35,072 nt of DNA from Pirellulales bacterium (GTDB lineage Bacteria; Planctomycetota; Planctomycetia; Pirellulales; Thermoguttaceae), in the NCBI GenBank assembly GCA_016931995.1, contig JAFGDS010000127.1:1-35072 (forward strand), in the 5' to 3' direction. The first letter of the stretch is position 1; every line of letters starts with the position of its first letter. A program made the translations under genes and the position numbers. Below are positions 1 through 35,072 of the stretch, piece after piece. The notes beneath the pieces are model-generated. The model was given only the letters and a program-made list of their open reading frames with translations. It searched no databases and was not told where the DNA came from.

Positions 1-88
1 GGGGATTGGGGATTGGGGATTGGGGATTGGGGATTGGATCTGACGGCAACGCCCAAATGCTAATCCCTAATCCCTAATCCCCAATCCC
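1..88. repeat. GGGGATT heptamer array with facing inverted array
   Basis: Five consecutive GGGGATT units fill positions 1-35. After about 25 unrelated bases, the complementary units (AATCCCT/AATCCCC) run from about 61 to 88, so the two arrays face each other and could pair as an imperfect hairpin. The G-runs could also form a G-quadruplex on one strand (inference). Similar AATCCC-rich sequence recurs at 30712-30740. The element lies just upstream of the MoxR gene and is cut by the window edge, so its full size is unknown. Confidence 0.8.
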
Positions 89-139
89 TCTCCATGCCAA
101 CACCATTTAATTATCACACCATACCAGCAGGATCGACCG

Positions 140-1144
<1,005 letters not shown>

Positions 1145-1172
1145 GACGCGGTTTCGTTGAAGATGGGTAGAA

Positions 1173-1199
1173 CTCGCGCGGAGACGCGGAGGCGCAGAG
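1173..1199 (+). repeat. 27-bp GxxExxR-associated repeat, copy A
   Basis: A 27-bp sequence starting CTCGCGCGGAGACGC and ending GCGCAGAG. It matches copy C at 2265-2291 at 24 of 27 positions and is inverted relative to copies B (1807-1833) and D (2300-2326). It lies just after the MoxR stop and before an unrecognised ORF. Its role is unknown; the arrangement resembles a terminal inverted repeat of a cassette. Confidence 0.7.
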
Positions 1200-1264
1200 G
1201 GAGTAGAGAAGAGGGACTCAGTTACGGACCCGTTCTCGTGAAGACTCATTCAAGGGGAACTGGC

Positions 1265-1705
1265 ATGGACCTTCGATCAGCCATCGGAGCGTTTGGGGTG
1301 TTGCTCGTGGTAGGCGCCTTCGCACTCTCGGCCGATCCGCGTGATGCTCTGGCAGCCCGTGAAAGGGTCCCGGATGACGTCGAGCGCGCAATGCTACTCG
1401 AGGGATGGCTCAGCCAACAGCGTTTTGAACTTTTTCGATATCCTCCCGTGATTGAGTTGTCGCCAGGAGTCAAATCCTGGCTGCAGAACGTAGATGATGT
1501 TCCGCCCACTCAACTCGGGAAAGCGTTGTCCGAACGTCCAGACCGGCCTCTTTCGGCCAATGGACAGGCGTCCTCGTGCCATCGAGATGTTGGACGGTCC
1601 ACACGCTCCGGCGCTCGCCGCCAAATCTTGTGTCGCCCAAACAAGCAACGCCGCGCGGGTGCCTGTGGACGCCACAAGTGCCTTATCGGGGGCAATGGTC
1701 GCTAG
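1265..1705 (+). CDS. Unrecognised ORF with signal peptide, possibly frameshifted
   Basis: I do not recognise this 146-residue ORF. The ATG at 1265 is preceded by a good ribosome site (AAGGGGA, about 8 bases upstream). The first 30 residues look like a signal peptide or membrane anchor, with a hydrophobic run GAFGVLLVVGAFALSA. Residues to about 96 have a plausible protein composition. Beyond that the sequence turns rich in Arg, Ser and Cys and low in hydrophobic residues, and alternative frames stay open to about 1850, which suggests a frameshift or decayed 3' part. Base composition is less GC-rich than the neighbours. It lies between inverted repeat copies A and B, so it may be part of an inserted cassette. 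It could also be non-coding. Confidence 0.4.
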   Translation: MDLRSAIGAFGVLLVVGAFALSADPRDALAARERVPDDVERAMLLEGWLSQQRFELFRYPPVIELSPGVKSWLQNVDDVPPTQLGKALSERPDRPLSANGQASSCHRDVGRSTRSGARRQILCRPNKQRRAGACGRHKCLIGGNGR

Positions 1706-1806
1706 CTTCCAAGACGACGTCCCTCACTCTCCTTGTCGAAGGAATGATCGGCCAGAGCGGTTCGCAAATGGCCCCGATGCCGCAAAACACCCAACTATCC
1801 TTCTCC

Positions 1807-1833
1807 CTCTGCGTCTTGGCGTCTCTGCGCGAG
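1807..1833 (-). repeat. 27-bp GxxExxR-associated repeat, copy B
   Basis: Reads CTCTGCGTCTTGGCG and continues to GCGCGAG on the plus strand. It matches copy D (2300-2326) at 26 of 27 positions and is inverted relative to copies A and C. It ends 28 bases before the start codon of the GxxExxR gene, so that gene's ribosome-binding region lies immediately after the repeat. Confidence 0.75.
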
Positions 1834-1861
1834 CCCTCCTCCAAAAAATGAGAGTCATGCC

Positions 1862-2245
1862 ATGACGGAGAACGAGATCGGCACGATTTGCGTTGACACG
1901 GCGATCGCCGTGCATCGGGAGTTGGGGCCCGGGCTGCTCGAATCGGTGTACGAAATCGTCATGGCCCACGAACTGTCCCAGCGGGGGTTGCCGACCGAGC
2001 GGCAGGCCCCCGTTCCCATCTCCTACAAGGGGATCACGTTCGACGAAGCCTTCCGCGCCGACCTCCGCGTGGCGGACAAGGTGCTCATCGAACTGAAATC
2101 CGTCGAGCACCTCACCAAGGCGCATCGAAAGCAGATCCAAACCTATCTGCGTCTGACGGGCTTGAAGCTCGGATACCTCTTCAACTTCGGCGAGGCGCTG
2201 ATGAAAGACGGCATCGTCCGGGCCGTCAATCGGCTGGAGGAATAG
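1862..2245 (+). CDS. GxxExxR protein (PD-(D/E)XK-like), copy 1
   Basis: This 127-residue protein belongs to the GxxExxR family (PDDEXK_3 clan), small proteins with a predicted endonuclease fold and no settled biological role. Visible hallmarks are GPGLLESVYE (residues 22-31), the conserved RADL (Asp67), the IELK segment (Glu77, Lys79) that supplies the nuclease-like D...ExK signature, a Gln in QIQTYL (91-96) and the C-terminal KDGIVR. Length is typical. The ATG at 1862 matches family N-termini. The gene sits between inverted 27-bp repeats: copy B is 28 bases upstream and the C-D hairpin 19 bases downstream. A second family member at 20994-21371 is only about half identical by eye and has its own flanking repeats, so this is not a local duplication. 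Confidence 0.9.
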   Translation: MTENEIGTICVDTAIAVHRELGPGLLESVYEIVMAHELSQRGLPTERQAPVPISYKGITFDEAFRADLRVADKVLIELKSVEHLTKAHRKQIQTYLRLTGLKLGYLFNFGEALMKDGIVRAVNRLEE

Positions 2246-2264
2246 TCGGTTTCCGCACAATAAA

Positions 2265-2336
2265 CTCGCGCGGAGACGCCAAGACGCAGAGAATAGCTCC
2301 TCTGCGTCTTGGCGTCTCCGCGCGAGATTCTTTTTT
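2265..2336 (+). terminator. Perfect 27-bp inverted repeat (copies C and D) with T-run
   Basis: Copies C (2265-2291) and D (2300-2326) form a perfect 27-bp inverted repeat around an 8-base loop, followed by a T-rich tract (TTCTTTTTT, 2328-2336). On the plus strand this has the form of an intrinsic terminator for the GxxExxR gene 19 bases upstream, although the stem is far longer than usual. It is the same repeat as copies A and B, so it probably spread as a repeat and serves termination secondarily (inference). Confidence 0.75.
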
Positions 2337-2414
2337 GTGGGGGGCACCGCGGACCCACGCAAACCCGCCCGCTGTCGCATCCGCGTGTATCTGCGGTTTC
2401 TTCCCGGATCTCCC

Positions 2415-3428
2415 CTACGCCCTCGCCATCACCTCGCGGACGATCAAGAGAACCAGCGGCACGACGAACGTCGCGGCCAGGAAAAAGCCGTAGACGAACA
2501 ACAGAACGATCGTCTGGCCCACGTCGGGTGGTCGCGCCTGGAGCTTGTCCCAGACGGACGACACGAGCCGGGCGACGACGTTGGGCTGTTTCTGTTGCGG
2601 AAACTCGCGGCAAACGCCAGCGGCCGTCTCGGCCAGGAGCAGGTCGGGCATTTCGTCGGCCTCGCCCGCGGCCGCGCCCGCCCAACGCGGCCGCAGCGCG
2701 GCGGCGATCTTGCTCGTCTTCCACGTGGCTTGACAACCCACCAGGACGAATCCTCCCAAGAGGCCCAGCACCCACGCCTTCAGCAGAATGGCGATGGCCA
2801 CGAGCGCGAGTCCCGCCAGGCCCTGCACGATGGTCTCGAGATAGCGATTGCGCGAGAAGAGCGTCACTTGAAGGAATCGTCCTCCGTCCAGCGGGAACAC
2901 GGGCAGCAGGTTGAACCCGTTGATAATCACCAAGAGCGAGGCCGGCGTCCGGTAGATCGGATCGTCCGTGGCCACCCAGACGGCCAGCAGGGCCAAGCCA
3001 AAAACCAACCCTGGGACGGGTCCCATCAGCACAACGATCGCTTCTTTGTACCCTTCCACGCCCGTCTTTTTGCCCGAAACCGCCGCGCCAAACAGCGGGA
3101 TGAAAAACATCCGCACGTTGTGGTACTCGAACACCCGCATCGCCAGATAGTGGCCCAACTCGTGGAGGAACAGAACGCCCACCAGCAGCACGAGGTCCAC
3201 CACGGGCTGGTTAAAAAGGCCCAGCGCGACGAAGACGGCCAACGACGCGACCAGCGTCACCACGGCCTGCGTCCAACTGGTCTTCTTGTTTCGCAGTGCG
3301 GTCAATTCCGCGCGGATCGCGTCGATGGGCCGCCGGAGGGCCTCGGCGGCGACCGGCTCCTCCGCCGCCTCGCCGGCGATCGGGGCCTCGCGAGGTTCTT
3401 CGTCAAAAGACTCAGGAGCGTAAGACAT
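2415..3428 (-). CDS. Site-2 protease family (M50) membrane metalloprotease
   Basis: This 337-residue protein is an intramembrane zinc metalloprotease of the site-2 protease/M50 family, which cleaves membrane-embedded segments of regulatory proteins. The zinc motif HELGH is at residues 89-93 and the second family motif NLLPVFPLDGG at 173-183. About 40 charged cytoplasmic residues precede the first hydrophobic segment (about 55-72), several helices follow, and the C-terminus ends in another helix (about 310-330). The ATG at 3428 is preferred over the upstream in-frame TTG at 3449 because GGAGAAGG lies seven bases ahead of it. There is no PDZ domain, unlike RseP. It is divergently arranged with the serine hydrolase gene. 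The substrate is unknown. Confidence 0.92.
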   Translation of the reverse strand: MSYAPESFDEEPREAPIAGEAAEEPVAAEALRRPIDAIRAELTALRNKKTSWTQAVVTLVASLAVFVALGLFNQPVVDLVLLVGVLFLHELGHYLAMRVFEYHNVRMFFIPLFGAAVSGKKTGVEGYKEAIVVLMGPVPGLVFGLALLAVWVATDDPIYRTPASLLVIINGFNLLPVFPLDGGRFLQVTLFSRNRYLETIVQGLAGLALVAIAILLKAWVLGLLGGFVLVGCQATWKTSKIAAALRPRWAGAAAGEADEMPDLLLAETAAGVCREFPQQKQPNVVARLVSSVWDKLQARPPDVGQTIVLLFVYGFFLAATFVVPLVLLIVREVMARA

Positions 3429-3645
3429 CCGGCCTTCTCCCGCAGACAAGTTGCGTCAAGAGACTTCTTTACCAAGCGGGGGCCATTCTACCCCTACTCC
3501 GCAGGCGCGGCAAGCGGACGGCGTCGTACACCGCCCGCGCCGGGGCGCGGCGGCCCCTGCGTTTCCACCGTCCCGTCGCACGCGCCGGCGGTTCTGGTGT
3601 AAGATGAGAACATCCCACCCAATCTCCCTCCGCCCTGAGGTAGCC

Positions 3646-4896
3646 ATGCGAGTCTTTTTCCTCCCGCGCGCCGCGCTCTTGCTGGTCCTGGCCGCGACGC
3701 CCCTCGTCGCCGACGAAACGCGCCCCGATCCGCCCGTCACCGGCCAACCCGTGCCGGAGCTGGCCGTGTTCGATCGGGTGATCCCCGAGCTGATGAAGGA
3801 TTGGGGCATCCCGGGCGGAGCGGTCGGCGTGGCGAAGGACGGCCGGCTGGTGTTCGCCCGGGGCTATGGCTTGGCCGACGTCGAGGCCGGCGAGCCGGTC
3901 CAGCCCGACGCCCTGTTCCGCATCGCCAGCATCTCGAAGCCGATCACGGCCGCCGTCGTGCTCAAGCTCGTCGAACAGGGCAAGATGGCCCTGGACGATC
4001 CGGTGATGAAGTGGCTCGACGCGTATCATCCCCTGCCCGGCCAAAACGTCGATCCGCGGATGGAGAAGGTCACGATCGAACAGCTTCTGACGCACACGGG
4101 CGGGTTCGACCGCGGCAAGTCGTTCGACCCGATGACCGGCGGCCGGCCGCTGGTCGAGGCGATCGGCCCAACCGCGAACCAAAGAGCCATCATCGAATTC
4201 ATGCTCGGCCGTCCGCTCGATTTCGATCCCGGCGAGCGGTACGCCTATTCGAACTACGGCTACTGTCTTTTGGGCCGGGCCATCGAACAGGCGACCGGCC
4301 AGCCCTACGACGCGGCCGCGCGGTCGCTCGTGCTCGCTCCGGCGGGCGCGCGGCGGATGCGCCTGGCCGGGACGCGCCTGGCCGACCGCGCGGCGGGCGA
4401 GGTCCGCTACTACCCCTTTGAAGGCCAGCGGCCGGTCCGGTCGATCTTCGCCGACGACAAGGAGCCCGTGCCCGCGCCCTATGGCGAGTGCTTCATCGAC
4501 GCGATGGACGCGCACGGCGGGTGGATCGCCTCGACGGTGGATCTGTTGCGTTTCACCACGGCCCTGGACGGCGCGCGCAAGCCCGCGATCCTTAAGCCCG
4601 AGACCGTGCGCCGGATCGAGACCCATCGGGTAAAGCGGCCGGGCGGCACGTCCTATGGGCTGGGCTGGGCGATTGCGTCGGCGAAGGGAGGCGAATCCTG
4701 GTCGCACAACGGCTCCCTGCCCGGCACGGCGACGATGCTCCTGCGCAATCCCGACGGCGTGACCGCCACCGTGCTATTCAATGCCCGGCCCAAGGACGAC
4801 GGCGAGTTTTTCCCCAAACTCGAGACCGCCGTCCGCAAGGCCCTCGCCGGCGTGAAGGCGTGGCCCGAGCGAGACCTGTTCCCCGAGTTCGACTAA
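3646..4896 (+). CDS. Serine hydrolase, beta-lactamase class C-like
   Basis: The 416-residue product is a secreted or periplasmic serine hydrolase of the beta-lactamase/penicillin-binding-protein-like (PF00144) family. A signal peptide (about 1-22) is visible. The three active-site elements are present: SISK (Ser95, Lys98), YSN (201-203) and HNG (354-356). The family includes class C beta-lactamases, DD-peptidases and esterases. The last element being HNG rather than KTG argues for an esterase or peptidase and against a dedicated beta-lactamase, but this cannot be settled by reading. The ATG at 3646 follows TGAGGT and starts the signal peptide; the open frame continues upstream to 3451 without a credible start. 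The gene stands alone, divergent from the site-2 protease gene. Confidence 0.93.
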   Translation: MRVFFLPRAALLLVLAATPLVADETRPDPPVTGQPVPELAVFDRVIPELMKDWGIPGGAVGVAKDGRLVFARGYGLADVEAGEPVQPDALFRIASISKPITAAVVLKLVEQGKMALDDPVMKWLDAYHPLPGQNVDPRMEKVTIEQLLTHTGGFDRGKSFDPMTGGRPLVEAIGPTANQRAIIEFMLGRPLDFDPGERYAYSNYGYCLLGRAIEQATGQPYDAAARSLVLAPAGARRMRLAGTRLADRAAGEVRYYPFEGQRPVRSIFADDKEPVPAPYGECFIDAMDAHGGWIASTVDLLRFTTALDGARKPAILKPETVRRIETHRVKRPGGTSYGLGWAIASAKGGESWSHNGSLPGTATMLLRNPDGVTATVLFNARPKDDGEFFPKLETAVRKALAGVKAWPERDLFPEFD

Positions 4897-4932
4897 CGGT
4901 CCACAAGACGCGTCGAGGCATCACTGCCTGGT

Positions 4933-5787
4933 CTACTTCCCGCACACCGCGATCCATCCGTTCGCCCGGAAGCGGCCCAACAGCCAGGCGCGCGAAAGGG
5001 GGCGCTGGCGGTCGGCGGCCAGGCGGATGAGCCGCTCGATGCGCAAGCCGGCACGGCGGAGGTCGCTGACCAGCTCGCGCTGCGAGAACGTGTGCAGGTA
5101 CATCCGTGGGATGCCGCGGTAGGCGAAGAACTTGTCGCCCGGGTCGCACCGCCGGCCCACCAGCCGCGCCGCCCAATGACGCGCGAGCCACCGGCGCCCC
5201 TGGGGGTTGAACAGGTTGTACCAGACGTTGTGCACGTGGAGGATAAAGCGTCCGCCGGGCTTGAGGATCCGCCGGACGTGGCGCAGCGTCTCGCGCCGGT
5301 GCTCCCGCCCGCGGATCATCCCCAGCGTGCTGAACAGGCACAAGGCATAGTCGGCGCAATCGTTTGCCAGACAACCGAGCTGGACGAGATTCGCCTGAAC
5401 GCGGTGGATGGTCAATCCTTCGATCTCGGCCTTCTGGCCGACCACCTGGAGCATGGGCCGCGAGAGGTCGACGGCCAGACAGCGGAACCCCCGTCGGGCC
5501 AAGGGCACCAGGGCCCTGCCGGTTCCACAGCCCAGGTCCACCACCCAACCCGCCCGAGGGAGCTCGTTGGCCACGACCTGCTCGTCGAACTCGAAGAGCT
5601 GCGTCAGGGCGAAGTCGTCGTCGTACTCCTGGGCGATGTGATCGGCCTGGGCATACTCCCAGACGCCCGCCGGCACGCCGGGGGGTAGTCGCCACTCGGG
5701 CAGATGAGTGTTGGGGAGAGGATTGACCAACGATGAGCGGTCCCGCGCCGGTTGAAGAGTTGCCCTACGCCCAGTATAATCCTGCAT
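4933..5787 (-). CDS. Class I SAM-dependent methyltransferase
   Basis: This cytoplasmic protein of about 284 residues has a Rossmann-type methyltransferase fold. Motif I, VVDLGCGTGRA (82-92), binds S-adenosylmethionine. The acidic residue ending strand 2 is in AVDLSRP, and the post-motif segment LKPGGRFILHVHN is typical of small-molecule methyltransferases. The substrate cannot be told from the sequence. The start is uncertain: ATG 5787 is used, but the gap promoter (5752-5780, opposite strand) would then lie inside the gene, and a TTG at 5730 also fits because conserved sequence begins only near LPEWRLPPGV (29-38). The gene converges with the serine hydrolase and is divergent from gap. Confidence 0.88.
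   Translation of the reverse strand: MQDYTGRRATLQPARDRSSLVNPLPNTHLPEWRLPPGVPAGVWEYAQADHIAQEYDDDFALTQLFEFDEQVVANELPRAGWVVDLGCGTGRALVPLARRGFRCLAVDLSRPMLQVVGQKAEIEGLTIHRVQANLVQLGCLANDCADYALCLFSTLGMIRGREHRRETLRHVRRILKPGGRFILHVHNVWYNLFNPQGRRWLARHWAARLVGRRCDPGDKFFAYRGIPRMYLHTFSQRELVSDLRRAGLRIERLIRLAADRQRPLSRAWLLGRFRANGWIAVCGK
5752..5780 (+). promoter_or_regulatory. Sigma70-like promoter for gap
   Basis: TTGAAG (5752-5757) and a perfect TATAAT (5775-5780) are separated by exactly 17 bases. Transcription would start near 5787, leaving a leader of about 180 bases before the gap start at 5971. No other candidate as good was seen in this gap. The assignment rests on the match to the consensus. Confidence 0.6.
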
Positions 5788-5958
5788 TCTGTTCCCGCCC
5801 AGCCGCCCGTCTAGGCGGGAGCTAGGCTTCGGTGGCGGCAAGAATGGGGTGTTGACCACCAGCGCCCAAGAGGGGGTATCCCTCGCCGCCGTTTGGCCGG
5901 GCTCGACGCGCCGACTACCCCGCCCCGTGGTGGACCGGGGCTCGCAATTTAGGAATAA

Positions 5959-6987
<1,029 letters not shown>

Positions 6988-7002
6988 CCGTTGTTTCACC
7001 AA

Positions 7003-7135
7003 GAGCCTATCCCAGAACCCTCGCCCACCCCACAGGTCATCCTGAGCGCAGCGAAGGATCTCGTTGGTGTGGCGCGAATCCAGATGCTTCGCTTCGCTCA
7101 GCATGACAACCAGGGTTGGGTTCCGGGATAGGCTC
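7003..7135. repeat. Nested inverted-repeat element after gap
   Basis: Outer arms of 18 bp (7003-7020, beginning GAGCCTATCCCAGAACC, and 7118-7135) match at 17 of 18 positions in inverted orientation. Inside them, a second inverted pair of about 26 bp (7035-7063 and about 7083-7109) belongs to the same TCATCCTGAGCG family as the hairpin at 9956-10029. The whole 133-bp unit looks like a small non-autonomous element in the gap-bax1 intergenic space (6988-7309). No ORF is inside. Confidence 0.75.
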
Positions 7136-7152
7136 CAAGGGACGACCCACGA

Positions 7153-7186
7153 AGCCCCCTCTTCTTCCGGAAGAGGGGGCTTTTTC
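7153..7186 (+). terminator. Intrinsic terminator
   Basis: A perfect 12-bp stem (AGCCCCCTCTTC, 7153-7164, with its complement at 7170-7181) and a five-base loop are followed by a T-run. It would end transcription of gap on the plus strand. The complementary strand lacks an equally good U-tract. Confidence 0.8.
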
Positions 7187-7191
7187 GTTGT

Positions 7192-7295
7192 GTGCCACTG
7201 GCTCTGCCAGTGCGCCATTGAGCACTCGGCCAACGACGCATTCATTCGGCAAACCCACGGCTCGTCCCCGCGAGCACTGGCGGAGCCAGTGGCAC
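7192..7295. repeat. Paired CACTGGC palindromes (locus 1)
   Basis: Two copies of the family GTGC-CACTGGC-nnn-GCCAGTG lie at 7192-7213 (forward) and 7274-7295 (reverse), 60 bases apart. Each copy is a 17-bp palindrome with a three-base centre, and the pair is inverted, like a bacterial interspersed mosaic element. The second copy ends 14 bases from the stop of the bax1 gene. Confidence 0.8.
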
Positions 7296-7309
7296 GCGGG
7301 CGCCCCGTT

Positions 7310-8512
7310 TCACAACTGAGTCAGCCGCTCCAGCACGTCCTTCAGCGCCAGCGCCGACTTGAACGGGATCACGCGGTCGGCCCAGGGCCCCAGACGCTGC
7401 CGAACCGACTCGGCCGCCGCGACGAGGATCCTCGCGTCGGGAAACTGGGCGAGCGAATGGAGCTTGGCCTCGATGTATTCCGGCGTCCAGAATCCAACAA
7501 TCTCCATGAGCGCCGTCCGCCCGTCGGCGTGATGGAACGAGAAGTCCGGCACGAACACGTGTTGGCCGCGGTGCAGGATCTCGCCCTCGCGGACCAGACG
7601 CCAGCCGTCGCGCGGCTCGGGGCCCCACTTGTCGGCGAACGACTGCTCGACGGTCGAGTCGAACGCCTCGGGCGGCGGCAGGTGGCTCGTCAGGCCGTCC
7701 GCGGACGAGAGGTCCAGGCCCACCGTCCAGCCCTGGCGACGCGTCCGCACCACCGCGTGCATCCGCCAGCCGCGGCACGCCACCAGGGCCGGCAAGAATC
7801 GGGCCATCGCCGCGCCGTAGCGGCGGGTTTCTCGAAGCGCGGAGGCCGGACCATCCACGTCGATCCGATACCGGCCGGGACCCTGGCGGGCAATCGTGTG
7901 CATCAGCCGCGCGAGCTTCGCGTAGCGGAGGATCGTCTTGAAGTCCTCGGTCGCCCAAATCCTCATCGACGCGGCGCCGAACAGCGCGGCCTGAACCTGG
8001 GCGACGTTGTATCGGGCCAGCAGCGCCGCCGCGTCCGGATAGCCGTCGAACCGCGCCAGGCGATGGAACTCGATCACGTCGGCGAACAGCTCGGCGTCGA
8101 TGTCCGTCCAGGAACGGCCGAGCCGCTGGGCGATCTCCGCCTTCACGTCCGTCTCGGCGTGGTCGAAGAGCCGGTCGGGCGAGCGGACCAACGGATGCGA
8201 GGCCGCGGCCATGCGGAACACCTCGCGGCGCAGCGCCGCCGCCTTGCCCCGCCGGTCGCGATGGAACGCGGCCGCGTCGTCGAGCAGCTTGCAGAAGGCC
8301 TCGATCCGCCTGGCCGGACAGTCCTCTTCGTCGGCGAAGACGTTCCACACGGCCCGATGGAGCGCCTGCCGCGTAAGCCCCACGCCGCGCCGGTACACCC
8401 GAAGCATCCGCTCGGCGTAGCCCAGGTATCGGCCGTGCGTCTTTCGGGTGAGGCGATCGGGCACGATGCGTTCCCGGTCAAACTCGGCGATGGCCATTTC
8501 GCGGGTAAGCAT
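7310..8512 (-). CDS. Bax1-like nuclease (DUF790), partner of XPB helicase
   Basis: This 400-residue protein matches the DUF790 family, whose archaeal members are Bax1, a nuclease that binds XPB helicase and cuts DNA next to unwound lesions. A helical N-terminal region (about 1-210) precedes a nuclease-like domain. VPDFSF (321-326), MEIVGFW (336-342) and Lys350 give the D...E-x-V...K arrangement expected for a PD-(D/E)XK nuclease. The ATG at 8512 is two bases after the stop of the helicase gene (TGA-CC-ATG), so translation is very likely coupled. The frame stays open upstream through the helicase gene, but that is the high-GC shadow of the helicase. The pairing supports the function; nuclease activity is inferred from the family. 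Confidence 0.88.
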   Translation of the reverse strand: MLTREMAIAEFDRERIVPDRLTRKTHGRYLGYAERMLRVYRRGVGLTRQALHRAVWNVFADEEDCPARRIEAFCKLLDDAAAFHRDRRGKAAALRREVFRMAAASHPLVRSPDRLFDHAETDVKAEIAQRLGRSWTDIDAELFADVIEFHRLARFDGYPDAAALLARYNVAQVQAALFGAASMRIWATEDFKTILRYAKLARLMHTIARQGPGRYRIDVDGPASALRETRRYGAAMARFLPALVACRGWRMHAVVRTRRQGWTVGLDLSSADGLTSHLPPPEAFDSTVEQSFADKWGPEPRDGWRLVREGEILHRGQHVFVPDFSFHHADGRTALMEIVGFWTPEYIEAKLHSLAQFPDARILVAAAESVRQRLGPWADRVIPFKSALALKDVLERLTQL

Positions 8513-8514
8513 GG

Positions 8515-9909
8515 TCAGAACCTGCGGCGTCGCGTGCGGTCGAAGGCGTCGCTGTCGCGGCGGCGGCGCGAGCGATGCTCTTCGGTCGTGTCGGTGGAGA
8601 CGATCTCGTAGAGGACCGCGCGAGCCTTGCGCGACTTGCGCAGCACGCGGCCCAGACGCTGCTTGGCCTGACGGCCCGACGCCGTGCCGCCCAGCACGAT
8701 GGCCACCTTCACCTCGGGCAGGTCCACGCCCTCGTCCAGGACGCGGTTGCACACCAGCGCGGGATAGTCGCCCCGTTCGAGCCCTTCGAGCACCTCGATC
8801 CGCTCCTTCTTGCCGCAGTGACTCAACAGACAGGGGATGAGGAATCGGCGGGAAACGTCGCGGGCCATGGCGTTCGAGCCCGTGAAGACCAGACACGGCT
8901 CGGCGGCGTGCAGCCGGAAGAGGTCCTCCAACACGCGGAGCTTCTCCTGGGCGCGATCTTCGATCGCCTTCTTGGCGTGGAAGGCTTTCATCGCCCGGCG
9001 GGCCTGGGGCGTCTTGCCCGTCTCGGCGCAGAGATCCTCCCACGCGTAGCCCGGCTGGTCGCGACGACGCTCGGCGACGAAGGCGCGGACCTGCCGCGAG
9101 AGGTTTTCGTATCGGGCTTGCTCCTCGGGCGCGAGGTGGATGGGAATGCGGATCACCTCGTAGTCGGCCAGCGTCTTGCCCCGCGCCTTGGCCAGCGGCA
9201 TGTCGAAGACGATCGGGCCCACCAACCAGTCCAGATCGACCTGGCGGCCGTCGGACCGCTGGGGCGTGGCCGTGAGGCCCAGCCGCATCGGCGCGGCCGA
9301 CATCCGCGCGGCGTCGCGCCGCAGAGGGCCGGGCAGATGGTGGCATTCGTCGAACACGACCAGCCCGAACCGATCGCCCAGCCGCTCCATGTGGATGTAG
9401 GCGCTGTCGTAGGTTGTCACGGAGACGGGCCGCACGCGGAAGGCGCTATCGCCGATGATCCCGGCGTCGTAGCCCAGCCGCTGGAGAATCCGCCGGTGCC
9501 ATTGGTACATCAAATCGCGGACGGGGGCGACGACGAGCGTGCTGGCGGCCGCGCTGGCCATGATGGCCAGGGCCACCTCGGTCTTGCCCGTGCCGGTCGG
9601 CATCACCACGCAGCCCCGGCCGGTCCGCCGCCAGGCGTCGACCGCTTCTCGCTGCTCCGCGCGCAGCTCGAGCAGATCGGCCCGCGGCCATCGGATTGGC
9701 TCCCATTGCGGCACACGGTCTTCAACATTACAGCCCGATCGCCGGAGCCGCTCCACGACCGCCGCGTACACGATGGCGTCGGCCCGCCACGCGCCCACCC
9801 GCGCGTCCCACGTCCAGTCGGTGGCTACCAGCCCACCGGGCAACCCCGACCGGTCCGCTCCCTCCAACACGAGAGTTCCGCCGGAGAAGGTGAGACGAAG
9901 ACGCGACAT
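8515..9909 (-). CDS. XPB/Rad25-like superfamily 2 DNA helicase
   Basis: A 464-residue DNA helicase of the XPB (ERCC3/Rad25) type, which opens DNA around lesions in nucleotide excision repair. Motifs run in order: an N-terminal damage-recognition-like region (1-75), the Q-motif-like LRAEQREAV (82-90), Walker A MPTGTGKT (103-110), DECH box (187-190), TATP (213-216), the second RecA-like domain from about 330 with NRVLDEGVDLPEV (388-400), and motif VI RQAKQRLGRVLR (413-424). The ATG at 9909 is preferred to the in-frame TTG at 9924; neither has a good ribosome site. The Bax1 gene follows two bases after the stop. The upstream gap holds a 28-bp perfect hairpin. Family and pair are sure; the repair role in bacteria is inferred. 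Confidence 0.92.
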   Translation of the reverse strand: MSRLRLTFSGGTLVLEGADRSGLPGGLVATDWTWDARVGAWRADAIVYAAVVERLRRSGCNVEDRVPQWEPIRWPRADLLELRAEQREAVDAWRRTGRGCVVMPTGTGKTEVALAIMASAAASTLVVAPVRDLMYQWHRRILQRLGYDAGIIGDSAFRVRPVSVTTYDSAYIHMERLGDRFGLVVFDECHHLPGPLRRDAARMSAAPMRLGLTATPQRSDGRQVDLDWLVGPIVFDMPLAKARGKTLADYEVIRIPIHLAPEEQARYENLSRQVRAFVAERRRDQPGYAWEDLCAETGKTPQARRAMKAFHAKKAIEDRAQEKLRVLEDLFRLHAAEPCLVFTGSNAMARDVSRRFLIPCLLSHCGKKERIEVLEGLERGDYPALVCNRVLDEGVDLPEVKVAIVLGGTASGRQAKQRLGRVLRKSRKARAVLYEIVSTDTTEEHRSRRRRDSDAFDRTRRRRF

Positions 9910-9955
9910 GGATGGATGCGGCAACGCTGAGGACGGTGGGGCATCAACGACGACA

Positions 9956-10029
9956 CGTCATCCTGAGCGCAGCGAAGGATCTCGTGGGCAGCGCGCAGAC
10001 GGAGATCCTTCGCTGCGCTCAGGATGACG
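9956..10029. repeat. Perfect 28-bp inverted repeat (TCATCCTGAGCG family)
   Basis: Arms at 9956-9983 (starting CGTCATCCTGAGCGCAGCG) and 10002-10029 are perfect reverse complements over 28 bp around an 18-base loop. The same family occurs inside the element at 7035-7109 and as a degenerate half copy at 10751-10780. It lies between the helicase gene and the ORF6N gene and has no T-run for termination. Confidence 0.9.
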
Positions 10030-10164
10030 GTCCAGCCCAGCATGTGAATAACCCTGAGTGTACCATCCCCGCCCACCTGCCGCGAGAGCCGGACCGTGCC
10101 CGCTGGACGAAGGGGGACAGATTGGCTACAGTATCGGAACCGTTGGGAATTGGGATTGTCGAAC

Positions 10165-10722
10165 ATGACCAATAAGCGAGTGTCGTCCAGCGCGGCCATC
10201 ATCGCCCAGCAACTCCAGAACATGGTCCACATCGTCCGTGGGCAGCGGGTGATGCTGGATTCGGACCTGGCGCGGCTGTACGGGATACCTACGGCCGCAC
10301 TGAACCAGGCGGTCCGGCGCAACGCCGATCGGTTTCCCGAGGATTTTGCGCATCAACTTACACAACAAGAACTTACAATCTTGATGTCACGGATTGTGAC
10401 ATCAAATCCCGGCTGGGGCGGTCGCCGCAAGCTGCCGTGGGTGTTCACCGAGCACGGGGTGGCCATGCTCTCCAGCGTGCTGCGCTCGCCCACGGCCGTG
10501 CGGGTGAATATCGAGATCATGCGGACGTTCGTGCGGCTGCGCCGTCTGATGGCCACGCCGGGCGAATTGGTAGAGCAACTCACGCGCCTGGCCGACACCG
10601 TCCAATTGCACGACGGACAAATCAAGGCCATCGTCCAGGTGCTCAACCGCTTGATGGAGCAGCCGGATCCGCCCAAACGCCAGGTCGGGTTCCACGTCCA
10701 CAAAGACGCGGCGGAGCCCTGA
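10165..10722 (+). CDS. ORF6N domain protein
   Basis: This 185-residue protein carries the ORF6N domain (about residues 18-105), a DNA-binding-type domain known from phage and virus proteins and common as isolated genes in bacterial genomes. Recognisable parts are IVRGQRVMLDSDLARLYG (23-40), the RRNADRFPEDF segment (51-61) and GGRRKLPWVFTEHGVAML (85-102). The C-terminal part (about 120-175) is helical and probably mediates self-association. The ATG at 10165 is chosen because homology begins soon after; the GTG at 10096 would add a non-conserved extension, and neither start has a strong ribosome site. A 28-bp hairpin lies upstream and a decayed half copy of it downstream. Its cellular function is not established. 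Confidence 0.88.
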   Translation: MTNKRVSSSAAIIAQQLQNMVHIVRGQRVMLDSDLARLYGIPTAALNQAVRRNADRFPEDFAHQLTQQELTILMSRIVTSNPGWGGRRKLPWVFTEHGVAMLSSVLRSPTAVRVNIEIMRTFVRLRRLMATPGELVEQLTRLADTVQLHDGQIKAIVQVLNRLMEQPDPPKRQVGFHVHKDAAEP

Positions 10723-10750
10723 AACGAGAAGTGGCACACGATACGTTGCC

Positions 10751-10780
10751 GTCCAGATTCTTCGCTTCGCTCAGACTGAC
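10751..10780 (-). repeat. Degenerate half copy of the TCATCCTGAGCG repeat
   Basis: The stretch around CTTCGCTTCGCTCAG (10760-10774) corresponds to the right arm of the hairpin at 9956-10029 with several substitutions. No matching left arm is present. With the intact hairpin upstream it brackets the ORF6N gene. Confidence 0.6.
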
Positions 10781-10849
10781 GACAATGAGCCCGAATGACT
10801 ATAGCGATCCAGAATGACAAGGACAAATCCCCAAAACGAGGACGAGATC

Positions 10850-11938
10850 GTGTCTGAGGAATCCGTTCTGCTGGACCAAATCGCCCAGAAGGTGGACGCA
10901 GCCGAGCGGCTGTCGGCGGCGGAGGCGGAGTTTCTGTTTCAGCCGGGGGTGGACGTACACGAGGTGGGGCGGCTGGCCGATCGGGCGCGGCGGCGGCGAC
11001 TCGGCAACGTGGCCTATTACAACGTCAATGCCCATCTCAATCCGACCAACGTCTGCATCTACCGCTGCCGGCTCTGCGCCTACAGCCGCGACGCGGACGA
11101 CGCGGACGCGTACGTGATGCCTGACGAGGACGTGGTCGCCCGGGCGCGCGAGGCGGCCGCGGCCGGGGCGACGGAGCTGCACGTCGTCGGCGGGCTGCAT
11201 CCGGACAAGGGCTTTGACTGGTACCTGGGCCTGGTGCGCCTGTTGCACGACGCTTGCCCCGAGGTCCACATCAAGGCGTTCACGGCGGTCGAGATCGCCC
11301 GATTCGCGGAGCTCGCCCGGCAGCCGGTCGGCAAGGTGCTCGAACAACTGATCGAGGCCGGCCTGGGCAGTCTGCCCGGCGGCGGGGCCGAGATCCTCGA
11401 TCCGCACGTTCGCGCCGAGATCTGCCCCCACAAGGCCGACGGCCGCGCGTGGCTCGACGTTCATCGCACGGCCCATCGGCTCGGCCTCCGTTCGAACGCG
11501 ACGATGCTCTACGGCCACGTCGAGACCCTCGAGCAGCGGGTGGATCATCTGTTGCAGTTGCGGCGTCTTCAGGACGAAACGGGCGGCTTCCAGGCATTCG
11601 TGCCGCTTTGCTTCCACCCGGAAGGCACGCGGTTGGCCCATCTGGCGAAGACCTCGCCGGTGGACGACCTCCGCACGGTGGCGGTGAGCCGGCTTTTCTT
11701 GGACAACTTCGACCACGTGAAGGCGTATTGGATCACGCTGGGAATCGGCATCGCGCAGACCGCCTTGGCCTACGGCGCGGACGATCTGGACGGGACGGTC
11801 CGCTACGAGGAGATCCACCACCGCGCCGGGTCCGACTCGCCGGAAGCCCTTTCTGTCGCCCAGCTTCGCCGCCTCATCGGCGAGGCCGGCTTCCAGCCCG
11901 TCGAACGCGACACGCTCTACCGCCGCGTCGAGCGGTAA
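10850..11938 (+). CDS. mqnE: Aminofutalosine synthase MqnE (radical SAM)
   Basis: This 362-residue radical SAM enzyme makes aminofutalosine in the futalosine route to menaquinone. The cluster motif CxxxCxxC is Cys69, Cys73, Cys76 within NPTNVCIYRCRLCAY. Family segments HVVGGLHPDKGFDWY, IKAFTAVEIARFA, GLGSLPGGGAEI and YGADDLDGTV are all present; the aminofutalosine-type pattern separates it from the related MqnC and CofH. GTG 10850 follows GAGGACGAG and is preferred; an in-frame ATG at 10814 has a poor ribosome site and overlaps repeat-derived sequence. No other mqn gene is in the window. It points to menaquinone as the respiratory quinone. Confidence 0.9.
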   Translation: MSEESVLLDQIAQKVDAAERLSAAEAEFLFQPGVDVHEVGRLADRARRRRLGNVAYYNVNAHLNPTNVCIYRCRLCAYSRDADDADAYVMPDEDVVARAREAAAAGATELHVVGGLHPDKGFDWYLGLVRLLHDACPEVHIKAFTAVEIARFAELARQPVGKVLEQLIEAGLGSLPGGGAEILDPHVRAEICPHKADGRAWLDVHRTAHRLGLRSNATMLYGHVETLEQRVDHLLQLRRLQDETGGFQAFVPLCFHPEGTRLAHLAKTSPVDDLRTVAVSRLFLDNFDHVKAYWITLGIGIAQTALAYGADDLDGTVRYEEIHHRAGSDSPEALSVAQLRRLIGEAGFQPVERDTLYRRVER

Positions 11939-11976
11939 AAAACGCGAGTATCCCACCCACATCGGGAGACGCCACC

Positions 11977-12324
11977 ATGTCCGAGAATGCAGGCTCGAAC
12001 CCCTATTCTTCGCCCGACGACGTTCCGGAACCCGTCGCCGCCGAGCTGGCCGAACCCGGTCGAGGCCTCACGAACCGCGAGACGTACAACATCGTCGCGG
12101 ACGTGGCAACGGGCGTGAACATCCGGGCCAAGGATAACCTCGTCCAGGCGGCCTGCATCGGCGCGACCACGGTCCTGGGCGTGGCCGTTGGCGGGCTCGG
12201 ATGGTGGTGTCCCGAAGGCGCCGTGTTGGGCGGCGCGGCCGGACTGCTCGTCGGCCTGTTTGGCAGCGGGATCTTCCTGATGATCTATCGGGCGGTGAAG
12301 CACGTCCGGGGCGATCACCGATAA
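11977..12324 (+). CDS. Small two-helix membrane protein with NPYSSP motif
   Basis: I do not recognise a characterised family. The 115-residue product starts with a polar segment containing NPYSSP (residues 8-13), a motif common near the N-terminus of planctomycete membrane proteins. Two hydrophobic, glycine-rich segments follow at about 59-77 and 81-106, and the C-terminus is basic (KHVRGDHR). The ATG at 11977 has GGGAGA eight to thirteen bases upstream. It lies 38 bases after mqnE on the same strand and may be co-transcribed with it. Glycine-rich helices resemble small pore-like or glycine-zipper proteins, but no function is claimed. Confidence 0.75.
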   Translation: MSENAGSNPYSSPDDVPEPVAAELAEPGRGLTNRETYNIVADVATGVNIRAKDNLVQAACIGATTVLGVAVGGLGWWCPEGAVLGGAAGLLVGLFGSGIFLMIYRAVKHVRGDHR

Positions 12325-12344
12325 ACGCCGCGCCCCTGCTTTGC

Positions 12345-13118
12345 TCAGCGCGCTGCGCCGGCCGACGTGAGCGGGAAGAGCTTTGCCAAGAGGTCGTCGC
12401 GGGGATAGCCGTGGCCGCGGTGTTGGACGAAGGCCTCGGCGGCGACCGCGCCGATCTCGTCGCCGCGCGCGGTCGCGAAGCGCCGCACGGCGTCCAGGTA
12501 TTCGTCCATGCCGTGATGCGCCCGCAGCCACTCGCGCTGGCTGGCGTGCGCGGCGAGCATCTGGAGCTTCTTCTCCAGATGCGCGGAGACATCCACCCAC
12601 GTGGTCGGCTGGACTCGCTGGCCCAGCGGGTCGATGCCCTCGACGGGGTCGGCGTAGTAGAGATGCGGAACGCGGGCGCCGGCCCGCACCGGCACGGTCG
12701 ACGCGTTGGGCGCGGCGTAGGCGAAGCTGGCCGCGCGGGCCAGAAGCGACGCCATCTCGTGGTCCATCATGTAGTCTTTGGCCGCGTGGGTCAGCACGAG
12801 CGACGGCGCGATTTCGCGGAGGAGGTCGATGCTCTTGCGGATCGTCGGCTTGTCGTAAACGACGTAGATATCGCGCTCGTCGAGGCAGTGATACCGGGCC
12901 CCGATCAGGGCGGCCGCCTGCCGGGCCTCGCCCGTGCGCGTGGCGCTGATGTCCCAGGGCGTCTGGGTGGTGGTCCCGCAATCGCCGGGGGTGAGCGTGG
13001 CGACGTGGACCTCCCAACCCAGCTCCGCCAGCCGCGCGAGCGTCCCGCCGCAAAGGACCTCGGCGTCGTCGGGATGGGCCATGAAGGCCAGGACTCGCGC
13101 GTGTTCGGGAGGATGCAT
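12345..13118 (-). CDS. PIG-L family deacetylase
   Basis: This 257-residue zinc-dependent hydrolase is of the PIG-L/LmbE family, which removes acetyl groups from N-acetylglucosamine-type substrates in thiol, lipid or antibiotic pathways. The zinc motif AHPDD is at residues 14-18 and the partner segment DYMMDHEMAS (with His120) supplies the third metal ligand. Length and the TPGDCGTT and TRTGEARQAA segments fit the family. ATG 13118 is preceded by AAGAG. In planctomycetes such proteins are numerous, and the natural substrate cannot be deduced. The gene converges with the small membrane protein gene 20 bases away. Confidence 0.92.
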   Translation of the reverse strand: MHPPEHARVLAFMAHPDDAEVLCGGTLARLAELGWEVHVATLTPGDCGTTTQTPWDISATRTGEARQAAALIGARYHCLDERDIYVVYDKPTIRKSIDLLREIAPSLVLTHAAKDYMMDHEMASLLARAASFAYAAPNASTVPVRAGARVPHLYYADPVEGIDPLGQRVQPTTWVDVSAHLEKKLQMLAAHASQREWLRAHHGMDEYLDAVRRFATARGDEIGAVAAEAFVQHRGHGYPRDDLLAKLFPLTSAGAAR

Positions 13119-13500
13119 GGAGGACTCTTGAAGTGGGAGACGTGTTGCGTGATGCGGCCGGGGCAGCGTCTCGAAATCAAAGGGTCGAACCGGAGGTCGG
13201 CGGTAAGTGCCACGGTCATGCGTCGCGAAATAGAACCATAGCGGGGCGAAGATCGGTCGTCAACGCAATACCGCCTAGAGCAGATACCCTAGGGGGGTGC
13301 GTCTAGTTCGGACGCCAGGCGAGATATTCGCATAACCTGGGGCATTTTCCCGCAGTCCGGAACGGACTACTGGCTCGGATACCCGTGCCGTTTTTCCCGC
13401 AAGAAACCTCCCTATTTAACCAAAAAGCCAAGCTATCCTGTAATATCTTCCCGCCAAGCGGAAGGAGTTGCCTCACCACCATCTGGATTCTTCCGGCGCC
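13119..13500. other. Intergenic region upstream of kinase gene
   Basis: This 382-base divergent gap has no credible ORF. It holds a small perfect hairpin AGTCCG-GAA-CGGACT near 13353-13367 and an AT-richer stretch (about 13410-13450) with a possible -10 element TAATAT. A strong ribosome-type sequence GGAAGGAG at 13460-13467 abuts an in-frame TTG at 13468, which may be the true kinase start. I see no repeat from the other families here. Confidence 0.5.
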
Positions 13501-15219
<1,719 letters not shown>

Positions 15220-15241
15220 CCGGATTTCGTTGTCGGATTGA

Positions 15242-15307
15242 GTGCCACTGGCTTTGCCAGTGCTGTTTGGGCACATGGACAACACTACACGGGCAAGCCA
15301 GCGGCAC
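15242..15307. repeat. Paired CACTGGC palindromes (locus 2)
   Basis: A full forward copy at 15242-15263 and a degenerate reverse copy at about 15291-15307 (GCAAGCCAGCGGCAC) lie between the kinase and peroxiredoxin stop codons. The arrangement is the same forward-then-reverse pair as at 7192-7295. A hairpin here could insulate the two converging genes. Confidence 0.7.
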
Positions 15308-15364
15308 ACTCGCGTCGTCCGCCAAATCCCCGACGGCAATGCGTGTGGCGACGCCGCAAGCGGC

Positions 15365-15919
15365 TCATCGCTCCCGTGACGCCAGGGGAACACCCAGCTC
15401 GGCGAGACGCCGGGCGACGTCGGCGGCGTGGGTCTCGGGATTCACCTTCTTGTCGATCGCCAGGATCTTCCCGTCCGCGCCGATGTAGAACGTCCACCGG
15501 CGGGCCCAGCGGTGCACGGCGTCGGTCACGCCGTAGGCCTTGGCCACTTTGCCCTCTGGATCGGAGAGGATCGGGTAGTCGAGGCCGAGCGACTTGGCGA
15601 ACTCGGCGTTGCGTGCCGGCGTGTCGCGACTGGCCGTGAAGTAGGCCGCGTCGAACGCCCGCAAAGCGCCGCCGCCGGTGCGGAGCGACTTGCACTCGGT
15701 CGTGCAGCCGGGCGTGAATGCCTTGGGGAACCAGGCCAGCACGACGGCACGCTTGCCCACGAAGTCCGACAGCTTGTACGTCTTGCCGTCGCTGCCCACC
15801 AGGGCGAAATCGGGGGCTTTGTCGCCCGGCTTGAGATCCCCACCCGCCCCGCGGCCCGAGAAGATCCCCAACACGCCCGCGGCCGACAGCGTCGTCAACC
15901 CGATGATTACGCGGTCCAT
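15365..15919 (-). CDS. Peroxiredoxin (AhpC/TSA, BCP/PrxQ-like)
   Basis: This 184-residue thioredoxin-fold peroxidase reduces hydroperoxides. An N-terminal hydrophobic segment (about 4-21) suggests export or membrane anchoring, with the domain facing the periplasm. The active site is TPGCTTEC: the peroxidatic cysteine is Cys72 and a second cysteine is Cys76, one residue closer than in standard PrxQ (CxxxxC). The conserved FPKAFTPG and the C-terminal half fit. ATG 15919 is preceded by AGGAG at a good distance; the longer frame to 16027 is not credible. The final part includes a [11 protein letters not shown] strand typical of the fold. It follows the S46 peptidase gene on the same strand after 339 bases, so it is probably a separate unit. 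Confidence 0.9.
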
Positions 15920-16258
15920 GATCGCGCTCCTGAGATTCGGCCTCGATGACACGTTCCGAGCGAAGGGAGTGGCCGACCAAAACACCACGTCCGTTGCCTC
16001 GCTCGGAACGCGCCACCCAATGTCCACTCACGAGATTCTATCCCGCTACCTTTGCCGTGGGGAAAGCGGGCGATTCACGGGCCGGGTTGGGCTTATTGGA
16101 CAGTTTGGCTGGACGTCGCGCGGCGAATGCGGCAACCGTCACTCCAACGCGCGTATTGCCCGTCTTATTCGCCTTCCTTCACGTCCATTCGCGGTTGTTC
16201 TCTTTCCCCGATCTCAACCGTCCGCGTTTCTCCGCGTCTCCACGATGAACTTTCCGTC
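15920..16258. other. Intergenic region with 12-bp inverted repeat
   Basis: This 339-base gap between the S46 peptidase stop and the peroxiredoxin start holds a perfect 12-bp inverted repeat: CGTTCCGAGCGA at 15952-15963 and its complement at 15999-16010, with a 35-base loop, close upstream of the peroxiredoxin ribosome site. Near 16217-16240 a stretch reading CGCGTTTCTCCGCGTCTCC resembles the GGAGACG-type repeat that flanks the GxxExxR genes, but it is degenerate. No ORF is convincing. Confidence 0.55.
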
Positions 16259-18352
16259 TCAATCCGTCCGCCCGCGGCCCAACTCGGCGGCAAGCTCGGC
16301 GGCGTCGTAGACGTCGCGCAGGGCCGCGTCGATGGCGCGGCAATCGACGGACACGGCCCGGGCCACTTCCTCGTCGAAGACGAAGCCCCAGACGAGGCTC
16401 TGGATGTTCCCATCGAAGACCAGCCCGACCACCTCGCCCGCACGGTTCACCACGGGGCTGCCCGAGTTGCCGCCGATGATGTCGTTGGTGGAGACGAAGT
16501 TCATCGGCGTCTGGGGGTCGAGCCGATCGCGGCGATCGATCCACGATTCGGGCAGGCGGAACGGCGGCTGGTTGTCGCGCGCGGCGGCGTAGTCATACGC
16601 GCCGCCGATCGTGGTCCACGCGGGGATCCGCATGCCGCCCTCGTCGTACCCGCGGATGACGCCCACGCTCAACCGCAGCGTGAACGTCGCGTCCGGATAG
16701 ACGTCCTTGCCCGCCAGCGCGAAACGGGCCTTGGCGATCTCGCCATACGCCTGTTGCATCGGCTCCTCGACCTTCCGTTCGAACTCGGCGCGGAGCTCGC
16801 GGGCGCGGGCGTCCACCAGCCGGGCCAGGAGGATCATTGGGTCGTCCGAGGCGTCGATGGCCTTCTGCCCGCCCTCGGCCAGTTCCCGGCGGACCGCTGG
16901 GTCGTCCAGCCGCGTGCTCCGCACGAGCTCCTCCGCGCGGACGGCCGGCGACTTGCCCGCGAGAATCTGCACGACCAATTCATCGTCCGCGCCGAGCTTT
17001 TCCACGAGCCGGGCGAGCCAGTCGGCCAGCTTGATCGTTTCCAAGTCCTTATGAATCGGCGCCTCGGAAAAGAGGCTCTGCTCGAGCGAGGCGAGATTCG
17101 ACTCGCGGTATTCGCGCAGTCGCTCTGCGTTGGGCTTGGCGCTCTCTTCCGCCAAGCGCACAAGCGTGCGGGCGTGCGGAAAGAGCGCGCAGTTGAATAC
17201 GGTCGGGTCTTCCAGCAGTCGGTGCGGCTGGTAGATCCCGTCCCACGCGGCCAGCGCCGCGGCAATCTTGTCCCATGCAGCGCCGCACGAGGTGGCCAAC
17301 GCCCGATCGGCCAGTACGGCGCTGCGCAGGGTGGCCTCGTCGGCGCGTTTGCAGGCAAGGATCGCCGGGTCCTGAAGCCCCGCCAGAGCGCCCAACTGCG
17401 CCTTCCGCGCGTTGGCGAAGCCGTATAGATCGCGCTTTGCCCGGCGGGCGTTCTCGGCCAGCCGCTCGCCGTACGCGCTGACGAGAACCTCGCCGCGGCG
17501 CAGCTCGTCGAGCCGCTCGGGTAGCGCGCGGTCGCGAAGAAATTCCAGATGCGCCACCGTGTTGAGCCGGTTCGTCCGCCCGGGATGGCCCGAAATGAAC
17601 ACCACCTCCTCCTCCCTTGCGCCCGTCTTGCTCCACTTCAGGAAGTGCTCGATCTTGGCCGGTTTGCCGTCCTCCCAGACGCGGAAGAAGCAGACGTCCA
17701 GATCGTAGCGGGGGAAGGTGAAGTTGTCCGGGTCGCCGCCAAAGAAGGCAATGTCCTGCTCCGGGGCGAACACCAGGCGGACGTCGGTGTACTTTTTGAA
17801 CCGGTACAAGTGATAGAGGCCGCCGTGGTACAGCGCGACCACGTCGCTGCGCAGCCCGGTCGTGTCAAGCGATTCCTTCTCGATCGTGTTCATGGCGGCG
17901 AGCCGGGCCTTGTGGGCTTCTTCCGGCTCGCTTCCGGGCGGCACGGCCGCCTCGACCCGCTCGGTCACGTCCTCGATGCTCGCCAGGACGTTCAGCTCCA
18001 GGTCGTGGCAGGGCAACTCCTCGTCGGGCGTTTTCGCGTAAAAGCCGGTGGTGATGTAGTCGCGCTGGCTCGTGCTGAGCTTCTGGATGGAATCGAATCC
18101 GACGTGATGGTTGGTCATCACCAGCCCGTCGCCCGAGACGAACGACCCGGACCCGCCCAGGTTGAATCGCACGGACGCCCGCTGGAGATTGTCGAGCCAC
18201 TCGCGGGAGAGCTCGAAGCCGTGGCGCTGGGCCAGCATCTTGCCGGGTGGATCGCTGAAGAGCCACATGCCCTCGTCGCCCCGCGCCGCGACGGCGCACC
18301 ATGCCGTGGAGATAACGATGAAGAATGCCGTCGTCTTCCGTGCCGTCCGCAT
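16259..18352 (-). CDS. S46 family dipeptidyl peptidase (DPP7-like)
   Basis: This 697-residue secreted or periplasmic serine peptidase removes dipeptides from oligopeptides. A signal peptide spans about residues 1-25. The chymotrypsin-like fold with an inserted helical domain is indicated by MTNHHVGFDSIQ (catalytic His82 or His83), the GGDPDNFTFPRYDLDV segment that supplies the aspartate, and GGNSGSPV with Ser630. Gly648, 18 residues after the catalytic serine in VFDGN, is the position that is Arg in DPP11 and Gly in DPP7, so a preference for hydrophobic rather than acidic P1 residues is expected (inference). ATG 18352 follows CAGGAAC; the longer frame runs through palindromic repeats. A DPP-dependent peptide-scavenging lifestyle is plausible. 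Confidence 0.93.
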   Translation of the reverse strand: MRTARKTTAFFIVISTAWCAVAARGDEGMWLFSDPPGKMLAQRHGFELSREWLDNLQRASVRFNLGGSGSFVSGDGLVMTNHHVGFDSIQKLSTSQRDYITTGFYAKTPDEELPCHDLELNVLASIEDVTERVEAAVPPGSEPEEAHKARLAAMNTIEKESLDTTGLRSDVVALYHGGLYHLYRFKKYTDVRLVFAPEQDIAFFGGDPDNFTFPRYDLDVCFFRVWEDGKPAKIEHFLKWSKTGAREEEVVFISGHPGRTNRLNTVAHLEFLRDRALPERLDELRRGEVLVSAYGERLAENARRAKRDLYGFANARKAQLGALAGLQDPAILACKRADEATLRSAVLADRALATSCGAAWDKIAAALAAWDGIYQPHRLLEDPTVFNCALFPHARTLVRLAEESAKPNAERLREYRESNLASLEQSLFSEAPIHKDLETIKLADWLARLVEKLGADDELVVQILAGKSPAVRAEELVRSTRLDDPAVRRELAEGGQKAIDASDDPMILLARLVDARARELRAEFERKVEEPMQQAYGEIAKARFALAGKDVYPDATFTLRLSVGVIRGYDEGGMRIPAWTTIGGAYDYAAARDNQPPFRLPESWIDRRDRLDPQTPMNFVSTNDIIGGNSGSPVVNRAGEVVGLVFDGNIQSLVWGFVFDEEVARAVSVDCRAIDAALRDVYDAAELAAELGRGRTD

Positions 18353-18387
18353 GATCGGGTTCCTGTTTTTTTGTGGAAAAATGCCAA

Positions 18388-18442
18388 CCACTGGCAAAGC
18401 CAGCGGCACACGGTCTTCATGCACTGGCAAAGCCAGTGGCAC
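18388..18442 (-). repeat. Two CACTGGC palindromes in direct orientation (locus 3)
   Basis: Copies at 18388-18409 and 18421-18442, both in the reverse orientation (CACTGGC-AAA-GCCAG then GGCAC), lie in the 112-base gap between the nucleoside-hydrolase-like gene and the S46 gene. The first has one mismatch in its palindrome. This is the only multi-copy locus in the window where neighbouring copies are not inverted. Confidence 0.75.
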
Positions 18443-18464
18443 GCGGTCGTGGCGTCCAATCACC

Positions 18465-19553
18465 CTACTCGGCCGCCTTTTGCCCCAATCCGGCCAGCAG
18501 GTTCTTCAGGCACGACGTCATCGCGCGGCCGTAGCGCTCGTCGGTCGCGCGGAAGACGAAGCCGTTCGGCGCCGGTGGATTCACCTCGACCGCCAGGGGC
18601 AAGCCAGCCTGGTTGTCTCCGTCGCGAAGGCCCGCGCGGATCGGCTCGAACGTGTAGACCTCGACCCGCTTTTCGGAGAGCCCTTGCTTCTCGGCGACCT
18701 CGGGCGGAAGGACGACGAAATCGCCGGGCGCCCGCTCGTGGATCTTCCTGCCCGCCGCGTGGAAGAAGGACGCGGTGGACCACATGTTCCGCGGTCCCTG
18801 GGGCGTCGGGTGCGGCCCAGTCGCCAGGAATGCGATCGGGTCGGCCGTCGATTTCGTGAGGCAGTAGACGAAGTAGTTTTGCACGGGTTTCGGCAGGGCG
18901 GGAATCACGTCCGGCTGCTGGAAAACGTAGAGCGCCTGGTAGCCGTCCTTCCCAAAACAAGGGCACCACACCAGCGGCAAGCCCGACTCGAACAGCCGGT
19001 AGTACGCCAGCGGGTCCAGGCCGACGTTCCACTCGTCCTGCTTGGGGTCGGCGGGCCCTCGGCCCACGTTGAGGTACAGCGCCTTCACCTTGGACCGAAA
19101 CAGCTCCGGCTCGCGGTTGAAAGCCACCGCCACGTCGCGGCAGCTTCCCACGACGATGATGGCGACCTTCTCCTTCGACTCGCGCAGGGTGTCGAGGATC
19201 AGCTCGACGGCCCCGAGCGACTCCGGCGGCGCGTCCGGCGCCTTGTCGTCGCGCGAGGCGAGCTTCCGGCCGATGCCCGGCGCGAAGGGCACGCGCTTGC
19301 CGGTGATCTCCATCAACTGCTCGACAGCCGGTATGCCCGTCCTTTCGACTGGATCGTCGCCCAGGTCGAAAACGATCCCGCGGATATCGAGTTCGTCCAG
19401 GGCGAACAACGTGGCCAGATCGTAATGGTCGTCGGGGTCGTTATGGGGGTGGAACAGGTCGGTGGAGTACAGCACGGGCACGCGCGGCGTCTGGGCGGCC
19501 GACGTCGCGGCCAGTGCCGCCGCCAGCGCACACGTCAAGGCAACGATTCGCAT
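18465..19553 (-). CDS. Secreted nucleoside-hydrolase-fold protein
   Basis: The 362-residue product begins with a signal peptide (about 1-20, ending TSAAQ). The mature N-terminus carries YSTDLFHPHNDPDDHYDLATL, an Asp-rich segment (Asp32, Asp39, Asp41, Asp42) like the calcium-binding DxDxxxDD region of inosine-uridine nucleoside hydrolases. The central IIVVGSCRDVAVAF and later segments fit that fold, but the classical hydrolase histidine context is not obvious. It may act on nucleosides or on another N- or O-glycoside outside the cytoplasm. ATG 19553 has a near-perfect AAAGGAGG upstream. It lies 59 bases downstream of a membrane-anchored protein gene and upstream of the S46 peptidase gene on the same strand. 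Confidence 0.78.
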   Translation of the reverse strand: MRIVALTCALAAALAATSAAQTPRVPVLYSTDLFHPHNDPDDHYDLATLFALDELDIRGIVFDLGDDPVERTGIPAVEQLMEITGKRVPFAPGIGRKLASRDDKAPDAPPESLGAVELILDTLRESKEKVAIIVVGSCRDVAVAFNREPELFRSKVKALYLNVGRGPADPKQDEWNVGLDPLAYYRLFESGLPLVWCPCFGKDGYQALYVFQQPDVIPALPKPVQNYFVYCLTKSTADPIAFLATGPHPTPQGPRNMWSTASFFHAAGRKIHERAPGDFVVLPPEVAEKQGLSEKRVEVYTFEPIRAGLRDGDNQAGLPLAVEVNPPAPNGFVFRATDERYGRAMTSCLKNLLAGLGQKAAE

Positions 19554-19612
19554 GGGGAAGTCCTCCTTTGCCCAACACTATAACGCGCCGCGGCGGCGCC
19601 GCCCAAGGGCCA

Positions 19613-20917
19613 TCAGGGAGGAGCGAGCCGTCGGGCCTGTTCGAGGGGCTTGGCCAAGGGTAGCCGGCGGGCGAGCCAGTCGGTCTGGCGGCTGGCGGGC
19701 ACGAACGGCGCGCCTGGGGGGGCCAATGCCCTCAATAGCGCGCCGCCGGGACACGCCCCCCCCGTCGCGTTCAAAACCGCGCCGCGGGCATCCACCATGA
19801 TCGGCGCCTTCCGCCCGGTTTGTCCCAGGCCGGCGATTCGCAGCCCCTCGCCGTCGAGCGTGAAATCAAACGCGAGTTGCGTGTACGCCACGACCTGACT
19901 CAACGTGAGCGGCTCCGCGCCGACTTCGAGACCGAGGTGTTCGGCGGCGGCGCGAAGCAGCGATCGGCTCACCGTGCCGGGGCCCGCCACCACCGCGCCT
20001 TCGACCTGCTCGATCCGTCCCTGGCGAAACCATGCCTTGCGGATGGTGACCTGCGCCGCGCCGCCGAGGGTGTGCTCGAAACGATCCGAGACGAGCCGGC
20101 CGAGATCCACGCCGCCCCATTGCGCCGACTCGATCCGGCCTTGCCACCCGTCGGCCATCCGCGCCGCGACCAAATAGCCCGTGAAATCGGCATCGTTGCC
20201 CACGTCTCCAAACGGCGCGAGCCCCCGCGCCAGTAGCGAACAAGGCAGGCGGATTCGCCGGGCGTCCAGATCGAACCAGTCGTGGGGCGGATCGGTCTGG
20301 CGATTGCGCGCCAGCCGCAGCCGGGCGGGGGCGGGCGACGGCGAGTCGGCCGGGCGGAATTCGCACCACGCCTGCGACCCAGCCACCAGCGTCTGCAACC
20401 CGCCGCGCGTGTCCACAAGCGAAATCGTCTTGTCGTTATCCTTATCGCCAAGCCGAAGCGTGACCTCGTCGGCCACCCAGCGGACGTCCACCTGGGCGTT
20501 GTCCATCCGCAGCTCGATGGCCCGTTGGGCAAGCCGGCCCACTTCGGCCAGCTCCGCCGCGTTCAGCTCGGGCGCGACGGCCGTCAACAGCAGCGTCAGC
20601 CGGGCAACGCCCCGCGGGCCGGGCGCCATCCGCCACGTGGCTTCGAGCTTGCGGCACTTCAAGATGGTCCGGCCGTTTTCGGGGTTCACCAGCTCCAGAC
20701 CGAGATAGCGGATCGTCCGTGGACGCGGATGCTCGACGCCGGCCAGCCGGACGCCGAGCCCGAACCGTTGACCGAGCGCGTCGGCTTCGTCGTTCGCGTG
20801 GCTGGGCAGATGGCGCGCGATTCCCCAGCCCAGCACGCCCGCCGTCGGGACCAGACACAGCCCGACGAAGGCCGCCAGCGCCACCCGCCGCCTCACCCGA
20901 TCGTGCAACCGGAACAT
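19613..20917 (-). CDS. Membrane-anchored protein of unknown function
   Basis: I do not recognise a named family. The 434-residue protein has a basic N-terminus and one hydrophobic segment (about 11-32), so it is probably anchored in the inner membrane with the rest outside the cytoplasm. The remainder alternates short beta-strand-like stretches (for example TIRYLGLELVNPENG, VTIRKAWFRQGRIEQVEGAVVAG and FDFTLDGEGLRIAGLG) that recall AsmA-like or DUF3971-type envelope proteins, although the resemblance is only of pattern. ATG 20917 is preceded by GAAGGAAC. Two downstream genes on the same strand, 59 and then 112 bases apart, may share its transcript. Upstream lies the second GxxExxR cassette. 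Confidence 0.7.
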   Translation of the reverse strand: MFRLHDRVRRRVALAAFVGLCLVPTAGVLGWGIARHLPSHANDEADALGQRFGLGVRLAGVEHPRPRTIRYLGLELVNPENGRTILKCRKLEATWRMAPGPRGVARLTLLLTAVAPELNAAELAEVGRLAQRAIELRMDNAQVDVRWVADEVTLRLGDKDNDKTISLVDTRGGLQTLVAGSQAWCEFRPADSPSPAPARLRLARNRQTDPPHDWFDLDARRIRLPCSLLARGLAPFGDVGNDADFTGYLVAARMADGWQGRIESAQWGGVDLGRLVSDRFEHTLGGAAQVTIRKAWFRQGRIEQVEGAVVAGPGTVSRSLLRAAAEHLGLEVGAEPLTLSQVVAYTQLAFDFTLDGEGLRIAGLGQTGRKAPIMVDARGAVLNATGGACPGGALLRALAPPGAPFVPASRQTDWLARRLPLAKPLEQARRLAPP

Positions 20918-20953
20918 CCTTGTTCCTTCACGAGAAATCAGAGACGGGAGAAG

Positions 20954-20982
20954 ACCACCACGGAGTCACGGAGACACGGAGA
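20954..20982 (+). repeat. Flanking repeat of GxxExxR copy 2, left
   Basis: The sequence CCACGGAGTCACGGAGACAC with flanks pairs, imperfectly and inverted, with 21464-21489. It shares the purine-rich GGAGAC pattern of the 27-bp repeats around GxxExxR copy 1. It begins 37 bases beyond the start codon of the membrane-anchored gene. Confidence 0.65.
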
Positions 20983-20993
20983 AACCAATCGCG

Positions 20994-21371
20994 TCATAGA
21001 ATTCTCCGAACAATGCCATCCTTGAGCACCGGCACTTTGAAATTCATCAAGAGGCCGATCGATTTGCCACTCAGCTTGAGATAGGTCATCAACTGCGCCT
21101 CGTGAACCGGCAGGATTGTTTCGACGCACTTAAGTTCAACGATTACGCGGTCATCCACGACCAGATCCATGCGATAGCCGCAATCCAAATCCACTCCTTT
21201 GTAATGGACGGGAAGCGCCACCTGACGTTCAAAAGGATGCCTGCGAAGACTCAATTCTCGGCAAAGGCATTCCTCATATGCCGACTCGAGCAAACCCGGT
21301 CCCAACGCCCTGTGAACCTCGATGGCCCCGCCGATTATCGACGCCGTCAATCCCTCATGTTCCAGCTTCAT
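20994..21371 (-). CDS. GxxExxR protein (PD-(D/E)XK-like), copy 2
   Basis: This 125-residue member of the GxxExxR family shows [11 protein letters not shown] (residues 24-34), Asp69 in MDLVVDD, IVELK (Glu79, Lys81), Gln93 and the C-terminal LKDGIVRR. These give the same D...ExK nuclease-like set as copy 1. The two copies are roughly half identical by eye. ATG 21371 is used because similarity starts there; the frame stays open upstream to 21524 but that part is low-complexity and derives from repeat and pyrimidine-rich sequence. The gene lies between inverted GGAGAC-type repeats at 20954-20982 and 21464-21489, and the cassette ends nine bases before the aroC stop codon. Confidence 0.9.
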
Positions 21372-21463
21372 CAAACCATCACTCCCGCAGTCCCGCCCGG
21401 TACTTCTCCATTCTCTCTTTTGCCTTCTTTCTTCCTGTGCCCCTGAACTCTCCTTCTTTTCCG

Positions 21464-21489
21464 TCTCCGTGTCTTCGCGCCTCCGTGGT
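21464..21489 (-). repeat. Flanking repeat of GxxExxR copy 2, right
   Basis: Reads TCTCCGTGTCTTCGCGCCTC and ends CGTGGT; its complement matches 20954-20982 with a few differences in the middle. A pyrimidine-rich tract (about 21410-21463) lies on its inner side. The aroC stop codon (21499-21501) is nine bases away. Confidence 0.65.
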
Positions 21490-21498
21490 TTCTTATGA

Positions 21499-22638
21499 CT
21501 ACATTTCTCTCGCCATCCGTTCAAACAGCTCCCGCCGGGCGAGAATTTCTTGAAGGCTGTCGCCGCCGAATTTGTCGACCACCGCCCGGGCGATCTCGAA
21601 CGCGACCACGTTCTCGATCACCACGCTGGCCGCCGGCACGGCGCAGACGTCGCTGCGTTCGTAGGAGGCGGATTCTGGCCGGCGGGTTTTCAGGTTGACC
21701 GATTCCAACGGCGAGGCCAGCGTCGAGATCGGCTTTTTCGCCGCGCGAATGACAATGGGTTGGGAGTTCGTCATGCCGGCCTCGATCCCGCCGGCGTTGT
21801 TCGTGGGCCGCGCGAAGCCGAGTGTTGGGCCGCCGGCCGCCGCCGGATCGAAGCGAATGGGGTCGTGCACCTGGGAGCCCAGCCGCCGCGCCGCCTTGAA
21901 TCCCAGCCCAATCTCGACCCCCTTGATCGCCTGCACCGCCATGACCGCCTGGGCGAGCCGGCCGTCGAGTTTCTGGTCCCACTGCGCGTGGGTGCCCAAT
22001 CCAAAGGGCACGCCCTCGACGCGAACCTCGATCACGCCGCCGAGCGTGTCGCCCTGGTCGCGGCATTGGTCCACCAGGGCGATGGCTTCGGCGTCCTGGT
22101 CCGGATTGAGCGAGTAGATCTCGCTGGCGTCGCGCAAGGCGCGGTGCTCGGCCAGCGTGCCCGGCTTGGCCGCGATCTCCAACGGCCCCAGGGCCACCAC
22201 GTAGCCCAGCGCCTCGATGCCCAACGGCGCAAGCAATTGTCGGGCCAAGGCGCCGGCGGCCACGCGGACGGCCGTCTCCCGCGCGCTGGCCCGTTCCAAA
22301 ATCGCCCGAACCGAACTGAGATGCTTCCGCGACCCGCTCAAGTCGCCGTGGCCCGGGCGGGGGCGGTCGAGGTCGTCCATCTCGTCGATCTTGAAGTCCT
22401 TGTTGGGCACGAGCAGGGCGATGGGGCTTCCCAGCGATTGCCCCCGCCACACGCCGCCGAGCAATTCGACGTGGTCGTCCTCGATGAGCTGGCGTCCCCC
22501 GCGCCCGTACCCACCTTGGCGCCGGACCAGCTCCGCGTTGATCTGTTCCACGTCGATCTCGACGCCGGCGGGAAACCCGTCCACCAGCGCGATCAATCCT
22601 CGTCCGTGCGACTCCCCGGCGGTCCAGTATCGTAACAT
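21499..22638 (-). CDS. aroC: Chorismate synthase
   Basis: This 379-residue enzyme removes phosphate from 5-enolpyruvylshikimate 3-phosphate to give chorismate, the branch point for aromatic amino acids and other aromatics, using reduced FMN. Signatures are GESHGRGL with His11, [15 protein letters not shown] (92-106), ERASARETA (115-123) and [12 protein letters not shown]. The ATG at 22638 has GAGGTGA at an ideal distance and matches the conserved N-terminus [13 protein letters not shown] GxxExxR cassette follows within nine bases of its stop, and a repeat cluster lies upstream. No other aro gene is nearby. Confidence 0.97.
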
Positions 22639-23037
22639 GTTGATTCACCTCATGTTGCAACGTCGCGCGCGTGCCGTGGGTCCTGCGGTCGCGTGCGCCA
22701 CCAGCTCGGCCAGTGCGTCGTTTCGTGTGCCACCGGCTTTGCCAGTGCGTCGTTTCGTGTGCCACTGGCTTTGCCAGTGCGTCATTTGTGGTTAATCGAA
22801 TAACACTGGCAAAGCCCGTGGCACTCCCCTGGCACAGGCATGGCCCGGGGCACTCGGTACCCCGAGCGCATACCCTGTGGGCGGGAGAATTTTACCCATC
22901 TCGCCAGGTTGACGATAGGGCGATTTGCCGGGTCCCAATCGAGCCGGACGCTCGACTCGGGGTGGACGAAGAAGGTAAAATGAACTAAAGGTTCCCCGTT
23001 GGAGGGGACCCATCCTCTCGTCCATCGGAACGCCGCC
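22639..23037. other. Repeat-rich intergenic region between aroC and hydrolase
   Basis: This 399-base divergent gap is largely repeats. Three 32-bp units built on the CACTGGC palindrome (22693-22788) and one reverse copy (22804-22824) come first. They are followed by a segment with CCCCTGGCACAGGCATGG and a CTCGG-TACC-CCGAG stem near 22853-22866. A GGAG-containing stretch at 23001-23005 is a possible ribosome site. No ORF with coding character is present. Confidence 0.6.
22693..22824. repeat. Three 32-bp tandem CACTGGC units plus one inverted copy (locus 4)
   Basis: The GCCAC of three successive copies starts at 22697, 22729 and 22761, an exact 32-bp period. The unit is the GTGCCAC(C/T)GGC palindrome plus a constant tail near GTCGTTTCG. 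A fourth copy at 22804-22824 is in the reverse orientation. The first unit is the most diverged. Elsewhere in the window the same palindrome is not tandem. Confidence 0.8.
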
Positions 23038-25560
23038 ATGCCGCGTCCTGAAGCCGAACTGCCCCGTACCCTGCCCACGGTGGGTGCCATGCTCACGCTG
23101 GCGTGGGCATGTTCGACCATGAGAGAGCCATGGCATGGCCACGCAAACGTGGCCATGGCGCCCTGGCCACGGCACAACCGCGCAAGCGCGGCCCGGGCGG
23201 TCCGGACCCGCATTGGAGCCGTGTTGCTTGCGGCCCTGCTCGTCGCGGCCGCGGGCGGACTCGCCAGGGCTCTGACCGTCGAACTGGTGATGAGGGACGG
23301 CCGGATTCTGCAGGGCAGCCCCGGATTCACGTCGGGGCTGATCGAGCAGCCCCAACCGCCCGGCCGGGGCGTGGTCCAGTCGATCCGTTTCCTCGACGAC
23401 AACCTCCGCCGCACGTTCGTCTCCAAACGGCAGGTTCACGACGAGCGCGAGGTTCCCCCGCCCGGCAGGAACGAGACCTTCGAGATTTGGCAACGGGTCC
23501 GCACCGCCGGGACGGGCGTCGCGTCGGTGGGACCCATCGTCGCGCAGGAGCCCTTCGATCCGCATGGCCGACGCACGCTGACGATGATGACCGACCGCGG
23601 GCGGTTGGACATCGTGCAGGGCATCACCGAGTTGACGCCCTATTGGGCCAAGGTCGAGGGGATCAGTCTCGCCTGGGACATGCGGATCGCGCCTTCCTCG
23701 ATCCCCGCCGACGCGCTCGACAAGATCCTCAACCAGTTTCCCGACGCGGACGGCGTCGAGCATCAAAAGAAGATCGCCCGGTTCTACGTCCGCATGGAAC
23801 GCTACGAGGACGCCCTGGCCGTGCTGAAGAAACTGCTGGACGCGCATCCCGACGACGACAAGGTCAAGGCCGAGGTTGGGCAATCGCTCCAAAAGCTCCG
23901 CCAGGCAAGCGCCCAACGATTCTTGGACGAACTGAAATATCGCCGCGAGGCGGGCCAACACCGCCTGGTCCTCGAGAAGCTCAAGGCCTTTCCCTCGGAA
24001 GGCGTCGCCGGAACCATCCTTCAGGAAGTCCGCGAGCTGGTGGGCGAAATCGAGGCAATGGAGAAACAACGCGCCGCGGTCGTCCAGCAGCTTGGCCAGT
24101 TGGCGGCCAAGATCGACGACTCGGGCACGCGGATGCAACTGGCGCCTATTCTCGAGGAAATCGCGGCCGAGCTGAACGCGAACACGATGCCCCGCATGGC
24201 GGGTTACCGTCTGGCCGCGGACGACGCGGACCTCGAGCCCGCCAACAAGCTGGCCCTGGCCGCCAGCGGCTGGCTGCTGGGCGGCAACGCCGCGACGCCG
24301 AACTTGTCCGTGGCGCTATCCGCCTGGCGGACGCGCGGGCTGGTGCGCCAATACCTCAACGAGCCCGCGCGGATCAACGCCCAACCCATCCTCCAGAAGC
24401 TCGGCTCCGAGGAAGGCGCCGTGCCCAAGACCGTGGCCCTGCTGCTGGCCAACATGACGCCGCCGCGGCCGTCCGAAGAGGTCGAGGGCAAGCCGGGGTA
24501 CCACGAGCTGGACATCCCCGGTTTCGACAAGGAATTGCCCGTTCGCTACGTCGTGCAGCTTCCACCCGAATACGACCCCCATCGGCACTACCCGACCATC
24601 CTGGCCTTGCACGGCGCCGGGACCACGCCAGAGCTTGCGGTGAATTGGTGGGCGGGCGACTGGGACGAGAGCGGATGGCGTCGCGGCCAGGCCGGGCGGC
24701 ACGGGTTCATCGTGGTCGCGCCCGCCTGGACGACCGCGCATCAGCATAAATACGGCTATCTCGCCCGCGAGCACGCCGCGGTGCTCGGCGTCCTGCGGGA
24801 CGCGTGTCGACGATTCGCGATCGACACGGATCGGGTGTTTTTGTCGGGCCACTCGATGGGCGGCGACGCGGCGTGGGACATCGGGTTGGCCCACCCCGAT
24901 CTTTGGGCCGGCGTCATCCCCATCACCGCGCGGAGCGGCCGCTACTGCGCGTTCTATTGGGAAAACGCCCGAAACGTGCCCTTCTACGTCGTCGGCGGCG
25001 AGAGGGACGGACGTTGGCTGGCCGACAACGCGATTGACCTGGATCGCTACCTGACGCACGGGTACAACGCCACGGTGGTCGAATACCTGGGCCGGGGCCA
25101 CGAACATTTCTACGAAGAGATCCAGCGGCTCTTCGACTGGATGAAGATGAAGACGCTCCGACGCGACTTCTTCCCGCGGGAGTTCGAGTGCGCGTCGATG
25201 CGGCCGTGGGACAACTTCTTCTGGTGGGTGGAACTGGGCGACCTGCCCGCCCGCGCCATGGTGGATCCCAGCCACTGGCCGCCGCCGCGGGGGACCTTCG
25301 CCATGAGGACGGAGAGTTCCATCCTGGCCACCAACGGCGTTCGGGTCCGCACGGGCGCGGGCAAGGTCGTCGTGTGGCTCGCCCCGGAGATGGTCGATTT
25401 CGACAAGCCGATCGCCGTGACGATCAACGGCCGGCGGATCAGCCCCGCCGATCCGGCGCTGGCGCCCAACCTCGAGGTGCTCCTCGAGGACGCCCGCACC
25501 CGCGCCGATCGCCAGCACCCCTTCTGGGCCAAAGTCGAACTGGGCGCCGGCCGAGGGTGA
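23038..25560 (+). CDS. Large secreted alpha/beta hydrolase with N-terminal helical region
   Basis: A protein of about 840 residues, probably exported (hydrophobic signal-like segment IGAVLLAALLVAAAGGLA near 58-76). The N-terminal half has a beta-rich stretch, then TPR-like helical sequence (about 230-360, with RFYVRMERYEDALAVLKKLL-type pairs). The C-terminal half is an alpha/beta hydrolase: nucleophile Ser at about 606 in GHSMGGDAAW, the acid in GERDGRW and the histidine in GRGHEHFYEE. This suits an esterase or peptidase acting outside the cytoplasm; the substrate is unknown. The start is uncertain: ATGs at 23038, 23089, 23119 and 23155 are in frame, none has a strong ribosome site, and palindromic repeats occupy 23088-23191. 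The usual planctomycete proteins of this type would start just before the signal segment. Confidence 0.82.
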   Translation: MPRPEAELPRTLPTVGAMLTLAWACSTMREPWHGHANVAMAPWPRHNRASAARAVRTRIGAVLLAALLVAAAGGLARALTVELVMRDGRILQGSPGFTSGLIEQPQPPGRGVVQSIRFLDDNLRRTFVSKRQVHDEREVPPPGRNETFEIWQRVRTAGTGVASVGPIVAQEPFDPHGRRTLTMMTDRGRLDIVQGITELTPYWAKVEGISLAWDMRIAPSSIPADALDKILNQFPDADGVEHQKKIARFYVRMERYEDALAVLKKLLDAHPDDDKVKAEVGQSLQKLRQASAQRFLDELKYRREAGQHRLVLEKLKAFPSEGVAGTILQEVRELVGEIEAMEKQRAAVVQQLGQLAAKIDDSGTRMQLAPILEEIAAELNANTMPRMAGYRLAADDADLEPANKLALAASGWLLGGNAATPNLSVALSAWRTRGLVRQYLNEPARINAQPILQKLGSEEGAVPKTVALLLANMTPPRPSEEVEGKPGYHELDIPGFDKELPVRYVVQLPPEYDPHRHYPTILALHGAGTTPELAVNWWAGDWDESGWRRGQAGRHGFIVVAPAWTTAHQHKYGYLAREHAAVLGVLRDACRRFAIDTDRVFLSGHSMGGDAAWDIGLAHPDLWAGVIPITARSGRYCAFYWENARNVPFYVVGGERDGRWLADNAIDLDRYLTHGYNATVVEYLGRGHEHFYEEIQRLFDWMKMKTLRRDFFPREFECASMRPWDNFFWWVELGDLPARAMVDPSHWPPPRGTFAMRTESSILATNGVRVRTGAGKVVVWLAPEMVDFDKPIAVTINGRRISPADPALAPNLEVLLEDARTRADRQHPFWAKVELGAGRG
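23088..23191. repeat. Three palindromes in the 5' part of the hydrolase gene
   Basis: Palindrome 1: CATGCTCACG (23088-23097) with CGTGGGCATG (23102-23111), one mismatch. Palindrome 2: CATGGCCACG (23134-23143) with CGTGGCCATG (23148-23157), perfect. Palindrome 3: CCGCGC-AA-GCGCGG (23178-23191). The first two share a CCACGC-type centre and look like one repeat family. They stay in frame and would encode part of the N-terminus if translation begins at 23038. Confidence 0.75.
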
Positions 25561-25616
25561 TCGCGGCGGCGGCGCGGCGGCACAAGCGCCGACGGGACGT
25601 CCAGCGGGTCTTGCGC

Positions 25617-25654
25617 AAAAGGAAACGCCGGGCGTCCGTGCGAACGCCCGGCGT
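25617..25654 (-). terminator. Intrinsic terminator for the porin gene
   Basis: A perfect 11-bp stem ACGCCGGGCGT (25625-25635) and ACGCCCGGCGT (25644-25654) surrounds an eight-base loop. On the minus strand it is followed by TTTCCTTTT. It lies 44 bases after the porin stop codon and could also stop read-through from the hydrolase on the plus strand. Confidence 0.75.
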
Positions 25655-25698
25655 GTGGCGATGGCGATTGCCCCGTGGCGTGGGCATCCGGCCGGCGA

Positions 25699-27084
25699 TC
25701 AGAACGCGTAGCGAGCCATCAACTCGAGGCGGAAGGCGTCGCCGGTGCGCTGATCGTTGTACATCGTCCGCAACGAACCGACTTCGGCGCCCAGGCAGAA
25801 CTGCTTGGTCACGTCGTAAAGCAGGTTCGCGTAATAGAACTGGTTGTAGGTTCGGCTATGCGCCGCGTGCAGGTCCTGATTCACGGGATCGTCGATGCCA
25901 AAGGCGGCGTGGGTGTGCAAATCGGGACGCCAGAAGTAGTAGGTCTCGACCCAGCCGCCCGTGGTGCGGATCGTCGTGAGCGTGGCGGGGTCGATGCCCT
26001 GGGCGATGCCGCCGAGGAACGTGCTGAGGTTCTCGCCCGTCTGGAATTCGCCGCGGACGCCGAACCGTTTGGTGATGGGAACGTCGAAATCGGCGTTGAA
26101 CGACCAAGTGCGTCGACGCACGTCGTCGGCGCTCAGATCGACCATGTCGTATCCCTGCTCGCCGATGTGGCCCGAAAAGCCAATAACCACCGGCTTGGCG
26201 CCCAGCCCGCGGGGACCAAGCGTCCAGGCGACGCGGCCTTCCATGACGGGCCAATCGCTGGGCTCGCGGCGGATCGTCGCGATGTTGTCGGACACGCACG
26301 AGTGGTTCGCCGACAACTGGAGCGTCATCAACTCGGTGCTGGAGTAGGGTAGATAGCGCTCCCAACGAAGCTGGGCGCGGCGATAGCCGATGTTACCCCA
26401 GTTCCAGTACACGGCGTACATCGTCGTGGTCGGGTACAACGGGGAGATCACGTCCCACGTCTGGCCGAACAGCAACCGGTAGTCGTCGTTCTTCACCTCG
26501 ACGTACGCGTGCCGCAGGAGCACGCCGCCGCGGTTTTCCGTGTCGCTCGGGTCGCCCTGGAAGTCGAACTCCACCTTGCCGCCGCTCTTGGCGCAGCAGA
26601 AGGGCCAAAGCTTCGGCCCGCCCACGTCGACGCCAAACCGCGTGCTGCGGCCATCGACCATGAACACGTCCTCGCCGTGCGTGTCGGGCGAATAGACGTA
26701 GGTGGGGTAGGAGCGCCCGATGGCCGCGGTCCGCTCCGAGAAGTAGTTCATGTTGCCCCAGAGATACCCGTAGGGCACCACCGTCAGGTCGCCCTTGGTC
26801 CAGGCGTATTTCTTCGCCGTGGCGACCATCATGGACTCGACCTGTTCGAGGGTGTACGTGTCCTCCTGGGCGGGCTCCACGTCCTCCGCGCGGAGGCTGA
26901 TCGGAGACGCCTCGACCCGGGGCAGCCGGACGGGATGCTCGCGGAGCCATTGGAGTTCGGCCCGCAGGGTCTGCGTCTCGCTCTCCAATTGTTCGAGCCT
27001 GGCGGACAGCGCCGCGTCATCGGCCCAGGCGGGCGCGATCCCGAAAACCAACAGCCCGATCACCGCCGTCGCAACGTACTTCAT
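25699..27084 (-). CDS. DcaP-like outer membrane porin
   Basis: This 461-residue outer membrane channel has a signal peptide (1-21, ending PAWA), a short N-terminal coiled coil (about 24-50, LSARLEQLESETQTLRAEL) typical of DcaP-like trimeric porins, and a body of alternating aromatic and polar residues consistent with beta strands. The C-terminal residues are MARYAF, ending in Phe as expected for a barrel-assembly signal. The family transports small acids or other solutes; specificity is not readable. ATG 27084 is preceded by GGAGGGAAA. An intrinsic terminator follows. It is divergent from glgC across a 351-base regulatory-looking gap. Confidence 0.88.
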   Translation of the reverse strand: MKYVATAVIGLLVFGIAPAWADDAALSARLEQLESETQTLRAELQWLREHPVRLPRVEASPISLRAEDVEPAQEDTYTLEQVESMMVATAKKYAWTKGDLTVVPYGYLWGNMNYFSERTAAIGRSYPTYVYSPDTHGEDVFMVDGRSTRFGVDVGGPKLWPFCCAKSGGKVEFDFQGDPSDTENRGGVLLRHAYVEVKNDDYRLLFGQTWDVISPLYPTTTMYAVYWNWGNIGYRRAQLRWERYLPYSSTELMTLQLSANHSCVSDNIATIRREPSDWPVMEGRVAWTLGPRGLGAKPVVIGFSGHIGEQGYDMVDLSADDVRRRTWSFNADFDVPITKRFGVRGEFQTGENLSTFLGGIAQGIDPATLTTIRTTGGWVETYYFWRPDLHTHAAFGIDDPVNQDLHAAHSRTYNQFYYANLLYDVTKQFCLGAEVGSLRTMYNDQRTGDAFRLELMARYAF

Positions 27085-27435
27085 GTCTGGTTTCCCTCCA
27101 TGTGTATTGCCGGAATCCACAGCCCTTCCGGGGGCGCACGGTTACAATCACCTTCCAATCCCCCCCGCGCGCCAGGATACGTCCCGACGCCGGGCCAGAC
27201 GGTATAGCTCGTATCGTCCCCATTTGTGTTGAACTTGATAAAAGAACGAAAACGGGAGTTGTGGGAATCATGGGATATTTCGGTATTGAGGGTATTCACA
27301 GCTAGAGAAGATATGACCGTTGGATCCGATTTATTCGGGCCCAATTCAGTCGGCGGCCGGTCGCGGATAGAATGGGTTCTTCGCGATCCGGTTGGGGTTT
27401 GCCCCGGATTTCCAAGGAAATGGAACGGCCGTAAG
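27085..27435. other. Divergent regulatory region between porin and glgC
   Basis: This 351-base gap serves two divergent genes. The part around 27225-27350 is clearly more AT-rich than the surroundings and probably contains promoters, but I could not pick a convincing -35/-10 pair on either strand. No member of the palindromic repeat families is present, which is unusual for a gap of this size in this window. An open frame (27226 onward) runs into glgC but lacks conserved character. Confidence 0.45.
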
Positions 27436-28722
27436 ATGAAGCAAGTCATCACGTTGGTGCTCGGCGGGGGCCGGGGAACCCGCCTGTATCCCCTCACGCG
27501 ACTCCGCTCCAAGCCCGCCGTACCCCTGGCCGGGAAATACCGGTTGATTGATATCCCCCTGTCGAATTGCATCAACAGCGGGCTGAACCGGATTTACGTG
27601 CTCACGCAGTTCAACTCGGTCAGCCTGCACCGGCACATCCGCAGCACCTACACGTTCGACCCGTTCGACAACGGATTCGTCGAGATCCTGGCGGCGCAGC
27701 AGACGCTCACCGGCGCGGGCTGGTATCAGGGCACGGCGGACGCCGTGCGGCAGAATCTCCGCTACATCCAGCAGCCCGATATCGAGCACGTCCTGATCCT
27801 CTCCGGCGACCAGCTCTACCGGATGAATTTCCAGGACATGTTGGCCACCCATCGCCGCGCCGGGGCCGACGTGACCATCTCCGCCGTGCCCGTGCCCAGC
27901 GCGGAAGCCTCGGGCTTCGGCGTCATGCGGTTGGACTCCACCGGCCGCGTCGTTGGGTTTCTGGAAAAACCCTGCTCCCAGCGCGAGCTGGACATGGTGC
28001 GGACCGATCCCGCGTGGATCGACGCCCAGGGCGTCGCCAGCCGCGGGCGGGATTGCCTGGCGAGCATGGGCATCTACCTTTTCAATCGCGACGCGCTCAT
28101 CGACGTGCTCGAGAAGACCGACTACGAGGATTTTGGCCGCGAGATCTTTCCCGCCTCGATCCGCACGCGGCACGTCCAGGTCCACCTCTTCGACGGCTAT
28201 TGGGAGGACATCGGAACGATCCAGTCGTTCTATCGGGCCAATCTGGAGTTGGCGGCCCGGACGCCGTCGTTCGAGCTTGCCTCGGCCGACGCGCCGCTCT
28301 TTTCGCGGGCCCGGTTTCTGCCCCCGTCGCGCATCGACGGCGCGACCGTCCAGGGCAGCCTGCTGGCCGACGGATGCGTGATCGAGGAGGGCGCGCTGAT
28401 CGAAAACAGCGTCATTGGCCTGCGATGCCGCATCGGGCCCGACGTGCTCATCCGCAACTCGATCCTGATGGGCAACGACTTCTACGAGGCGACGGGCTCA
28501 TCGCCGCAAGGCGCCGCAGGCGACTGCCCACCTCTGGGCATCGGGGCGCGCACGCGGATCGAGGGAGCGATTATCGACAAGAATTGCCGCATCGGCCGCG
28601 GCGTCCAGATCGTCAACCACCGCGGCGTCGAAACGAGCGAGGAGACGCCGGAGGGGATGATCCGGGACGGCATTGTCGTCATCCACAAGGACGCCGTCGT
28701 GCCCGACGGCTGGACGCTCTAG
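27436..28722 (+). CDS. glgC: Glucose-1-phosphate adenylyltransferase
   Basis: This 428-residue enzyme makes ADP-glucose from glucose 1-phosphate and ATP, the committed step of glycogen synthesis. The nucleotidyltransferase domain shows GGGRGTRLYPLT (10-21), SKPAVP (25-30), WYQGTADAVRQ (96-106), the metal-binding SGDQLYRM (123-130), FLEKP and GYWEDIGTI. The C-terminal part is a left-handed beta helix with hexapeptide-type repeats (GCVIEEGALIENSVIG and similar) and includes the plant/cyanobacterial-type PPLGIGARTRIEGAIIDKN segment. ATG 27436 is the conserved start; the 210-base open extension upstream is not conserved. Other glycogen genes are not in this window. Confidence 0.96.
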   Translation: MKQVITLVLGGGRGTRLYPLTRLRSKPAVPLAGKYRLIDIPLSNCINSGLNRIYVLTQFNSVSLHRHIRSTYTFDPFDNGFVEILAAQQTLTGAGWYQGTADAVRQNLRYIQQPDIEHVLILSGDQLYRMNFQDMLATHRRAGADVTISAVPVPSAEASGFGVMRLDSTGRVVGFLEKPCSQRELDMVRTDPAWIDAQGVASRGRDCLASMGIYLFNRDALIDVLEKTDYEDFGREIFPASIRTRHVQVHLFDGYWEDIGTIQSFYRANLELAARTPSFELASADAPLFSRARFLPPSRIDGATVQGSLLADGCVIEEGALIENSVIGLRCRIGPDVLIRNSILMGNDFYEATGSSPQGAAGDCPPLGIGARTRIEGAIIDKNCRIGRGVQIVNHRGVETSEETPEGMIRDGIVVIHKDAVVPDGWTL

Positions 28723-29072
28723 CGTGGTGGGTTCACGCTGTTGGGGTTTGGTTCAGTGAGTGCCACTGGCTCCGCCAATGCGGGATTCCACGCAATTCCC
28801 CACGACGGCACGCACTGGCCAAGCCAGTGGCGCGCAAAAGGTGGCTTTCCGTACAATCCCACAATCCGGAATCACCACACTAGTAATGGCCCCCATGCCG
28901 CGCATTTTTCCCATTTTTCCTTTCCGCGCCGGCCTCGGACGCTGATGGGGTCACCTCAACCAGCGCGGTTGGCCTTTTCGGTTGTCCGGATTATGCCTTC
29001 AGGGCCGATATTGCTGATAGGCGAATTTGTGCCGGCCCGTGCGCCGGCCGCTTGTGGGGGGATCTCGCGACG
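28723..29072. other. Intergenic region with palindromes and start-proximal hairpin
   Basis: This 350-base gap contains a six-base stem AGCGTG/CACGCT at 28721-28739 overlapping the glgC stop, a pair of CACTGGC palindromes (28760-28833) and a hairpin GCCGGC-CCGTGC-GCCGGC at 29031-29048. The last lies 24 bases before the start codon of the efflux gene, where it could affect translation (inference). No ORF is convincing. Confidence 0.55.
28760..28833. repeat. Paired CACTGGC palindromes (locus 5)
   Basis: The forward copy is at 28760-28781 (one mismatch in its right arm) and the reverse copy at 28812-28833, separated by 30 bases. Same forward-then-reverse pairing as at the other loci, here 37 bases after the glgC stop. 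Confidence 0.75.
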
Positions 29073-30626
29073 ATGTCCGGCCGCGTCCGCTTCTGGGGTC
29101 TCTTGCTCGCCGCCGCGAGTCTGCTGGCGGTCGGCGGCTGTACGTCGTGGGCCGAGTACGTGGCCAACGGATTCAAGGTGGGGCCCGACTACCGGCGGCC
29201 CACTGCCCCCGTGGCCGACGATTGGATCGACGCCGACGACGCCGGCGTGAGCGATCGCAAGGACGACCTGTGCCAGTGGTGGGCGGTTTTCGAGGACCCG
29301 ACGCTCGACGCCCTCGTGCAAAGCGCCGTGGGGCAAAACCTCACCTTGCGCGAGGCCGGTTGCCGCGTGCTCCAGGCCCGCGCGGCCCGGGCCGTGGCGG
29401 TGGGCGGTCTGTTCCCGCGGCAGCAAGACGCCTCGGCGGCCTTCTCGCGAAACTCCCTTAGCAGGGCCACGGCCAACACACAATTCCTCGAAGACCGATT
29501 CTTCGACCAGTGGAACGGTGGATTCAACCTGGCGTGGGAATTGGATTTCTGGGGGCGGTTTCGCCGGGCGGTCGAGGCGGCCGACGCCGATCTGGACGCC
29601 TCGATCGAGGACTACGACCAGGTGGTGGTCACCTTGCTGGCCGACGTGGTCTCGACGTACACGGAGATCCGCACGCTCCAACAGCGGATTGCGCTGGCTC
29701 GCCAAAACGTCGCGCTGCAGCGCGAGATCTGGACAATCGCCGACGCGCGCTATCGCGGCCAACAAGTTAGCGAGCTCGACGTGGATCAGGCCACGAGCAC
29801 CCTGGCCCAAACCGAGGCGCTCATCCCGCAACTCGAATTGCAGCTTCGCCAGGCGACCAACCGGTTGTGCATTTTGTTGGGTCGCCCGCCGGAAGAACTG
29901 GAACCCATTCTCGGCACGGGTCCGATCCCCGCCGCGCCGGCGGACGTGGCCGTGGGCATTCCGGCCGATCTCGTGCGGCGCCGGCCCGATGTCCGCGGCG
30001 CGGAACGCCAGGTGGCCGCCGAGAGCGCCCGGGTGGGCATCGCCACGGCGGAATTGTATCCGCACATTGCAATCACGGGCTCGATCGGCGTCGCTGCCCA
30101 GCAGGGTCCCGACCTGTTCGGAAACCGTTCCTTCCAGGGCGTCGTCGGGCCCGGAGTGCAGTGGAACGTGCTCAACTACGGCCGGCTCCTGAACCAGATC
30201 CGCATGCAGGATGCGCGGCTGGCCGAACAGATCGTGGCCTATCAGAACCAGGTGCTCGAGGCCAACGCGGAGGTGGAGGACGGCATCGCCCGATTCCTCC
30301 GCGCCCGGCAACGAGCCGGCTGGCTCGCGAAGAGCGTCGAGGCTGCCGAGAAGGGCATGAAGATCGCCGTGGCCGAGTATCGCCCCGGCGTGATCGACTT
30401 CAACCGCGTGGCCGTGATCGAGCAGAACCTCGTCCAACAGCAAGACCTGCTGACCCAAGCCCAGGGCGAGATCGCCCAGGGGCTCATCGACACGTACCGC
30501 GCCCTGGGCGGCGGCTGGCAGATCCGGCTCGAATCGCCCTCCGGCGCGGTGCCCATTCCGCCGGGCGAGTCGCCCACGCCGGTGCCGGCGCCCATCCAGG
30601 TCCTTCCGCCAACGCCGGCTCAGTGA
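29073..30626 (+). CDS. NodT-type RND efflux outer membrane lipoprotein
   Basis: This 517-residue outer membrane factor forms the TolC-like exit duct of tripartite efflux pumps. The signal peptide ends in the lipobox LLAVGGC, so Cys23 is probably lipidated. The mature start has the family hallmark VGPDYRRP. Two TolC-type repeats follow (for example WELDFWGRFRRAVEAADADL and GPGVQWNVLNYGRLLNQI), with RRRPDVRGAE between them. The ATG at 29073 fits the signal peptide and follows a G-rich stretch. No inner membrane RND pump or adaptor gene is adjacent, so its partners must be elsewhere. The last 40 residues are a Pro-rich tail (PIPPGESPTPVPAP), which may reach into the periplasm or wall. Confidence 0.94.
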   Translation: MSGRVRFWGLLLAAASLLAVGGCTSWAEYVANGFKVGPDYRRPTAPVADDWIDADDAGVSDRKDDLCQWWAVFEDPTLDALVQSAVGQNLTLREAGCRVLQARAARAVAVGGLFPRQQDASAAFSRNSLSRATANTQFLEDRFFDQWNGGFNLAWELDFWGRFRRAVEAADADLDASIEDYDQVVVTLLADVVSTYTEIRTLQQRIALARQNVALQREIWTIADARYRGQQVSELDVDQATSTLAQTEALIPQLELQLRQATNRLCILLGRPPEELEPILGTGPIPAAPADVAVGIPADLVRRRPDVRGAERQVAAESARVGIATAELYPHIAITGSIGVAAQQGPDLFGNRSFQGVVGPGVQWNVLNYGRLLNQIRMQDARLAEQIVAYQNQVLEANAEVEDGIARFLRARQRAGWLAKSVEAAEKGMKIAVAEYRPGVIDFNRVAVIEQNLVQQQDLLTQAQGEIAQGLIDTYRALGGGWQIRLESPSGAVPIPPGESPTPVPAPIQVLPPTPAQ

Positions 30627-30660
30627 GAACCACGTCGTCGCGAAGCCGCAAGCGGCAGGC

Positions 30661-30711
30661 AAGGTCGGAAGTCGGAGATCGGAATGACACTGGTTTCCCC
30701 CTTCCGACCTT
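30661..30711. terminator. 11-bp inverted repeat between converging genes
   Basis: AAGGTCGGAAG (30661-30671) and CTTCCGACCTT (30701-30711) are perfect complements with a 29-base loop. They lie between the efflux gene stop and the UDG gene stop, a place for a shared terminator, but no T-run follows, so repeat origin is equally likely. AATCCC-rich sequence like that at position 1-88 follows at 30712-30740. Confidence 0.45.
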
Positions 30712-30728
30712 CCCAAATCCCCAAATCC

Positions 30729-31538
30729 CTACTCCCTGCTCCGCGGCAACTCGATGCCCATCTCGGCCATGAGGAACTGCATGTCCTCCCAAACCTGGCG
30801 TTTGGCCGGCGGATTGCGCAGGAGATAGGCGGGGTGGTACGTGCACAGGACGCGGATGCCGTTGTACAGATAGAACTTGCCCCGCATCTTGCTGATGCCC
30901 GCGTCCGTCTCCAATAGGTTCTTCGCGGCCACCGCGCCCAGGCAGCAGATGAACTCGGGCTGGATCGCGGCCAGTTGGGCGTCCAGGTATTCGCGGCAGT
31001 TGGCCGCCTCGTCGGGCAGGGGATTGCGATTGCCCGGAGGACGGCACTTGAGGATGTTCAAAATATAAACGTTCTCGCGGCGCAGCGTGCAGGCTTCGAT
31101 GATCCGCGTCAGGAGCTGGCCGGCGCGACCGACAAACGGTACGCCCTGCCGGTCTTCGTCCGCTCCCGGCGCCTCGCCCAGGAACACGAGCCGGGCGCGG
31201 GGATTGCCGGCGCCGAAGACGGTCTGGGTGCGGGCTTGGGCCAATTCGGCGCAGCGGGTGCACGTCGCCACCCGGGCGGCAAGTCGGGCCAGGGTTGCCT
31301 CGGCGCCGGCGTCGGTGGAGGGCGCGGTCGGCGAGGACGCGATGGGTTCAGCGACGGCTGCGTCACATGGGGTGGATGGGGCGAGGGGGACAGTCCCATT
31401 TTCGCTGGCGCGAAAATCGGGACAGTCCCCGGGCGGCGGCTTGGGCACGTGAGTCAGGCCCGCCCGTTGGAGGCTTTCCAGCCGTTGCCGGGCGATCCGG
31501 CCCACTCTGGCGCGGGTTGAATCGTGAGTATCCGTCAT
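30729..31538 (-). CDS. Family 4 uracil-DNA glycosylase (4Fe-4S)
   Basis: This 269-residue enzyme removes uracil from DNA in base excision repair. Motif GEAPGADED (121-129), [24 protein letters not shown] (161-173) and HPAYLLR (235-241) mark the family 4 type. Cys93, Cys96, Cys165 and Cys181 are in the positions of the four iron-sulphur ligands. Residues 1-85 form an extra N-terminal stretch, part of which (about 37-51) is encoded by a 45-bp palindromic repeat. ATG 31538 begins a plausible N-terminus ([13 protein letters not shown]); the longer frame to 31727 overlaps the der upstream region and is not credible. It is divergent from der. Family 4 is most familiar from thermophiles but also occurs in mesophiles. 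Confidence 0.93.
31386..31430. repeat. 45-bp palindromic repeat inserted in frame in the UDG gene
   Basis: Arms 31386-31405 (GGGGACAGTCCCATTTTCGC) and 31410-31430 pair with one substitution and one extra base around a TGGC centre. The total length is 45 bp, 15 codons, and the frame is kept. On the minus strand it encodes [15 protein letters not shown]. The segment is in the poorly conserved linker ahead of the catalytic domain. Confidence 0.85.
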
Positions 31539-31766
31539 GGTTCCGCCCAGGAGAACGCCGTCCAGTCTGCCGCCCATCCTAACCGGCCAGCCGGCCCCTG
31601 GAAACCGGGCGGGGGATTTCCGCCAAAATGATGGGAAGACTCCCCCCAATACCCCTGCCCGACCCGACGAATTATGATAGGGGGAACCAAGTCTCGGCGC
31701 GGTGCGTATTCCTGTCGAGCGGGGCATTTCGCCTTACCTTGCGGAGTGGCGTTTCGGGAGTCGTTC

Positions 31767-33122
31767 ATGGGTGCGCCCCAGGTGGTGATCGTCGGACGTC
31801 CCAACGTGGGCAAGTCGAGCCTGTTCAACTGGCTTGCCGGGAAGCGTCTGGCCATTGTCGACGCCACCGCCGGCGTCACCCGCGACCGGATGACGTATCT
31901 CATGCCGCTGGACGACCGATACGTCGAGCTGGTCGATACCGGCGGGATGGGTATCGAGGACGCCGACAACCTGACCGAGCACATTGAAGAGCAGATCCAA
32001 GTGGCCATCGACGGGGCCGCCGTGATTCTGTTCGTCGTTGACGCAAAAGACGGCATCGCCCCGCTGGACGAAGAGGTCGCCCGGCGGCTGCGCTACGCCT
32101 CGGCTCCCGTGCTGTGCGTGGCCAACAAGACCGACCACGAAGCCATGCAGAGCCAGGCGGACGAGTTCTACCGGTTCGGCCGGAAGATCGTCGCCGTGAG
32201 CACCACGCAAAACCGCGGCAAGCAAGAGCTGCTCGACGCCATCCTCGAACGCCTGCCCACCACCACGGACGACGAGGAAGAACTCCTGGGCGAGCCGGAG
32301 ATGCGCGTGGCGATGGTGGGCCGGCGCAACACGGGCAAAAGCACGCTGGTGAACACCCTGGCCCAGAGCGAGCGGATGATCGTCAGCGAGGTACCCGGCA
32401 CCACCCGGGACAGCGTCGACGTCCGCTTCGTGATGGACGGCAAGGCGTTCGTGGCCATCGACACGCCGGGGCTGCGCCGGCGGAAGAGCGTCAAGACCGA
32501 CCTCGACTTCTACGGCACGCACCGCGCCGAGCGGAGCATCCGCCGCGCGGACGTCGTGCTGCTGTTCTTCGACGCGGCCCAACGGATCAGCAAGGTGGAC
32601 AAGCAGCTTTGCGACTACATCGCCGAGCAGTACAAACCCTGCATCTTCGTCGTGAACAAGTGGGACCTTTTGGCCGGCAAAATGCCGACCGAGAAGTGGG
32701 TGGCCTACCTCCGCGACACCTTCCGGACGATGTGGCACGTGCCGATCGCGTTTGTCACGGGCGAGACGGGCAAGAATGTCAAGGCCCTGCTCAACCACGC
32801 CCAGATGCTCTTCAAGCAATCCCGCGACCGCGTGAGCACCGGGCGGCTCAACAAGCTTTTGCGGGCCGCCTTGGACCACAACCCCCCGCCCGTCGTCCGC
32901 CAGCGCCGCCCGAAGATCTTTTACGGCACCCAGGTGGCCACCCAGCCGCCGACGATTCTGCTGTTCTGCAACAGTCCGGGCTCGCTCTCGGCGACGTACC
33001 GCCGCTATCTGTTGGGCGTCTTCCGCGACGAGCTGCCTTTCGGCGAGGTGCCGATCAAGCTGTATCTCCGCCGGCGGGAAAGCACGGGCGAGGCGGAAGA
33101 GGTCGAAGAAACCGCAGAATGA
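31767..33122 (+). CDS. der: Ribosome assembly GTPase Der (EngA)
   Basis: This 451-residue protein has two GTPase domains in tandem and a C-terminal KH-like domain; it acts in assembly of the large ribosomal subunit. First domain: GRPNVGKSS (10-18), DTGG (57-60), NKTD (120-123). Second: GRRNTGKST (185-193), DTPG (232-235), NKWD (297-300). The KH-like part (about 350-440) includes PPTILLFCN. The ATG at 31767 follows GGGAG by six bases. It is divergent from the UDG gene and followed, after two palindromes, by the haem biosynthesis gene on the same strand. The charged C-terminal tail (STGEAEEVEETAE) is short. Confidence 0.97.
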   Translation: MGAPQVVIVGRPNVGKSSLFNWLAGKRLAIVDATAGVTRDRMTYLMPLDDRYVELVDTGGMGIEDADNLTEHIEEQIQVAIDGAAVILFVVDAKDGIAPLDEEVARRLRYASAPVLCVANKTDHEAMQSQADEFYRFGRKIVAVSTTQNRGKQELLDAILERLPTTTDDEEELLGEPEMRVAMVGRRNTGKSTLVNTLAQSERMIVSEVPGTTRDSVDVRFVMDGKAFVAIDTPGLRRRKSVKTDLDFYGTHRAERSIRRADVVLLFFDAAQRISKVDKQLCDYIAEQYKPCIFVVNKWDLLAGKMPTEKWVAYLRDTFRTMWHVPIAFVTGETGKNVKALLNHAQMLFKQSRDRVSTGRLNKLLRAALDHNPPPVVRQRRPKIFYGTQVATQPPTILLFCNSPGSLSATYRRYLLGVFRDELPFGEVPIKLYLRRRESTGEAEEVEETAE

Positions 33123-33145
33123 CAGGTTGATCGACAACGAAACGG

Positions 33146-33209
33146 GTGCCACTGGCTTCGCCAGTGCGCGAATCGGGGCATTTCCTCGCACTGGCAGAGC
33201 CAGTGGCAC
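33146..33209. repeat. Paired CACTGGC palindromes (locus 6)
   Basis: Perfect forward copy 33146-33167 and perfect reverse copy 33188-33209, 20 bases apart, fill most of the der-hemY gap. The reverse copy ends 12 bases before the hemY start codon, so it occupies the place where a ribosome-binding site would be expected. Confidence 0.85.
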
Positions 33210-33221
33210 ACAGCGTATCGC

Positions 33222-34706
33222 ATGAACGAATTTTCTCCCGCCAGCGATCAAAACGATCCGATGGCCAATGCGGTTGGACTGCCGCGGCCGGTCAGACACG
33301 TGGCCGTCGTCGGCGCGGGGATCGCGGGCTTGGCCGCGGCGCACCGGGTGACGCAGCTCGACCCGGCCTGCGAGCTGGTCGTCTTCGAGGCGGGCGATCG
33401 CGCGGGTGGCGTGTTGTGGACGGTGCACGAGGCCGGATTCCAGGTCGAGCAGAGCGCCGACAATTTCATCACCACGGTGCCCTACGGCTTGGAACTCTGC
33501 CGGAGCCTGGGGCTGGGCGACCGGCTCGTCCAGACCAACCCGGCCTGCCGGCAGACGTACGTCGTCCATCGTGGGCGGCTCCACAAGCTGCCCGACGGAT
33601 TCCTCATGATGGCTCCCACGCGGCTGTGGCCGCTGGCGCTCACGCCGCTGTTGAGCCCCTTGGGCAAGCTCCGCGCCGGCCTGGAATATTTCATCCCACC
33701 GCGGTTGGACGACGCGGACGAGAGCATGGCGGCGTTCGTGCGGCGGCGGCTGGGCCGCGAGGCGTTCGACCGGCTGGTCGAGCCGCTGGTCAGTGCCGTC
33801 TACGCCGCCGATCTGGAGCGGCTTTCGGTCGATGCGACCCTCTCCCGCTTCCGCGACATGGAACGCCAGCACGGCAGCCTGATCCGCGCGCTAAGGCGCG
33901 AGATGGCCGCGCGTCGCAAGGCGCGGCGGGAAGCGGAAACGCAAAGCGGCGCGCGATACAGCCTGTTCGTCACGCTGCGGGACGGCCTGTCGAGCCTGGT
34001 CGAGGCCCTGGTTGCCCGGCTGCCGCGGGGGGCGCTGCGGCTGGGCTCTCCCGTCGAGCGTCTGGCCCCGACGCCCGACGGCCGATGGGACGTGTGGTCG
34101 CGAGGGCGTTCGGAGCGGTTCGACGCGGTGGTGATGGCCGCCCCGGCGCACGTGGCCGGGCCGCTGTTGACGCCGGTCGATCGGGAGTTAGGCGCGGGGC
34201 TTGGCCAGATCGAGCACTCGGGCACGGCGATCGTGTCGTTGGGATTCCGCACGGACCAGATCGGCCACCCTTTGCGCGGCATGGGCGCCGTGGTGCCCGC
34301 CGCCGAGCGGAGCCCCATCCTGGCCGTCAGCTTTAGCAGCCGGAAGTACGTCCACCGAGCCCCGGAGGGCCACGACATCTTTCGCGTGTTCGTCGGCGGC
34401 GCCCGGGCGCCCGAGATGGCCGAGCTCGACGACTCGCGGCTCGTGCCGCTGGTGCTCGCCGAATTGCGACGGCTTCTGCGAATCCAGGGCGAGCCGGTGT
34501 ACGCGGCGGCGGCCCATTGGCCGCGGACGATGCCGCAGTACCACGTGGGCCATCGGGCGCGGGTGGAGGAGATCGAGCGGCGCGCGGCCCGGCTTTCGGG
34601 CCTTGCCCTGGCCGGCAACGCCTACCGCGGCGTCGGCCTGCCCGACTGCATCCACACGGGCCAACAGGCGGCCGCGCGGGTGCTGGGCGCCACTGGCTCC
34701 GCCTGA
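33222..34706 (+). CDS. hemY: Oxygen-dependent protoporphyrinogen oxidase
   Basis: This 494-residue FAD enzyme oxidises protoporphyrinogen IX to protoporphyrin IX in haem synthesis (the type also listed as hemG). The dinucleotide-binding start VAVVGAGIAGLAAAHR (27-42), Glu56 in VVFEAGDRAGG, the DNFITTVPYG segment, LVSAVYAADLERLS and the C-terminal FAD segment LALAGNAYRGVGLPDCIHTG are typical. ATG 33222 has no ribosome site because a palindrome lies ahead of it; an in-frame ATG at 33261 is an alternative. The last codons (ATGSA) come from half a CACTGGC repeat, so the C-terminus has probably been altered by a repeat insertion. Confidence 0.94.
   Translation: MNEFSPASDQNDPMANAVGLPRPVRHVAVVGAGIAGLAAAHRVTQLDPACELVVFEAGDRAGGVLWTVHEAGFQVEQSADNFITTVPYGLELCRSLGLGDRLVQTNPACRQTYVVHRGRLHKLPDGFLMMAPTRLWPLALTPLLSPLGKLRAGLEYFIPPRLDDADESMAAFVRRRLGREAFDRLVEPLVSAVYAADLERLSVDATLSRFRDMERQHGSLIRALRREMAARRKARREAETQSGARYSLFVTLRDGLSSLVEALVARLPRGALRLGSPVERLAPTPDGRWDVWSRGRSERFDAVVMAAPAHVAGPLLTPVDRELGAGLGQIEHSGTAIVSLGFRTDQIGHPLRGMGAVVPAAERSPILAVSFSSRKYVHRAPEGHDIFRVFVGGARAPEMAELDDSRLVPLVLAELRRLLRIQGEPVYAAAAHWPRTMPQYHVGHRARVEEIERRAARLSGLALAGNAYRGVGLPDCIHTGQQAAARVLGATGSA
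34689..34703 (+). repeat. Half CACTGGC palindrome at the end of hemY
   Basis: GCCACTGGCTCCGCC (34689-34703) is the left part of the palindrome family. The right part is missing and is replaced by TGA and the 281-bp element that follows. It encodes the final residues of the haem enzyme. Confidence 0.7.
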
Positions 34707-34987
34707 GAACGTGTTTGGAAATACGTTTTTTCTCTAGCCCAGGCGTTCACGCCTGGGGATCGAAGGCCAAAATCGGATTGGCTTTTTCCTTTCCGTCCCC
34801 TTCAGGGGGCGGAAGATCGGCGAGGCCAAAACGCGAAAGGACGCCCCTGGAAGGGGCTTTGGGAAAAACACGTTGGGGGGAATCCGTAGTCCCAGGCGTA
34901 AACGCCTGGGCTAGAGAAAACGTCTGGACGCCTCAAAGGACGGTGTCGCCTGCAAACCCCTCGTGATACGCGTTTCAAAACACGTTC
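34707..34987. mobile_element. MITE-like 281-bp element with terminal inverted repeats
   Basis: The ends GAACGTGTTTGGAAA (34707-34721) and TTTCAAAACACGTTC (34973-34987) are inverted repeats matching at 14 of 15 positions. TGA lies on both sides (34704-34706 and 34988-34990), consistent with a three-base target duplication. Inside is a second inverted pair, each itself a palindrome: CCCAGGCG-TTCA-CGCCTGGG at 34738-34757 and the TAAA-centred copy at 34891-34910, with CTCTAG on their outer sides. Between them are CCCCTTCAGGGG-type and GCCCCTGGAAGGGGC hairpins. No transposase ORF fits. A further copy of the end (GAACGTGTTTGGAAA, 34991-35005) starts straight after, so a second element may continue beyond the window. 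Confidence 0.6.
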
Positions 34988-35072
34988 TGAGAACGTGTTT
35001 GGAAAGTCGGATTTCCCATCCGGCGGCCAGTTCGGCTGGCTTGAGATGGCGTAACATGCGATGAATCATGCA
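34911..35072 (-). CDS. Possible partial ORF at window edge
   Basis: A minus-strand frame without stop enters from the window edge and ends at TAG (34911-34913), giving a C-terminal stretch that begins MIHRMLRHLKPAELAAGW and ends FEASRRFL. It resembles ordinary protein in its first half, but the second half reads through the terminal inverted repeats. It could be a gene whose 3' end was replaced by the element or a transposase C-terminus; I do not recognise it. Confidence 0.2.
   Translation of the reverse strand, partial: CMIHRMLRHLKPAELAAGWEIRLSKHVLRTCFETRITRGLQATPSFEASRRFL

Follow-up and report, generated by a model that had tools for sequence, protein, structure and literature searches.

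As a rule, genes of the GxxExxY family are bracketed by inverted repeats of short period, and this bracketing is a family-wide architecture. The window, that is, the whole stretch of 35,072 nucleotides from a Pirellulales bacterium that was analysed, carries such a gene among copies of a 27-bp repeat. This locus probably belongs to an extensive family of small mobile elements whose sole gene is GxxExxY and which would be moved by their own nuclease.

The Window Locus

The GxxExxY gene (1862–2245, forward strand) encodes a PD-(D/E)XK nuclease-like protein of 127 amino acids with the motif residues intact. Around it, four copies of the 27-bp repeat, which starts with CTCGCGC and finishes with AGAG, are found in the order A (1173–1199, forward strand), B (1807–1833, reverse), gene, C (2265–2291, forward) and D (2300–2326, reverse). 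With C as the reference copy, D has no mismatches, B has one and A has three; B lies 28 nt 5´ of the gene, and the spacing from A to B is 607 nt. The original prediction had described these four copies in this order, and their positions and mismatches are as stated there; in 100 dinucleotide-shuffled versions of the window, the repeat had no match. Its description of C and D as a perfect 27-bp hairpin also agrees with DNA folding (loop of 8 nt, −40.7 kcal/mol, z −12). This hairpin is followed by TTCTTTTTT.

A and D had further been suggested as possible ends of a unit of about 1.15 kb, and this is not supported: none of 15 homologous loci shares positions 1203–1797, the DNA similarity of these loci to the window consisting of the gene and the repeat copies only, plus one 19-nt match (2378–2396). 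Since the homologues show no match to it, the A–B interval may be an insertion or unrelated sequence; for its 182-aa open reading frame, neither NCBIfam nor Pfam gives a match at E ≤ 1. Close homologues (e.g., L060 and L058) have a compact form, with a repeat whose end is at or adjoins the start codon, the gene, and a repeat at most about 5 nt from the stop codon. The window locus is a variant with an inverted pair on either side of the gene, A with B and C with D. A window-like plan with two tight hairpins occurs on plasmid NZ_CP007129.1 of Gemmatirosa kalamazoonensis, and two plasmids of this organism hold at least 49 matching places, the cassette itself counted.

The cassette is neighboured by a moxR-type AAA ATPase gene on its 5´ side (140–1144) and by an M50-type peptidase gene on its 3´ side (2415–3449, opposite strand). 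Orthologues of moxR were examined in 19 of the 60 genomes searched, none with a GxxExxY gene within 1.5 kb and none adjoined by the M50 gene; the gene order around moxR is not conserved. No clean empty site was found at the window locus: the moxR orthologues exist, but their neighbouring gene order differs.

The second GxxExxY gene of the window is on the reverse strand (20994–21371, with the domain at 21006–21350; the start at 21371 is a reading of the open reading frame 20994–21524). Its repeat ACCACGGAGTCACGGAGACACGGAGA lies on the 3´ side of the gene (20957–20982, forward strand) and pairs with an inverted partner at 21464–21489 (reverse strand). The inverted repeat of this second cassette (20957–21489) consists of ACACGGAG units, and the cassette adjoins a same-strand gene whose product is read as chorismate synthase.

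Other repeats occur in the window as well. Positions 2378–2396, CATCCGCGTGTATCTGCGG, are identical over 19 nt in locus L063, resemble the 10-bp-period repeat of another GxxExxY gene of the source genome (contig C33) and are perhaps a remnant of another repeat family. A different family again is represented at 34690–35010 by two direct copies of GAGAACGTGTTTGGAAA, together with the palindromic CCCAGGCGT...ACGCCTGGG.

The GxxExxY Protein

The gene between the repeats had been called a PD-(D/E)XK-like 'GxxExxR' gene. The nuclease-like assignment stands, but the name does not, since the family is GxxExxY, as matches to TIGR04256 (E 2e-39; 134.5 bits, with a cut-off of 35) and PF13366 (PDDEXK_3; E 2.4e-39; 134.8 bits, with a cut-off of 22) indicate. 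PF13366 is the sole Pfam family at E ≤ 1. G24-E27-Y30, D67 and E77-K79 are invariant in an alignment of 41 sequences, and E27, D67, E/D77 and K79 are retained in 108 of 110 proteins; Q91 and Y95 fit the QxxxY motif of RecB-type nucleases.

The structure model, a confident one (pLDDT 95), has as its top structural match SSO0001 (4ic1), a Cas4 (Foldseek E 1.7e-3; Z 9.3 over 103 residues). The restriction-endonuclease-like 3ijm is level with it (Z 8.8), and Hjc resolvases follow at Z 5.7–6.9 (1gef at Z 6.9). No PDB structure matched at Foldseek E 0.001, and Z 8 was attained by three chains only; the lower matches may reflect the shared PD-(D/E)XK core only. The protein is predicted to be an intact PD-(D/E)XK nuclease of Cas4/Hjc-like fold, and a junction- or hairpin-cutting nuclease would suit hairpin-forming ends.

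Sequence relatives in the PDB were none of note (best E 0.1). A phage origin was considered and rejected: with a threshold of E 1e-5, 50,697 phage records contained no relative, and none was confirmed in viral contigs, the PHROG search giving a weak match to phrog_1706, 'CRISPR/Cas system associated' (E 0.0043). No PADLOC model for a defence role matched. In the parts seen of the CC-licensed PMC literature, no function of GxxExxY (TIGR04256, PF13366, PDDEXK_3) and no link to repeats was found; six repeat strings are also absent from that CC-licensed literature.

Inverted Repeats across the GxxExxY Family

The survey of Thermoguttaceae listed 133 PF13366 places in 44 of the 101 sampled genomes. 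A total of 94 loci were taken, namely 93 of the 103 near-full-length places (nine were not fetched and one was identical) and the frameshifted gene of contig C77 in the source genome; 90 were scored, the other four being too close to contig ends. The score was the best local alignment between the upstream 350 nt and the reverse complement of the downstream 350 nt, with a threshold of 14.

This threshold is reached by 80 of the 90 Thermoguttaceae loci (median 23.25), against none of 191 control intervals shifted by 700–1100 nt at the same loci. One of the 80, L130, scores 111 on account of further degenerate gene copies in its flanks. The same holds in a named-genome collection covering many phyla, with 31 of 45 scored loci against 4 of 225 shifted intervals (55 loci in total, the other ten being partial or at contig ends). 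These two comparisons extend to the family what had been proposed for the window alone, a GxxExxY gene bounded by inverted repeats without a transposase. Among genes of other kinds, 2 of 29 scored PIN-gene loci (30 loci) and 2 of 15 scored moxR loci (19 loci) reach 14.

The arms are short-period repeats with about three units of 8–10 bp each. The best lag was 8, 9 or 10 in 132 of 140 Thermoguttaceae arms, and periodicity was significant (p < 0.05) in 61 of the 70 loci with arms of 18–60 nt. Regarding orientation, 45 of the 80 loci are arranged as repeat(+)–gene–repeat(−) and 11 in the reverse manner, the remaining 24 being ambiguous or having long or double arms.

Sub-threshold loci number 10 of 90 in Thermoguttaceae and 14 of 45 in the named set. 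Some GxxExxY genes have no such bracket. Three of seven plasmid records score at least 18 (Bacteroides finegoldii 22.5, Bernardetia 18.0 and Gemmatirosa 56.5), and four score 12 or less (Sphingomonas, Prevotella, Treponema and Fusobacteria); repeat-like stretches remain visible by eye at the Sphingomonas locus, with one upstream repeat, and at the Treponema locus.

The degenerate pattern of the window repeat type is present in 32 of the 101 genomes, the reversed control giving none. PF13366 was found in 26 of these 32 genomes versus 18 of the 69 without the pattern (Fisher p 2.6e-7, with kinship ignored). The pattern without PF13366 occurs in G062 (33 copies), G014 (13), G036 (4), G041 (2), G077 (2) and G089 (1), genomes listed as 76–93% complete. 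Gene-less copies may therefore persist, or they may be moved by other means.

Repeats of the Source Genome

The window 27-mer is found in 28 copies at no more than three mismatches in the source genome, four of them at the window locus, and the degenerate pattern in 43; the reversed-pattern control gave none. Among the loci scanned, 16 close inverted pairs, C–D included, account for 32 of the 44 copies at no more than seven mismatches. Pairs with arms in minus–plus order have spacers of 15–21 nt whose sequence varies from pair to pair. The idea that the arms of a doublet are more alike than the arms of separate doublets was rejected, the difference in likeness not being significant in 12 doublets (p 0.13).

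This genome has six GxxExxY genes and five repeat types among them, with scores of 18.5–29.5. The window motif lies within 1.5 kb of two, the window gene and a compact cassette on contig C46 with a 5-mismatch variant. The other four have short-period inverted repeats of their own: ACACGGAG (C28:21006), ATTCGCGTCC (C141), GATGAACGCG (C33) and ACACGAAAG (C77). Whether repeat copies are distributed independently of GxxExxY genes, a point raised against the cassette in the original prediction, therefore has a divided answer: the window type accompanies two of six genes and most of its copies have no GxxExxY gene adjoining, but each of the other four genes has repeats of its own.

Repeat Type Follows the Protein Lineage

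The relation between repeat and protein was analysed in 110 loci scoring at least 14 (79 from Thermoguttaceae, L130 being dropped, and 31 from the named set). Between genomes, the similarity of the repeats correlates with the identity of the proteins at a Mantel r of 0.68, a value reached by none of 2000 permutations (maximum 0.14), and r is 0.67 after dropping pairs with common outer flanks (5876 pairs). For same-genome pairs at 30–40% and 40–50% protein identity, mean repeat similarity is 0.25 and 0.26; between genomes it is 0.22 and 0.29. By these measures the repeat tracks the lineage of the protein and not the genome.

The two arms of one locus have a median similarity of 0.71, a figure that the score filter, passed by 80 of the 90 Thermoguttaceae loci, tends to raise. 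Medians between loci at 30–50% protein identity are 0.21–0.26, and likeness as high as that within a locus is otherwise seen only between loci of at least 70% protein identity. The compared sequences show repeat and protein to diversify together. Physical linkage accounts for part of the correlation, and linkage alone could cause the joint divergence; linkage alone does not account for two arms that keep their mutual likeness when the repeat becomes unrecognisable from one lineage to another.

A separate observation concerns the C33 locus of the source genome (L010) and locus L154 of genome G055, which share the same flank (84% identical DNA) and carry GxxExxY lineages that are 41% identical, with different repeats. 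This flank is one site occupied by unlike cassettes.

Mobility of the Cassettes

The prediction of a mobile cassette without a transposase is corroborated for the GxxExxY family by multiple copies within MAGs, by gene-less copies and cassette-free sites in genus g22, and by the C46 cassette in five genera. Taken together, these cases show discrete units that move, and the repeats lie at the ends of the mobile unit or close to them.

In one MAG (CALGXT..., 'uncultured bacterium isolate R1_Bin_METABAT__307_1'), the three contigs L105, L109 and L110 terminate inside the same gene and are 99.3–100% identical over about 140 nt, with flanks that are unlike before the start of the homology. The homology begins at GTTGGAAC, give or take one base, and this point is 23 nt away from the 27-bp repeat on its outer side. 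A fourth contig of this MAG, L062, begins at the start codon and carries the other side of the unit, with the repeat followed by GTTCCAAC. The outer 8 bp, GTTGGAAC and GTTCCAAC, mirror one another, the right end being known from one copy. A second genome with more than one copy is a Deltaproteobacteria MAG, in which L081 and L083 have 91.6% identity over 617 nt spanning the gene, and two Bipolaricaulota MAGs (L061 and L070) share the gene together with some 15 nt of either flank (91.9% identity over 409 nt).

The cassette of genus g22 follows a conserved stretch in genomes G074 and G048. The orthologous site is cassette-free in G021 and G062, where the flanks are 59 and 80 nt apart with unrelated heptamer repeats between them. 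These are an AGTTGCG array in G021 (C57, 30829–30887) and an AATTAGT array in G062 (C144, 19230–19309). Because the cassette-free sites hold two different heptamer arrays, the spot seems to take up repeats again and again. Elsewhere in these genomes, five gene-less copies (L249, 309 bp; L251, 310 bp; L252, 312 bp; L253, 309 bp; L255, 221 bp) have both ends in common with the gene-bearing copies L140 (821 bp) and L145 (716 bp). The flanks of these copies differ and are A/T-rich in appearance. Two partial copies were left out of the counts, namely L250, which runs into a contig end, and L254, with the right part only, and so was L141: it is identical to L140 over all 3401 shared bases, and a recent duplication was discarded in favour of a long duplication or an assembly artefact.

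A 94-bp secondary repeat, dispersed in g22, lies inside the G074 cassette (L140 2048–2139; query 1449–1542) and is lacking in the G048 copy. Each of the four g22 genomes has 62–149 matches to pieces of the L140 region.

The C46 cassette measures 454 bp between its outer repeat edges and is matched in G006 and G012, from other Thermoguttaceae genera, and in G116 and G120, which belong to two further families. Of these four matches, three extend from repeat edge to repeat edge within about 11 nt, G120 being without the right-hand repeat. In the flanks compared, all but the right one of G120, only further repeat copies are similar outside the cassette (G006 with G012). An empty site was looked for at this cassette too and rejected: in G013 the upstream gene is present and the cassette is not, but past that gene the DNA no longer matches. 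Finally, no target-site duplication was evident by eye in the seven g22 copies and the five copies of the C46 cassette.

Proposed Mechanism and Alternative Explanations

Of the readings considered, the most likely has GxxExxY as the mobilising enzyme, which we infer with the balance clearly on its side. The nuclease would bind its own repeats, probably as hairpins, cruciforms or single strands, and would pair and cut the ends so that its own cassette moves. Acting in trans, it would also move gene-less hairpin copies, such as the doublets of the source genome, with host repair or replication completing the reaction.

A different view takes GxxExxY as cargo, carried for some other benefit, and the repeats as MITE- or REPIN-like ends moved in trans by a Y1/RAYT enzyme or another factor. 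It would accommodate the seven Y1_Tnp places in the source genome, the excess of repeat copies without the gene over copies with it, and the REPIN-like look of the doublets. We consider it unlikely, however, given that the six scorable Y1_Tnp loci have, by eye, inverted repeats of other, non-periodic kinds. A RAYT as mobiliser was rejected on this ground (500-nt flanks, in an uncontrolled comparison). The tracking of the GxxExxY lineage by the repeat across genomes is also not required by a carrier enzyme encoded elsewhere, and the near invariance of the catalytic residues (108 of 110 proteins) counts against mere cargo.

Spread by homologous recombination or gene conversion between dispersed repeats would need no dedicated enzyme, GxxExxY being then a selfish or defence gene that profits. 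The dispersed copies of the same repeat in the genome and the lack of a visible target-site duplication fit this explanation, but it appears improbable: the sequence shared by L105, L109 and L110 runs 23 nt past the repeat to a common end, GTTGGAAC, which looks like an element end and not a recombination joint within the repeat.

It is very improbable that the repeats are sites for a host nucleoid or global regulator (IHF/HU), with the gene as a bystander or regulated. The paired octanucleotide sites reported in the part seen of a study of Geobacter metallireducens do resemble the CACGGAGA repeat of the second window locus (PMC2700814), but five repeat types occur with the six GxxExxY genes of one genome, the repeats follow the protein across taxa and the element ends coincide with the repeats. 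Least credible of all are intrinsic terminators or mRNA-stability elements whose both-sided placement would only insulate transcription, suggested by the strong C–D hairpin and the TTCTTTTTT behind it, since the arms are often single on each side of the gene and several hundred nt apart, the units move with defined ends, and Rfam finds no family in window positions 1–4000.

The enzyme defines the class of a transposable element: DDE, HUH, tyrosine or serine recombinase, or Cas1. An element with a Cas4/Hjc-like nuclease as its sole gene would add a class. We regard it as an even call whether such a class exists in full, with a PD-(D/E)XK nuclease of about 125 residues that reads a lineage-specific three-unit repeat and moves both its cassette and gene-less hairpins without a transposase or recombinase, and with a parallel heptamer class of PF05635. 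Such a class depends on the nuclease being the mover; if GxxExxY were only cargo, these would be MITE-like elements of a further kind.

If the proposal is true, much intergenic short-period repeat DNA of Planctomycetes, Verrucomicrobia, Desulfobacterota, Bacteroidota and others would be explained. The GxxExxY family is common in the sampled Thermoguttaceae and occurs in many phyla. The proposal would provide an origin for short-period repeats between genes that, in the portion of the report seen, were read as regulatory sites (PMC2700814), and for repeats left without a linked mobile element in what was seen of another (PMC4692102). It would also offer a candidate function for a curated and apparently uncharacterised protein family, and the many natural repeat/protein pairs make recognition testable by pair swapping.

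A Parallel System with Heptamer Repeats

Genes of the four-helix-bundle family PF05635, named after 23S rRNA intervening sequences, show a comparable arrangement in Thermoguttaceae, with 28 of 32 scored loci reaching 14 against 8 of 167 controls (35 loci taken, L043–L048 and L200–L228, three of them too short). Their inverted tandem repeats have a 7-bp period, the best lag being 7 or 14 in 47 of 56 arms. In cyanobacteria, heptanucleotide repeats go by the name STRR. PF05635 genes are a possible mobiliser of the heptanucleotide repeats of cyanobacteria and others, and the parallel class, if true, would account for such repeats. At window positions 1–88, just 5´ of moxR, there are hairpin-forming inverted heptamer arrays (GGGGATT / CTAATCC units) of the PF05635 type without the gene.

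Comparison with Known Systems

Cas4 proteins have conserved cysteines for an iron–sulphur cluster. The GxxExxY alignment differs in this respect, with no cysteines among the invariant or near-invariant columns of its 41 sequences, and the window protein matches PF13366 and not PF01930 or PF12705. Its predicted fold may be of the type of Cas4 and other solo Cas4-like nucleases (PMC5704561), with SSO0001 among the best PDB matches and 3ijm level with it.

With MITEs, the cassettes share gene-less copies of 221–312 bp that have both inverted ends of gene-bearing copies (five and two, respectively, in g22); the GxxExxY parent element differs in being without a known transposase. IS200/IS605 elements are small, have a hairpin at each end and leave the target unduplicated, and they encode the Y1 transposase TnpA and often TnpB. 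The likeness covers the small unit, the hairpin ends and, as far as inspection by eye shows, the lack of a target duplication, whereas the window gene matches neither TnpA nor TnpB in Pfam.

The multicopy sites of Geobacter metallireducens consist of three tandem units of about 8 bp in opposite-strand pairs at variable distance, which is the likeness to the present repeats; they are paired tandem octa- or heptanucleotide sites read as IHF/HU regulatory sites, and differ in that the part of the source seen links no nuclease gene to them (PMC2700814).

There is also a parallel with REPIN/RAYT. The portion of the source seen describes inverted hairpin doublets of short repeats, intergenic dispersal, spacers that are less conserved, and a gene with its cognate repeat on the flanks (PMC3116915), and the source genome has the corresponding 16 close inverted pairs among 44 copies, with the C–D pair folded. 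REPIN/RAYT repeats carry a GTAG or CGTC tag at one end, according to the part seen of a further study (PMC3733652), unlike the window 27-mer, whose ends have neither. The GxxExxY gene encodes a PD-(D/E)XK nuclease, with no Y1 HUH signature (PF13366 only at E ≤ 1), where the RAYT is a Y1 (HUH) transposase, and its repeats are short-period trimers. RAYT phylogeny is largely congruent with that of the species, in the part of the report seen (PMC3116915), while GxxExxY is multi-copy and of similar form in unrelated taxa. The best reading by analogy is that these elements would operate like REPIN/RAYT, with an unrelated enzyme.
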